Of a DNA stretch of 51,068 nucleotides, positions 1 through 51,068 are shown piece after piece. The notes beneath the pieces are model-generated. The model worked only from the letters and a program-made list of their open reading frames with translations. It was not told the DNA's origin and did no database searches. The first letter of the stretch is position 1. Each line of letters begins with the position of its first letter. The translations under genes and the position numbers were made by a program. Source of the stretch: Bacteroidota bacterium (GTDB lineage: Bacteria > Bacteroidota > Bacteroidia > UBA8524). The stretch spans positions 1 to 51,068 of the forward strand of contig WGMZ01000048.1 in NCBI GenBank assembly GCA_016124735.1. Reading direction: 5' to 3'.

Positions 1-166
1 TCGCAGTTGATTTTGCTCGCTCAAATTTAGACGCGGAGTCGCAATTAGGGTAGGCTGACGCATAACGGAGTCGCAGTTGATTTTGCTCGCTCAAATTTAG
101 ACGCGTAGATGCAATTAGTGTAGGCTGACGCACAACGGAGTCGCAGTTGATTTTGCTCGCTCAAAT
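1..166. repeat. 70-bp tandem repeat, about 2.4 copies, cut by the window edge
   Basis: Copies begin at 1, 71 and 141 and are nearly identical; the third stops at about 166, where the sequence changes. The array may extend left of the window. Each unit has an internal echo: the decamer CGGAGTCGCA occurs at 34-43 inside the first unit and at the unit junctions 66-75 and 136-145, so the unit itself looks like two diverged half-units. No reading frame fits. It lies beyond the 3' end of leuS. Confidence 0.85.
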
Positions 167-180
167 TCAAAATCTGGAAT

Positions 181-204
181 CGCTCGGCCCGGAAGGCCAG
201 AGCG
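181..204. other. GC-rich hairpin with GGCC core
   Basis: Arms CGCTC-GGCC and GGCC-A-GAGCG pair with one bulged base around a 5-nt loop. The right side is followed by an AT-rich stretch (ATATTTTAT). It resembles the hairpin at 237-262 in layout: a 5-6 bp outer stem, one bulge and a GGCC inner stem. It could be a weak plus-strand terminator or a repeat-type element. Confidence 0.5.
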
Positions 205-236
205 ATATTTTATCGCGGTCAAAATAAGATCTGATA

Positions 237-268
237 GCACTCAGGCCGTCCCGGCCGAGTGCTTTTTT
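237..268 (+). terminator. Rho-independent terminator, plus strand
   Basis: The arm GCACTC-A-GGCC pairs with GGCC-GAGTGC around a short loop (stem 237-262) and is followed directly by six T residues (263-268). This is a classic intrinsic terminator. It would end a plus-strand transcript entering from left of the window, so a plus-strand gene probably lies just outside. Confidence 0.7.
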
Positions 269-290
269 GGCGAAACATTATTTAATAGCG

Positions 291-344
291 GAAAAAGGAG
301 AGAATTCCCTTGGTGAGGGCACCAGGTGACCTGGAAAATTCTCT
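291..344 (-). terminator. Probable leuS terminator
   Basis: On the minus strand, AGAGAATT (344-337) pairs with AATTCTCT (306-299), enclosing a smaller GGTG/CACC hairpin. A T-rich tract (CCTTTTTC, 298-291) follows. It lies about 100 bp past the leuS stop, where a terminator is expected. The stem is interrupted, so this is less certain than the 237-268 element. Confidence 0.4.
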
Positions 345-441
345 TTTCTATATTTTTTCGGAATCGAACAAACCGCGTCTCCATTGTGCGTCAGTCGGGC
401 CTTTTTGCGTCCCTGCGTCAAAAATTCGCGCGCGACAAAAA

Positions 442-3300
442 CTAGACAACAACGTTCACGATGCGCCCCTTCACGAAGATGAACTTCTTCAGCGGTTTGC
501 CTTCCATCCACTTCTGGACGATATCGTTCGCCATGATGAGGGCTTGCGCTTCATCGGGGTTCATGTCTAAGGCCATCTCGATGGTGGTTCTGGTTTTGCC
601 GTTGATGGAAATCGGATAGGCAAAGGAGTTCTCTACCAGGTAAGATTCGTCATGGGTAGGGAAAGTCTGCTCGGTGACGGAGAAGGCATTGCCCATTTTG
701 CTCCATAACTCTTCGGCGATATGCGGGGCAAAAGGAGAGAGGATCACCGATAAAGGTTCCAGCACTTCTCTTTTATGGCATTTCATCTGGCCCAATTCGT
801 TGACGGCAATCATAAAGGTGGAAACGGACGTGTTGAACGAGAAGTTCTCAATATCCTCCTTCACCTTCTTGATGGTTTTGTGCAGGGTCTTGAGTTCGTC
901 TTTGGTTGCGGCATCATCTACCACTAAAGATTCGCCGTTTTCGCCTATATAGAGTTTCCAGAGTTTTCCTAAGAAACGGTATACGCCTTCGATACCATTG
1001 GTGTTCCAGGGTTTGGCCATTTCGATCGGACCCAGGAACATCTCGTACATGCGCAAGGTATCGGCGCCGTATTTATTGCAGATATCGTCCGGGTTCACCA
1101 CATTGTACCAGCGCTTCGACATTTTTTCCACTTCACGGGCTACCTGGAAGCTTTTGCCTTCCTGGATAAATTCACCGCCCTTTTCAAAATGGAAGGAGTG
1201 CTTAAAGCTTTCAACATCCAGCTCGTAATCGCCTTTTACCAGATTGATGTCAATGCGCTCTTCGATAATATGATTCACGGATACATTCTGTACCCCGTGC
1301 TTTTCAAACTCTGCCTGTAAAAAGGCAGGAATCTCATCTTTCTTCTTCCACTCGGCGGCAAGCTCATTTGAGATATATAAGGTATATTTTTCCAACAAAG
1401 GCACCTTGTTCACTACTGCAGAATAACCTTGTATCATCCCCTGGTTGATCAGCTTCTTGAAAGGCTCATCTACCGGAACCAATCCGAGGTCGTACAAAAA
1501 CTTCATCCAGAAACGGGCATACAACAAATGTCCCGTGGCATGTTCGGAACCGCCAACATACAAATCCACATTTTGCCAATAGTTCAGCGCGTCTTTGCTG
1601 GCAAATGAAGTGTTATTTTTCGGGTCCATATAGCGCAGGAAATACCAGCTGCTACCTGCCCAACCGGGCATGGTGGTGGTTTCGTATTTCCAGTCTTTAG
1701 CCCGGGCGAGGGGAGGATCTCCATCTTCGGTTGGCAGGAACTTATCAATCTCAGGCAATACCAAAGGCAGCTCTTCCCGCATTGGATATGGGAGTCCATT
1801 ATTGTATTCCACCGGAATCGGTTCGCCCCAATACCTTTGGCGGCCAAAGATGGCATCTCGGAGGCGGTAGTTGGTCTTCCCTTTTCCGAGTCCTTTTTCT
1901 TCGATTGCTTTGATCGCGGCCTTCACCGCAGCCTTCACTTCAAGTCCGTTCAGGAAATCCGAGTTGATGGCTTTTCCTTCCTTGGCGTCGTACGAGTCTT
2001 CCTGGATATCCACGGCCACGTTTCCTTCCACCACCTGGGTGATCTCAATCCCAAAATGTTTGGCAAAAGCATGGTCGCGGCTATCGTGACCCGGCACGGC
2101 CATCACGGCTCCGGTACCATAGCCTGCCAGCACATAATCGCCTACCCAGATCGGTACTTTTTTTCCGGTAAACGGATGGATAGCATAGGCCCCGGTAAAT
2201 TCTCCGGAGATATGTTTTACATCCGACATCCTTTCGCGCTCGGTGCGGTTTTTCGCTTTTTCGACGTATTCGCTCACAATGCTGCGGTGTTCGGCGGGGG
2301 TAATATCGGCCACTAATGGATGCTCCGGTGCAAGTGTCAAAAATGTGACCCCGAAAATGGTATCCGGACGTGTAGTAAACACTTCAATCTTCTCCTGGCT
2401 TCCATCGATGCTAAACTCTATTGAGCAACCTTCGGATTTTCCAATCCAGTTGCGTTGGGTCTCTTTGATGGATGCCGACCAGTCGATACGTTCCAATCCT
2501 TCCAGCAAACGCTCGGAATAGGCAGTGATGCGCAAACTCCATTGCTTCATCTTCTTCCGCTCCACAGGATGTCCGCCGCGCTCGGAAACGCCGTCTTTCA
2601 CCTCCTCATTGGCGAGCACGGTACCCAAAGCCGGACACCAGTTCACAAAGGTTTCGCTGAGGTAAGCCAGTCGGAAGTTAAGCAGAAACTCTTCTTTCTT
2701 TGCGGCACTAAAATTCTTCCATTCGGCCGCTGTAAATGCAGGAATTTCAATTTCGAATCCACCTGTCAGGGCCTCATCTTCATTTCCTTTGTATCCTTCC
2801 ATCTCCAATTGAGCAATCAATGTGTTGATGGCTTCGGCTTTTTTGTTTGCCGGATTGTACCAGCTATCGAACAATTGCAAAAAGATCCATTGGGTCCATT
2901 TGTAGTAGTTGGGGTCGCAGGTTTGTACCTCGCGATCCCAGTCGAAACTGAAGCCGATTTTATCCAGCTGCTCGCGGTATCGGGCAATATTTTCTTTGGT
3001 AGTGACGGCCGGATGCTGTCCGGTTTGAATGGCATATTGTTCTGCCGGTAACCCAAATGCATCGTATCCCATCGGATGCAGAACATTGAATCCCTGCAGT
3101 CTTTTGTATCTGGAATAAATGTCTGAAGCAATGTAGCCCAGTGGATGCCCCACGTGCAGACCCGCTCCTGAAGGGTAAGGAAACATGTCGAGCACATAGA
3201 ACTTCTGTTTATCAGATTGGTCCCTGGCAGCGTTTACTTTCTTTGCTGCCCATTCGTCTTGCCATTTTTTCTCAAAAGATGCCGGATCGTAGTTTGCCAT
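442..3300 (-). CDS. leuS: Leucyl-tRNA synthetase
   Basis: This 952-residue class I aminoacyl-tRNA synthetase charges tRNA-Leu in the cytoplasm. The HIGH-type motif HVGH is at residues 49-52. The KMSKR signature that binds ATP lies near residue 726. The CP1 editing domain is in the middle, with the motif GTGAVMAVPGHDSRD. The protein is longer than the E. coli enzyme (about 860 residues); two extra stretches are visible, near residues 140-200 and 640-700, and such insertions are common in Bacteroidota LeuRS. A TTG codon three codons upstream (3309) is in frame, but the ATG at 3300 giving MANYDPASF is the better start. No clear Shine-Dalgarno precedes it. It is transcribed divergently from ftsX, 86 bp away. 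Identification is very secure. Confidence 0.98.
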   Translation of the reverse strand: MANYDPASFEKKWQDEWAAKKVNAARDQSDKQKFYVLDMFPYPSGAGLHVGHPLGYIASDIYSRYKRLQGFNVLHPMGYDAFGLPAEQYAIQTGQHPAVTTKENIARYREQLDKIGFSFDWDREVQTCDPNYYKWTQWIFLQLFDSWYNPANKKAEAINTLIAQLEMEGYKGNEDEALTGGFEIEIPAFTAAEWKNFSAAKKEEFLLNFRLAYLSETFVNWCPALGTVLANEEVKDGVSERGGHPVERKKMKQWSLRITAYSERLLEGLERIDWSASIKETQRNWIGKSEGCSIEFSIDGSQEKIEVFTTRPDTIFGVTFLTLAPEHPLVADITPAEHRSIVSEYVEKAKNRTERERMSDVKHISGEFTGAYAIHPFTGKKVPIWVGDYVLAGYGTGAVMAVPGHDSRDHAFAKHFGIEITQVVEGNVAVDIQEDSYDAKEGKAINSDFLNGLEVKAAVKAAIKAIEEKGLGKGKTNYRLRDAIFGRQRYWGEPIPVEYNNGLPYPMREELPLVLPEIDKFLPTEDGDPPLARAKDWKYETTTMPGWAGSSWYFLRYMDPKNNTSFASKDALNYWQNVDLYVGGSEHATGHLLYARFWMKFLYDLGLVPVDEPFKKLINQGMIQGYSAVVNKVPLLEKYTLYISNELAAEWKKKDEIPAFLQAEFEKHGVQNVSVNHIIEERIDINLVKGDYELDVESFKHSFHFEKGGEFIQEGKSFQVAREVEKMSKRWYNVVNPDDICNKYGADTLRMYEMFLGPIEMAKPWNTNGIEGVYRFLGKLWKLYIGENGESLVVDDAATKDELKTLHKTIKKVKEDIENFSFNTSVSTFMIAVNELGQMKCHKREVLEPLSVILSPFAPHIAEELWSKMGNAFSVTEQTFPTHDESYLVENSFAYPISINGKTRTTIEMALDMNPDEAQALIMANDIVQKWMEGKPLKKFIFVKGRIVNVVV

Positions 3301-3386
3301 GGAAATCAATTTCAGCCTGCGAATTTAAGCAAAGGAAGCCATGATGGCGAATGTGTAAATAATGGCTATTTTCGCAAGCAAGAGCC
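3301..3386. promoter_or_regulatory. Divergent leuS/ftsX promoter region
   Basis: This 86-bp gap must carry promoters for both divergent genes. Near-matches to the Bacteroidota -7 box TAnnTTTG are TTCCTTTG on the minus strand (3337-3330) for leuS and TATTTTCG on the plus strand (3367-3374) for ftsX. No convincing -33 TTTG box lies at the usual spacing for either. Confidence 0.3.
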
Positions 3387-4244
3387 ATGAAAAATACCCG
3401 ACGCAGACATCCCTCTTCTTTAGCATCCATTCTGAGTATTGCATCCGTTTTGGTAATGTTGGGTTTGTTTCTGAGTGTATTGCTCTTCGGACAAAAGATG
3501 GAAAGCCGCTTGCGCGAACATGTATCTTTGGTGGTCCTTTTTCATCTGGATACGGATGAAGCAAAGATTCTGGATTTGAAGAAGCAGCTGGAGCTGGATG
3601 ATGAAATCAAAGACATTTCCTATTTCTCCAGTGATGAAGGTTTGATGGAGATGACCCAGGACTTGAACCAGGATATTTTGGGAGCATTGGAATTCAACCC
3701 GATTCCTGCCGCCCTGGAAATTCATCTGAAATCGGATTATGCCAACCAGGTGAACCTGGCCAGACTGAAACAGGAATTGAGCAAAAATATCCTAGTGAGA
3801 GAAGTGACCTATCAAAGTGGTATTCTCGAGCAGATTGAAGCCAATGCGCATAAAGTATTACTGGGCATTGCGGCTCTGGGAGTCCTGTTTACGCTAATTG
3901 CCATCACCTTGATCAATAGCACCATTCGTTTGGAATTGTATTCTCAACGATTTATCATTCGAAGCATGCAGCTGGTAGGTGCCAAGCCTTGGTTTATTTT
4001 GCGCCCTTTCCTCGGCAAAGGCTTGCGGATGTCCATCTGGGCTGTACTGATAGCGGTTCCGATTCTTGCCGGTATTGCTTACCTGGCCATGGTATTCGCT
4101 CCGGATTTAAACGGAATGCTGAGCATGCAGGAACAGATTATTCTTGCGGGACTGATATTCCTTTTTGGCGTTTTATTAACGACGATTAGCAGCTATCTTG
4201 CAACCCGCAAGTATTTAAGACTTAAATTAGAAGAACTTTACTGA
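3387..4244 (+). CDS. ftsX: Cell division ABC transporter permease FtsX
   Basis: This 285-residue inner-membrane protein partners the ATPase FtsE and regulates septal peptidoglycan hydrolases. The layout is typical: a short basic cytoplasmic N-terminus, TM1 at about 12-35, a periplasmic domain at about 40-150, then TM segments at about 157-178, 214-236 and 251-270. The stretch IRSMQLVGAKPWFILRPF before TM3 matches the conserved FtsX motif. No ftsE is in the window; in Bacteroidota the two genes are often apart. It opens a tight plus-strand group: the DUF3098 gene starts 2 bp after its stop and uppP follows. The ATG at 3387 fits the expected basic N-terminus. Confidence 0.93.
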   Translation: MKNTRRRHPSSLASILSIASVLVMLGLFLSVLLFGQKMESRLREHVSLVVLFHLDTDEAKILDLKKQLELDDEIKDISYFSSDEGLMEMTQDLNQDILGALEFNPIPAALEIHLKSDYANQVNLARLKQELSKNILVREVTYQSGILEQIEANAHKVLLGIAALGVLFTLIAITLINSTIRLELYSQRFIIRSMQLVGAKPWFILRPFLGKGLRMSIWAVLIAVPILAGIAYLAMVFAPDLNGMLSMQEQIILAGLIFLFGVLLTTISSYLATRKYLRLKLEELY

Positions 4245-4246
4245 TT

Positions 4247-4486
4247 ATGAGTAAGATAAACCCAACTCAAGCTTCCCGAAAGGAAGATCACGGAGGTACG
4301 ACCCTGTTGTTTGGCCGTGTCAATTATTTGCTAATGCTGGCTGCCATTCTCTTTATTGTGGTGGGCTTCGCCCTAATGAGTGGTTCAGAGGATATTTTCT
4401 CGACTACTAAAATCACCGTGGCGCCCATTATGGTATTGATCGGATTCGTTATTGGTGTCTTTTCCATTTTTTACAAGAAGAAGTAA
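4247..4486 (+). CDS. Small DUF3098 family membrane protein
   Basis: This is a 79-residue protein with two predicted membrane segments (about 26-45 and 57-75), a short polar N-terminus and a basic C-terminus (YKKK). It matches the DUF3098 family, which I know as a small Bacteroidota protein encoded between ftsX and uppP. That is exactly its place here, 2 bp after ftsX and 3 bp before uppP. Its function is unknown; the context suggests a role linked to cell division or undecaprenyl-phosphate recycling at the inner membrane, which is inference. Family assignment rests on size, topology and position. Confidence 0.8.
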   Translation: MSKINPTQASRKEDHGGTTLLFGRVNYLLMLAAILFIVVGFALMSGSEDIFSTTKITVAPIMVLIGFVIGVFSIFYKKK

Positions 4487-4489
4487 TAC

Positions 4490-5272
4490 ATGGATTTGAT
4501 TGAAGTCATTGTCCTTGCCATCATTGAAGGACTGACGGAATTCCTGCCTGTTTCTTCGACGGGGCATATGATTATTGCTTCGAGTGTCATGGGAATTGCC
4601 AGCGATGATTTTGTGAAGCTGTTTACCATAGCCATCCAACTTGGTGCAATACTTTCGGTGCTTGTATTGTATTACAAACGCTTTCTAAAAAGTTTTGAAT
4701 TTTACCTCCGCCTATTTATCGCATTTTTACCCGCGGCAGTGATTGGATTGTTGCTCAACGATTACATTGATGCCTTGCTGGAGAGTGCTTTTGTTGTGGC
4801 TTTAACGCTCTTATTGGGAGGAATAGTCCTGCTTTTTGTAGATCGATGGTTTAAAACAGCAGATGATGCGGAACCAAGCAGAAAACAATCGTTACTCATA
4901 GGATTTTTTCAATGTTTGGCGATGATTCCGGGTGTTTCCCGTTCGGCGGCCACCATTATCGGAGGCATGGCGCAGGGTCTGAATAAAAAGTCAGCGGCGG
5001 AATTTTCTTTCTTTCTGGCGGTGCCAACCATGTTTGCTGCCACGGGTTATAAGATGTATAAGTTTCATAAAGAAGTGGGCTTTTCAACCGAACACCTGAC
5101 GCCCATGCTTATTGGCAATGTGATTGCCTTCGTTGTGGCAATGATTGCCATCAAAGGCTTTATTGGTTATGTAACGCAAAACGGCTTTCGCATATTTGGT
5201 TGGTACCGAATCATATTGGGTGCGGCCATTTTGGGCATGATGGCCATGGGTTACGACCTGCAGATTATATGA
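4490..5272 (+). CDS. uppP: Undecaprenyl-diphosphatase UppP (BacA family)
   Basis: This 260-residue polytopic inner-membrane enzyme removes a phosphate from undecaprenyl diphosphate, regenerating the lipid carrier for peptidoglycan and O-antigen synthesis; extra copies give bacitracin resistance. Both signature regions are present: [14 protein letters not shown] at residues 13-26, with the catalytic glutamates and Ser/Thr region, and [13 protein letters not shown] near 148-160. Length is normal for the family (about 260-275). The gene follows the DUF3098 gene by 3 bp and its stop overlaps the truB start (ATGA at 5269-5272), so the two are probably translationally coupled. Confidence 0.97.
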
Positions 5273-5955
5273 GTTTTCAGGATTTTTCGGAAGGTGAGGT
5301 TTTGTTGATTGACAAACCCAAAGACTGGACATCTTTTGATGTGGTTGCCAAAGTACGCAATGCCATCCGAATCAAGAAGGTAGGGCATGCAGGAACCTTG
5401 GATCCGATGGCTACCGGACTTCTCATTCTTTGTACGGGGAATTTCACCAAGCGGATTGAGCAGTACATGGCAGAAGAGAAAGAATACGAAGGCACTATAC
5501 TTTTCGGCGCCACCACGCCCAGTTACGATGCGGAATCGGAGATAGATTCCCGTTTTGACACATCTTCATTAAGCGAATCTGAGCTTAGGGCACAGGTTCA
5601 ACAATTCATTGGCGAGATTGAACAGGTGCCGCCAGCATTTTCTGCAGTGAAAATAAATGGGCAAAGAGCCTACAAGCTCGCAAGGAAAGGAAAGGAAGTA
5701 GTTCTGGAACCCCGACAGGTTAGGGTGCATGCTTTTGAATTCACACGAATTGAATTTCCCGAGGTGGATTTTAGGATAGTATGCAGCAAAGGAACGTATA
5801 TTCGCAGTCTGGCACACGATCTCGGAAAGGCCATGAATAATGGAGGGCACCTGACACGTTTAGTCAGAACACGTATTGGTCAGTTTCATCTGAAAGATGC
5901 GTGGAATCTGAATACCCTGGTGGAGAAGATACGCGCCGAACGCATCGATTCATGA
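5269..5955 (+). CDS. truB: tRNA pseudouridine(55) synthase TruB
   Basis: This 228-residue cytoplasmic enzyme converts U55 in the T-loop of tRNAs to pseudouridine. The catalytic aspartate is D45 in [14 protein letters not shown], and the N-terminal [11 protein letters not shown] motif is typical. The protein is shorter than E. coli TruB (314 residues) because it lacks the C-terminal PUA-type extension, as is usual in Bacteroidota. The reading frame is open upstream of 5269, but the ATG overlapping the uppP stop (ATGA) gives the expected N-terminus MSFQDFSEG. The stop overlaps the ribF start in the same way. Confidence 0.96.
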
Positions 5956-6881
5956 AAGTTTACCGAAATCTCGAGGAATTTCAACGTTTACCATTTGCCG
6001 TGGTTACCCAAGGCACTTTTGATGGGGTCCATCTTGGCCATCAGAAAATCCTGAATCAAATCAAAGCACTGGCCAACGAAAACAACGGGGAAACTGTATT
6101 AATTACTTTCTTTCCGCATCCCCGAATGGTTCTTCAACCAGAAGATAATGGGCTGAAATTGCTGGAAACCATCGAAGAGAAAATCAATCATCTTGAAAGG
6201 ATGGGGATTAATCATCTTTTAATTTTGCCCTTTACCAAATCATTTTCCCGTCTGACTGCCCAGGAATTTGTACGCGATATTCTGGTGGAAGGGATCGGAA
6301 CAAAAATTATGGTAGTGGGTTACGACCACCGTTTTGGCAAGAACAGGGAAGGCTCATTTCAGGAATTGAAGCAACTCTCTTCAGTCTATAATTTTGAAGT
6401 TCAGGAGATCGCAGCAGAAGATATTGACGCAGTAACCATTAGCTCCACGAAAATTCGAAATGCGTTATTGTCTGGAGACCTTGTTTCGGCCAATACTTTT
6501 CTGGGCTACGATTACAGGGCGAAAGGAGAGGTGATACGCGGACATCAGAAAGGCAAGACACTTGGCTTTCCAACAGCCAATATTCAGGTGGCACCATACA
6601 AGTTAATTCCCGGCGATGGAGTGTATGCGGTGGAAGTGGTTTTCAACGGCCGACGATATCGTGGCATGACAAATATTGGGTCGCAGCCAACATTTACAGG
6701 AAGAGCCCATGCATTTGAAGTGAATATTTTCGATTTCGACCAGGAAATTTATAATCAGGAGATTGAGGTCATCTTTCATGCTCACCTTCGTCCGGAGATT
6801 AAATTTGATTCGGTAGACGCACTTAAAAGACAATTGGAAAAGGATAAATTTGCTGCCCTCAACGTATTGTTGGGACATTAA
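5952..6881 (+). CDS. ribF: Bifunctional riboflavin kinase/FAD synthetase
   Basis: This 309-residue enzyme phosphorylates riboflavin to FMN and adenylylates FMN to FAD. The N-terminal nucleotidyltransferase half has GTFDGVHLGH at residues 21-30 (the HxGH ATP site) and a later ISSTKIRNALLSGD motif. The C-terminal kinase half, from about residue 185, has KTLGFPTANI near 202. The start is the ATG that overlaps the truB stop; the frame is open further upstream, but the overlap and the family N-terminus support 5952. It is the last gene of the ftsX-uppP-truB-ribF group before the peptidase gene, 14 bp downstream. Confidence 0.97.
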   Translation: MKVYRNLEEFQRLPFAVVTQGTFDGVHLGHQKILNQIKALANENNGETVLITFFPHPRMVLQPEDNGLKLLETIEEKINHLERMGINHLLILPFTKSFSRLTAQEFVRDILVEGIGTKIMVVGYDHRFGKNREGSFQELKQLSSVYNFEVQEIAAEDIDAVTISSTKIRNALLSGDLVSANTFLGYDYRAKGEVIRGHQKGKTLGFPTANIQVAPYKLIPGDGVYAVEVVFNGRRYRGMTNIGSQPTFTGRAHAFEVNIFDFDQEIYNQEIEVIFHAHLRPEIKFDSVDALKRQLEKDKFAALNVLLGH

Positions 6882-6895
6882 GTTTTGAACTGATT

Positions 6896-7822
6896 GTGTT
6901 GAAGAAATCCCTCTTTTTATTACTGGCCTTTTTTGCCATACTTCCTGCCTGGGCCCAGGAAGAAACCGACGACGAATACGAGGATGATGAGATTGAATTG
7001 AACGATTCTTTGGTGGTCGACAGTACATCTTATGACGAAATTCAGATGGATAATTTTCTGGAGGATTTTCTTCACGAAGTGGGTTATTACTTTGATACGG
7101 CCAATGTTCCTGCCATGAATAGCTATGATGGCTGGGACATGAAAAAGATTCATCCCTACGAGCAAAAGCTGGATTCCATTACCGACAGTACCTTGCTGAT
7201 ATTGGTGGAGGGAGAAGACTGTTTCTTTCATCCTCCCACCGTTGGAAATATTACCAGTGGTTTTGGTGTGCGGCGCTGGGGCAGACGATTGAAGTTTCAT
7301 TACGGCACAGACCTGAAACTTACCACCGGTGATCCGGTCTACGCTGTCTTTGATGGCGTGGTGCGTATTGCGCAATACAGCAAATCGTATGGATATGTTG
7401 TGGTGGTTCGTCACTACAATGGCCTGGAAACGATCTATGCTCATTTCAGCAAATTGCTTGTAGTACCGGGCATGAGCATTCGGGCGGGAGAGCCCATCGG
7501 TTTGGGAGGCAGTACCGGAAGATCAACGGGGCCGCATCTTCATTTCGAAATGCGTTACAAAGGGGTGGCTTTCAATCCGGAAAAGGTGATTGATTTCAAC
7601 ACCATGAGTCTGCGTTCCGACAGCCTGTATATCGACAAAGGGTTGTACGACCATATCAAGGAAGTAAAACGAATCAACTCGGCTCAGTACTATAAGGTGC
7701 GCGGTGGTGATACGCTCGGACATATTGCCCGTCGTTATGGAACCAGTGTACGTGCAATCCAGCGTTTGAATGGGATGAAGTCCACCCGGATTCGTGCAGG
7801 ACAAATGATACGCGTTCGCTAG
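6896..7822 (+). CDS. Secreted M23 metallopeptidase with LysM domain
   Basis: This 308-residue exported protein probably cuts peptidoglycan cross-links. A signal peptide (about residues 1-21, ending AWAQ) is followed by a very acidic stretch rich in Asp and Glu. The M23 (LytM) domain spans roughly 110-235, with zinc-site motifs HYGTD (near 134) and HLHFE (near 213) intact, so it should be active. A single LysM glycan-binding domain lies at about 265-307, starting YKVRGGDTLGHIA. LysM at the C-terminus is less usual than at the N-terminus. The start is GTG (6896), chosen because it gives a clean signal peptide. It may be cotranscribed with ribF. Confidence 0.9.
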   Translation: MLKKSLFLLLAFFAILPAWAQEETDDEYEDDEIELNDSLVVDSTSYDEIQMDNFLEDFLHEVGYYFDTANVPAMNSYDGWDMKKIHPYEQKLDSITDSTLLILVEGEDCFFHPPTVGNITSGFGVRRWGRRLKFHYGTDLKLTTGDPVYAVFDGVVRIAQYSKSYGYVVVVRHYNGLETIYAHFSKLLVVPGMSIRAGEPIGLGGSTGRSTGPHLHFEMRYKGVAFNPEKVIDFNTMSLRSDSLYIDKGLYDHIKEVKRINSAQYYKVRGGDTLGHIARRYGTSVRAIQRLNGMKSTRIRAGQMIRVR

Positions 7823-7890
7823 CGCTTACGCGAGAGTGGAGAGCGAAGAGCAGAGAGTGAGCTTGTGTTTGCTCGCGCTAATTGTCTGAA

Positions 7891-7930
7891 CCGCGGATTA
7901 GGCGGATTGCACAGATTTCATGGATTTTTT
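7891..7930. repeat. Degenerate 9-bp GGATT repeat
   Basis: GGATT or AGATT recurs at 7895, 7904, 7913 and 7922, an exact 9-bp period over four units with changing spacer bases. From memory, similar GGATT-rich strings occur between genes in many Bacteroidota genomes. No function is known to me. Just upstream (7823-7870) lies a purine-rich GAGAG-type stretch with no other visible feature. Confidence 0.55.
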
Positions 7931-7983
7931 TAGAAGGAATATCTCAAATCATGCATCCAATTGGGCAACCCCTTCAGGGTCTG

Positions 7984-8420
7984 GTGTTTAGGAGTAAACA
8001 CACCCCCTGGCAAGGCGCTACTTTAATATGAATATTAGGCCCCCTCTCGAGAGGGGGAATGGGGGAGCTTTTTGAGTGCGAAGAGCGGTTTGTGAGGTGT
8101 TTGCCTTGGAGTTAAACACGGCCCTGGCAAGGCGCTACTTAATATGAATATTAGGCCCGCTCTCGAGAGGGGGAATGGGGTAGCTTTTTGAGTGCGAAGA
8201 GCGGTGTGTGATTGTTTGCCTTGGAGTTAAACACGCCCCTGGCAAGGCGCTACTTAATATGAATATTAGGCCCGCTCTCGAGAGGGGGAATGGGGGAGCT
8301 TTTTGAGTGCGAAGAGCGGTTTGTGAGGTGTTTGCCTTGGAGTTAAACACGCCCCTGGCAAGGCGCTACTTTAATTGGGTTGATAGGCCCCTTCTCGAGA
8401 GGGGGAATGGGGGTGTGTTA
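7984..8420. repeat. Tandem array of about four 116-bp stem-loop units
   Basis: The shared core GGCAAGGCGC occurs at 8009, 8126, 8241 and 8357, giving periods of 117, 115 and 116 bp. Each unit carries two inverted repeats. The first is GTGTTTA-GGAG-TAAACAC in unit 1 (7984-8001); later units have a looser GTGTTT/AAACAC version (for example 8097-8119). The second is an 18-bp palindrome with a CTCGAG centre, perfect at 8040-8057 and with one mismatch in the middle copies. Between them sit conserved linkers. The array fills the space between the M23 peptidase (+) and the convergent arnT-like gene (-). A minus-strand reading frame through it is a by-product of the repeat. Confidence 0.9.
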
Positions 8421-8422
8421 AT

Positions 8423-10147
8423 TCAGTGGTGAGAAGCCTCAACCCTCTTATAAAAAACAAACCCTCCCTTTCTTCCAATCACCTCCAGGTTTGGGTGCGT
8501 GGCAAAGGCTTTTTCTTCCGTGATTTTGGAAACAAAGTAGGCGGGTTTATCAATCTTGCCATTCATCAGCCAATCCTTGAACTGTTGGTTTGGTATGTCG
8601 CGGCCCGGAAGTGTATTTGCATTCACATAGCGATAGAGAGTGGAGTCGCAATATGTCTGATAGGATGCCGTGTCGCCAATTTGCGGAATCTGACTGTAGA
8701 AATATTGGGCGTAGCTCTTGTAGCCGAGTGTCTCGACGTAGACATCTTTTTCTTTCAATTGCTCGAAAAAATCAATGGCTGGTCCCTGAGTGTAACGTTC
8801 GATACGTGGCACATCCAGCAATAAAAATGACTGAAGAGAGAACAGCGAACCGAGGAACAAAACCGGAAATCCCATCCGCCAACGTTGTATCCAGAGAAGA
8901 TAAATGGCAAGAAGCAGAGAAAATAGCATCAGTGCGCCGGGAATCCAGGAAAACCAGGGCCAGCTCACAGGAAGCTCCATATTGGCGGCTGCAAATGGAT
9001 CCTTCATCTGGTCGATCAACCAGCCTTTTAAAGAAGTCCCAGCCAGAGATGGAATCGCCAAAAACGCAAGGCTCAGGGTCAGTCCAATGATTAATATCAT
9101 GAATACATTGCTTCTGCGGTATTGGATTCGTGCCACATGACAAGAATCAATTACCATGGCAGCCATAAAAGTAAGAGGCAGGTAGCAGAGGGAAGAGTAG
9201 TGGATGATTTTGGTTTTCACGATGGAAAAGACAATCAAAACCACCCAAAACAAAACCGCCATCCATCTCCTCAAATTTTTTTGTTCGTCTGTCCAGGTCA
9301 GATTTTCCCCAAAAGTGCGCAAGGCCACGACCGAGGCAGGGAAAGCGCCAAAGAGCAGAACCAGTGGATGGTAATACCAGGGCTGTCCATGCGTTGCCAC
9401 CGACTGCGATGCAAGTTCCGTCTGGTAACGGATAAACTCCTGAAAAAACCATAGGCCATGTCTCAGAAATTCCACGCCATACCAGGCAAATGCCACCAGC
9501 AGAGTACTGAAGCAATACAGGAGAATATCCAGCCAGTCGAAATAAAATTTAAAGGAACGCAATGCCAGAACGGTCAGAATACACAAGCCCACAATAACTA
9601 CCGAGGCAGGGCCTTTGGTTAGCAAGGCCAGACCCAGAAAGAGGCCTCCGAAAAAGTAGAATTTTTTTCTTTGTTTCTTCTCGAGGATGGATGCCTTGGC
9701 AATCATCACGAGGCTCAGGAAAATGAAAAGATTGAAAAAGGGATCAATGATGCCGCTCTTGAAATAGAGTTGAGGCGTGAGGCTTCCAGCGTAGGCCAAT
9801 ACCCAGTACCAAGCCATGCGACTTCCGAAATAGTCTTTCCCCAATCGAAAAATGAGTAATAGAGTAAGGAGGCCATTGATAACATTGGGAAAGCGCGCAG
9901 CGAATTCGTTTACGCCAAAAATTTTCATGGAAAAAGCCTGCATCCAGATAAAGAGAGGGGGCTTCTCCCAAAAAGGCATATAATTGATTTGGACCTGGAA
10001 ATATTCCTGGCTTACCAACATTTCTCTTGCTGATTCAGCAAAATTTATCTCATCCCAATCAAACAAATGAACTGCACCAAGGAATGGCAAATAAACCGCT
10101 AGGGCCATTATGGCAATCGCCAGATATGGTCTCAGAGATGGATTCAT
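8423..10147 (-). CDS. ArnT/PMT-type membrane glycosyltransferase
   Basis: This 574-residue polytopic membrane protein is of the GT-C fold (PMT_2/ArnT-like). Enzymes of this class move a sugar from a polyprenyl-phosphate donor to lipid A or a protein on the periplasmic face. The first periplasmic loop has the expected acidic motif FDWDE (residues 29-33, with D32-E33 as the metal or catalytic pair) followed by EKPPLFIW (61-68), a hallmark of ArnT-like proteins. About eleven or more hydrophobic segments follow, then a soluble C-terminal domain of about 110 residues. It overlaps the PAP2 phosphatase gene by 4 bp, so the two are one operon. Aminoarabinose transfer to lipid A is possible, but the substrate is not shown by the sequence. 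Confidence 0.85.
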   Translation of the reverse strand: MNPSLRPYLAIAIMALAVYLPFLGAVHLFDWDEINFAESAREMLVSQEYFQVQINYMPFWEKPPLFIWMQAFSMKIFGVNEFAARFPNVINGLLTLLLIFRLGKDYFGSRMAWYWVLAYAGSLTPQLYFKSGIIDPFFNLFIFLSLVMIAKASILEKKQRKKFYFFGGLFLGLALLTKGPASVVIVGLCILTVLALRSFKFYFDWLDILLYCFSTLLVAFAWYGVEFLRHGLWFFQEFIRYQTELASQSVATHGQPWYYHPLVLLFGAFPASVVALRTFGENLTWTDEQKNLRRWMAVLFWVVLIVFSIVKTKIIHYSSLCYLPLTFMAAMVIDSCHVARIQYRRSNVFMILIIGLTLSLAFLAIPSLAGTSLKGWLIDQMKDPFAAANMELPVSWPWFSWIPGALMLFSLLLAIYLLWIQRWRMGFPVLFLGSLFSLQSFLLLDVPRIERYTQGPAIDFFEQLKEKDVYVETLGYKSYAQYFYSQIPQIGDTASYQTYCDSTLYRYVNANTLPGRDIPNQQFKDWLMNGKIDKPAYFVSKITEEKAFATHPNLEVIGRKGGFVFYKRVEASHH

Positions 10148-10809
10148 GATTTGGCTAAAAGTGGTTTATTCATGCCGGGATTATCGAGTTTCCTATTAAA
10201 ACCCAGGTAAACAAAGATGGCTACTGTAACTCCTAAAAAACTTCCTGCCAGCACGTCATCTAAAAAATGTTGTGCCAGATATATTCGCGATATTCCGGTT
10301 AGAAGTGCCAGTATGAAAAACAAGTAACCATAGCTTCTTTTTCGATCAAGCAGGCTAAGCATCATAAACATGCAAAAGGCGGAAGTGGTATGACCGGAAG
10401 GCATGGAATGAATGGCATGCCGAATCAATCCCGGGATATCGCGAAAATGCTGGGTATGTAAAAAATACACTTCCGGACGCATGGCCTCGGCTCCTACGGT
10501 ATATTTCAGGACCTGACTAAGGGCCCCGGCCAGAACCAGTGCTGTGCCCAGTAAAATGCCTTGTCGTCTATTGTAAAAAAGGAGAAGTATAGTTATCGCT
10601 GCTCCGAAAAATCCATCTCCAACATAGGTGTAGTAGAGAAAAATCTGGTCAAGGACAGGGTTAGATTGCTTATTCAGCAGCAATACCATGCTTCCTTTAT
10701 CGTGTTGCACCAGGAAGAGGCTTGCCGTAACCAGAAACAGCAGATAGGGAATAAAGAACCAGGCGTTTTGACGAAACAGTGCTTTTGTCACAAATGTTTG
10801 ATATTTCAT
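10144..10809 (-). CDS. PAP2 superfamily membrane phosphatase
   Basis: This 221-residue membrane protein has all three motifs of PAP2 (type 2 phosphatidic acid phosphatase) enzymes: K-x6-RP as KYTVGAEAMRP, then PSGH, then SR-x5-H-x3-D as SRIYLAQHFLDD. Catalytic residues are complete, so it should be active toward a membrane lipid phosphate such as undecaprenyl diphosphate, phosphatidylglycerophosphate or lipid A (LpxE/LpxF type). It is transcribed first in a two-gene operon with the ArnT-like gene, overlapping by 4 bp. That pairing favours lipid A or lipid-carrier remodelling, an inference. An AT-rich string with TATTTTTG lies directly upstream of the ATG. Confidence 0.88.
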   Translation of the reverse strand: MKYQTFVTKALFRQNAWFFIPYLLFLVTASLFLVQHDKGSMVLLLNKQSNPVLDQIFLYYTYVGDGFFGAAITILLLFYNRRQGILLGTALVLAGALSQVLKYTVGAEAMRPEVYFLHTQHFRDIPGLIRHAIHSMPSGHTTSAFCMFMMLSLLDRKRSYGYLFFILALLTGISRIYLAQHFLDDVLAGSFLGVTVAIFVYLGFNRKLDNPGMNKPLLAKS

Positions 10810-10915
10810 GCAAAAATATATATTTGCTCATAAGGCGTTCCGATTCCGGTAAATTATTGCTGGCCAGGCGTAATTTTACTTCGGGTGCGAGTGTTCTGGG
10901 CGTAATGTAGTGCCG

Positions 10916-11296
10916 ATGTCAAAAAGAGTAAAATTCAATCTGGAAATTGAGGTTAAGTCATCTCCCAATATCCTGTACAGTTATTTGAGTTCCCCATCCG
11001 GTTTAGCAGAATGGTTCTGCGATGATGTGAATGTGCATTCCGGAAATTATATATTTCAATGGGATGGAGCCGAGCAGGAGGCAGAATTGGTTCGTGCTCA
11101 AAACAATAAGTCCGTGCGTTTTCGCTGGCTTGATGGACCCGAGGATGAATATTTCGAAATGGAAGTTCGGGTAGATGATCTTACCGGCGATGTTGCGCTG
11201 GTAATTACCGATTTCTGCGACGCCGGAGACGAAAAAAGTAGCGAGCAATTATGGGAATCTCAAATTCAGGAATTGAAAATGGCCATAGGTTCCTGA
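10916..11296 (+). CDS. START-like domain protein
   Basis: This 126-residue cytoplasmic protein has the pattern of the START/SRPBCC fold (AHSA1-like): an N-terminal strand KFNLEIEVKSSP, a helix with SGLAEWFCDDV, alternating beta strands with FQWDG and VRFRWLDG, and a long C-terminal amphipathic helix. Small stand-alone START-like proteins of this size are widespread in Bacteroidota. The ligand is unknown. A GTG two codons upstream (10910) is in frame, but the ATG at 10916 gives the expected MSKRVKF. It is divergent from the PAP2 operon and sits 13 bp before the TPR protein gene. Confidence 0.75.
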   Translation: MSKRVKFNLEIEVKSSPNILYSYLSSPSGLAEWFCDDVNVHSGNYIFQWDGAEQEAELVRAQNNKSVRFRWLDGPEDEYFEMEVRVDDLTGDVALVITDFCDAGDEKSSEQLWESQIQELKMAIGS

Positions 11297-11309
11297 TATT
11301 TGCCCTGGA

Positions 11310-12242
11310 ATGAAAAAATACCTTTGGCTCTGCCTTTTCGCATGGGGGCTGATTTCAAACGCGCATGCATGCATCAATGAAAACTATACAGAGATTGATT
11401 GGCATACTTTAAAGAGTAAGCCTTTTGGTCCCAATCTTCTTATCGATACTTTCAGTTCTTCCGAGCTATATAGCCATTTGCAGGCTTTGGAAGAAAAGCC
11501 GGGATCGGATACCAGTCTGGATATACAGAACGACATGGCTGTTGTTTATATGCGTCTTGGAGATCCGGGCACAGCGAAGCAGATGCTGCTGAGACTGGAA
11601 GGAAATCATCCCGGTACTTATTCTGTAGCGGCGAATCTGGGTACTTGTTATGAATTGTTGGGAGAGATTGATTCGGCACTTATTTGGATTCATAAGGCAA
11701 TAACCATTTCACCCAAAGCACATGAAAATTCGGAGTGGATCCATGTGATGATTCTTCGCTATGAAAAAACCAAAAGTAAGAATCCGCAATACCTGGCGGG
11801 TGGTTCTGCTTTGATGCTGGATTTTGGAAACAAGGATATTCCCGAAAACAGCTACGACCTTCAGGTAAAGGAGCTTCTCCTGCAACTGGGTTACCAGTTG
11901 GAAGAGCGGCTTCAGTTTGTCTACGCACCTGATACCCTGATGGGCATGCTCCTTTTCGATTATGCCAATCTATGTGCATTAAACAATGACTTGAAAGCTG
12001 CGCTGGTATATTTTGAAAAAGCCAGGGAATTCGGCTTTCAATCAGATGTATTGGAGGCCCGCGAAGCACGCATTCAGGAAATGCTTGAAAAAAATCCCGA
12101 AGCGGGCCTGAATGGACAAGAAGGAAAAGTGGTTGAAGCCGAAGAGGGTTCCGGTACCATGATTTATCTGATTGCCATCGGAATTGCTCTTTTGTCAGTA
12201 GGGGGTGTATGGCTTTTGCTGCGCAAAGGACGAAACCGGTAA
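11310..12242 (+). CDS. Exported TPR protein with C-terminal membrane anchor
   Basis: I do not recognise a named family for this 310-residue protein. It has a signal peptide (about 1-20, ending NAHA). Tetratricopeptide-type helices cover about residues 65-150 (AVVYMRLGDPGTAKQML and LGTCYELLGEIDSALIWI are clear TPR units), and another TPR-like pair lies near 210-250. A single hydrophobic segment near 282-303 is followed by a basic tail (RKGRNR). The predicted topology is a periplasmic TPR domain held in the inner membrane. It lies between the START-like gene and the lptF-like gene (21 bp), so a scaffold role in envelope assembly is plausible but unproven. Confidence 0.7.
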   Translation: MKKYLWLCLFAWGLISNAHACINENYTEIDWHTLKSKPFGPNLLIDTFSSSELYSHLQALEEKPGSDTSLDIQNDMAVVYMRLGDPGTAKQMLLRLEGNHPGTYSVAANLGTCYELLGEIDSALIWIHKAITISPKAHENSEWIHVMILRYEKTKSKNPQYLAGGSALMLDFGNKDIPENSYDLQVKELLLQLGYQLEERLQFVYAPDTLMGMLLFDYANLCALNNDLKAALVYFEKAREFGFQSDVLEAREARIQEMLEKNPEAGLNGQEGKVVEAEEGSGTMIYLIAIGIALLSVGGVWLLLRKGRNR

Positions 12243-12263
12243 GATATTTGTCAATTCCCAGCC

Positions 12264-13694
12264 GTGCTAAAGCTTAAAAAGCTCGACATATATATCATCA
12301 AGGCTTTTCTTCAGCCTTTTGCAGCCACCTTCTTTATTTCGGTGGTTGTTCTTCTGCTGCAATTTTTATGGAAATACATTGACGACCTGGCAGGTAAAGG
12401 TTTGGAATGGTATGTATTACTGGAGTTTATGCTCTATTCTACGGCCAACCTGATTCCATTGGCATTGCCACTGGCAATCCTTTTGGCTTCCATCATGACT
12501 TTCGGCAACCTTGGCGAAAAATATGAGTTGGTAAGTATCAAGGCGGCAGGCATCTCGCTGCAACGTGCTATCATGCCATTATTTGTGCTGGTTAGCATTG
12601 TTTCTGCCGGGGCTTTGTGGTTCTCCCTGGAAGTGGTCCCGGTGGCAAACCTGAAGTGGGGTGCATTGTACTATGATTTACTGCAAAAAAAGCCTGCCTT
12701 CGATTTAAAAGAAGGGGTCTTTTACAATGGAATAGAAGACTACAGTATCAAGGTTGCAAAAAAAGACAAAACCGGGAGCAAGATTTACGATGTCATCATC
12801 TACGATCATAGAAAAGGAAGAGGCAATACTGCCGTTGTTCTAGCGGAATACGGAACCATTACTCAAAGCGAAGACCAGCGCTATCTCATCTTTGAATTGT
12901 ACAATGGGGTACGCTATGAAGAATTAATAAACCAACCGGATTACTACAAACGAAATCAATTTGCTACCACCAAATTCAGAAAACAGCGGATGGTGTTCGA
13001 CCTCTCTTCTTTTAAGTTGAGTCGAAGCGATTTGGGCTTGTTTCAGGATTTTTGGCGTTACCGGAAATTGCCGGAATTGGAGGCAGGAATGGATTCCCTG
13101 CGGGTGGAAATCATGACTCGCGAGATCATGGGACGAAGGAACTTTTTTCAGTTTTATCATTATTCGGATACGGTTCAGCTACCCGGAGATACTATTCCGG
13201 CAAAACTGCGACTCGATTACCTGATGCGGGAGGATAAAAGGCAAAATGCAATATCTCAGGCCTTAAGTATTGCACGCTCGGGACAAGGCCAGGTGCAGTA
13301 CGTCAAGAACGACTTACAACCGGTAAAGTACCTTTTAGCCAAATATGAAATGGTTTGGTGGCAGAAATTTACCCTGAGTGTAGCTTGTTTGATTCTCTTT
13401 TTTATCGGAGCACCTCTGGGGGCCATTGTAAGAAAAGGCGGATTCGGATTGCCGGTGGTGTTTGCCATCATCTTCTTTATGTTCTTTTTTGTGATGAACA
13501 TGATTGGAGAAAAAATGGTGCGCGAACTGGTACTTCCTGCAGAGGTGGGAATGTGGATCTCTGCGATGGTCTTAACACCTATTGGCTTTTGGCTCACTTA
13601 CAAGGCTACCCGCGATTCGGCATTGTTTAATAAGGATGCCTACATTCGTTTCTTCCGTTTATTTCGGAGAAAGGCAACAAAACACGACACGTGA
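12264..13694 (+). CDS. LptF/LptG family lipopolysaccharide export permease
   Basis: This 476-residue inner-membrane protein belongs to the YjgP/YjgQ family, whose members form the LptB2FG transporter that extracts lipopolysaccharide from the inner membrane. The layout is typical: three N-terminal TM segments (about 12-38, 52-80 and 97-120), a large periplasmic beta-jellyroll domain (about 130-360) and three C-terminal TM segments (about 365-465). It is longer than E. coli LptF (366 residues), as Bacteroidota homologs often are. It starts with GTG at 12264, giving MLKLKKLDIYIIKAF. The stop overlaps the next gene (GTGA at 13691-13694). Which of LptF or LptG it represents cannot be told here. 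Confidence 0.9.
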   Translation: MLKLKKLDIYIIKAFLQPFAATFFISVVVLLLQFLWKYIDDLAGKGLEWYVLLEFMLYSTANLIPLALPLAILLASIMTFGNLGEKYELVSIKAAGISLQRAIMPLFVLVSIVSAGALWFSLEVVPVANLKWGALYYDLLQKKPAFDLKEGVFYNGIEDYSIKVAKKDKTGSKIYDVIIYDHRKGRGNTAVVLAEYGTITQSEDQRYLIFELYNGVRYEELINQPDYYKRNQFATTKFRKQRMVFDLSSFKLSRSDLGLFQDFWRYRKLPELEAGMDSLRVEIMTREIMGRRNFFQFYHYSDTVQLPGDTIPAKLRLDYLMREDKRQNAISQALSIARSGQGQVQYVKNDLQPVKYLLAKYEMVWWQKFTLSVACLILFFIGAPLGAIVRKGGFGLPVVFAIIFFMFFFVMNMIGEKMVRELVLPAEVGMWISAMVLTPIGFWLTYKATRDSALFNKDAYIRFFRLFRRKATKHDT

Positions 13695-14881
13695 AAATCC
13701 TGTTTTTATCACACCGCATTCCCTGGCCTGTTAGAGATGGTGGCGCTTTGGCTATTCACAATAACCTCAAAGGATTTGTGGAGGCGGGACATCAAGTGAA
13801 ATTTTTGGCACTCAATCCGAAAAAAGATCATACCTCACTTCAGGGCACACCCAATTATTTCCAAAAAGCAGAGGCTGAGGTTATTGATATCGATACCGAC
13901 GTGCATCCTTTTGCGGCGATTAAAAATTTATTCGGTTCGGCGTCCTACCATGTCGAGCGTTTCTATTCCGCTCAATTCGAACACCGTTTGACGCACCAAT
14001 TGATCAGTCAGAGCTATGATGTGGTGCATATGGAAGGGACGTATATTGCTCAATATGCACCCTTGATTCGCCGAGTGAACAAAACAGCCTGTTTGGTCCT
14101 GAGAGAACATAATGTGGAATACCGCATTTGGGAACAGATGGCACAGTTGAGCACCAATTTTTTCAAGCAAGCGTACCTCGGAATCCTGGCATCCCGCTTA
14201 AAGAAATACGAAGAAAAATTGTGGACCCATGTGGACATGATTGAAGCCATCAGTCCGGATGATCTGGAGGTGTTTCAATCTTTTAATTCAGGAGCATTTC
14301 TTGGAAGTGCCGGTTTCGACCTGGATGAATACCTTCGGGAAGAAAAGGAACCGGAATCGCATACCCTTTTTCACCTGGGTTCGATGGATTGGTTGCCCAA
14401 CCGGCAATCCATTGAATGGTTGCTGAATGAAGTATGGCCTGTTATTCACAGGGAATTCCCGACCTGGAAACTCCGTCTTGCCGGAAAGAAAATGCCGGAG
14501 GATTGGATTCGCGATGTGGGTGTGGTGAAGATTGAAGGAGAGGTGCCTTCGGCGGTAGAATATATGGCGAATTATCAGGTGATGATTGTTCCCTTGCTCA
14601 GCGGAAGCGGAATACGGATTAAGACCATTGAAGCAATGGCGATGGGAAAAACCGTAATAAGCACCTCAGTAGGAATCCGCGGTTTGGGAGTTGAGCCAGG
14701 CAAAGATTTTCTGTTGGCGGATAATCCGCGAGAATTTGTTTTGGCGATCCAGCGATTGGAAAATGAACCAGATCTGGCGAAGGAATTAGGACTGTCGGCA
14801 CGGCAAAAGATGGAATTGCTTTTCAAAAATGAAAATCATATCGCCCGCCTCATAGAAAAATACCGAAATTGCAGGCCCTGA
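13691..14881 (+). CDS. Glycosyltransferase family 4 (GT-B)
   Basis: This 396-residue cytoplasmic or membrane-associated retaining glycosyltransferase has a GT-B fold. The N-terminal half begins MKILFLSHRIPWPVRDGGA, with the glycine-rich loop expected of the acceptor domain. The C-terminal half has the donor-site signature GSGIRIKTIEAMAMGKTV, with the second glutamate of the E-x7-E pattern, followed by TSVGIRGLGV. It starts with GTG, overlapping the lptF/G stop, and its own stop shares a base with the next start (TGATG at 14879-14883). It is probably part of a surface-glycan or lipopolysaccharide operon. The sugar specificity cannot be read from sequence. Confidence 0.9.
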   Translation: MKILFLSHRIPWPVRDGGALAIHNNLKGFVEAGHQVKFLALNPKKDHTSLQGTPNYFQKAEAEVIDIDTDVHPFAAIKNLFGSASYHVERFYSAQFEHRLTHQLISQSYDVVHMEGTYIAQYAPLIRRVNKTACLVLREHNVEYRIWEQMAQLSTNFFKQAYLGILASRLKKYEEKLWTHVDMIEAISPDDLEVFQSFNSGAFLGSAGFDLDEYLREEKEPESHTLFHLGSMDWLPNRQSIEWLLNEVWPVIHREFPTWKLRLAGKKMPEDWIRDVGVVKIEGEVPSAVEYMANYQVMIVPLLSGSGIRIKTIEAMAMGKTVISTSVGIRGLGVEPGKDFLLADNPREFVLAIQRLENEPDLAKELGLSARQKMELLFKNENHIARLIEKYRNCRP

Positions 14882-16017
14882 TGCTGCTACAAATCCTTTT
14901 CTGGTTCTGTATACTGTTGATAGCCCATACCTATCTTTTCTATCCGTTTTGGATGAGCAGAAAGGCGCTTGAATACCATGAAAGAGAGATAGAAATGAAA
15001 TCCTGGCCTCAGCTGGATTTGCTCATTGCAGCTTACAATGAGGAAAAGGTAATTCAAAAGAAGATTGAAAGCTGCCTGAATACGAATTACCCGTCCGATA
15101 AGATTCAGCTTGTAATTGGATCGGATCGAAGCAACGACCAAACTGACGCCATTGTGCAGGCCATGGCAGAAAAGGACTCCAGAATCCGGTTGGTCCGCTT
15201 CGAAGAGCGTACGGGCAAACCTCAAATTATCAATCACCTGGTAAAAGAAAGCAAGGCCGATATTCTGATACTTTCCGATGCCGATACCTTTTTTGAACCG
15301 GACATGCTACCGGCTTTGGTTCGCCCATTTGCTAACGAAAGGGTGGGAGGTGTTCAGGCGCGATTTATCTCCGAAACAAATTTATCCAACGACGTGGCAA
15401 CCCAGGAACTGGTTTATAATAACCGGGAGCTTATGATTAAAAAAGGTCAAAGCGTTAATGGGGTGGTGATTGGAGCTTATGGAGCCTGTTATGCATTGAA
15501 AAGAAATCTGTATCAGGCTGTGCCAAAGGGCTTCCTTGTAGATGATTTTTATCTTTTCATGAAGGTGTTGGAACAAGGCTATCAAACGGTCTACGCGGAA
15601 TCTGCCCAATGCCGTTTGGAAGTGTCCGGATATAGTAAGACGGAGTTTAAACGCAAGGCACGAATCGGCTTGGGAAACTACCAGAATGTATTTGCCTTGA
15701 AAGCCTTTTGGAACCCGTTTCGGAACAGGGCATCCTTGTATTACTGGTCGCATAAAATGCTGCGCTGGCTTACTCCCTTTCTGCTCATTCTGATTGGAGT
15801 GAGTAATTATCTTCTGCTGGGCGCGCATCCGGTTTATGCTACTCTTTTCGGCGGACAGGTCCTCGTTTATGCACTTTGGCCTTTGGATTCATTGCTGAAA
15901 GAACTGGGTATCCGAATTGGTGTGCTGCGCTTTCTGGGCCATTTTTTTCGGATGAACCTGGCGCTTTTACTCGGATTTTTCCGCTTTCTGAAAGGGAATG
16001 CGAGCGGTACCTGGTAG
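14881..16017 (+). CDS. Membrane glycosyltransferase family 2
   Basis: This 378-residue inverting glycosyltransferase has a GT-A domain between membrane segments. An N-terminal TM (about 3-22) precedes the catalytic domain, with LDLLIAAYNEEKVIQKKIE (donor-binding region), GSDRSNDQT, and the metal-binding DADT of ILILSDADTFFEP. The later D-D-F motif (VDDFYLFMK) and an RKARIGLGNYQ motif resemble the acceptor and QxxRW-type region of processive GT2 enzymes. Two or three TM segments fill the C-terminus. The ATG at 14881 overlaps the preceding stop; an upstream in-frame TTG (14869) is less likely. It is the last gene of the 10916-16017 operon. Confidence 0.9.
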   Translation: MLLQILFWFCILLIAHTYLFYPFWMSRKALEYHEREIEMKSWPQLDLLIAAYNEEKVIQKKIESCLNTNYPSDKIQLVIGSDRSNDQTDAIVQAMAEKDSRIRLVRFEERTGKPQIINHLVKESKADILILSDADTFFEPDMLPALVRPFANERVGGVQARFISETNLSNDVATQELVYNNRELMIKKGQSVNGVVIGAYGACYALKRNLYQAVPKGFLVDDFYLFMKVLEQGYQTVYAESAQCRLEVSGYSKTEFKRKARIGLGNYQNVFALKAFWNPFRNRASLYYWSHKMLRWLTPFLLILIGVSNYLLLGAHPVYATLFGGQVLVYALWPLDSLLKELGIRIGVLRFLGHFFRMNLALLLGFFRFLKGNASGTW

Positions 16018-16020
16018 AAT

Positions 16021-16044
16021 CCGCTTTCGCTTAAGCGAAAGCGG
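16021..16044 (+). terminator. Perfect palindrome after the glycosyltransferase operon
   Basis: Ten-base arms CCGCTTTCGC and GCGAAAGCGG flank a TTAA centre, starting 4 bp after the GT2 stop. Position and strength suit a transcript end, but no T-run follows on either strand, so termination would not be of the classic intrinsic kind. It may serve as an mRNA 3'-end stabilising hairpin. Confidence 0.45.
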
Positions 16045-16109
16045 GAGAGTGAGTTCGGAGATCGGAGTGCGTAGAATACACGTCATCTAATCTACTTTTT
16101 TCCAAGTAA

Positions 16110-16151
16110 TTCAAATAGACTCTTCTCCAGTTCAAATAGACTCTTCTCCAG
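16110..16151. repeat. Exact 21-bp tandem duplication
   Basis: The 21-bp string beginning TTCAAATAGACTC occurs twice with no gap, at 16110-16130 and 16131-16151. It lies in the 194-bp gap between the convergent GT2 and ClC genes. Exact identity suggests a recent slippage duplication. Confidence 0.85.
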
Positions 16152-16211
16152 TGCTTTTCAACGCAACTTCAAAGGCCAGTAGATGTATATCTGCGATTGA
16201 ATTAGCTCTGC

Positions 16212-17552
16212 CTAAGAAGAGCTTCTTTGTTCAGCAGGGGCTTCAGATTCTTTCAACGTCCGTTGAAGCAGGGTAGCGTAAATGGGTTTATTACCCAGCA
16301 AAGCGGTGCCAACTGTAGCGGCCACAGTGGTGATGATCAGGGGTAAGATTAATTCGAAATTAGACGTCATCTCAATGGCCAGGACCAATCCGGTTAACGG
16401 GGCACCAACTGTAGAGGCAAAAATGGCGGCCATGCCGGCAATGGCAAAAATGGCAGGATAAGAAATGAAGTCAGGGAAATATTCCTGCATCACGGTGCCG
16501 AAAGACATTCCTAGGATTAATCCCAAGGTTAACATCGGAATGAAAATTCCTCCGGATACACCCGTTGAATAGCTGAAAACAGTCAGGAAGAAGCGAACGA
16601 TAAAGAGCAAAATCAGAAATTTCAATGAGAAGCTATGATCCAATACTTTATTGATGGTTGTATAACCACCTCCGACCATTTCCGGATACAAAATACCAAT
16701 CAAAGCAATGCATAATCCGGTAATGATTCCGACAAAGATCACGGGGCTTTTGGTCAGGAATTGGAAATAGTCCAGGGAAAACAGAAGTAGTTTATTGAAA
16801 AAGTACCCCACAAAGCTGAACACCAAGCCCAGGATAACGAAGATCCAAAGGCTGAGTACATCCGGAGCGGGATAAATTTCCATTTGAATGACCGGACTCG
16901 CATCCAGTATGGCCCTTACCACAAAATCCGAAACCCCGGCGCCAATCATGATGGCCGCCACAGAAAAGAGATTGAAACGGAAATGGTCGTGCATTTCTTC
17001 AATCACGAAGATGATACCGGCAAAAGGGGCGTTGAAGGCACTGGCCAATCCTGCAGCAGCACCTGCCGATATAAGCGGATTACTTTTAATGTCAGCGGGC
17101 TTGAAGAGGTCTTTCACCATTTGGCCAATATTGGCGCCCAACTGGATGGTTGGTCCCTCCCGACCAAGCAAGAGCCCGCTTCCAAGGGAAAATAGTGAGG
17201 CGATGAATTTAATGGGAATAACCCTTTTCCAGCGTACAGGTCTTTTATCATCTAAGGCACCTTCAATCTCCTGCACTCCACTGCCTGCGGATTCGGGGGC
17301 AAAGCGCCGCACCAAATACAAGGAAACCGTAATTCCGACAATGGCAAAAATCAATGGCCAGATCCAGCTCATAAGCCCGGAGTCTCCGGCATTCTCAAAA
17401 AGTCTGATCCGTAAGTGCTCCACAAATTCAAGAGTGAGGCGAAAGATAGTGCCCGACAAGCCGGCCAGAAGACCAATTATCAGCGCAAAGAGAAGCAGCC
17501 TGAAATTCTTTTTGGTGATATCATCTATTTGAGGGAAAATGTTCCGCTTCAT
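16212..17552 (-). CDS. ClC family chloride channel/antiporter
   Basis: This 446-residue polytopic membrane protein is of the EriC/ClC family, moving chloride (or fluoride) across the inner membrane. Chloride-site motifs are visible in order: GSGVQEIEGAL (in place of GSGIPE), GREGPTIQLGANIGQ with the gating glutamate in GREGP, and GVSGGIFIPMLTLG (the GxFxP region). The gating glutamate argues for a proton-coupled exchanger or gated channel rather than an open pore. The length fits the compact bacterial type without CBS domains. The gene lies 112 bp downstream of the AhpD-like gene on the same strand; CAAGAATA at 17573-17580 is a near match (minus strand) to the -7 box. Confidence 0.93.
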   Translation of the reverse strand: MKRNIFPQIDDITKKNFRLLLFALIIGLLAGLSGTIFRLTLEFVEHLRIRLFENAGDSGLMSWIWPLIFAIVGITVSLYLVRRFAPESAGSGVQEIEGALDDKRPVRWKRVIPIKFIASLFSLGSGLLLGREGPTIQLGANIGQMVKDLFKPADIKSNPLISAGAAAGLASAFNAPFAGIIFVIEEMHDHFRFNLFSVAAIMIGAGVSDFVVRAILDASPVIQMEIYPAPDVLSLWIFVILGLVFSFVGYFFNKLLLFSLDYFQFLTKSPVIFVGIITGLCIALIGILYPEMVGGGYTTINKVLDHSFSLKFLILLFIVRFFLTVFSYSTGVSGGIFIPMLTLGLILGMSFGTVMQEYFPDFISYPAIFAIAGMAAIFASTVGAPLTGLVLAIEMTSNFELILPLIITTVAATVGTALLGNKPIYATLLQRTLKESEAPAEQRSSS

Positions 17553-17664
17553 TGTTGGCTCTTCAATTCATGCAAGAATAATTCCGCATAAATATAAAGG
17601 ACCATCAAGCCATTGCCAAAGAGATGCTATTTTAAGAATCAATTATGTTTAAATGGCAGCTAAA

Positions 17665-18099
17665 CTAATGGTGCATATGCGTGGAAATCGCAATGCGATT
17701 CCATACATTAATCAGACTGATCAACATAATGAGTTGAGCGATTTCATGCTCATTAAAATATTTTTTAGCTTCCTGAAAGGTGGACTCAGTCATGCCTTCA
17801 GCGGAGATGTGTGTTATCTCCTCCGTCATGGTAAGTGCAACCCGTTCTTCATCTGAGAAAAGAGGAGATTCCTTCCAGGCGGTAATGGCAAATAGTTTTC
17901 TTTGTGATTCTCCAAGTTTCAATGCAGCAAGGGAATGCATTTCAATACAGTAGGCGCATCCATTAATTTGCGAAGCACGTAATCGAATTAATTCAGACAA
18001 TGCGGGTTGAATGGTTGCAGAATCAATGTATTTTTCCATTGCCATCATGGCATCATAAGCACCTGGCTCAAGTCTGCGAATTTGAAGTCTTGTTTTCAT
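17665..18099 (-). CDS. Carboxymuconolactone decarboxylase/AhpD-like protein
   Basis: This 144-residue protein is of the AhpD-like alpha-helical family. The redox motif C-x2-C-x3-H is intact (CAYCIEMH) and preceded by SELIRLRASQINGC, the hallmark of peroxidase-linked members, so it probably reduces peroxides or partners a thiol system. An in-frame TTG/ATG extension exists to 18129, but the ATG at 18099 gives the standard start MKTRLQIRRL and leaves room for a leader with a good -7 box (TAGCTTTG, 18134-18127). It lies just downstream of a Crp/Fnr-type regulator gene on the same strand, with its own promoter and a dyad at 18135-18150, suggesting local control. Confidence 0.88.
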   Translation of the reverse strand: MKTRLQIRRLEPGAYDAMMAMEKYIDSATIQPALSELIRLRASQINGCAYCIEMHSLAALKLGESQRKLFAITAWKESPLFSDEERVALTMTEEITHISAEGMTESTFQEAKKYFNEHEIAQLIMLISLINVWNRIAISTHMHH

Positions 18100-18126
18100 T
18101 GTAGTAACATTTAAAATTTGACAACA

Positions 18127-18134
18127 CAAAGCTA
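18127..18134 (-). promoter_or_regulatory. -7 promoter box for the AhpD-like gene
   Basis: TAGCTTTG on the minus strand (18134 to 18127) is a perfect match to the Bacteroidota consensus TAnnTTTG. It lies 27 nt before the ATG at 18099. The same octamer also precedes the crp-like gene (18767-18760). Confidence 0.55.
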
Positions 18135-18150
18135 CCAGTGGCTTTACTGG
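18135..18150. promoter_or_regulatory. Dyad CCAGT-N6-ACTGG, candidate operator
   Basis: A perfect inverted repeat with 5-bp half-sites and a 6-bp spacer abuts the -7 box of the AhpD-like gene, covering the -7 to -33 gap. The 5-N6-5 geometry is that of CRP-type sites (TGTGA-N6-TCACA), and a Crp/Fnr-type regulator is encoded immediately upstream. The half-site sequence is not the classical CRP or FNR one, so binding is an inference. Confidence 0.35.
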
Positions 18151-18179
18151 GATTCCTTAAAGTATCTTAAGAAAGAATT

Positions 18180-18749
18180 TTACTTTGAATTTCTTAGGCT
18201 GCTCAGGTATTCTGGAGTGATTTCCAAATAGGAGGCAATTAAATATTGAGGGACTCTTTGAAAGAATTCGGGAAAATTTCGCCGGAAATATTCATACCGT
18301 TCTTTGCTAATCATCTTCTGATAAATATCCGTTCTCCTCTGAAGGGCAATCACCATGTTTTGCGCCATTAAGCGAAAGAACTTTTCTAGGTTTGGGATTG
18401 TGTCGAAGAGTGCATCCAGATCTGTCTTGGCGATTTTTAGAAACACGCAAGGCTCAATTGTCTGAATAGAATAAAAGGATGGGGACTGTTTTATATAGCT
18501 TTCCAGACTAGTAAACCACCAATTTTCCAATGCGAAGGATGACGTTCTTTCGTTGCCATCTTGGTCAAGATAAAAAGTGTGAACTAAACCTTCGAGTAGA
18601 AAATACTGGTGGTGACAAATTTCACCTTCTTCCAGAATGAATTTCTTCTTCTCAAGTTTAATAAGCTCCATTTTAGCAATAAAGGCATCTAACTCGGCAT
18701 CGCTGAAATCCACATATCGATGGATGTATTTTTTCAGTTGTTGTTTCAC
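18180..18749 (-). CDS. Crp/Fnr family transcriptional regulator
   Basis: This 189-residue protein has an N-terminal cyclic-nucleotide-binding-like beta barrel (about 20-120), with EEGEICHHQYFLLEGLV and a jellyroll pattern, then a long dimer helix (FRLMAQNMVIALQRRTDIYQ) and a C-terminal helix-turn-helix (YLIASYLEITPEYLSSLRN). It ends right after the recognition helix, as many short Bacteroidota members do. The arginine expected for cAMP contact is not obvious, and there are no clustered cysteines, so the effector is unknown. The start is GTG at 18749. A perfect -7 box TAGCTTTG lies 10 nt upstream (18767-18760). It is transcribed divergently from ribBA and probably regulates the adjacent AhpD-like gene. 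Confidence 0.9.
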   Translation of the reverse strand: MKQQLKKYIHRYVDFSDAELDAFIAKMELIKLEKKKFILEEGEICHHQYFLLEGLVHTFYLDQDGNERTSSFALENWWFTSLESYIKQSPSFYSIQTIEPCVFLKIAKTDLDALFDTIPNLEKFFRLMAQNMVIALQRRTDIYQKMISKERYEYFRRNFPEFFQRVPQYLIASYLEITPEYLSSLRNSK

Positions 18750-18759
18750 TTAGAAGTTT

Positions 18760-18767
18760 CAAAGCTA
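18760..18767 (-). promoter_or_regulatory. -7 promoter box for the crp-like gene
   Basis: TAGCTTTG on the minus strand matches TAnnTTTG exactly, 10 nt before the GTG start. No TTTG-type -33 box is seen at the usual spacing. Confidence 0.5.
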
Positions 18768-18845
18768 GCGGTTGAATTGGTAAATTCTGCTTTTGACAGG
18801 TGTCATTTCGGAATCTAAGGCTGCGGCTAACTCCACCTCTTTCTT

Positions 18846-18887
18846 AACCTGAATCATAAACTCAATCTCAACCTTAACCTCAACCTT
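18846..18887. repeat. Seven degenerate hexamers (AAnCTn) before ribBA
   Basis: The units are AACCTG, AATCAT, AAACTC, AATCTC, AACCTT, AACCTC and AACCTT, head to tail with no gap, ending 6 bp before the -7 box of ribBA. From memory, similar low-complexity strings occur upstream of other Bacteroidota genes. They could place a binding surface upstream of the promoter or be slippage products. Confidence 0.6.
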
Positions 18888-18893
18888 ATTCTG

Positions 18894-18901
18894 TACCTTT
18901 G
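18894..18901 (+). promoter_or_regulatory. -7 promoter box for ribBA
   Basis: TACCTTTG is a perfect TAnnTTTG match, 13 nt before the ribBA ATG. The leader is too short to hold an FMN riboswitch. Confidence 0.6.
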
Positions 18902-18914
18902 CGGCAGCAAAATC

Positions 18915-20129
18915 ATGAGTGCAGAATTTCAATTAGACAGTATAGAATCTGCCATCGAGGATATTCGTAATGGCAAGATGATAATCGTGGTGGATGACGA
19001 GGATCGCGAGAATGAAGGAGACTTCCTGGCCGCTGCCGAATCAGTAACCCCGGAGATGATCAATTTTATGGCCAGGGAGGGGCGTGGATTGATATGTGTT
19101 CCCCTTACCGAAGAGCGTTGCGCTGAATTGGACCTCAATCTGATGGTGGGGAAAAATACAGCCACCTACGAGACTGCCTTTACCGTGTCTGTCGATCTTT
19201 TAACCCAAGGCGTAACAACGGGTATTTCTGCCAGCGACCGAGCCAAGACTGTGCAGGCTTTGGCCAACCCCAATACAATACCATCCGAATTGGGAAAGCC
19301 CGGACATATTTTTCCACTAAAAGCAAAAGGAGAAGGGGTGCTGCGTCGCGCCGGCCATACTGAAGCAGCAATCGACTTTGCGCGTCTGGCGGGATTCAAA
19401 CCGGCAGGATGCATCGTTGAAATCCTGAATGAAGACGGTACCATGGCTCGCTTGCCGGATCTGGTGAAAGTGGCGAAAAAGCATAACCTCAAACTGGTCA
19501 CCATCAAAGACCTGATTGAATACCGCCTGAAAAACGAATCCCTGATTCAAAGAGAGATTTCGGTTGAAATGCCAACCGCCTACGGAGATTTTGATCTGGT
19601 CGCTTTCAAGCAGTTGGACAACGACATGGAACATCTGGCCCTGATTAAAGGAAGCTGGGAGAAAGATGAACCGGTACTGGTTCGTGTGCATTCTTCCTGT
19701 GTAACCGGAGATATTTTCGGATCCTGCCGTTGCGATTGTGGAGAACAATTGCATCAGGCCATGCATATTGTGAATGAAGCGGGAAAAGGGGTCATCCTGT
19801 ACATGAATCAGGAAGGGCGCGGCATTGGATTGCTGAATAAATTGAAGGCCTATAAACTGCAGGAGCAGGGATATGATACAGTGGAGGCCAATGAAAAACT
19901 GGGCTTCAAGATGGATCAACGTGATTATGGTATCGGAGCGCAGATTTTGCGCAACCTCGGCATCACCAAGATGCGACTCATCTCGAACAATCCTTCCAAA
20001 AGAGCCGGAATAGTTGGATATGGACTGGAAGTGGTAGACAATGTGCCACTCAAAATTAAACCCAACAAACACAACGAAAAATACCTCGCCACAAAGAAAT
20101 CCAAGATGGGACATGAGTTGGATGCTTGA
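18915..20129 (+). CDS. ribBA: Bifunctional DHBP synthase/GTP cyclohydrolase II
   Basis: This 404-residue cytoplasmic enzyme supplies both precursors for riboflavin: the N-terminal half makes 3,4-dihydroxy-2-butanone 4-phosphate from ribulose 5-phosphate, and the C-terminal half opens GTP. RibB motifs are [10 protein letters not shown] (about 26-35) and the [16 protein letters not shown] region. RibA motifs are [18 protein letters not shown], with the three zinc-binding cysteines, and [11 protein letters not shown] with the catalytic arginine. Length is normal. The gene has a clean -7 box 13 nt upstream, no FMN riboswitch and no other rib gene next to it; ribF and ribD lie 12 and 29 kb away. 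Confidence 0.97.
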
Positions 20130-20234
20130 GAGGAGATGAAGGGATGAGGAGAATGAGAGGGTCTGAGTGGCAATGACGCGTATACCTGTCATCAAGCTTG
20201 TCGAGATGATATTATAAACGATTCAGTAAAAAAG

Positions 20235-21176
20235 ATGAAAATCGCCATACTTGGAACCGGAGCACTGGGATGTCTTTTAGCAGCCAAGCTGCAAAAAGGA
20301 CATGAGGTGGTAATGTTTGGAAACTGGGAAACACAAAAAGAGGCCATTCGCAGCGATGGATTATGGTTTACCGATCTCGAGGAACAGCAGCTGAAGGTTT
20401 CAGTCAGGATTGGCGAAATAATGGAAGAAGGGCCCCGCTTTGACCTGGTATTGGTGCTCGTAAAAAGCTACCAAACCAAAAGAGTGGCTTTGGATGCCGC
20501 ACGATTAATTCATCTTAAAAATCCTGAGGCGCGGGTCATCACCTTGCAAAATGGATTGGGCAATGCCGCCCTCCTTGAAACACAGGTTCCGGGAAGGGTT
20601 TTGGTCGGGACTACCACGGTAGCGGCAAAGATTCAAAAACCGGGTCAAGTTGCGCATACAGGAAAAGGGGCTGTTATGCTTCCCCGCACCACACCTGAAC
20701 ACTTGGTTCAGCTATTTAAAAAAGCGGGATTTGAAGTGAAAATTACTCTGAATATCGAATCGCTGATCTGGACAAAACTTGCGGTCAATGCCGCTATCAA
20801 TCCAATTACAGCTATGCTTCGGGTTCAAAATGGAGAATTACTGGATCATCCCGAATCATTGAAATGGATGAAGGCCATCTGTGCTGAAGTGGAAGCAGTT
20901 GCCAGAATGCAAGGGATTAAAATCGAACCGCATCCGATATTCCCATATGTGAAGGAAGTTGCTGCCCAAACGGCAAAAAACCGATCCAGCATGCTGTCGG
21001 ATGTTGAGACAGGTAGACCTACAGAGATTGAGGCGATTTGCGAAAAGGTGATTGAAATTGCAGAGGACCAAGGGATTGCCGTCCCTTATCTGAAACAAGT
21101 GTATGCAGGAGTGAAGGCGGCTGAGCAGGGAAGAAAGTTTGATTTTTCTGAACTTCCCCTATTAATCCACAATTAA
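20235..21176 (+). CDS. panE: 2-dehydropantoate 2-reductase (ketopantoate reductase)
   Basis: This 313-residue NADPH-dependent enzyme reduces ketopantoate to pantoate in the coenzyme A pathway. It has the N-terminal nucleotide-binding loop MKIAILGTGALGCLLAAKL, the mid-protein TTVAAKIQKPGQVAHTGKG, the catalytic lysine region with WTKLAVNAAINPITAML, and the C-terminal SSMLSDVETGRPTEIEAI signature. No other pantothenate gene is near, so it could also be a paralogue acting on a related 2-oxoacid, though the motifs favour PanE. Its 3' end overlaps the convergent alr gene by 15 bp. Confidence 0.92.
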   Translation: MKIAILGTGALGCLLAAKLQKGHEVVMFGNWETQKEAIRSDGLWFTDLEEQQLKVSVRIGEIMEEGPRFDLVLVLVKSYQTKRVALDAARLIHLKNPEARVITLQNGLGNAALLETQVPGRVLVGTTTVAAKIQKPGQVAHTGKGAVMLPRTTPEHLVQLFKKAGFEVKITLNIESLIWTKLAVNAAINPITAMLRVQNGELLDHPESLKWMKAICAEVEAVARMQGIKIEPHPIFPYVKEVAAQTAKNRSSMLSDVETGRPTEIEAICEKVIEIAEDQGIAVPYLKQVYAGVKAAEQGRKFDFSELPLLIHN

Positions 21177-22322
21177 TCTTGGAATATCCATAGGAAGTCG
21201 TGTGAGCAGTTCGTAATTCAGCTGATCGCTCAATTCACCAAAGGAAGCAACGGAAATTTCCAGATCTCCCTGTTTGCCAATCAACACCACTTCATCTCCT
21301 AATTCCACACCACCCAAACGGGTTATGTCGATAGTTAGCATGTTCATGTTGACCGTGCCAATCACAGGAACCCTTTGTCCTCGAATAAGCACCCGCCCCT
21401 GATTACTTAGGGACCGGCTAAAGCCTTGTCCGTATCCGATGGGAACGATGGCAATTTTCATCGGATGTCCTGCCAGATAAGAGGTGCCATAGCCTATGAA
21501 TTCTCCTGTTTTTACGTCTTTGACATCCATCACCCGGCTTTTCCAGCTGATTAATCTTTTAAGGGGGTTATTGCTCACTTTACGTTTTGCGAGGTATTCA
21601 ATCAATACTTCGTTCGTGGGGAAAAATCCATATTGGATAATGCCCAAACGCACCATGTCCAGCTGAGATTTCGGATAGCGTAGTGCGGCTGCAGAACATG
21701 CTACATGGTTCCTTTCAGGACTGAGCCCATAAAGAGAAACCTTGTTCTGTGCCTTTTCAAACTGTTTTTGCTGTTGCTTAATGCGGTAGTAATTTGTTAT
21801 GCTCTCCGCGCCCGCAAAATGAGTACATAATCCGGCGAAATGAAGATGTGCCGGGTTTGCCTTTATCAACTCGAGGTAAGGGTCGAGATCAGGCACATTC
21901 ACCCCGGTTCGGTTCATACCTGTTTCTACTTCCAAATGAATCTTCGCTACTTTCTTTCTTTTCTTTGCGATGCTCAAAGTCCGATTCATCCGATCGAGAT
22001 TGAAGATATAAAATTCGATATCATGACTGATGGCCCAATCGATGGCATCGTCGTCTAAAAATCCCATAATCATGATTGGTCCTTTTTTATAGCTCACCTG
22101 TGTGACCCGGTAAGCTTCCTCCGCACTGAAAACGGAAAAATGTTCGTATCCCGCTTCTTCTGCCAGAGGAATATAATCTTCTATTCCATGTCCGTAAGCA
22201 TTTCCCTTGACAACACTGGAAATCAAGACATTCTTTCGAATTACACGGTTCAGAAATTTCAGGTTTTGTTGAATGGCGCTCCTGCTGATTTCAAGCCGGG
22301 AGCTATGATGTACCTGATTCAT
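21162..22322 (-). CDS. alr: Alanine racemase
   Basis: This 386-residue PLP-dependent cytoplasmic enzyme makes D-alanine for peptidoglycan. The PLP lysine is in SSVVKGNAYGHG (near residue 39). The catalytic tyrosine region GYGTSYLAG and the C-terminal barrel with GTVNMNMLTIDIT are present. It is a stand-alone enzyme, not fused to MurF as in many Bacteroidota. The start overlaps the stop of the upstream M20 hydrolase (4 bp), so the two are coupled. The 3' end overlaps panE by 15 bp on the other strand. Confidence 0.93.
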   Translation of the reverse strand: MNQVHHSSRLEISRSAIQQNLKFLNRVIRKNVLISSVVKGNAYGHGIEDYIPLAEEAGYEHFSVFSAEEAYRVTQVSYKKGPIMIMGFLDDDAIDWAISHDIEFYIFNLDRMNRTLSIAKKRKKVAKIHLEVETGMNRTGVNVPDLDPYLELIKANPAHLHFAGLCTHFAGAESITNYYRIKQQQKQFEKAQNKVSLYGLSPERNHVACSAAALRYPKSQLDMVRLGIIQYGFFPTNEVLIEYLAKRKVSNNPLKRLISWKSRVMDVKDVKTGEFIGYGTSYLAGHPMKIAIVPIGYGQGFSRSLSNQGRVLIRGQRVPVIGTVNMNMLTIDITRLGGVELGDEVVLIGKQGDLEISVASFGELSDQLNYELLTRLPMDIPRLIVD

Positions 22323-23473
22323 GCAAGCAGTTCAGTTGTTATTTGGTAAAATAAATTGGCGCCTGTATCGATAAGCGCATTGGGAAAATCATAGTCTGGA
22401 TTGTGCAGAGAGGGACAGTTCTTACCGGAACCGAGACCGAACATGGCTCCTTTATAATGTTGCGTGAACAGGCCAAAATCCTCTCCCCATTTGAAGGGAA
22501 TACTGCGCTCATGTTCCGTAAGTTTCAAAGAGTCTGCTGCTTTCAGAATTGCATCTACCGCCTCGTCATTATTTTGATTGGCTTTGAAGGCATGTGTCCA
22601 TTCAGCCTCAATAGGCAAATCATAGTGTTGCTCTGTTTCCCGCACATGTTCCGTAATGCGGTCGCATAAAGTGCGCATATTGGCTTCATCCCAGGCGCGG
22701 ATGGTTAGATGAAGCTCCCCGTATCCTGCAGAAATTCCATAGGCTATTTCACCCATTTCAATATGAATGGGAGTGATTAGATTGAAGTTGGCCCTTTCAG
22801 GAGCATTATTGCTAAGATGATTACAGATCTCCAGGATATCCGCAATCGCATTGGCAGGATTTTTCCCTTTTTCTGGTTCGGCAGCGTGAGAAGTCTTTCC
22901 TTTAAATCGAAGAATGAGGCTGATCACTGAGGCAGTAAATGAACCGCGATGCCAAACCACTTCATGCAAGGGGTAGCCAGGCAGGTTATGCAAGGCGAAC
23001 ACAAAATCGGGTTTCAAGGTTTGAAATTCCGGATTCTTTAAAACGGCCTGGGCCCCTTCGCCATTTTCCTCTGCAGGCTGAAACAACAAACTTACTTTCC
23101 CTTTTGGAATCGGATTTTCATGCAGTAGACAGGCAAGTCCAAGTAGAATACAACTATGTCCATCGTGGCCGCATTTATGGCTTACTCCATCGAACTCCGA
23201 GCGGTGTTCAAAATGGTTTATTTCCTGAATAGGCAATGCATCCATGTCGCCTCGAAACAAAATGTGAGGACCCGGCTTTCCCGATGTATAGGTGGCAATT
23301 ATGCCGTGGCCTCCCACGTCACCCTGCATTTTATCGGGTTTATATCCATTCAGGAAATTTTGGATGCGTTGGGCTGTATCTTTTTCGTGCCCGGAAACTT
23401 CAGGATACCGATGCAAGGTTTGCCTGAATTCACGCAAAGCACTGAGTTGTTCGTCGGGCATCAATGACTTCAT
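22319..23473 (-). CDS. M20 family amidohydrolase
   Basis: This 384-residue zinc hydrolase is of the M20D (aminoacylase/hippurate hydrolase) type. Metal-binding motifs are in order: FRGDMDALPIQE, HKCGHDGHSCILLG and PAEENGEGAQAVL, with the catalytic EE pair. A dimerisation domain follows (GKTSHAAEPEKGKNPANAI), and the last metal histidine is in SLHNPDYDFP. No signal peptide is seen, so it acts in the cytoplasm, cleaving an N-acyl amino acid or small peptide. It overlaps alr by 4 bp, hinting at a shared role in amino acid or peptidoglycan-peptide handling, which is inference. Confidence 0.9.
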   Translation of the reverse strand: MKSLMPDEQLSALREFRQTLHRYPEVSGHEKDTAQRIQNFLNGYKPDKMQGDVGGHGIIATYTSGKPGPHILFRGDMDALPIQEINHFEHRSEFDGVSHKCGHDGHSCILLGLACLLHENPIPKGKVSLLFQPAEENGEGAQAVLKNPEFQTLKPDFVFALHNLPGYPLHEVVWHRGSFTASVISLILRFKGKTSHAAEPEKGKNPANAIADILEICNHLSNNAPERANFNLITPIHIEMGEIAYGISAGYGELHLTIRAWDEANMRTLCDRITEHVRETEQHYDLPIEAEWTHAFKANQNNDEAVDAILKAADSLKLTEHERSIPFKWGEDFGLFTQHYKGAMFGLGSGKNCPSLHNPDYDFPNALIDTGANLFYQITTELLA

Positions 23474-23604
23474 AGTTGTCTCAATCGTTAAATGGGAATC
23501 ATCTTAAAGGTACAAAAAAAGTACCGAAGGGGGTTAGCACGGATAGAGATTTTGGAGAATTTGGACTTTTTAGACTTGCCGGAGGCACAGGTTACATGCT
23601 GAGA

Positions 23605-24516
23605 TTAATCCAACTGAAACTGGAAAGGCAGGGCCAAACGGACGAATTGTTTTCTGCCCCGGTCATCTTCCCCGGGAATCCATAGCGGCATCGATTCAAG
23701 AATACGGATCACTTCTTTGTCAAAACCGGGTGCGTTGGGCACAGACCTGACTATTTGAATGTTATTAATTTTCCCTCCGGTGTCCACAACAAATGAAGCG
23801 ACCACACGACCTTCTATGGCCGAATCTTTTTCTACTTTCGGGTAATTGATGTGCTTTCGGATATAGCTTATCATGGCCTTTTCTCCTCCGGGAAAGAAGG
23901 GCATTTTTTCAGTTACAAAAAGCGTGTCGTCCGGATGAAATGCGACTTTTCCCGCGACAAACCGATCATTTGGTTCCGGTTCCATTTTGTCGATTAATCT
24001 TTCATCTACAGCGACCTCTCCCGTAAGTTCTATGTGGTGTTGAGGGTAAATGGAGGAGTCTTCGGGAGTCTCAACGGAGTCTTTTGCGCATTGGGGGGCT
24101 TCAGGTTCGCAGGCAGAAGATGCATCCGGATATTCCGAAATAAATTCAACAGGCAGACTGTCAATGCCGATAATTTGCCCATTGATTGGGTTGATCGCAT
24201 TGTTCTGGCAGGAAGAAAGTAGCAATGCAGCAATGGATAATGTATAGATAGAAGGCCCCATTCCTGGCATTCGAAACCGATGGGCGTTGGTAATCAGAAC
24301 AGGCGACAAGGAATAACTCTTCATTTCCTGTCGCATTCTTCCGCAGGTCCTTTGTCCTGCCCGCGCTTCGAGAGTGCGGATTATTTCCGCCCCGGTCATT
24401 TGGGTAAAATCTATGACGGTCATCGCGCATTTTTCGCAATGACGCCCCTGTTCAACGGGGTTCATCCGGCTCCAATCCTCGGAGCAGGGAGAAAAAATTT
24501 GATACGATTTATTCAT
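23605..24516 (-). CDS. TonB-family protein with Cys-rich N-terminal domain
   Basis: This 303-residue protein ends in a TonB C-terminal domain (about 205-303; GEKAMISYIRKHINYP, then EGRVVASFVVDTGGKINNI), the type that contacts TonB-dependent outer-membrane transporters. The first 60 residues hold a cysteine pattern, C10, then CEKC near 27-30, then C57, with WSRMNPVEQGRHC. I know this motif from the N-termini of other Bacteroidota proteins, where its role is unclear. One hydrophobic segment near 88-103 ends LLLSSCQ, which looks like a lipobox although it is internal. A perfect -7 box TACGTTTG lies at 24543-24536. It may be an energy transducer or a signalling relative; no exbB or exbD is near. 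Confidence 0.75.
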   Translation of the reverse strand: MNKSYQIFSPCSEDWSRMNPVEQGRHCEKCAMTVIDFTQMTGAEIIRTLEARAGQRTCGRMRQEMKSYSLSPVLITNAHRFRMPGMGPSIYTLSIAALLLSSCQNNAINPINGQIIGIDSLPVEFISEYPDASSACEPEAPQCAKDSVETPEDSSIYPQHHIELTGEVAVDERLIDKMEPEPNDRFVAGKVAFHPDDTLFVTEKMPFFPGGEKAMISYIRKHINYPKVEKDSAIEGRVVASFVVDTGGKINNIQIVRSVPNAPGFDKEVIRILESMPLWIPGEDDRGRKQFVRLALPFQFQLD

Positions 24517-24535
24517 GAGCTCGCAGGTTGATACT

Positions 24536-24543
24536 CAAACGTA
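24536..24543 (-). promoter_or_regulatory. -7 promoter box for the TonB-family gene
   Basis: TACGTTTG on the minus strand fits TAnnTTTG exactly and is 19 nt before the ATG at 24516. Confidence 0.5.
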
Positions 24544-24831
24544 ACGGAAGGTAAATGGGTTGGGGAAAAAAGGTTAGAATGTCTAGACTATTAAGAGGAT
24601 ATAGAGTTTTTAGATTATATATCCTTATACGAGGATATAGATTATTTAGACTCTTCAAATTGAATAGAATGCCCGATGTCGTAAACAATGGTCTGGGTTG
24701 TTCTGCAATGCATTGCGGAACTTGCCAGGAATGATTTAAATGAAAACGGATAGCAGATGACCGAGAGCTGACAGCCCTCTTTTGTACTTTCTACTCTCTA
24801 CTTTTGTACTTTAACTTATCTTCGCGCACTT
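24544..24831. other. Divergent intergenic region with AT-rich alternative hairpins
   Basis: This gap separates the TonB-family gene (-) from prfB (+). The octamer AGGATATA occurs twice (24596-24603 and 24632-24639), and the intervening TATATCCT (24618-24625) is complementary to both, so either of two mutually exclusive hairpins can form. A 22-bp palindrome with one G-T mismatch lies at 24700-24721. Near prfB, TATCTTCG (24817-24824) is an acceptable -7 box 7 nt before the ATG. The rest is low-complexity sequence without a gene. Confidence 0.55.
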
Positions 24832-25924
24832 ATGACAGCGGATCAACTTAAAGATTTAAGGGGCAGAGTAGAAGCCCTGGGGAGGTATCTTTGACATCCC
24901 CAATAAATTACACCAGGTAGAAGAAGGAGAAGCCATCTCTCAGTCGCCCGATTTCTGGGACGACCCCAAAAGTGCAGAGGCACATCTTAAAAAACTCAGA
25001 GGCATCAAGGTTTGGACTGACGCGCATGCAAAGGTTCAGTCTGCTGTAGAAGACCTGGCAGTACTTAAAGAATTCGCCGACATGGGCGAGGCCACTCCAG
25101 AAGAAGTGGATCAGGCTTACGAAGCCGCTGTCGAGGAAATTGATGAGCTGGAATTCAAAAACATGCTCAGTGGCGAAGAAGATCAGCTTTCCTGTATCAT
25201 CGAAATCAACTCCGGAGCGGGTGGCACGGAATCGCAGGATTGGTCCGAAATGCTGATGCGCATGTATATCATGTACGCGGAAAAGCAAGGGTTTAAGGTT
25301 ACGGAACTGGATTACCAGGCAGGCGATGGTGCAGGTATCAAGTCCTGTGCTTTACAGATTGACGGTCCGTTTGCTTTTGGATATCTCAAAGGCGAAAATG
25401 GAGTTCATCGTTTGGTACGTATCTCTCCCTTTGACTCCAATGCCCGGCGTCATACATCCTTTGCGTCTGTGTATGTTTATCCAATGGTGGATGATTCCAT
25501 CCATATTGATCTCAATCCAAACGATATAGAGATGCAGACTTCCCGCTCGGGTGGCGCTGGCGGACAGAATGTAAACAAAGTAGAAACCAAGGTGCAGTTA
25601 AAGCACGTGCCAACCGGTATTGTGGTGGTTTGTCAGGTGGAGCGTTCGCAGCAGGGTAACCGGGAACGGGCCATGCAGATGCTGCGTTCTCAACTATACG
25701 AAATGGAATTGCGGAAACGCAACGAAGCCAAAGCGGAGATTGAAGCCGGTAAGATGAAAATCGAATGGGGATCTCAAATCCGCTCCTACGTGCTTCATCC
25801 ATACAAACTGGTAAAAGACAACCGCACCGATTACGAAACTTCCAATGCTCAGGCAGTACTCGATGGTGACCTCGACGGCTTTATCAAGGCCTATCTGATG
25901 GAGTTCGGGGCAGTGAAGAAATAA
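24832..25924 (+). CDS. prfB: Peptide chain release factor 2 with programmed +1 frameshift
   Basis: RF2 (363 residues after frameshifting) ends translation at UGA and UAA codons. The first 20 codons (from ATG 24832) run into an in-frame TGA at 24892-24894. Just before it are GGGGAGG, acting as an internal Shine-Dalgarno, then TAT CTT TGA C, the classic RF2 autoregulatory slip site. Slipping +1 on CTT continues at 24893 as DIPNKLHQ and then in frame to 25924. RF2 hallmarks are the SPF tripeptide ([10 protein letters not shown]), which reads the stop codon, and the GGQ loop ([11 protein letters not shown]), which releases the peptide. Plain gene finding would start at 25082 and lose about 80 residues. 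prmC, whose product methylates GGQ, is at 48423-49295. Confidence 0.96.
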
Positions 25925-25962
25925 TCCTCGCAGACAATCACCGGGAGCTTCATTGCAAATCC

Positions 25963-25990
25963 AACAGGCGGGGCGCCTGTTAGCTTTTAA
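25963..25990 (+). terminator. Terminator after prfB
   Basis: Arms AACAGGCG and CGCCTGTT pair perfectly around GGG (25963-25981) and are followed by a T-rich tract (AGCTTTTAAGTTTT). It is about 40 bp past the prfB stop. The remaining sequence to 26183 has a second GC-rich imperfect hairpin near 26018 and is otherwise featureless. Confidence 0.6.
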
Positions 25991-26183
25991 GTTTTAATTA
26001 TTTTGATTCAAACAAACGGCGGCTCCGCCCGGCGTTAGCATTAAATTATTTGCGTCTTTGCAACAAAATTTGTGCACGACAAAATCAAGTTTGGTTAGCG
26101 AAAAAAGTATTCCTTAAACACAACAAACGGGGGAATGGAGCGGTTTTGTTATTAAACGAGAATCCGTTTACTTGCAAAAAGCT

Positions 26184-28232
26184 ATGAAGTTTATTCCCCT
26201 TACCCTGGCACTGGGCGGCCTGTTTTTATTCAGTCATCTGCAGGCTCAAGTAGCCGATTCCACCATGCTGGTGGATACCCTTAGCAACCAGAAAGCACCC
26301 AATGAACCGCATTCGCGGGGGAATATTGTCGGATCGGTTCAGGAAAGCAAGGAAGAAGAAGAGAATGTTCAGAACGCCGAATCGCTGCGGCTTCTAAGGA
26401 AGAAACGAGAGGAACGGGAACGGATTGAAAAAGGACTGGACGAACTCGTGGCTTATCCGCTCAATCTTCAATCGGATAATGTAAACAGCTTTCAGGTACT
26501 GGATAGCATTGCAGATAATAACCGCTTCATCTTTACGGGTGAAGATCACCGGGTGGAGAAATTCAATACCACTTTGGAGATGAAAATGATGCAGTACCTG
26601 AATACCCGTGGCTATAATTATTACCTGATGGAAGCCGGTTGGGTAACAGCCTGGATGCTCAACAGGTATATTGTGGATGGAGACTCTGCCGCTGAGCAGA
26701 TTCTAAGCACCTACTATTCCAAAAATTTCTTCAATATGTTCAGGGGCTTCCACCAAAACAACGACACCCTGGAAGACGACCATAAAATTCGTGCAGTGGG
26801 ATTGGATATCGAACGCGATGCACCACTGGCACTCAGAACTTTACTCTATCTGTTACCCGAAAAACAAGCTCCGGATAGCCTCGAAATGTTTGTGGAAAGC
26901 TTGAAAATCCTCTCCAATATTCATATCGAGCAGGCCAAAGAATACGCCGAAAATGCACAAGACGATGGCGATATGTTTGATTTTGGAGGCTATGAGTTCG
27001 AGTACAATGAATACGACGACGAGGAAGATGGGAGAAAATACTTCTATTTCAATATGATCAATACCATCAAGGATTTAACAAGCAGATTTCACGGAAAAGA
27101 AGAAGATTTCAAATCGTATCTCGGACCGAACTATGCCGATTTTGCTCGTGTAATCCATGAGATGGAAAACTGGCTCATCTGGATTGGCTACGAGAAAGAG
27201 GAGTTGCCCCAAAGTTGGGTTTACCGTGAATTGTACATGGACGGCAATTTCCGTGAGATGTTCAAAGACAAACCGGAGGCTAAAGGTTTTGGACAATTTG
27301 GCCGCTGCCATATTACCCGGGTAACAAAAGTGGGAGATTGCGGTTTTGCCTTCTTCTCATCCCTGAATAAACGCATCATTACCAAGATGCCCGAGCTGAA
27401 AAATCAGCTGGCTTCCATTGGCGTGTTTTACGGAGGACTCGATAAAGACAACAAGGCGAACGATAATGGAAATGTAGATGATCTGATTCGACATACCGGA
27501 AAGGGAGAAGTCAATCTCTTCATCGACTTGAATGATTACGGAGATGAAATGCTCCGAAGTAAGTTTTCTGCTATCATCATCGTGAAAAGTAAGCACTACA
27601 GAGAGCATATGTCGCGAAATGAGGAGGATGAATTAAACGAAGAGGATGCGTTCGATGATTTATACATATCACCCGATTTCAATGTCGTATTCAGGAACTT
27701 TAATATGGATGCCTTTAATAAAGCCACAAATTTTGGATTGAAAACGCCGGTCAGCTTCCTTGAATACGGCTTATCGGTTAAAACCTCAAAAATGACAGCC
27801 TCCTTCCAATTTGGAAATCTTTCCGGCTACAATAAAAATACCGATTCGAGCCACCAGCATTTGAGTGGATGGAATTTCAGGTATACTTTCGGCAGGGACC
27901 TAATTGCAGCAAAGTGGTTGAATCTCACGCCTGAGATGGGCATTGGATTCGTACAGTTGACCTATACGGAGGAAAACCTGAATGCTCCTAAAACCCAATT
28001 CAAAACGTCGTATGTAACCAAATACAGAAATCCGGCATTCCTGATCGATGGAAGACTCAATCTGGGAATTGTCGTCGGGCAAGTGGAGTTTCGCGGACTC
28101 GCCGGATACACAATTGATGTGAGCCATGATAATTGGCGGCAGAATGGACAGTTATTGTCGGGCGGTCCCACTACCAAATTCACGAGCTGGTACTATGGTG
28201 CTGGAATCAGTGTACTCTTCAATGGTAATTAA
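26184..28232 (+). CDS. Erythromycin-esterase-like domain fused to a beta-barrel
   Basis: This 682-residue exported protein has two parts. After a signal peptide (about 1-22, ending HLQAQ) and a charged coiled region (about 50-80), residues about 100-490 resemble the erythromycin esterase (EreA)/ChaN-like fold: RFIFTGEDHRVEKFN in place of the GE-x-x-H motif, YYLMEAGW holding the second glutamate, and KIRAVGLDIERD. Residues about 520-682 are alternating polar and hydrophobic strands (SFLEYGLSVKTSKMTASFQF, then several more, ending WYYGAGISVLF), the look of an outer-membrane beta-barrel. The start is the ATG at 26184; an upstream in-frame TTG is unlikely. The substrate is unknown and macrolide esterase activity is not implied. 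It appears to be monocistronic. Confidence 0.65.
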   Translation: MKFIPLTLALGGLFLFSHLQAQVADSTMLVDTLSNQKAPNEPHSRGNIVGSVQESKEEEENVQNAESLRLLRKKREERERIEKGLDELVAYPLNLQSDNVNSFQVLDSIADNNRFIFTGEDHRVEKFNTTLEMKMMQYLNTRGYNYYLMEAGWVTAWMLNRYIVDGDSAAEQILSTYYSKNFFNMFRGFHQNNDTLEDDHKIRAVGLDIERDAPLALRTLLYLLPEKQAPDSLEMFVESLKILSNIHIEQAKEYAENAQDDGDMFDFGGYEFEYNEYDDEEDGRKYFYFNMINTIKDLTSRFHGKEEDFKSYLGPNYADFARVIHEMENWLIWIGYEKEELPQSWVYRELYMDGNFREMFKDKPEAKGFGQFGRCHITRVTKVGDCGFAFFSSLNKRIITKMPELKNQLASIGVFYGGLDKDNKANDNGNVDDLIRHTGKGEVNLFIDLNDYGDEMLRSKFSAIIIVKSKHYREHMSRNEEDELNEEDAFDDLYISPDFNVVFRNFNMDAFNKATNFGLKTPVSFLEYGLSVKTSKMTASFQFGNLSGYNKNTDSSHQHLSGWNFRYTFGRDLIAAKWLNLTPEMGIGFVQLTYTEENLNAPKTQFKTSYVTKYRNPAFLIDGRLNLGIVVGQVEFRGLAGYTIDVSHDNWRQNGQLLSGGPTTKFTSWYYGAGISVLFNGN

Positions 28233-28236
28233 TTTT

Positions 28237-28321
28237 ATGAGTCTCCGTTTTGATACCACCATGGATTAGAATTCTTGGATTGGCCATCAAGCCATTTAGT
28301 GGTAAACTTATGGAGATTCAT
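28237..28321. other. Nested inverted repeats between convergent genes
   Basis: Three concentric pairs are visible: ATGAGTCTCC (28237-28246) with GGAGATTCAT (28312-28321), one G-T wobble; TACCAC (28254-28259) with GTGGTA (28299-28304); and TGGC (28281-28284) with GCCA (28291-28294). The 85-nt structure fills the gap between the convergent stop codons at 28232 and 28324. It may be a bidirectional transcript end or a structured RNA. Confidence 0.5.
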
Positions 28322-28323
28322 GA

Positions 28324-29073
28324 TTAATTTTTCTTGTGGATAATGCCTACACTTGGTTGCGCTGTCGGCATAATAGTTAAGTCGTTAATGTTTACGTGAG
28401 GTGGCCGGCTCAATATAAAACGGGCTGCCTCGGCAATGTCACTGGCTACCAGATTCTCAAATCCATCGTACACTTTTTTGGCTCGAGCTTCATCTCCGTC
28501 AAAGCGAACAATGGAAAATTCTGTTTCCACGGCACCCGGATTGATGGCACTTACTTTAATCGGATACTTTGCCAGATCGATGCGCATGCTTCTGTTGAGA
28601 GCATCCACTGCATGTTTGGTGGCGCAATAAACATTTCCTAAAGGGTACACTTCTTTGCCGGCGATGGATGAAATATTGATGATGTGTCCGGTATTGTTTT
28701 CAATCATCAATGGCACCACGTTCCGCGACATATACAGGAGTCCTTTTACATTGGTATCAACCATGCGGTCCCAATTGTCCAGATCCCCATCTTCAAAAGA
28801 GGCCAATCCAGCCGCCAATCCTGCGTTGTTGATCAAAACATCAATCTTTCTCCATTCATCCGGAAGATGATCAATCGCCTCTTTTACTGCCTGTCGATCC
28901 CGGATATCCAATTCCATGATAAAGGTTTCCGTATTCAGCTTGTCGGCTAATTTTATTAGTCGGTCGTTGCGCCTGCCATTCAGAATCAATCGGTAATTTT
29001 CTCCGGCAAGCATGTATGCCATTGCTTCTCCTATCCCGGATGTTACCCCGGTTATTAATGCTGTTTTCTTCAT
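28324..29073 (-). CDS. SDR family NAD(P)-dependent oxidoreductase
   Basis: This 249-residue classical short-chain dehydrogenase has the cofactor loop TGVTSGIGEAM, then NNAGLAAG, the catalytic serine in NISSIAGKE and the YxxxK pair in YCATK. The arginine-containing NGRRNDR after strand 2 suggests NADPH preference. The pattern is nearest the YdfG-like 3-hydroxy acid dehydrogenases (serine or 3-hydroxypropionate type), but the substrate cannot be fixed. The ATG at 29073 (MKKTALITG) is preferred over one six codons upstream. TATTTTCG at 29101-29094 is a fair -7 box. It is divergent from rnz. A second SDR of the same kind is at 47697-48398. Confidence 0.88.
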   Translation of the reverse strand: MKKTALITGVTSGIGEAMAYMLAGENYRLILNGRRNDRLIKLADKLNTETFIMELDIRDRQAVKEAIDHLPDEWRKIDVLINNAGLAAGLASFEDGDLDNWDRMVDTNVKGLLYMSRNVVPLMIENNTGHIINISSIAGKEVYPLGNVYCATKHAVDALNRSMRIDLAKYPIKVSAINPGAVETEFSIVRFDGDEARAKKVYDGFENLVASDIAEAARFILSRPPHVNINDLTIMPTAQPSVGIIHKKN

Positions 29074-29142
29074 TTTCAAAATTTCTTGCATTGCGAAAAT
29101 AAAAAATCAAATTTGTGATGAACCAAAAACAAGCAAAGCTTA

Positions 29143-30057
29143 ATGCCATTTGAAGTCACTATTCTTGGAAGCAGTTCTGCGACACCTACTGTGGATCGGC
29201 ATCCAAGTGCGCAGCTGTTAAATATTCGGGATACCCATGTGCTGATAGATTGCGGAGAAGCCACTCAGAACCAAATGCTGCATTACCGCATTTCGCATTC
29301 ACGGATTGCAGCCATCTTTATTTCGCATCTTCATGGGGATCATTATCTGGGATTGAACGGATTGCTGGCAACCATTAATTTTCAGGGCAGGGACAAACCC
29401 CTGGATATTTTCGCCCCGGCTCCTCTTGAGAATATGATCCTGGATCATTTTAAGTATTCAGGAACTCATCTGAAATTCCCGCTTCGCTTTCATCCTACAC
29501 AAAATGAGAATCGTGAAAAAATATGGGATTCGGACAAGTTCGAGGTTTACAGCATTCCCCTGATTCATCGTATTCCGACAACCGGTTTTGTTTTTAAGGA
29601 AAAGGTCGGACTCCGGCATATCAATGTGGAAGCATGCCAGAATCTGGATGTGCCCTATGCGCATTATCCCGAATTGCAGGAAGGCAGAGATTATATAGAT
29701 GAAAATGGAACAGTGCATTTGAATTCTGCACTTACCCTGCCTCCATCTGAAGTGAAAAGCTATGCCTATGTAAGCGATACCCGTTATTTTGAAGAACTGG
29801 CGAAAGAGATTGAAAATGTGAACATGCTGTACCACGAAGCAACTTTTCTGAATGAGTTGAAAGATCGTGCAGATGAGACCCTGCACACCACAGCACTGGA
29901 TGCAGGCCGAATGGCGGGTCTTGCTCAGGTAAAGAAATTATTGATTGGCCATTATTCTGCACGCTACCGCGACCTTACTCCTTTACTGGAAGAAGCAAAA
30001 ACACTCTTCGAAAATAGTCATTTAGCAATCGAAGGGAGTCGTTACAGTGTGGATTAG
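29143..30057 (+). CDS. rnz: Ribonuclease Z
   Basis: This 304-residue metallo-beta-lactamase-fold endonuclease trims the 3' ends of tRNA precursors. The start region FEVTILGSSSATPTVDRHPS is the usual RNase Z N-terminus. Zinc ligands are in FISHLHGDHYLGL (H-x-H-x-D-H), and a late LLIGHYSARY holds the final histidine. The insert that forms the tRNA-gripping arm lies near 150-190. Length matches the short bacterial enzyme. The gene is divergent from the SDR gene and 50 bp upstream of ftsK. Confidence 0.95.
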   Translation: MPFEVTILGSSSATPTVDRHPSAQLLNIRDTHVLIDCGEATQNQMLHYRISHSRIAAIFISHLHGDHYLGLNGLLATINFQGRDKPLDIFAPAPLENMILDHFKYSGTHLKFPLRFHPTQNENREKIWDSDKFEVYSIPLIHRIPTTGFVFKEKVGLRHINVEACQNLDVPYAHYPELQEGRDYIDENGTVHLNSALTLPPSEVKSYAYVSDTRYFEELAKEIENVNMLYHEATFLNELKDRADETLHTTALDAGRMAGLAQVKKLLIGHYSARYRDLTPLLEEAKTLFENSHLAIEGSRYSVD

Positions 30058-30094
30058 TTGAAATCCTCTTCATGGTGCTTTGGCATGGAAAGCT

Positions 30095-30102
30095 AATTTT
30101 GT
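30095..30102 (+). promoter_or_regulatory. -7 promoter box near ftsK
   Basis: TAATTTTG fits TAnnTTTG exactly, 5 nt before the ATG at 30108. If used, transcription would begin at about that ATG, which would make the downstream ATG at 30186 a serious alternative start. Confidence 0.4.
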
Positions 30103-30107
30103 GTACC

Positions 30108-32633
30108 ATGGCCGCAGGGAACACCTTGAAAAATCGTCAAAACGATGACTTTATTCCGGAATCAGCAAAGGAAGAAAAGGACATCATGGCAAAAAGTAAG
30201 TGGACCGATGTCCTTTTTCTTCGGGACGAAAGGGCACGGAAAATTGCCGGTTTGATTCTGATATTTTACTCGCTATTCCTTTTGGTTTCCTTCGTTTCGT
30301 ACCTGTTCAGTTGGAAAGCTGACCAGAATATCGTGGCGGGGTTTAGCTGGTCTCAATACCTTCAGATTAATCCTGAAGTGGCCAAAAACTGGCTGGGCCC
30401 CCTTGGAGCCCGATCGGCCTTTTTCTATATGCACAATGGTTTTGGTCTGTCGTCCTTTGCTTTTGTGCTCATATTCTTTACCCTCGGCCTGAGATTATTG
30501 GTGGGGGTAACCCTGTTGCCTCTGGGGAAAATGTATCGCTACTCCTTTTTTACTGGCATTTGGTTCTCGCTGGCCTTGTCTTTTCTGTTATCGGGCTCTT
30601 ATTCCTTTCTGGGTGGGACCTTTGGTTACCAGGGGATTCGCTATTTGCGCGGATTGATGGGCTATGCGGGAGCGGGAATGTTTCTCCTTTTGTACATGCT
30701 GGTATTCCTTGTTGTGGTGTTCAATATCAATTTTCTGAGTGAGCAACTGCTGGCATTATTCAGAAAGCAGTCTGTTCCCCCGCAGGAAGGAGAAACCGAT
30801 GTGCTTGAAGAAGAGACAGAAGTACAGGTAGAAGAGGAGCCCGAATATGATATCGAAGGCGCTGTAGTGGCCGAAGCAAGCGAAGTGGAAAGTGAATCGG
30901 AGATAGCAATGAGCGTTACCCTTGCAGAAGAGGAAACAACAAAGGAGCCCGAAGAAGAATCTGCTCCGAAGGAATTTAGCCTGAGTATTGATGCATCGGT
31001 ACCTGGGAATAAAGAACAGGATGAAGAAGAAATTACTCTGGAGATTGAGGAAACAGTAGGTGAGGAATTGGATGAGGCTGCCGGCAATTCTGAAAGGAAA
31101 GAGCATTATGGTCTGGATACCGAATTTGACCCACGATTGGAGTTGGCCAGCTACCAGTTCCCTACAATCGATCTTCTGAAAGATTACGGGGTTTCAAAAG
31201 CAGAAATGGACACGGCAGAGCTGGAGAGCAATAAAAACCTGATTGTGGAAACCCTCAAGAACTACAATATTGCCATTGCTCAGATCAAGGCAGCTGTCGG
31301 GCCCACCGTTACCTTGTATGAAATTGTTCCGGAAGCCGGGGTTAGAATCACCAAGATTAAAAACCTGGAAGATGATATCGCGTTAAGCCTGGCCGCTTTG
31401 GGCATTCGGATCATTGCACCAATTCCCGGCAAGGGAACCATTGGGATAGAAGTGCCCAACAAGAAACCCGAGATGGTTCCCATGCGCAGCGTCATTGCGA
31501 GTAGTAAATTCCAGAATAATGACATGGCATTGCCGGTTATTTTAGGAAAGACCATATCCAACGAAATATTCATCGCCGACCTGGCTAAGATGCCTCACCT
31601 GCTGATGGCAGGGGCAACCGGACAGGGTAAATCTGTTGGTATCAATGCTCTCCTTGTTTCGCTCCTGTATAAAAAACATCCGGCGGAAGTGAAGTTTGTA
31701 CTCGTCGATCCGAAAAAGGTAGAGCTGACCTTATACCGCACCATTGAAAGGCATTTTCTTGCCAAACTCCCGGGTGATGGGGAGGCCATTATTACTGATA
31801 CGAAATTAGTGACCAGCACCCTTAATTCACTCTGTGTGGAGATGGATAAGCGCTATGACTTGCTTAAAGATGCCGGAGTCCGGAATATCACGGAATACAA
31901 TGCGAAATTTCTGAAGAGAAAATTATTGCCTACCGAAGGGCATCATTTTATGCCATACATCGTGGTGGTAATAGATGAGTTGGCGGATCTGATGATGACA
32001 GCCGGAAAAGAAGTAGAGTACCCCATTGGTCGTCTTGCTCAGCTGGCGCGTGCCATTGGCATCCATCTTATTCTTGCTACCCAGAGACCTTCGGTGAATG
32101 TCATTACCGGCACTATTAAAGCAAATTTTCCGGGTCGCATTGCTTTTCGGGTTACTTCGAAGATTGATAGCCGAACGATTCTGGATGGAAACGGTGCAGA
32201 TCAACTGATTGGAAAAGGTGACATGCTTTACAGCAATGGCAGCGAGATGATTCGACTGCAATGTCCTTTTGTAGATACCCCGGAGGTCGAGGTGATTACT
32301 GAGTTTATCGGGAATCAGCGTGGCTATGGCAGTGCCTTCATTTTGCCAGAGGTTCAGGATGCCGATGGAGAAAGTGGTCATGAAGCCTTCGATGCAGAAT
32401 CGCGGGATGCTTTGTTTGAAGATGCTGCGCGCATTGTGGTGCAAACCCAGCAAGGATCAACATCTATGCTGCAACGCCGCCTGAAATTAGGATACAATAG
32501 GGCCGGACGGCTCATTGATCAATTGGAAGCGGCAGGAATTGTCGGGCCTTTTGAAGGCAGCAAGGCCCGGGAGGTTCGGTTGAGGGATGAACTTGAGTTG
32601 GAACAACTTTTGAATGAATTGGACAATAAATAG
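30108..32633 (+). CDS. ftsK: DNA translocase FtsK/SpoIIIE
   Basis: This 841-residue protein pumps chromosome ends through the division septum. It has an N-terminal group of about four TM segments, an acidic low-complexity linker (about 225-330, mostly Glu and Val), then the motor: Walker A GATGQGKS near 502, Walker B VVVIDELADLMM near 618, and the C-terminal winged-helix gamma domain (about 770-840; STSMLQRRLKLGYNRAGRLI) that reads KOPS-type sites. The linker is short compared with E. coli FtsK (1329 residues in all). Start choice is uncertain: 30108 gives MAAGNTLKN, while 30186 gives MAKSKWTDVLF and would allow a leader behind the -7 box at 30095. lolA follows after 32 bp. Confidence 0.95.
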   Translation: MAAGNTLKNRQNDDFIPESAKEEKDIMAKSKWTDVLFLRDERARKIAGLILIFYSLFLLVSFVSYLFSWKADQNIVAGFSWSQYLQINPEVAKNWLGPLGARSAFFYMHNGFGLSSFAFVLIFFTLGLRLLVGVTLLPLGKMYRYSFFTGIWFSLALSFLLSGSYSFLGGTFGYQGIRYLRGLMGYAGAGMFLLLYMLVFLVVVFNINFLSEQLLALFRKQSVPPQEGETDVLEEETEVQVEEEPEYDIEGAVVAEASEVESESEIAMSVTLAEEETTKEPEEESAPKEFSLSIDASVPGNKEQDEEEITLEIEETVGEELDEAAGNSERKEHYGLDTEFDPRLELASYQFPTIDLLKDYGVSKAEMDTAELESNKNLIVETLKNYNIAIAQIKAAVGPTVTLYEIVPEAGVRITKIKNLEDDIALSLAALGIRIIAPIPGKGTIGIEVPNKKPEMVPMRSVIASSKFQNNDMALPVILGKTISNEIFIADLAKMPHLLMAGATGQGKSVGINALLVSLLYKKHPAEVKFVLVDPKKVELTLYRTIERHFLAKLPGDGEAIITDTKLVTSTLNSLCVEMDKRYDLLKDAGVRNITEYNAKFLKRKLLPTEGHHFMPYIVVVIDELADLMMTAGKEVEYPIGRLAQLARAIGIHLILATQRPSVNVITGTIKANFPGRIAFRVTSKIDSRTILDGNGADQLIGKGDMLYSNGSEMIRLQCPFVDTPEVEVITEFIGNQRGYGSAFILPEVQDADGESGHEAFDAESRDALFEDAARIVVQTQQGSTSMLQRRLKLGYNRAGRLIDQLEAAGIVGPFEGSKAREVRLRDELELEQLLNELDNK

Positions 32634-32665
32634 CAATTAGCTGTATACTCGCAAAAAATTTAAGA

Positions 32666-33316
32666 ATGTTAAAAAGACTCTTCACCTGCACTTTTCTATT
32701 GATAACAGTTACTTCTTTCGGACAGGATAATGTTCGTAAGGCGGCCAAAATACTGAATCAGGTAAGTCGCAGTTACAAAAGTGCCAAGTCTCTGAAAGCC
32801 GTATTTGAACTTCAGATTTCTGAGCCAAACGCAAAGAAACCTAGCATTGAAAACGGAGTACTTTATGTAAAAGGCAATAGTTTTAAGATTGAGATGAGCA
32901 CGGTAACCATCATTTGTGACGGCAAAACGCAGTGGTATTATATGAAGGATGTGAACGAAGTTCAGATCACTAATTATGATGCAAATGCCCAAGATATTTC
33001 TCCCAATACCATCTTTACCATGTATGATAAAGGATTTAAATCTATTTGGGTAGGTGAGAATAATATAAAAGGACAGATTGTTGATTTGCTGGAGTTGGTG
33101 CCAAAAGAAAACCAGGAAAGGAAAGAATACACCAAAGTAAAACTTGCCATTGATCGCAAGGCAAAGGAAATTGTGGAGTCAGAAATTCTTTTCCGGTCTG
33201 GAAGAAAAATGAAATACATCGTTTCACAACAGATCCGGAATATCAACCTTGCGGCTAACTTTTTCTCCTTTGACCCGAAAAGTAAACCCGGGATTCAAGT
33301 GGTTGATTTAAGATGA
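32666..33316 (+). CDS. lolA: Outer-membrane lipoprotein carrier LolA family
   Basis: This 216-residue periplasmic protein ferries lipoproteins from the inner to the outer membrane. It has a signal peptide (about 1-19, ending TSFG|Q). The following pattern, SYKSAKSLKAVFELQIS, NGVLYVKGNSFKIEM, ICDGKTQWYYMKDVNEVQI and a C-terminal FSFDPKSKPGIQVVDLR, is the half-barrel layout of LolA. No LolB is seen, as expected in Bacteroidota. Its place 32 bp after ftsK is a common arrangement in the phylum. A strong terminator follows at 33360. Confidence 0.9.
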   Translation: MLKRLFTCTFLLITVTSFGQDNVRKAAKILNQVSRSYKSAKSLKAVFELQISEPNAKKPSIENGVLYVKGNSFKIEMSTVTIICDGKTQWYYMKDVNEVQITNYDANAQDISPNTIFTMYDKGFKSIWVGENNIKGQIVDLLELVPKENQERKEYTKVKLAIDRKAKEIVESEILFRSGRKMKYIVSQQIRNINLAANFFSFDPKSKPGIQVVDLR

Positions 33317-33359
33317 TTTATTGGAATTATTCCAATATTTGGAAAGATATATTGAAGGA

Positions 33360-33385
33360 GGCCGGATTCGTATCCGGCCTTTTTT
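33360..33385 (+). terminator. Rho-independent terminator after lolA
   Basis: GGCCGGAT and ATCCGGCC form an 8-bp perfect stem around TCGT, followed by six T residues. It separates ftsK-lolA from the T9SS cassette. Confidence 0.9.
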
Positions 33386-33495
33386 ATACTCAATTTCCCT
33401 CTAAAACCCTTATATTTCAGGCCTCAACGCTGAATTTGAAGCTGATTAAAAGTCAGGGAAATTACTTGGCGTAAGAATTGGTCAAGCAATATAGA

Positions 33496-36400
33496 ATGAA
33501 AAAACTGTTTCTGGTTTTAGGGGGACTATTCTTCTGGATTCAGTCGCTCCAGGCTCAAAATCTAAACATGGGCGGAGTGGTGAATGAATATACCCAGGTG
33601 TTAGACATTATTACCAATTGCCGCATCAAGGTAAGGGATCCGCAGAAATATTCTGTGGGGCAACAGGTACTCATCATCCAGATGAAAGGAGCCGGTGTAA
33701 ACAAAACCAATACCTCTTCTTTTGGCGATATTACTGCGCTTGGTCCGGCCGGGCTATTTGAATTCAATTACATCGACAGCATTTTTGGCGATACCATCGA
33801 CTTGGTCTACATGCTGAAAAGTCCGGATTACAATGTCAATACCAAACTTCAGATGATTAGTGTTCCTACCGCTGATGTGTTCAATATTACTGGCACTTTA
33901 ACCGGAAATGTTTGGAACGACACCACTGGAGGCGTGGTGGTTATAGAAGCCAGAGATTCCATTATCATGGCGGCAGATGTTAGTGCAAATTCTTTGGGAT
34001 TCAAAGGAGGGGTTCGGTCTTCTCCCAACTATACCTGTGCAGTGATGGACTATTCCTTTGGATTGTACAATAAGCCCTATAATGGGGGCTACAAAGGAGA
34101 GAGTTTTGTAATGGTGGATGGAAACCATATTACCGGTCGTGGTCCATGGGCCACAGGCGGTGGCGGTGGAAACAATCACAATACGGGAGGCGGTGGCGGT
34201 GGAAATATTTCCGCAGGCGGACATGGAGGAAAACAAGCTTTTGTAAATTCAGGTACTCAGGGATGTAACGACACGACCACGGCGAACGGAGGGATTGGCG
34301 GAAAGCCCTTTGATTATAGCTCAAACAAAAACCGGGTATTCCTTGGCGGCGGGGGCGGGGGTGGTCACCAAAATGACCTGCCTTCTGCGGGAGGTGGTGA
34401 AGCAGGCACCGGTGGTCATGGTGGAGGTATTGTTATACTTGTTGCTCCTGTTATCAGTTCATACAATCGGACTATTTTTGCAAATGGAGAGAGTCAGGAT
34501 TCCATTGCCGGACGAGATGGTGGCGGTGGAGGTGGTGGAGGCGGCTCCATTCTTTTGTTTACCAATCAAATCAACGGAACCCTGAATATTCAGGCAAGAG
34601 GAGGGAAAGGTGCAGACAATAATTCGCATAACAGCCTGGCATACAATCTGGCGGCAACCCACGGTACGGGTGGTGGCGGTGGCGGTGGATACATTGGATA
34701 TTCCTCAAACACTCCGCTCTCTAATATCCATGCCGATGTTCGGGGAGGTCTCAATGGAAAGATACTGAATTCAGGTTCGAATAATTATGGAGGCTCTTAT
34801 GGAGCAACTGCAGGTGGCGATGGAGATTCGGTGTTTGGTTTGGTTTTGCCCCGGGGAAATGGATTTTGCAAACCAACAGTAATTATTGCCTACCCGGATC
34901 AGAGCAGAGTCACGAAGAATACCCCTAAAATTGTCAAAGTAAAACAAAACGACCTCTACAACAGAAATGTTCGCATCAGCATCTGTAAAGGTGCACAAAA
35001 TGGATTTCCACTGGTTCAGAATTTTGATTCGGTAAAATATACACCCAATACCGGTTTTGTTGGTAAAGACAGCTTTATGTATTGCATGTGCACGTTGCTT
35101 CAGCCTCCTGCCTGCGATACGGCCTGGGTATATTTGGATATAACGGAGGTGCAGGTGAAAGCTATTGACGACTCAAAACTTACCTATTACGAAACACCGG
35201 TTAAAATAGATGTTCTCGCTAATGACTCAGTCAACGTGCCTGTTTCAGCCAGCTTGCAAAACCCGCCACTCTATGGTTCTGCTTCCTGGAACGGAAGCAC
35301 CTTCGACTATATGCCTCCCTTTGGTTTTATAGGATACGATAGTTTTACCTATATCATCTGCTCTTCAACTTCGCCTGTTGTTTGTGATACCGCATCTGTG
35401 GTAGTCAATGTGATCATGGCTGTTTCTTTGAAGGACGATTATGCAGATGTGCAGATGAACAAAGGAACATTCATCTATCCAAAGAAAAATGATATAGTGA
35501 ATATACCGGCTGTTTTATCTGTTTACGAGCCGCCTAAACATGGAACCTATGTAGTTCAAAACGGCGACAGCATATTTTATACGCCCGATTTTAACTTCTT
35601 TGGGTACGATACCATTAAATACCAGGTATGCGGATACAATCCAATCACCATTTGTGATTCGGCGACCATTTTTATTCGGGTAGTGCCTCAGGTTATCGCA
35701 ACCGACGATTATTACAACCTCTTTATCAACCGCAGCAAGCGCAGCAAGGTATTGAGTAACGATACTGTTTTTGGCTCGTATTCCACTACCATTCTTAGCT
35801 TTCCAAAGGTCGGAACGGCCGTAATGCAAGGCGATAGTATTTTCTATCAATCCGGACTTTATTATAAAGGAAAAGATAGCCTGGAATATCTGGTATGTTC
35901 CAATCTCATTCCGGGTTATTGCGATACGGCAAAAGTTTACTACACCACCAGTAATTCAATTAAAACCAATGATGATGTCGGAACCACACTGGAGGATATT
36001 CCATTGAGTATTTTCGTAACACAGAATGATATCGCTCAAGAAGCAGCTCAGGTGGTGGTGATGGTTAATCCGCGGAGAGGAAGTGCCTCGGTTATTTCCA
36101 ATGATAGTATTCATTATGTTCCAAATCCGGATTACAATGGGATGGATTCAATCCGTTACGGATTATGCACCATTGAAAAACCGAGCATTTGTGATACTTC
36201 CTGGGTAAGAATTACCATCATTCCGCAAAATGATCCACCCGTGGCGGCCTTTGATACTGCGACCACCTTTGTAAATCGTGCAAAAACTATTGATGTATTG
36301 GCCAATGACCACGATCCGGACAATGATCCCATGACAGTTTATTTGCTGGATCAGCCATTGCATGGAATGGTTTCTCTGGAAAATAACAAAGTGATTTATA

Positions 36401-36783
36401 CGCCTAAGGTCAATTATATCGGGCAGGATCGGTTCCGTTATGCAGCATGCGACAATGCACAGCCTCCTCTTTGCGACTCAACCGACGTGTTTGTAACCAT
36501 TGTTGAGCGAACCGAACTCATCATTCAAGAGGCTTTATCGCCAAACATGGACGGTATCAATGATCAATGGAAAGTGGTCAATATTGACCTTACCAATGAA
36601 AACGAAATATTTATCATGAATCGTTGGGGCAGCGTCGTTTGGCAAACCAAGAATTATAAAAATGATTGGACGGGTGTCAATCAGGATGGACAACCACTTC
36701 CTGAAGGGACTTATTTCTATGTGATAAAAGTGCCGGAAGAGGGAAGGGTGTATAAAGGATTTATAGTGATTCAAAGGGATTAA
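33496..36783 (+). CDS. T9SS-secreted adhesin-like protein, type B sorting domain
   Basis: This 1095-residue protein is exported and then secreted or displayed by the type IX system. It has a signal peptide (about 1-21, ending SLQAQ), an N-terminal domain (about 22-210), a glycine-rich region (about 215-402) with many GGGG runs, six tandem Ig/cadherin-like modules (about 464-1005), and a C-terminal gliding-motility-type sorting domain (about 1006-1095; ALSPNMDGINDQWKV, then MNRWGSVVWQTKNYKNDW). Each module opens with a V-x-x-N-D element (for example VLANDHDP) and closes with C-x7-C-D-[TS], a likely disulfide. Three modules also contain GYD or GKDS turns. The start is the ATG at 33496; a TTG six codons upstream is less likely. 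Its secretion partners follow at once. Confidence 0.88.
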   Translation: MKKLFLVLGGLFFWIQSLQAQNLNMGGVVNEYTQVLDIITNCRIKVRDPQKYSVGQQVLIIQMKGAGVNKTNTSSFGDITALGPAGLFEFNYIDSIFGDTIDLVYMLKSPDYNVNTKLQMISVPTADVFNITGTLTGNVWNDTTGGVVVIEARDSIIMAADVSANSLGFKGGVRSSPNYTCAVMDYSFGLYNKPYNGGYKGESFVMVDGNHITGRGPWATGGGGGNNHNTGGGGGGNISAGGHGGKQAFVNSGTQGCNDTTTANGGIGGKPFDYSSNKNRVFLGGGGGGGHQNDLPSAGGGEAGTGGHGGGIVILVAPVISSYNRTIFANGESQDSIAGRDGGGGGGGGGSILLFTNQINGTLNIQARGGKGADNNSHNSLAYNLAATHGTGGGGGGGYIGYSSNTPLSNIHADVRGGLNGKILNSGSNNYGGSYGATAGGDGDSVFGLVLPRGNGFCKPTVIIAYPDQSRVTKNTPKIVKVKQNDLYNRNVRISICKGAQNGFPLVQNFDSVKYTPNTGFVGKDSFMYCMCTLLQPPACDTAWVYLDITEVQVKAIDDSKLTYYETPVKIDVLANDSVNVPVSASLQNPPLYGSASWNGSTFDYMPPFGFIGYDSFTYIICSSTSPVVCDTASVVVNVIMAVSLKDDYADVQMNKGTFIYPKKNDIVNIPAVLSVYEPPKHGTYVVQNGDSIFYTPDFNFFGYDTIKYQVCGYNPITICDSATIFIRVVPQVIATDDYYNLFINRSKRSKVLSNDTVFGSYSTTILSFPKVGTAVMQGDSIFYQSGLYYKGKDSLEYLVCSNLIPGYCDTAKVYYTTSNSIKTNDDVGTTLEDIPLSIFVTQNDIAQEAAQVVVMVNPRRGSASVISNDSIHYVPNPDYNGMDSIRYGLCTIEKPSICDTSWVRITIIPQNDPPVAAFDTATTFVNRAKTIDVLANDHDPDNDPMTVYLLDQPLHGMVSLENNKVIYTPKVNYIGQDRFRYAACDNAQPPLCDSTDVFVTIVERTELIIQEALSPNMDGINDQWKVVNIDLTNENEIFIMNRWGSVVWQTKNYKNDWTGVNQDGQPLPEGTYFYVIKVPEEGRVYKGFIVIQRD

Positions 36784-36784
36784 G

Positions 36785-37690
36785 ATGAAGAAGTTACTCT
36801 GGATCATAGCAGGATTGTTTGCAGCAAGTCCATCGTTTGCCCAGCAGGATCCGATGTACAGTCAGTATCTGTATAATATGCTGACTGTGAATCCGGCCTA
36901 TGCTGGAAGTCATGAGCAACTAAGCACAGTATTGTTTTATCGGAATCAATGGACTGGCTTTAAAGGAGCTCCGGTTACGACCAATATTTCGGTACACTCT
37001 CCCTTCAAAAACACCAATGGAGCGTGGGGTATCAACGCATTTAACGACCGTATTGGTGTTCAGAAGCAGGATTATTTGAATCTGAATTATGCCTACCGTA
37101 TCATTAGTTCGAAAGGGACTTTGAGTTTAGGTATGAGTGCCGGAGTCTATCAGTTTTCCAATAACTACAATGAATTGCAAATGGGTCAGGGCGATCCATT
37201 ATTTTCAGGTAATGAGACCTATAAACTTTTCAATTTTGGTTTTGGGGCTTATTACAAAACAAGCAAAATGGCATTAGGGATATCCGTGCCCCATTTTCTG
37301 AACCGGGCCATGGTAAATCGAATGGCATATAAGGCAGTGAATCCTGCAGACCATCTTTATCTGACTGGATCCTACCTCATCTTCTTAAGCGACGACTATG
37401 TATTCAAGCCCTCGGCTATGATACGTTATGTGAACAATGCACCCATGCAGATGGATTTGAATGCCACCATCATCTACAAAAATTCACTCTATATGGGAAT
37501 ATCTTATCGTACCATCAATGAGGCCAGTTTGATGGTGCAATATCAGCTGAATAAGAACTGGTGGTTTGGCTACGCATACGATGTACCCTTTGGCGTGGTG
37601 AAAAGTATATCGCGCGGCAGCCATGAAATATTCCTGGGATTTGATATCTCTTTTGATAAAACAAAAATGTTGAGCCCCCGCTATTTCTAG
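36785..37690 (+). CDS. PorP/SprF family T9SS membrane protein
   Basis: This 301-residue outer-membrane protein is of the PorP/SprF family. It has a signal peptide (about 1-19, ending SFAQ) and the family opening QQDPMYSQYLYNMLTVNPAYAG split by the cleavage site, then NQWTGFKGAPVTTNI and GINAFNDRIG. The rest alternates as barrel strands to a terminal aromatic (YF). PorP/SprF proteins are known partners for secretion and anchoring of type B substrates, and this one begins 1 bp after its probable client's stop codon. The next gene also begins 1 bp after its stop, so the three are one cassette. Confidence 0.95.
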   Translation: MKKLLWIIAGLFAASPSFAQQDPMYSQYLYNMLTVNPAYAGSHEQLSTVLFYRNQWTGFKGAPVTTNISVHSPFKNTNGAWGINAFNDRIGVQKQDYLNLNYAYRIISSKGTLSLGMSAGVYQFSNNYNELQMGQGDPLFSGNETYKLFNFGFGAYYKTSKMALGISVPHFLNRAMVNRMAYKAVNPADHLYLTGSYLIFLSDDYVFKPSAMIRYVNNAPMQMDLNATIIYKNSLYMGISYRTINEASLMVQYQLNKNWWFGYAYDVPFGVVKSISRGSHEIFLGFDISFDKTKMLSPRYF

Positions 37691-37691
37691 T

Positions 37692-39812
37692 ATGAGAAAC
37701 CTATTAACCGGAATTCTATTTTTAATCTGTGTATTGTCACAGGCCCAGGATAAGCAATTTGAGCGGGGAGAGAAGCTATACAAACAGCTCAAATATGCAG
37801 AAGCAATTCCTTATCTGGAAAAGGCGTACAATCTTAATAATAATGGGGATGCGTTGGAAATGCTGGCCTATTCTTATCTGAAGATGAAGAATTTTCAGAA
37901 AGCATCGGTGTATTTCAGAACACTTGCATTTAACAGAAAGGCCAATCCGAAGTTCTTTTTGGAATACGGCAAGCTTTTAAAAAATCAGGGCTATTATGCG
38001 GATGCAAAACCCTGGTTCATACAATACCTGCGCACGGATCCGGGGAATATGGAAGTACGACAGCTACTCCATTCCTGCGATATGGCACCTGAATTACTGG
38101 AAAATCCATTGGGTTTCGGAGTCACTGCCTGGAAATACAATTCGCCTCAAATGGAATTCTCACCAACTCCTTATCATGGCGGATGGATAATAGCCAGCAA
38201 CCGGAGCAATGCTACGGACATGAATCCTTATGGGTGGGATAATCTTCCTTATCTTAAACTTATGTTCGTTACGGATAGTACCGAGCCTGAAAATTTTTCA
38301 CATCGACTCACCGACCGCTTCCATAATGGACCAGCTGCAGTTACCCAGGACGGTAAGCGCATTTATATTACGCGAAATATGCAGGAGAAGGGGCGTGTAT
38401 TAACCGATGATAAAGGGGTGGCACGACTGATGATTGTTTATTCGGATTTTGAAAATGGAAAATGGACGAAACCTCGTCCCGTTAACTTTAACTCCAGAGA
38501 ATATTCAGTTGGACATCCTTGCCTTTCAGCGGATGGAAATATCATGTATTTTACCTCGGACATGCCCGGAGGAGAAGGAGGTAGTGATATCTGGATGGTG
38601 CATAAGATTTCAGAAACGGAATGGTCCTCACCGGAAAATTTGGGAAGAAGAATCAATACACCCGGAGAAGAGTTGTTCCCGACTTTATTTGCTGATACTT
38701 TGTTGACCTTTTCATCCGACTATCATCCCGGTCTTGGTGGTTTGGATTTGTTCTTTTCGGTGAAATCCAATAAAGGATGGTCTTTTCCAAAAAACCTTGG
38801 CTATCCGGTAAATAGCTTTTACGATGATTTTGGAATGGTATACAATCCGGATGGTAGTTCAGGTTTTCTGGCATCGAACCGTGCAGGAGGATCTGGCTTC
38901 GATGACCTGTATACTTTCAAGAAAATCAAGGTATGTCTGAGTTTTACTGTGATGGACAGTATGACCTATGACTTACTCCCCAAAGCGGTAGTTCGTATTA
39001 CCAATGGTTTTCAGTATACGGAGGAAGTTATGACCGGTGCGGATGGAAAGATTCACCTGTGTTTGCCAATTGATAATAACTTTAAAATTACCACTGAACG
39101 CAAAGGCTATTTACCTAAACGTTACAACTTCTCCAGCAAGGGTTTGATTGCCGATAAAGACACGCAAATGCTCGCCGAGCTTGTGAAAGGAAACCTGCTC
39201 AATTTTAGCGGCCTGGTTCGCAATGATGAAACCAGTGCTTTGCTTGAAGGAGCTTTGTTAACTATTACGGGTCCGAATGGTTTCAAAGAAATAACCTCTT
39301 CGAATCAGGTGGGGTATTTTGATTTGGCTGTAGACCCCAATGTCACGTACGAACTGGTGGCGTCTAAAGCCGGATTTCTCACCCATAAAGAGAAGTTTGT
39401 AATGTCGGATTCGACTCCGATCAAAGAGTTCCGCTTAAGACCAAGTGAGATCAATCAAAAGATTAAAATTCAGAATATCTATTATGATCTGAACAGCTCG
39501 GATATTCGTGCTGATGCAAAGCCCGTTCTGGATACATTGGTGAAAATAATGCGTGACAATCCTTATCTGCAGGTTGAACTGGGATCTCATACGGATTCAC
39601 GTGCAAGCGATGATTACAATGAAAAACTTAGTCTGGCTCGGGCGAAGGCAGTCATTGCTTACCTGTCTTCCAAGAGGATAGATCCTTACCGGATTACCTA
39701 CCATTATTATGGTGAGACACAGTTGTTAAAACCTTGTCCTGACGGGGTAGAATGCAATGAAGAAGATCACCAGATGAACCGCCGTACGGAGTTCAGAATT
39801 ATTGCTTATTAG
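37692..39812 (+). CDS. PorE-like OmpA-family protein (TPR, PD40, OmpA)
   Basis: This 706-residue protein is predicted to be periplasmic or outer-membrane associated. In order: a signal peptide (about 1-18, ending SQAQ), two or three TPR units (about 20-115; KQLKYAEAIPYLEKAY), a PD40/WD40-type propeller (about 145-405; repeats such as HPCLSADGNIMYFTSDMPGG and FPTLFADTLLTFSSDYHPG), two carboxypeptidase-regulatory-like beta domains (about 410-590), and an OmpA C-terminal domain (about 595-706; GSHTDSRASDDYNEKLSLAR with the peptidoglycan-binding Asp and Arg). This order is that of PorE, a T9SS component that ties the machine to peptidoglycan. No lipobox is seen. Its 3' end overlaps a minus-strand gene by 14 bp. 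Confidence 0.9.
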   Translation: MRNLLTGILFLICVLSQAQDKQFERGEKLYKQLKYAEAIPYLEKAYNLNNNGDALEMLAYSYLKMKNFQKASVYFRTLAFNRKANPKFFLEYGKLLKNQGYYADAKPWFIQYLRTDPGNMEVRQLLHSCDMAPELLENPLGFGVTAWKYNSPQMEFSPTPYHGGWIIASNRSNATDMNPYGWDNLPYLKLMFVTDSTEPENFSHRLTDRFHNGPAAVTQDGKRIYITRNMQEKGRVLTDDKGVARLMIVYSDFENGKWTKPRPVNFNSREYSVGHPCLSADGNIMYFTSDMPGGEGGSDIWMVHKISETEWSSPENLGRRINTPGEELFPTLFADTLLTFSSDYHPGLGGLDLFFSVKSNKGWSFPKNLGYPVNSFYDDFGMVYNPDGSSGFLASNRAGGSGFDDLYTFKKIKVCLSFTVMDSMTYDLLPKAVVRITNGFQYTEEVMTGADGKIHLCLPIDNNFKITTERKGYLPKRYNFSSKGLIADKDTQMLAELVKGNLLNFSGLVRNDETSALLEGALLTITGPNGFKEITSSNQVGYFDLAVDPNVTYELVASKAGFLTHKEKFVMSDSTPIKEFRLRPSEINQKIKIQNIYYDLNSSDIRADAKPVLDTLVKIMRDNPYLQVELGSHTDSRASDDYNEKLSLARAKAVIAYLSSKRIDPYRITYHYYGETQLLKPCPDGVECNEEDHQMNRRTEFRIIAY

Positions 39813-40140
39813 AAACGGGTTGCAATGGCAAGATGTCCTGATGGATTTGGTCTAAGGATAACAAACTCCAGAAGGTGCCGTCATTTGATTGGTAAATCTG
39901 ACCATTTTCCTGAAGAAAATAATGACCGTTGTTGCCTTTCCAGACAAAATTGACACGATTATTCCAGTGTCCATCATCTCCCAGAAAATATAATTTCCCG
40001 TTTTCGAATTTGTAACGGGTATTGATGCTGTCTAACTCAGTATCCGTCCCTTCAGGCGTAACTGTACTGCGTTGTTCGAGTACAATTTGCGCTCCCACCA
40101 GGAGGAGGAAGACAAGACCAAGAGATAGAATGCTTTTCAT
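39799..40140 (-). CDS. Small exported protein of unknown function
   Basis: I do not recognise this 113-residue protein. It starts with a hydrophobic segment (about 5-18, LSLGLVFLLLVGAQIV) that may be a signal peptide or anchor. The mature part has repeated aromatic, Gly and Asn motifs (LYFLGDDGHWNNRVNFVW, then GHYFLQENGQIYQSNDGTFW), which look like short beta-hairpins of about 15-20 residues. It is alone on the minus strand, and its last 14 bp overlap the end of the PorE-like gene. The clear signal-like N-terminus and coherent beta pattern favour a real gene over a shadow, but evidence is moderate. Confidence 0.55.
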   Translation of the reverse strand: MKSILSLGLVFLLLVGAQIVLEQRSTVTPEGTDTELDSINTRYKFENGKLYFLGDDGHWNNRVNFVWKGNNGHYFLQENGQIYQSNDGTFWSLLSLDQIHQDILPLQPVSNKQ

Positions 40141-40271
40141 TTTTGGTTTTCCTTCGGTTCAGCGTAGTTTACAATATTAAATCAATCTTTTGTAAATTCA
40201 AGCACACACTGTTTGGAAGGGGCCATTATTATTTAAATGGCACTCAGCTGAGATGAACGGTCGTACTGGTC

Positions 40272-41135
40272 TTATAAAGAACCAAAGACCACCATTTTTT
40301 CCAGCGTCGGACTTGGAGATCCGCCTTTCTTTTCGATGGTAATGGCAAATGCCTGTGAGCTGGCAACATTTTTAAGCTTATAGGCTCCTCCGTCCTGGAA
40401 ATCCATTGGAATCATTCCTGCATCTTTCGGTTGTCCATTGTCGAGTGCCCACAGCTGGTATTGTTCGTCTTCACCTAAAGCAGGGAGTTCATTCGTAACA
40501 AGATAGACATCTCCTTTTTGTTTATCCCAAAAAACCATGGCTTCCAGATCAGGATATGCTTCGGTGCCTAAAAGGTTAGCGGCTTTGAGGTTTTTATCGC
40601 TCAGGAAAGCATATTCCTGTTGCATGATTTCGTAACTGGACTTAATAATTCCATTTTCATCGCTCAATAACATATTGTTGTTCCTGAGCACTGCTGCTTC
40701 TTCTTCTGCAGAGACCATTCGATGGTAGTAGCGGTAATTTAATCCGGCACTGGCCATAAATAAAACAAGGGAAGCTGCCGCAATCCACTGCCACTTTCTG
40801 GAATGCATTTCCACTACTTTTGGCTCCGGCATTGAAGGAATAGCGGCCTCCGTTGATTTTTCTGTCTTTGTCTCACTCGTTAAAGGATTCTTTGGACTCA
40901 TTTCATCCTGAATCTCGTTTAGCTTATCCAATAAGGATGCTTTGACAGATGCGGGTACTTCGGTACTTTGTTCTACAGCAAGGTGGTCCAATGCATCGCA
41001 AATTTCATTGTATTCCTTGCGAACCTGTTCGTCGTTGCGCAAGGCTTCCTCTACTCTCAGAGATTCTTCCTCGGAGCATAATCCCAGGGCATAAAGTTCC
41101 AGGATGCCGGATTGTATGAGGTTCTTGCTACTCAA
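40272..41135 (-). CDS. Anti-sigma factor (RskA-like)
   Basis: This 287-residue membrane protein probably holds the sigma factor encoded just upstream. An N-terminal cytoplasmic zone (about 1-60; SGILELYALGLCSEEESLRVEEAL) resembles the anti-sigma-K helical domain without a zinc-binding HxxxCxxC motif. A single TM lies near 112-132, then a coiled segment, then a periplasmic RskA domain (about 195-287; AYPDLEAMVFWDKQKGDVYL, LPALGEDEQYQLWALDNG). The start is TTG at 41135, inside the last codons of the sigma gene (8-bp overlap), because the sequence read from it gives the family N-terminus at once. Such overlap keeps the pair in fixed ratio. The inducing signal is unknown. Confidence 0.87.
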   Translation of the reverse strand: MSSKNLIQSGILELYALGLCSEEESLRVEEALRNDEQVRKEYNEICDALDHLAVEQSTEVPASVKASLLDKLNEIQDEMSPKNPLTSETKTEKSTEAAIPSMPEPKVVEMHSRKWQWIAAASLVLFMASAGLNYRYYHRMVSAEEEAAVLRNNNMLLSDENGIIKSSYEIMQQEYAFLSDKNLKAANLLGTEAYPDLEAMVFWDKQKGDVYLVTNELPALGEDEQYQLWALDNGQPKDAGMIPMDFQDGGAYKLKNVASSQAFAITIEKKGGSPSPTLEKMVVFGSL

Positions 41136-41673
41136 CTTTTAATACTTTTCTTAGTTCTATAATACTTGCTCGGAGTCTTGTTTTCACAGTTCCCAAAGGT
41201 ATGCTCAGTTCTTTGGCTGCTTCATCGTGGGTATATCCACCGAAGTAAACCAATTCCAGAAGCATTTTCTGTTCAGGTCTGAGTCGTTCAATCACGCTTT
41301 TTAGCCCGATACTATCCACTTTCAGCTCTGTGTTATTTCCTTTATCTACCTCATATACGGAATCTTCAATGTTTTGGTTTTCCTTTTGATTGCGAAATTT
41401 TTTACTGCGAATTTCATCAATGGTTCGGTTTCTGGCAATGTTCATTATCCAGGTTGACAAGCGAGCTTTAGACTCATCGTAGTTCTTGATATTATTCCAC
41501 ACTTTAAGGAATACATCCTGAACAATTTCCTGGGCAGTTTCCTCGTCCCGAATCATCTTTAAAATAACCCCGTACACCATGCCTGAATAGGCATCGTATA
41601 ATTTTTCCAATGCTTGTTTGTCTCCGTTTCGGAGTTGGTCGACAAGGGATATACCAGAGCTTGGAGTATTCAA
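41128..41673 (-). CDS. RNA polymerase ECF-type sigma factor (SigK-like)
   Basis: This 181-residue alternative sigma factor has region 2 at about 22-95 (ALEKLYDAYSGMVYGVIL, then ETAQEIVQDVFLKVW and ARLSTWIMNIARNRTIDEIR, which melt and read the -10 region) and region 4 at about 125-178 (EQKMLLELVYFGGYTHDEAA, then LGTVKTRLR, which reads the -35). Pairing with an RskA-type anti-sigma fits the SigK group. The start codon is TTG at 41673. It comes 3 nt after the pepP stop (TGA-TAT-TTG) and in the same frame as pepP, so no other upstream start is possible and readthrough of the TGA would fuse the two proteins. Confidence 0.9.
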   Translation of the reverse strand: MNTPSSGISLVDQLRNGDKQALEKLYDAYSGMVYGVILKMIRDEETAQEIVQDVFLKVWNNIKNYDESKARLSTWIMNIARNRTIDEIRSKKFRNQKENQNIEDSVYEVDKGNNTELKVDSIGLKSVIERLRPEQKMLLELVYFGGYTHDEAAKELSIPLGTVKTRLRASIIELRKVLKVE

Positions 41674-41676
41674 ATA

Positions 41677-42984
41677 TCAGGCGTTTACAGATGAGTTCAT
41701 GATTTCTTCAATCTCCTCTGCTTCCAAAGGCATGGATACTTCATCCATCAAATCATGGGGACCATTATTGGTCAACAAAATATCATTTTCGAGCCGAATT
41801 CCAATACTTTCTTCCTGAATATAAATTCCGGGTTCGCAGGTGAAAACCATTCCTGCCTGCATGGGTTCGTAACGCATGCCCACATCATGAACATCCACTC
41901 CCATGAAATGCGAGGTTCCATGCATGAAGTATTTTTTATATGCGGGCCAGTTCGGGTCTTGCGTTTGAATATCGTGCATACTCAATACGCCAAGATCCAC
42001 TAATTCCTTTTCCATGATCTCTCCAACCACTTGGTGGTATTCCATAAGATAAGTCCCGGGAACCAAAAGCTTTCTTGCCTCACGCATAACTCGAAGAACG
42101 GCATTGTATACTTCTTTTTGACGAGGGGTGAATTTCCCATTGACGGGCATTACCCGTGTCATGTCGGATGCATAATTTGCATAATCCACTCCGCAATCTA
42201 CCAACAATACGTCGCCATCTTTGCAGGGTCTGTTGTTTTCTACATAGTGCAGCACACAGGCGCTTTCGCCACTGGCCACAATTGGATGGAAGGAATGGCC
42301 ATTTGCTCTGTTGCGGATGTATTCGTGAATCAACTCCGCTTCTATCTCGTATTCCATCACCCCGGGTTTGACAAACTTCAGGATGCGTTCAAACCCTTTT
42401 TTGGAGATGGAAATCGCTCTCCGTGTCAGTTCGAGTTCCTGTTCACTCTTGATGGAACGCAGGCGCTGCAAGATGGGGGCGGCGCGTTCGTATTTATGAA
42501 GCGGATAAATTTCTTTCAACTCCTTGGCAAAGTCGAGCGCTTTGTAAGGAGAACGGTAGGTATATCTGTCGTTCTCATTCAGTGTGAGGTAAATGTATTC
42601 CGCCATATTGATGACGGGACGAATTTTATCGTTGAATTCATGGTTCCAGAAAACAGATGCAATACCGGATGTTTCAAATGCCTCTGTCTTGGTGTATTTA
42701 TGTCCTTCCCAGACCGCAATATGTTCGTTGGTTTGTTTGAGAAACAGCGTTTCACGAAACTCCTCGATTGGGCAATCCGGAAAAAGGACGAGAATACTGT
42801 CTTCCTGATCGATACCGCTTAACCAGAAAATATCCGAGTTCTGCTTGAAATCATAAACGGCATCTCCATTCCATACGTACTCGTAGTTGGAGTGGAATAT
42901 GGCTATACTGCCTGGTTTCATTTCAGAGACAAAGCGTTTTCGGTTCGCAATAAAAAGGCTGGAATCTATTTTCTCGTACTTCAT
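41677..42984 (-). CDS. pepP: Xaa-Pro aminopeptidase (M24B)
   Basis: This 435-residue cytoplasmic metallopeptidase removes an N-terminal residue before proline. An N-terminal creatinase-like domain (about 1-170) is followed by the pita-bread M24 domain with all five metal ligands: VDCGVDYANYASDMTRV (two Asp), HGTSHFMGVDVHDVG (His), FTCEPGIYI (Glu) and IGIRLENDILL (Glu). The ATG at 42984 (MKYEKID) is preferred to one six codons upstream. It is first in a minus-strand run with the sigma and anti-sigma genes and is divergent from the TPR-CHAT gene. Linkage of a housekeeping peptidase to a sigma factor is probably positional. Confidence 0.94.
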   Translation of the reverse strand: MKYEKIDSSLFIANRKRFVSEMKPGSIAIFHSNYEYVWNGDAVYDFKQNSDIFWLSGIDQEDSILVLFPDCPIEEFRETLFLKQTNEHIAVWEGHKYTKTEAFETSGIASVFWNHEFNDKIRPVINMAEYIYLTLNENDRYTYRSPYKALDFAKELKEIYPLHKYERAAPILQRLRSIKSEQELELTRRAISISKKGFERILKFVKPGVMEYEIEAELIHEYIRNRANGHSFHPIVASGESACVLHYVENNRPCKDGDVLLVDCGVDYANYASDMTRVMPVNGKFTPRQKEVYNAVLRVMREARKLLVPGTYLMEYHQVVGEIMEKELVDLGVLSMHDIQTQDPNWPAYKKYFMHGTSHFMGVDVHDVGMRYEPMQAGMVFTCEPGIYIQEESIGIRLENDILLTNNGPHDLMDEVSMPLEAEEIEEIMNSSVNA

Positions 42985-43078
42985 TGGTGTAAAAATAGTC
43001 AAAAGCTTGCAAAGGCAAGTAAGACAGTGACGGCCGAAAATACCAAATACTAGTGACGAAAACAGCTAATCGGGGTTT

Positions 43079-43086
43079 TAGTTTTG
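43079..43086 (+). promoter_or_regulatory. Possible -7 box for the TPR-CHAT gene
   Basis: TAGTTTTG matches TAnnTTTG and lies only 4 nt before the ATG at 43091. If used, the transcript would be almost leaderless, so the match may be chance. Confidence 0.3.
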
Positions 43087-43090
43087 ATAG

Positions 43091-46000
43091 ATGACCCGGT
43101 TTATTTTCTGCCTCGCATTTCTTTGCATCTTTCCGTTTATTCTTCGCGCTCAGACGGAACAGGATATTGAGCGGGTGAATGAGGAAGCATTTGCCGCATA
43201 TGAGGCATATGATTATCGTACCGCAATAGACAAGGAACAGCTCATCCTGAAGTGGATGGGAAAAAAGAAAAAACTGCAAAACGACACCAACGAGGTGGTG
43301 GTTCATATCAATCTGGGTGGTTTTTACCAGAATTACCAACGCTATGATTCGGCACGAATCAATCTGCTGGAGGCAAAAGCGCTTTGCGAAAACTATTTTG
43401 GAAAAAAATCGGAGCTCTATATCAATGTGGCACTTCAGCTGGGCGGATTGTATGAAGCCATTGACTTGTTACCCGAAGCAGAGCAAATCAACGAAGAGGC
43501 CATAGCGCTGATCCGACAGGGTGCAACAGAAGATGATTGGCTGATTGGTGCCATCTATTCCAACCAGGCCATTGTAAAAAAGAAACTTTTCAAACTAAAA
43601 GAAGCCCTGAGCATGCTCGAAAAATCCGGAGAATACACAATCCGTTCGTCGGGAAGAAGAAGTCTGGATTATGCGAATATTCTAAATACCCGCTCCCTGG
43701 TTTACGGTGAAATGGGCGACTTGAAAATGGAAGAATCCCTGCTGCAGGACGCCATGCAACTCTGCAGGGATTTAAATGCCACGGATAAAAGTCTCTATTC
43801 GAATGTGCTGAACAATATGGCCGTATTGATGGTCGACAAGGGTAAATATGAACAGGCCGTACGTTATTATCAGTCGGCTTACCGGATCAAAGCATCCATC
43901 TATTCGGAAAACAGTCTGGAATGCGCCACCGTTTTGGCCAATGAAGGAGTCGCTTTTGGAAATTTCGGTCGTTACGAGGAAGGGATAGGCCTGGTTGTTC
44001 GGGCTCGTAAAATTGTTGAAAGTTTGTTGGGGAAATTTCATCCGGAATGGTTTCAGTATTGCCTTTATCTGGGCACGATATACGAACAGGCAGGAATGTA
44101 TCAGGAAATTGGGTTGTTTTATGCGGATTTGATAAGGGATTCGGAAAGAGAATTGGGTGAAAAATCTCCGGTTTACCTAACTGTTTTAAACAATGCGGTC
44201 AACTATTATCAGGAACGGGAAGAATACGATAAATGCAGCAAATACTACGAGGTACTCCTGAATAATCTGGACCAGTTAACCAAAGACTTCGCCCTCACCA
44301 TAAAAGGAAATTACGCCAATTATTTGGAGCAAATGGGCAAATGGGAAGAGGCGGGTCCCATTTACCGCGAAGTGCTGGCAGGGTGGGAAAATGTTAAAGG
44401 CCTCGAATCGGAAGAATATTTGAAAGCCAAACACAATTATGGAGTCTATTTTCAGGATCTTGGTCAGTTGAGCGAGGCCAAGAAAATTTTTGAGGAAACC
44501 CGATTGAGCCTTCAAAATATTTCGGGCAATAAATCCAGCCTCATCCTGACCCTCAACGAAAATTTGGCTGGGATCTATTCCGATGAAAATGAGTATGGCA
44601 AAGCCTTGCGAGTATACCAGGATTTGCTCGATATTCAACAAGACCAATATGGAGATGAATCGGTCAATGTAGCCGACCTATTCGATAAAATCGGCATGTG
44701 TTATACCAACCTGGATAATCCCGACAAGGGCCTCGAATATATTGAGAAGGCCTATTCCATGAAGGTAAAACTATTTGGGAAAGATGAGCCTGCTCTGAGT
44801 TATGAATTGACCCTGATGGGTACCTCATACACCTATAGAAAAGATTACAAAAAGGGGATGGGTTACTTCGAAGAAGCCCGCCGCCTTATTGCGCAAAACT
44901 TCAATACCTATTTCCGTTTCATGACCGAACAGGAAAAGCTGAAATTCCTTCAGAAGAAAATGTCGGAGTTAAAGCAACTCCAGGCCATTGCTGCAGAGAA
45001 TGTAACGGCCTATCCTGATTTTGCAGGATTGGCCTTTGATGTGGAGTTGATGATGAAAGGCATGGTGCTCGAATCGGGTAACAGGCTGCGGCAGGGAATT
45101 CTCCAAAGCAAGGATCCGGTGTTGATGGAAAAACTGGATCGCCTTGGAGAATTACGTTCTCAGGTTGCAGCAGAAATGCTCAAAGAGGTCCATTCGAGAA
45201 ATCCGAATACGTCAAAATTAAATGAGGAAGCAGATGCTTTGGAGAAAGAACTCATTAGCAGTTTGGGAGAACAGAATCAATTAGACATGCAAATGGATTC
45301 CTGGAAATCTATCCTCAGGAAACTGCAAAAAGATGAAGCCGTTGTTGAATTTATTTCCTATCAAACTTTCTTTGAAGAGACTCCCTCTCTTGCCGCAATC
45401 GTTTTGAATGGTAACAGCACGTCTCCTTCCTTGGTGCCTTTATTCAGTGAGGCTCGGTTGCAGGCTTATCTGAAACAAAGAAAATCCGGAGGAGACCAGG
45501 ATATTGTTCAGGCAATTTACGGTGAGAGCCGTGGACTCATAGTGGAAGATGAAGTAAATATTCCTTCTTCAGATGATTCGTTGTATTTACTGGTTTGGAA
45601 ACCATTGGAGAAATACCTGAATACGGCCAAAAGGGTCTATTATTCACCGTCGGGAAGTTTGCATAAAATCAGTTTTGCCGCCATTCGCAACGAAGAGGGC
45701 AGGTATTTGTCTGACTTATTCATCTTATGCACCCGAAGCTCTTCCCGTAAATTGTTGGATAAAACGCCAACCTTTAAGATGGAGGATGTATGCCTGGTTG
45801 GCGGTGTGGATTACGACGGCGACAAAGGAGAGCAGGAACAGGTAGAGCCTGAATTTGTGATGCGGGGCGGCAGCAATGCAAGTCCCTGGAAATTTCTACG
45901 GGGAACACAAAAAGAGGTGGAACAAATTGCATCCGTTTTGCAAAATGCGCAGACACATACGGAGATTGAATCGGGAATGCTGGCTACAGAAAAGGAGGTG

Positions 46001-46522
46001 AAGCAGAAGATGAGCTCCGGACCATCAGTTATACATCTGTCCACCCATGGGTACTTCTTTCCAACTCCGGCACCTTCTGAAAAAGAAAGACTGAGTCCTT
46101 TTCAATCGGCGGATAACCCTCTGCTTCGATCCGGATTGATATTGGCAGGGGCTAACCAGGCCTGGATGGGAGGACCGGTTCGCGGAGAAGACGACGGTAT
46201 TCTGACCGCTTACGAAGTCGCCAACATGAATTTAAGTGCTACCCGTTTGGCGGTTCTTTCTGCCTGCCAGACTGGATTGGGTGATGTAGAAGGCAGCGAA
46301 GGCGTATTTGGTTTGCAGCGCGCATTCAAACAAGCCGGTGTGGAATACATCGTGATGTCGCTCTGGCAGGTTCCGGACAAAGAGACCGTTGAGTTTATGA
46401 CACTTTTCTACCAGAACATGGCCAAAGGAAATGAGATCGAGGGTGCCTTTCAGGAGGCCCAGGATGTGATGAGGAAAAACTATGCGCCCTATTATTGGGC
46501 CGCCTTTGTATTAATGCGTTAG
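43091..46522 (+). CDS. Exported TPR-CHAT domain protein
   Basis: This 1143-residue protein has a signal peptide (about 1-20, ending LRAQ), a long array of tetratricopeptide repeats (about 25-610), a helical linker (about 620-760; MKGMVLESGNRLR and coiled stretches) and a C-terminal CHAT domain (about 840-1143). CHAT is a caspase/separase-type protease fold. Here the dyad looks intact: histidine in VIHLSTHGYF and cysteine in VLSACQTGLGDVEGSEG, followed by the usual GLQRAFKQAGVEYIVMSLWQVPD. Cytoplasmic TPR-CHAT proteins are known in caspase-like defence systems, but the signal peptide puts this one in the periplasm or outside. No effector gene is adjacent. The 3' end overlaps the convergent PD40 lipoprotein gene by 4 bp. 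Confidence 0.88.
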   Translation: MTRFIFCLAFLCIFPFILRAQTEQDIERVNEEAFAAYEAYDYRTAIDKEQLILKWMGKKKKLQNDTNEVVVHINLGGFYQNYQRYDSARINLLEAKALCENYFGKKSELYINVALQLGGLYEAIDLLPEAEQINEEAIALIRQGATEDDWLIGAIYSNQAIVKKKLFKLKEALSMLEKSGEYTIRSSGRRSLDYANILNTRSLVYGEMGDLKMEESLLQDAMQLCRDLNATDKSLYSNVLNNMAVLMVDKGKYEQAVRYYQSAYRIKASIYSENSLECATVLANEGVAFGNFGRYEEGIGLVVRARKIVESLLGKFHPEWFQYCLYLGTIYEQAGMYQEIGLFYADLIRDSERELGEKSPVYLTVLNNAVNYYQEREEYDKCSKYYEVLLNNLDQLTKDFALTIKGNYANYLEQMGKWEEAGPIYREVLAGWENVKGLESEEYLKAKHNYGVYFQDLGQLSEAKKIFEETRLSLQNISGNKSSLILTLNENLAGIYSDENEYGKALRVYQDLLDIQQDQYGDESVNVADLFDKIGMCYTNLDNPDKGLEYIEKAYSMKVKLFGKDEPALSYELTLMGTSYTYRKDYKKGMGYFEEARRLIAQNFNTYFRFMTEQEKLKFLQKKMSELKQLQAIAAENVTAYPDFAGLAFDVELMMKGMVLESGNRLRQGILQSKDPVLMEKLDRLGELRSQVAAEMLKEVHSRNPNTSKLNEEADALEKELISSLGEQNQLDMQMDSWKSILRKLQKDEAVVEFISYQTFFEETPSLAAIVLNGNSTSPSLVPLFSEARLQAYLKQRKSGGDQDIVQAIYGESRGLIVEDEVNIPSSDDSLYLLVWKPLEKYLNTAKRVYYSPSGSLHKISFAAIRNEEGRYLSDLFILCTRSSSRKLLDKTPTFKMEDVCLVGGVDYDGDKGEQEQVEPEFVMRGGSNASPWKFLRGTQKEVEQIASVLQNAQTHTEIESGMLATEKEVKQKMSSGPSVIHLSTHGYFFPTPAPSEKERLSPFQSADNPLLRSGLILAGANQAWMGGPVRGEDDGILTAYEVANMNLSATRLAVLSACQTGLGDVEGSEGVFGLQRAFKQAGVEYIVMSLWQVPDKETVEFMTLFYQNMAKGNEIEGAFQEAQDVMRKNYAPYYWAAFVLMR

Positions 46523-47625
46523 TCTTTCCACTCTGCAATGAAGAGATTGGTGTCGTGGTTACCACCATTGTTCCTATTGGAAGAGAATACCAGGTATTTT
46601 CCATCCGGCGAAAACATCGGGAAAGCATCGAAACCATCGTCCTGGGTGATTTTTTCCAATCCGCTTCCATCCAGGTTTACGAGGTACAGATGAAAAGGAA
46701 ATCCTCTTTCACTTTCATGGTTGGAGCTGAAAATGATGCGTTTTCCATCCGGAGTGAAATAAGGCGCCCAGTTGGCTTGTCCAAGATGCGTTACCTGCTG
46801 CATTTCCGATCCATCTACATTGCAGATATATACTTCCATCTCTGTTGGAGCTACCAGTCCTTTTGACAATAGTTCTTTATAATGGGCTTGTTCTTCAGGA
46901 GTTTTCGGGCGGGAAGAGCGGAAAACCAGTTTGCTTCCATCGGTAGAAAAGAAAGCGCCTCCATCGTATCCCAATTCATTGGTGATTTGCTTGACATTGC
47001 TGCCATCAATATCCATGGTATACAATTCTAAATCGCCGCTGCGGGTGGAAGTGAAGACAATTTTATCGCCCTGTGGGGAAAGTGTCGCTTCTGCATCATA
47101 TCCAGGTTCATTAGTCAATTGTTGGATGATGTTTCCGTTCAGGTCAGAAACAAAAATATCGTAGGTATCATAGATGTTCCAGAGATAAGGATCTCCATGT
47201 TTTCTTTCGGCAACCGGCGGACAATCATCTCCTCCCAAATGAGTGGAAGCGAATAAAATACTGGTATCGCCCGGCATGAAATAAGAACAGGTGGTGCGTC
47301 CTTTTCCGATGCTTATCATTTGAGGCTTGTGATCTTTCAGATCGGCTCCTTCAATCGTAAAAGTAAAGATCTGATCGCAGTTCAATCCCCATGCTTTGTT
47401 ATTGCTTTGAAAAGTTAACATGGAACCATCGAAGCTGAAATATGCTTCGGCATTGTCGCCACCAAAAGTGAGTTGGCGAAGCGAAGCGAAATGTTTTTCG
47501 CCTGGAAAAATCAGGGAGTCTTTTACTTCTTCTGTCGAATTTTCTTCTTTAACAGTAGTAGGATTCCCGCAAGAGGCTATAACCAGGGCAGGAAGCAGAA
47601 GGCTGAACAATGAGCTAATCTTCAT
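46519..47625 (-). CDS. PD40 beta-propeller lipoprotein (TolB-like)
   Basis: This 368-residue lipoprotein has a signal peptide ending LVIASCG, with cysteine 19 as the lipid anchor. The mature part is built of PD40/TolB-type blades with the recurring pattern D-G-x-K-[IL]-x-F-x-S-[SN]-R (for example SPQGDKIVFTSTR, STDGSKLVFRSSR, TPDGKRIIFSSNHE and SPDGKYLVFSSNR). It is a WD40-like propeller, probably in the outer or inner membrane facing the periplasm. No catalytic domain is attached. It could be a binding or scaffold protein; a role beside the TPR-CHAT protein (convergent, 4-bp overlap) is not implied by the layout. Confidence 0.88.
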   Translation of the reverse strand: MKISSLFSLLLPALVIASCGNPTTVKEENSTEEVKDSLIFPGEKHFASLRQLTFGGDNAEAYFSFDGSMLTFQSNNKAWGLNCDQIFTFTIEGADLKDHKPQMISIGKGRTTCSYFMPGDTSILFASTHLGGDDCPPVAERKHGDPYLWNIYDTYDIFVSDLNGNIIQQLTNEPGYDAEATLSPQGDKIVFTSTRSGDLELYTMDIDGSNVKQITNELGYDGGAFFSTDGSKLVFRSSRPKTPEEQAHYKELLSKGLVAPTEMEVYICNVDGSEMQQVTHLGQANWAPYFTPDGKRIIFSSNHESERGFPFHLYLVNLDGSGLEKITQDDGFDAFPMFSPDGKYLVFSSNRNNGGNHDTNLFIAEWKD

Positions 47626-47696
47626 TTTAATTGGATTGATGGCGCAAATATGCTGGCGCTCAATGGAAAATAAAAGCGGATGAAGATATCATCCAT

Positions 47697-48398
47697 CTAT
47701 TTCTTGTCGCCTTTTGGACGAAGTGGTCTGACTTCGTAATTCACCACATGGTAATTGTCGGGGGTTTCGAGTACCTGGATCATTGCTGTTGCAACATCTT
47801 CCGGCATTAGCATGAAGTCGTGAGCTTTGATGCCCGGACTGTTTCTGAAGAAGTCGGTTTTTACCGAACCGGGATAGAGGGTCGTCACTTTAATCTGATC
47901 ATATCGCACTTCTTTGTACAGGCTTTCCATCATCCCTTTCACGGCAAACTTTGTTGCGCAATAAGCACCCACTTCCGGGTAGGCCTCCAATCCGGCAATG
48001 GAAGAAATCGTGATGATATGGCCGTATTGATACTTTTTCATGACCGGAACAGCCAATCGGGTTGCATAGAAGACACCGTTCACATTCACCTGCATCATCT
48101 CGTCAAATTCATGCAATGGAATCTCTTCCAGCTTCCCAAAATAACCTAAACCAGCATTGTTAATAAGTACATGCAACTCGTTGTTCCACTTCGCTAAAAT
48201 CTGATTAAAAGCTTTTTCAACCGAAGCAAACTGGCGCACATCCGTTTGGATGAAATGCAATCTTTCGTGCTGGTAATCGGGGGCGGTTTGACCCAGTCCG
48301 GCGACATGAGCCCCTTTTTCCAGCAATGCCAATGTGAGGGCCTTGCCGATTCCTTTACTTATACCGGTAACGATGACTTTCTTGTTTTGCAAATCCAT
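47697..48398 (-). CDS. SDR family oxidoreductase
   Basis: This 233-residue classical short-chain dehydrogenase has the cofactor loop TGISKGIGKAL, NNAGLGYFG, the catalytic serine in TISSIAGLE, the YxxxK pair in YCATK and a late YPGSVKTDFF. It resembles the SDR at 28324-29073 in motifs and length and may be an old paralogue. The substrate is unknown. The SDR lies 24 bp downstream of prmC on the same strand, so the two may share a transcript. Confidence 0.88.
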   Translation of the reverse strand: MDLQNKKVIVTGISKGIGKALTLALLEKGAHVAGLGQTAPDYQHERLHFIQTDVRQFASVEKAFNQILAKWNNELHVLINNAGLGYFGKLEEIPLHEFDEMMQVNVNGVFYATRLAVPVMKKYQYGHIITISSIAGLEAYPEVGAYCATKFAVKGMMESLYKEVRYDQIKVTTLYPGSVKTDFFRNSPGIKAHDFMLMPEDVATAMIQVLETPDNYHVVNYEVRPLRPKGDKK

Positions 48399-48422
48399 AG
48401 CTGCAAAACAACTAAAATTTGA

Positions 48423-49295
48423 TTAGGTTCTGTTTGCCTTTCGGGCACGTATCATTCGGTCTTTCCCGAAAAGGTCTTTTCGGAGTTCTGATTCAAAGCC
48501 GTATTCATATAGCATATCTTTTGTTGCCTGACCAAGTGCGGCATTGATTTCAAAATAAAGCTGGCCTTCAGGAGTCAGGTGTTTTTGAGCTTTCTCTGCA
48601 AGGGTGCTGTAAAAAAAGAGAGGTTCATTATTGCTTACAAAGAGCGCAGATGAGGGTTCAAAAGCAAACACATGCTCTTCCATTTCTTTTTTTTCAGATT
48701 CCATTACATAGGGTGGGTTGCTTACAATGATTTCCCATGCATTTTGTTCATCCCACCAGCGAGCATCCGTCATATCTGCCTGAATCATCCGGTGAGCAGC
48801 CTCGGGTCCCAATATATTCTGTGCATTCATTCGAGCGGTTTGAATGGCGGCTCTGCTTAGGTCGATGGCATAGACTTGCGCATCAGGCAAAGCTTTCTGA
48901 ATACTGATGGCAATACAGCCCGTTCCCGTTCCGACATCCAGGATTCGGTAATTCTTATTGCGGTCGATAGATTCTATAAGCCACTGCACCAATTCTTCGG
49001 TTTCTGGTCGCGGAATCAGGGTTCCCGAATTGACCAGATAACGTTCGTTGAGAAACCAGGCATGTCCGAGAATGTATTGAATGGGTTCGCCGGCAAGCAG
49101 ACGCCCCAAAATATCATTTAACAGATGGCAGGTTCTTTCATCTATTTCTTTGTCGCCTGCCAATCGCCATTCGTGTCTCTTCAGATGCAGCACCTCTTCT
49201 ACAACCATTTGGGTAATGCTTTCTGCTTCATCGGATTCGTATCGGTTGCTTAAAAGAGATTGAAAGCGCTGGATTTCATTGAAACACGTAGGCAT
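48423..49295 (-). CDS. prmC: Release factor glutamine N5-methyltransferase
   Basis: This 290-residue enzyme methylates the glutamine of the GGQ motif in RF1 and RF2, using S-adenosylmethionine. It has an N-terminal helical domain (about 1-90), then a Rossmann methyltransferase domain with RILDVGTGTGCIAISI (SAM loop) and the substrate-binding NPPY motif in IIVSNPPYVMESEKKEM. The start at 49295 gives MPTCFNEIQ, and a fair -7 box TATATTCG lies upstream (49307-49300). It is divergent from ribD. One of its two substrates, RF2, is encoded by prfB in this window. Confidence 0.95.
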   Translation of the reverse strand: MPTCFNEIQRFQSLLSNRYESDEAESITQMVVEEVLHLKRHEWRLAGDKEIDERTCHLLNDILGRLLAGEPIQYILGHAWFLNERYLVNSGTLIPRPETEELVQWLIESIDRNKNYRILDVGTGTGCIAISIQKALPDAQVYAIDLSRAAIQTARMNAQNILGPEAAHRMIQADMTDARWWDEQNAWEIIVSNPPYVMESEKKEMEEHVFAFEPSSALFVSNNEPLFFYSTLAEKAQKHLTPEGQLYFEINAALGQATKDMLYEYGFESELRKDLFGKDRMIRARKANRT

Positions 49296-49445
49296 ACGGC
49301 GAATATACTAATTGAAAGCCCGTGAAATTAAAGGATTCGGGTAATTCTTTTTGATTGATGTCTTGTCATTGAAGGAGAATTTAATCTCAGAAGTTGGAAC
49401 TGTCAATCTCTCTATGAAGCCACCTGAATTCGCTAATATTGTTGC

Positions 49446-50471
49446 GTGGAATCCCATGAAATCTACATGCAACGATGTTTTGACCTGGCTCAACTCGGGT
49501 TGGGTTACACGGCATCCAATCCATTGGTAGGGGCGGTGATTGTGCATGAGGGGAAAATAATTGGCGAGGGCTACCATCAAAAATTCGGTGGTCCACATGC
49601 TGAGGTGAATGCCATTGAATCGGTTCAGGACAAAGGTGTTCTGAGTGAATCGACTATGTATGTGAGTCTGGAACCCTGCGCCCATCACGGCAAAACACCG
49701 CCCTGCTGTGATTTGATCATCCGTCATCAATTAAAAAAAGTAATTATCGCGATGCAGGACCCTTTCCCGAAAGTTGACGGGGAAGGAATTAAAAGGATGA
49801 GAGAAGCCGGCATTGAAGTAGAGGTGGGAATATTGGAGAAGGAGGCGCGCTTACTCAACAAACGATTTTTGATCTTCCATGAGAAAAAGCGACCATTTAT
49901 TGTTCTTAAATGGATGCAAAGTGAAGATGGATTGATTGGAAGGAGAGGAGAGAAAGTGACCATCAGCAATGCCTTCAGTACGCGCATGGTGCACCGCTGG
50001 CGTGCTGAGGAAATGGCCATTCTTATTGGTCCGGAAACGGCGCTCAACGACAATCCTTCATTGAGCAATCGATCTGGTGCAGGGAATCAGCCCCTGCGCA
50101 TACTTCTCGATCGTTCTCTGCGATTGCCCGAAACTCTGCAGCTGTTTGAAGACGATTCGCCGACGTGGGTATTAAATGCACACAAAGAATCTTTGGGAGG
50201 AAAATGCCGTTACCTGAAAATTGAGGGCGATGATTTCCTAATGGCAGCCATGCATCGATTGTATAAGGAGGGCATCGCCTCGGTTTTGGTAGAGGGTGGG
50301 GCCATTATTCATAGCGAGTTCATGAAGGCCTCACTTTGGGATGAGATACGTGTGGGTGTTTCTCCGAAGCCCCTTGGCGCAGGAGTTGAAGCTCCGCGTT
50401 GGCCGGGAGTCTGCATGGAATCCCTGGACCTTGAAGGGGATCAATGGTATTTTTTTCAGAATCGACAATGA
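49446..50471 (+). CDS. ribD: Bifunctional riboflavin deaminase/reductase RibD
   Basis: This 341-residue cytoplasmic enzyme carries out the second and third steps of riboflavin synthesis after GTP opening. The N-terminal deaminase has the zinc-site motifs HAEVNAIE and PCAHHGKTPPCC (about 50-85). The C-terminal NADPH-dependent reductase has RPFIVLKWMQSEDGLIGR and VLVEGGAIIHSEFM. The start is GTG at 49446, giving MESHEIYMQRC, which matches the family's N-terminus; the first in-frame ATG (49467) would clip the first helix. The stop overlaps the alkB start (ATGA at 50468-50471). No FMN riboswitch precedes it. Confidence 0.95.
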   Translation: MESHEIYMQRCFDLAQLGLGYTASNPLVGAVIVHEGKIIGEGYHQKFGGPHAEVNAIESVQDKGVLSESTMYVSLEPCAHHGKTPPCCDLIIRHQLKKVIIAMQDPFPKVDGEGIKRMREAGIEVEVGILEKEARLLNKRFLIFHEKKRPFIVLKWMQSEDGLIGRRGEKVTISNAFSTRMVHRWRAEEMAILIGPETALNDNPSLSNRSGAGNQPLRILLDRSLRLPETLQLFEDDSPTWVLNAHKESLGGKCRYLKIEGDDFLMAAMHRLYKEGIASVLVEGGAIIHSEFMKASLWDEIRVGVSPKPLGAGVEAPRWPGVCMESLDLEGDQWYFFQNRQ

Positions 50472-50944
50472 ATCTTTTTGATGAAAACCGATCTCAAACT
50501 TTAATACACCAGCAGGGCGAAGTCATTTATTATAGCCCTGTGCTCTCACCTGAGAGTGCGGCAGAGTATTTTAATTCTTTGCGGCATGCTGTCCCCTGGA
50601 AACGGGATACTGTGAAAATATTTGGAAGGTTAAGACAGACCAAACGAGAGGTGGCATGGTACGGAGATGAACCATATTCTTATACTTACTCCAATATACA
50701 AAAGCTGGCATTGCCCTGGATTCGGCCATTAACAGAATTAAAATCGCTTTGTGAAAAAGTGAGCGGTGAAACTTACAATTCCTGTTTATTGAACCTGTAT
50801 CATGATGGCACAGAAGCGATGGGCTGGCACAGTGACGATGAGCCGGAGTTAATGAAGGATGCCTGCATTGCCTCCTTGAGTCTGGGTGCAAGCCGGCGCT
50901 TTGTTTTCAAGCATAAATCGTCCGGAATAATTAGGGTCTGCTGA
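50468..50944 (+). pseudogene. alkB: Truncated AlkB-type DNA dioxygenase
   Basis: The 158-residue product matches the N-terminal three quarters of AlkB-like 2-oxoglutarate/Fe(II) dioxygenases, which repair alkylated bases. Present: TYNSCLLNLYHDGTEAMGW, the first iron ligands in WHSDDEPEL (H-x-D), and SLSLGASRRFVFKHK. Missing: the second iron histidine and the two arginines that bind 2-oxoglutarate, which lie in the lost 40-50 residues. Homology stops at about residue 152 and the frame ends at TGA 50942-50944. The other two frames beyond this point do not carry the lost tail, so this is not a simple frameshift. The gene is coupled to ribD (4-bp overlap). It is probably inactive. Confidence 0.85.
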
Positions 50945-51068
50945 TTTTCTACTTTCATTGTATAAAATATTGATAATCAACTATATTATGTGGATAATAT
51001 ATCTTTAGTTATACTCATAAATGCACGGTTTTAGTAGGTTTGGTGTTAAATTCCATGCACTTGTTCAA
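50930..51068. other. AT-rich sequence after the alkB break; possible mobile element end
   Basis: From about 50930 the sequence no longer matches AlkB and becomes much more AT-rich than the rest of the window. The string AGGGTCTGCTGATTTTCTAC at the junction could be an insertion-sequence end, but I cannot confirm a family. An inverted repeat with 8-bp arms TATATTAT and ATAATATA around GTGG lies at 50982-51001. An ATG at 51021 opens a frame that stays open to the window edge (16 codons, MHGFSRFGVKFHALVQ), possibly a new gene such as a transposase. The right part of this element is outside the window. Confidence 0.4.

Follow-up and report, generated by a model that had tools for sequence, protein, structure and literature searches.

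A six-module Ig-like protein, very probably a T9SS type B surface adhesin, encoded beside PorP/SprF-family and PorE-like proteins in a Bacteroidota bacterium

Described systems

Type B cargo of the T9SS is reported to need a cognate PorP/SprF protein, which is commonly encoded downstream, and the one type B C-terminal domain tested in the same report formed static foci (PMC12618676). In Porphyromonas gingivalis, a PG1035-PorP-PorE complex has been described, comprising a type B cargo, a PorP barrel, and a PorE-type anchor built of TPR, beta-propeller, carboxypeptidase-regulatory-like, and OmpA domains (PMC9143113). In Flavobacterium johnsoniae, the SprF gene lies immediately downstream of that of the type B cargo SprB (PMC12618676), and SprF is reported to be bound to its track via a C-x-C tail (PMC12635249).

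The locus considered here lies within a 51,068-nucleotide window (the whole stretch of DNA analysed) of a Bacteroidota bacterium and encodes the same three kinds of protein as the P. gingivalis complex, from which it differs in having one tight gene cluster, a cargo with an Ig stalk, and a PorE-like protein that scores below the PorE cut-off. Like SprB, the cargo—designated P0001—is followed immediately by an SprF-family gene; unlike SprF, the product of that gene lacks the C-x-C tail. The domains, a cysteine motif, the gene order, the co-occurrence of cysteines, and the position of a modelled hairpin together favour a type B adhesin complex that is static and anchored to the cell wall, with its genes in the order cargo, holder, and anchor (probability about 0.6).

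The probable adhesin gene and its neighbours

All features described below are on the forward strand. P0001 (33496..36783) comprises 1095 residues; the enclosing open reading frame runs from 33478 to 36783, and the ATG at 33496 is the better start. From the translation and the Pfam and NCBIfam matches, the protein is very likely to be a surface adhesin of the type B class of T9SS cargo, in agreement with the original prediction, and the glycine-rich region and type B sorting domain named there are both present. A probable Sec signal peptide (residues 1–20; 33496..33555), as judged from the translation, is followed by an AgmC_N-like head, six Ig-like modules, and the sorting domain (36523..36777), which matches TIGR04131/CHU_C at 58.8 bits (cut-off 35) and 91.5 bits (cut-off 27) and is poorly predicted in the AlphaFold model (pLDDT < 50). 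Most parts of P0001 belong to known families, with the N-terminal head being the least understood, and the whole is not a new family. A terminator-like hairpin with a T run, spotted by eye 3′ of the upstream gene (33360..33385), suggests that a separate transcription unit begins with the adhesin. This hairpin is absent from the terminator scan listing, and the promoter and terminator scan was uninformative, with totals close to the shuffled mean (20 versus 16.2 expected and 7 versus 5.6 expected).

After a 1-bp gap, the gene directly downstream (36785..37690) encodes an outer-membrane shuttle of the PorP/SprF family (301 residues, ending in SPRYF; TIGR03519, 3e-73; PF11751, 2.4e-69), which has no cysteine in its entire length and hence no C-x-C. 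A further 1-bp gap precedes the gene of a PorE/CHU_0125-like protein, the probable peptidoglycan anchor (37692..39812; NF052230, 7.4e-108; NF053607, 1.7e-116). Pfam places TPR, PD40, CarboxypepD_reg, and OmpA domains in that order, which is the architecture of PorE; the match to NF052230 (361.5 bits) does not reach the curated cut-off of 600, and that to NF053607 is likewise below its own. The same order of adhesin, PorP/SprF, and PorE-like genes is found in a genome of the same genus (L013). In a further genome of the genus, one short open reading frame resembles the adhesin at its start and the PorE-like protein at its end; this looks like a joint loss of the three genes, and could also be a mis-assembly. 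With cargo, holder, and wall anchor encoded side by side, the locus lends itself to experiments on what keeps type B adhesins in place.

The N-terminal head domain

The original prediction placed a glycine-rich stalk in front of the Ig-like modules. The glycine tracts lie instead within a domain that is modelled as folded (pLDDT 88.9) and belongs to a recognisable family, with residues 26–411 (33571..34731) matching positions 41–403 of the 412 in NF047640 (AgmC_N) at 152.8 bits (1.3e-44). The equivalog cut-off of 275 is not reached, and by its sequence the head is a relative of the AgmC N-terminal domain rather than AgmC itself. Both halves match NF047640 separately (residues 21–180, 3.6e-15; residues 181–470, 1.2e-20), and the match of residues 21–180 rules out glycine composition as its only cause. 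AgmC is presumably a Myxococcus protein of adventurous gliding; a literature search on it found nothing. The comparison with AgmC extends over this one domain, which in P0001 is followed by both the Ig modules and the T9SS tail.

Matches to the head occur in 15 of 118 Bacteroidota genomes and also in viral contigs. A viral scan with the full head-domain alignment gave 600 stretches, none of which was confirmed and whose patterns were nearly all glycine; with the glycine-poor part of the head, three loci were found, of which two were examined (L128 was left out). The head of P0001 has no match in Pfam: scanning 28 members of the domain at E values up to 10 yielded none for the protein of the window and four unrelated families with one member each (E 0.01–0.22). 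No solved relative was convincing by sequence or fold, a result that falls short of establishing the fold as new; the best Foldseek match had an E value of 9e-4 and a TM score of 0.15, and VIA returned a GH110 protein (Z 9.7, rmsd 2.1 over only 72 residues) followed by many beta-barrel subdomains.

Within the head, conserved glycine tracts alternate with variable segments, and several of the tracts are confidently modelled as neither helix nor strand. The human ALK/LTK glycine-rich domain was considered as an analogue and set aside: the Pfam scan gave the protein of the window no match, and a literature search found nothing. The tail-fibre tip gp38 of phages S16 and PP01, described as a poly-glycine II sandwich (PMC12892980), bears a likeness to the head in its glycine tracts; gp38 is not among the listed sequence or fold matches, and its absence from the fold matches does not count against a shared architecture. 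Because P0001 would be held at the membrane by its C-terminal tail, the head should be the distal end and the Ig modules the stalk; the AgmC_N-like domain would thus be the part that meets the target surface. Tentatively, this domain may be a mobile recognition head with a core of glycine tracts, resembling a poly-glycine II tip in its rigid core and variable, target-selecting loops, and borne both on bacterial T9SS fibres (with Ig, PKD, Kelch, or HYDIN-type stalks) and by viruses of bacteria and algae; P0001 would then be a complete anchored example, with head, disulfide-clamped stalk, barrel, and wall anchor. The domain occurs repeatedly in the phylum as well as in viral proteins, and in P0001 it lacks both a Pfam match and a convincing solved relative; a structure of the head would therefore shed light on far more than this one genome.

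Anchoring or gliding

In the static complex, P0001 would pass through Sec before being secreted through the T9SS. The type B C-terminal domain of P0001 would dock on the PorP/SprF-like barrel encoded by the adjoining gene, and the PorE-like third protein would tie that barrel to peptidoglycan.

An SprB-like gliding adhesin, in which the PorP/SprF protein travels on a GldJ/K/N track and the head exerts traction on the substrate, is an unlikely alternative reading of the same genes. The family matched by the N-terminal domain takes its name from the gliding protein AgmC, and FGE-domain lipoproteins resembling GldJ and GldK are encoded next to PorP genes in this genome; however, the AgmC model is matched only below its own cut-off, the best GldJ match (365.6 bits) falls short of the family cut-off of 458.2, and the AgmC_N-like domain, being present in viral contigs, is no marker of gliding. 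The third gene, moreover, encodes a PorE-like protein that is probably a peptidoglycan anchor. The neighbouring PorP lacks the cysteines that SprF is reported to require, as C-x-C, for its bond with the track (PMC12635249). The missing C-x-C is nevertheless weak evidence for stasis, because the three other PorP/SprF proteins of the genome also lack it.

The Ig-like modules and their cysteine pair

Six C-x7-C-D-[ST] motifs are present in P0001 as originally quoted: CTLLQPPACDT (residue 532), CSSTSPVVCDT (622), CGYNPITICDS (712), CSNLIPGYCDT (801), CTIEKPSICDT (891), and CDNAQPPLCDS (985). Successive motifs are separated by 89–94 residues (steps of 90, 90, 89, 90, and 94), and 20,000 composition shuffles of the protein gave a mean of 0.0032 motifs and never more than one. 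Motif, alignment, and model together delimit module 1 (34882..35148; cysteine codons 35089 and 35113, residues 532 and 540), module 2 (35152..35418; 35359 and 35383, residues 622 and 630), module 3 (35422..35688; 35629 and 35653, residues 712 and 720), module 4 (35689..35955; 35896 and 35920, residues 801 and 809), module 5 (35959..36225; 36166 and 36190, residues 891 and 899), and module 6 (36238..36507; 36448 and 36472, residues 985 and 993). Identity to module 1 is 28%–33%, with both cysteines and the aspartate among the invariant columns.

That the modules were not of a described family did not hold, as they exceed the curated cut-offs of both Big_9 (PF17963; 167 bits against 23.6) and the tandem-95 repeat (NF012211; 111.8 bits against 90); module 6 is the genome's best Big_9 match. 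The AlphaFold model shows an Ig/cadherin-like beta-sandwich for each (pLDDT 79–94 in blocks of modules 2–6 and 60–90 in module 1), and a single module gave a fold match with Z 12.2 and an rmsd of 1.6 over 85 residues. The arrangement of the modules is uncertain, with a pTM of 0.39 and visibly misaligned repeats in the underlying alignment. Foldseek ranks cadherin-type chains highest (E 6e-20, though with a TM score of 0.23 across the full chain). An Ig-like fold is too widespread a feature to discriminate between an adhesin for a specific partner and a surface-layer, matrix, or carbohydrate-binding scaffold, the latter being an improbable role for P0001. As an adhesin stalk, six Big_9-type modules would span roughly 25 nm, an Ig domain being about 4 nm long.

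In all six modelled modules, the first cysteine is the penultimate residue of a strand and the second is the first residue of the next, and hence the pair spans the mouth of a beta-hairpin. Among 228 distinct modules, mainly from Bacteroidota loci, both cysteines occur in 68, neither in 151, and the first only in 3, with 6 gapped modules kept outside the pair counts; leaving out the window, its genus, and L014, the figures are 29 with both, 151 with neither, 2 with one, and 5 gapped. A cysteine was scored as present up to two to three columns away from its modelled position, and the loci were chosen by match to Big_9 or to the modules of the window, so that the counts carry a selection bias. 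From this nearly all-or-none pairing and the hairpin-mouth position, one intramolecular disulfide per module—the structural bond proposed at the outset—is likely. Such a bond would clamp the mouth of the last hairpin (strands called F and G) and hold the strand that runs into the next module, giving a stiffer chain; this is a simple mechanical hypothesis, testable on single modules. That the cysteines instead bind metal or cross-link neighbouring fibres through intermolecular disulfides is very unlikely: the additional cysteines at 497 and 530 in module 1 and at 42, 181, 257, and 458 in the N-terminal part could cross-link, but the near both-or-neither pattern, loops of 5 to 9 residues, and the hairpin-mouth site best fit an intramolecular cross-strand disulfide.

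The seven-residue spacing, originally described as invariant, is so within P0001 only. In its nearest homologue, from the same genus (67% identity), five modules have x7 and module 6 has C-x5-C (CDNQGMCDS), and loops in other Bacteroidota modules range from 5 to 9 residues (including x5, x7, x8, and x9); exact C-x7-C-D is thereby ruled out as a family signature. Among distinct modules, x7 was counted 30 times and x9 7 times, with two C-x-C-x7-C entries assigned to x7 rather than x9 and two x3 entries that resemble other motifs. In contrast to P0001, most Big_9/tandem-95 modules lack the pair (neither cysteine in 151 of 228 and 100 of 109 modules examined), and a scattered subset keeps it; the outcome that would have told against the original proposal, a known Ig-like family without conserved cysteines, is thereby half borne out. 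The clamp is thus likely to be a variant that recurs in an old module, which accounts for an exact-looking cysteine signature recurring in Bacteroidota surface proteins. Among the literature matches listed for tandem-95 or Big_9/PF17963, titles and abstract openings mention no cysteine pair. A proposed connection with phage Milano and its disulfide network was dropped, as the collar disulfides listed for it sit in the other domain (W) (PMC10491603).

Searching the PDB with the module profile (E up to 0.1) gave a sole and weak sequence match, at E 0.018, to residues 5721–5808 of Grappling hook protein A (GhpA) of Aureispira sp. CCB-QB1 (PDB 9flp and others), with both cysteine columns aligned (YQLCNPNCPAIYCDTA). 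GhpA differs from P0001 in its 5898 residues and in a cysteine loop of 8 with a third cysteine inside, and the sequence match covers this one module; three GhpA fragments among the fold matches cover several domains (Z 9.1–9.5, rmsd 15–16 over 308–313 residues). A literature search on the grappling hook found nothing on the subject. Outside Bacteroidota, 109 modules from 12 plasmid loci, in which duplicates were not collapsed as they were in the Bacteroidota-centred counts, comprise 7 with both cysteines, 100 with neither, none with one, and 2 gapped. A Vibrio parahaemolyticus plasmid carries the pair in seven of eight modules, with listed loops of five residues, and restriction of the pair to Bacteroidota is thereby ruled out.

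Domain layout of P0001

The adhesin gene (33496–36783, forward strand) encodes P0001, a protein of 1,095 residues that opens with a probable signal peptide, as read from its translation. This is followed by an AgmC_N-like head domain at residues 26–411 (model NF047640, E = 1.3e-44; the score of 152.8 bits falls short of the cut-off, 275), and profile scans then place Ig-like modules (Big_9, 1.8e-49; tandem-95, 1.2e-32) and a closing type B sorting tail of the type 9 secretion system (T9SS; CHU_C, 3.7e-26; TIGR04131, 4.4e-16). Pfam reports Big_9 in five stretches, although the predicted count of six modules is borne out by both the cysteine motif and the module alignment. The Ig module, the T9SS tail, and the PorP holder and PorE-like anchor encoded downstream are of known kinds, and P0001 overall is a well-built, largely explicable surface adhesin.

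A paired cysteine motif in the Ig-like modules

P0001 contains six C-x7-C-D-[ST] motifs, whereas 20,000 shuffles average 0.0032 and never exceed one; the shared signature proposed originally is thus real. Both cysteines and the aspartate are invariant in the alignment of the six modules, with the loop residues differing in all six. The seven-residue spacing, originally described as invariant, holds throughout P0001 but not beyond it: a same-genus homologue (67% identity) keeps x7 in five modules and has x5 in module 6, and loops of x5, x7, x8, and x9 are all present among modules of other Bacteroidota. Across 228 distinct modules of the loci fetched for comparison, 68 have a cysteine at both pair positions, 151 at neither, and 3 at the first alone, while 6 have a gap there; once modules from the window, from its genus, and from locus L014 (Saprospiraceae) are excluded, these counts become 29, 151, 2, and 5. 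Fisher p-values for these counts disregard relatedness and were set aside. With its own genus and L014 again left out, the pair was counted by hand in 13 of 45 other genomes with fetched Big_9 loci. In 12 non-Bacteroidota plasmid loci, selected for their resemblance to module 6, both cysteines are present in 7 of 109 modules, all from one Vibrio plasmid; 100 modules lack both, 2 are gapped, and no module has just one. On two Bacteroidota plasmid loci, the pair occurs in 3/3 Aureispira modules and 0/3 Persicobacter modules. Two cysteines that appear and disappear jointly while their spacing drifts are the pattern that a disulfide predicts. No description of a hairpin cysteine pair as a recurrent variant was found among the open-licence papers listed.

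Two loci stand out in these counts. The V. parahaemolyticus plasmid gene (L132, 443–4297), the sole non-Bacteroidota case among the 12 plasmid loci, has the pair with short loops in seven of eight Big_9 modules. L014 (2755–10686), from a Saprospiraceae metagenome-assembled genome (MAG), is a single open frame of 2,644 residues with 22 Cys-pair motifs, in which loops of 5, 7, 8, and 9 are mixed within one protein.

The position of the cysteines was modelled in residues 459–1095 from a 13-sequence alignment that includes misaligned repeats (mean pLDDT 80.9, pTM 0.39; blocks of 79–94 in modules 2–6, 60–90 in module 1, and below 50 in the T9SS tail). In every module, the model shows two long strands joined by a six-residue turn; the first cysteine is predicted to lie one residue before the end of the leading strand, and the second to open the strand that follows. 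In model numbering, the cysteines fall at 74/82 in module 1 (strands 65–75/82–92), 164/172 in module 2 (155–165/172–182), 254/262 in module 3 (245–255/262–272), 343/351 in module 4 (334–344/351–361), 433/441 in module 5 (424–434/441–451), and 527/535 in module 6 (518–528/535–545). Module 1 has two extra cysteines, 497 and 530 (codons at 34984 and 35083), which could possibly form a second disulfide; the first module of the same-genus homologue also has two (ICTPP and YCIC).

The sole PDB sequence match of the module profile (E up to 0.1) is the Aureispira grappling hook protein GhpA (9flp, residues 5721–5808, E = 0.018), which shares the two cysteine columns and C-D-T-A. By fold, the closest match is the phage Milano collar protein gp13 (residues 70–157; Z 12.2, rmsd 1.6 over 85 residues, 18% identity). 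Three GhpA fragments (Z 9.1–9.5, rmsd 15–16 over 308–313 residues) and numerous cadherins (Z about 9) come next. Folds of the Ig-like kind are widespread, and none of these matches shows a function. One phage record, Phage C48C1, includes a stretch that resembles modules 5–6 (residues 827–986, 29.3% identity, E = 2e-6).

The AgmC_N-like head

The region originally taken for a glycine-rich stalk is predicted as a folded domain and not as a loose stretch: a model of 450 residues from residue 21, built on 28 sequences, reached a mean pLDDT of 88.9 and a pTM of 0.90. NF047640 is matched separately by the glycine-poor residues 21–180 and by residues 181–470. In 60 alignment columns, glycine makes up 80% or more of the 28 rows. 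Of these, the 49 that fall within residues 165–400 average 0.17 bits of entropy, and the other 187 columns of that span 2.30, a difference that follows from their selection, so that the alternation alone is informative.

The domain was found in 15 of 118 Bacteroidota genomes, this one included, with none above the NF047640 cut-off. Ten relatives scanned whole gave partner domains over cut-off in four—Kelch (L075), PKD (L078 and L088), Ig_7 (L078), and HYDIN-type Ig (L079)—and in the other six no further domain over cut-off except T9SS tails. A type A or B tail model was matched in 7/10, in L075 only below the Pfam cut-off. Pfam gave no match to the head of P0001 at E up to 10, and PDB sequence and fold searches gave no convincing one among solved structures. 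The head model does match a predicted Bathycoccus virus protein (E = 1.7e-17, rmsd 8.0, TM 0.58 by query); its match to a predicted Ostreococcus virus protein is weaker (E = 8.7e-13, TM 0.36). In addition, phrog_13336, with no function assigned in PHROG, matches residues 313–417 of the searched stretch (1e-7). Of three viral loci (L127, L128, and L129), the two contigs examined also carry the domain within proteins of about 1,200 residues (L127, 5138–8740, and L129, 5515–9108; NF047640 4e-29 each), the latter with a choice-of-anchor R domain in addition. No description of this breadth was found among the open-licence papers listed, and the head is the part of P0001 most deserving of a structure.

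Neighbouring genes and putative anchoring

Single-base gaps separate P0001 from a PorP/SprF gene (36785–37690) and this in turn from a gene for a PorE-like TPR-PD40-OmpA protein (37692–39812), an order also found in the comparison locus L013. In a same-genus genome, L015 has a 110-residue ORF (5992–6324) with an adhesin-like start and a PorE-like C terminus, flanked on both sides by ORFs that, compared by eye, resemble the neighbours in the window. This looks like one deletion of the three-gene cluster; mis-assembly in a fragmented MAG is a possible alternative.

The genome encodes four PorP/SprF proteins, 29 type B tail matches (26 over cut-off, of which one reaches it only together with its neighbours), and FGE-domain lipoproteins that resemble GldJ and GldK; thus, judged from gene content, a T9SS is very likely present. 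In Porphyromonas gingivalis, PorP and PorE make a complex with a type B protein (PMC9143113). Flavobacterium type B cargo requires its PorP/SprF partner, and at least one adhesin of this type remains fixed (PMC12618676); continuous travel along the gliding track requires a C-x-C tail on SprF (PMC12635249). This tail is absent from the PorP/SprF beside P0001, although the other three of the genome lack it as well. The PorP–PorE complex, the fixed type B cargo, and the missing C-x-C together favour P0001 as a fixed, wall-anchored fibre over one that travels. The head would then face outward, with the six clamped Ig beads as a spacer and the barrel and anchor inward, and the disulfide clamp may prevent the hairpins from peeling under pull on the fibre.

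In L144 (G000 contig 34), adjacent PorP/SprF genes (1142–2236 and 2337–3332) lie beside a GldJ-like lipoprotein; both proteins have two cysteines near the C terminus, 13–14 residues apart, and are candidate track-linked partners. Downstream of the P0001 cluster, the minus strand at 40272–41673 gives the impression, by sequence, of anti-sigma- and ECF sigma factor-like ORFs.
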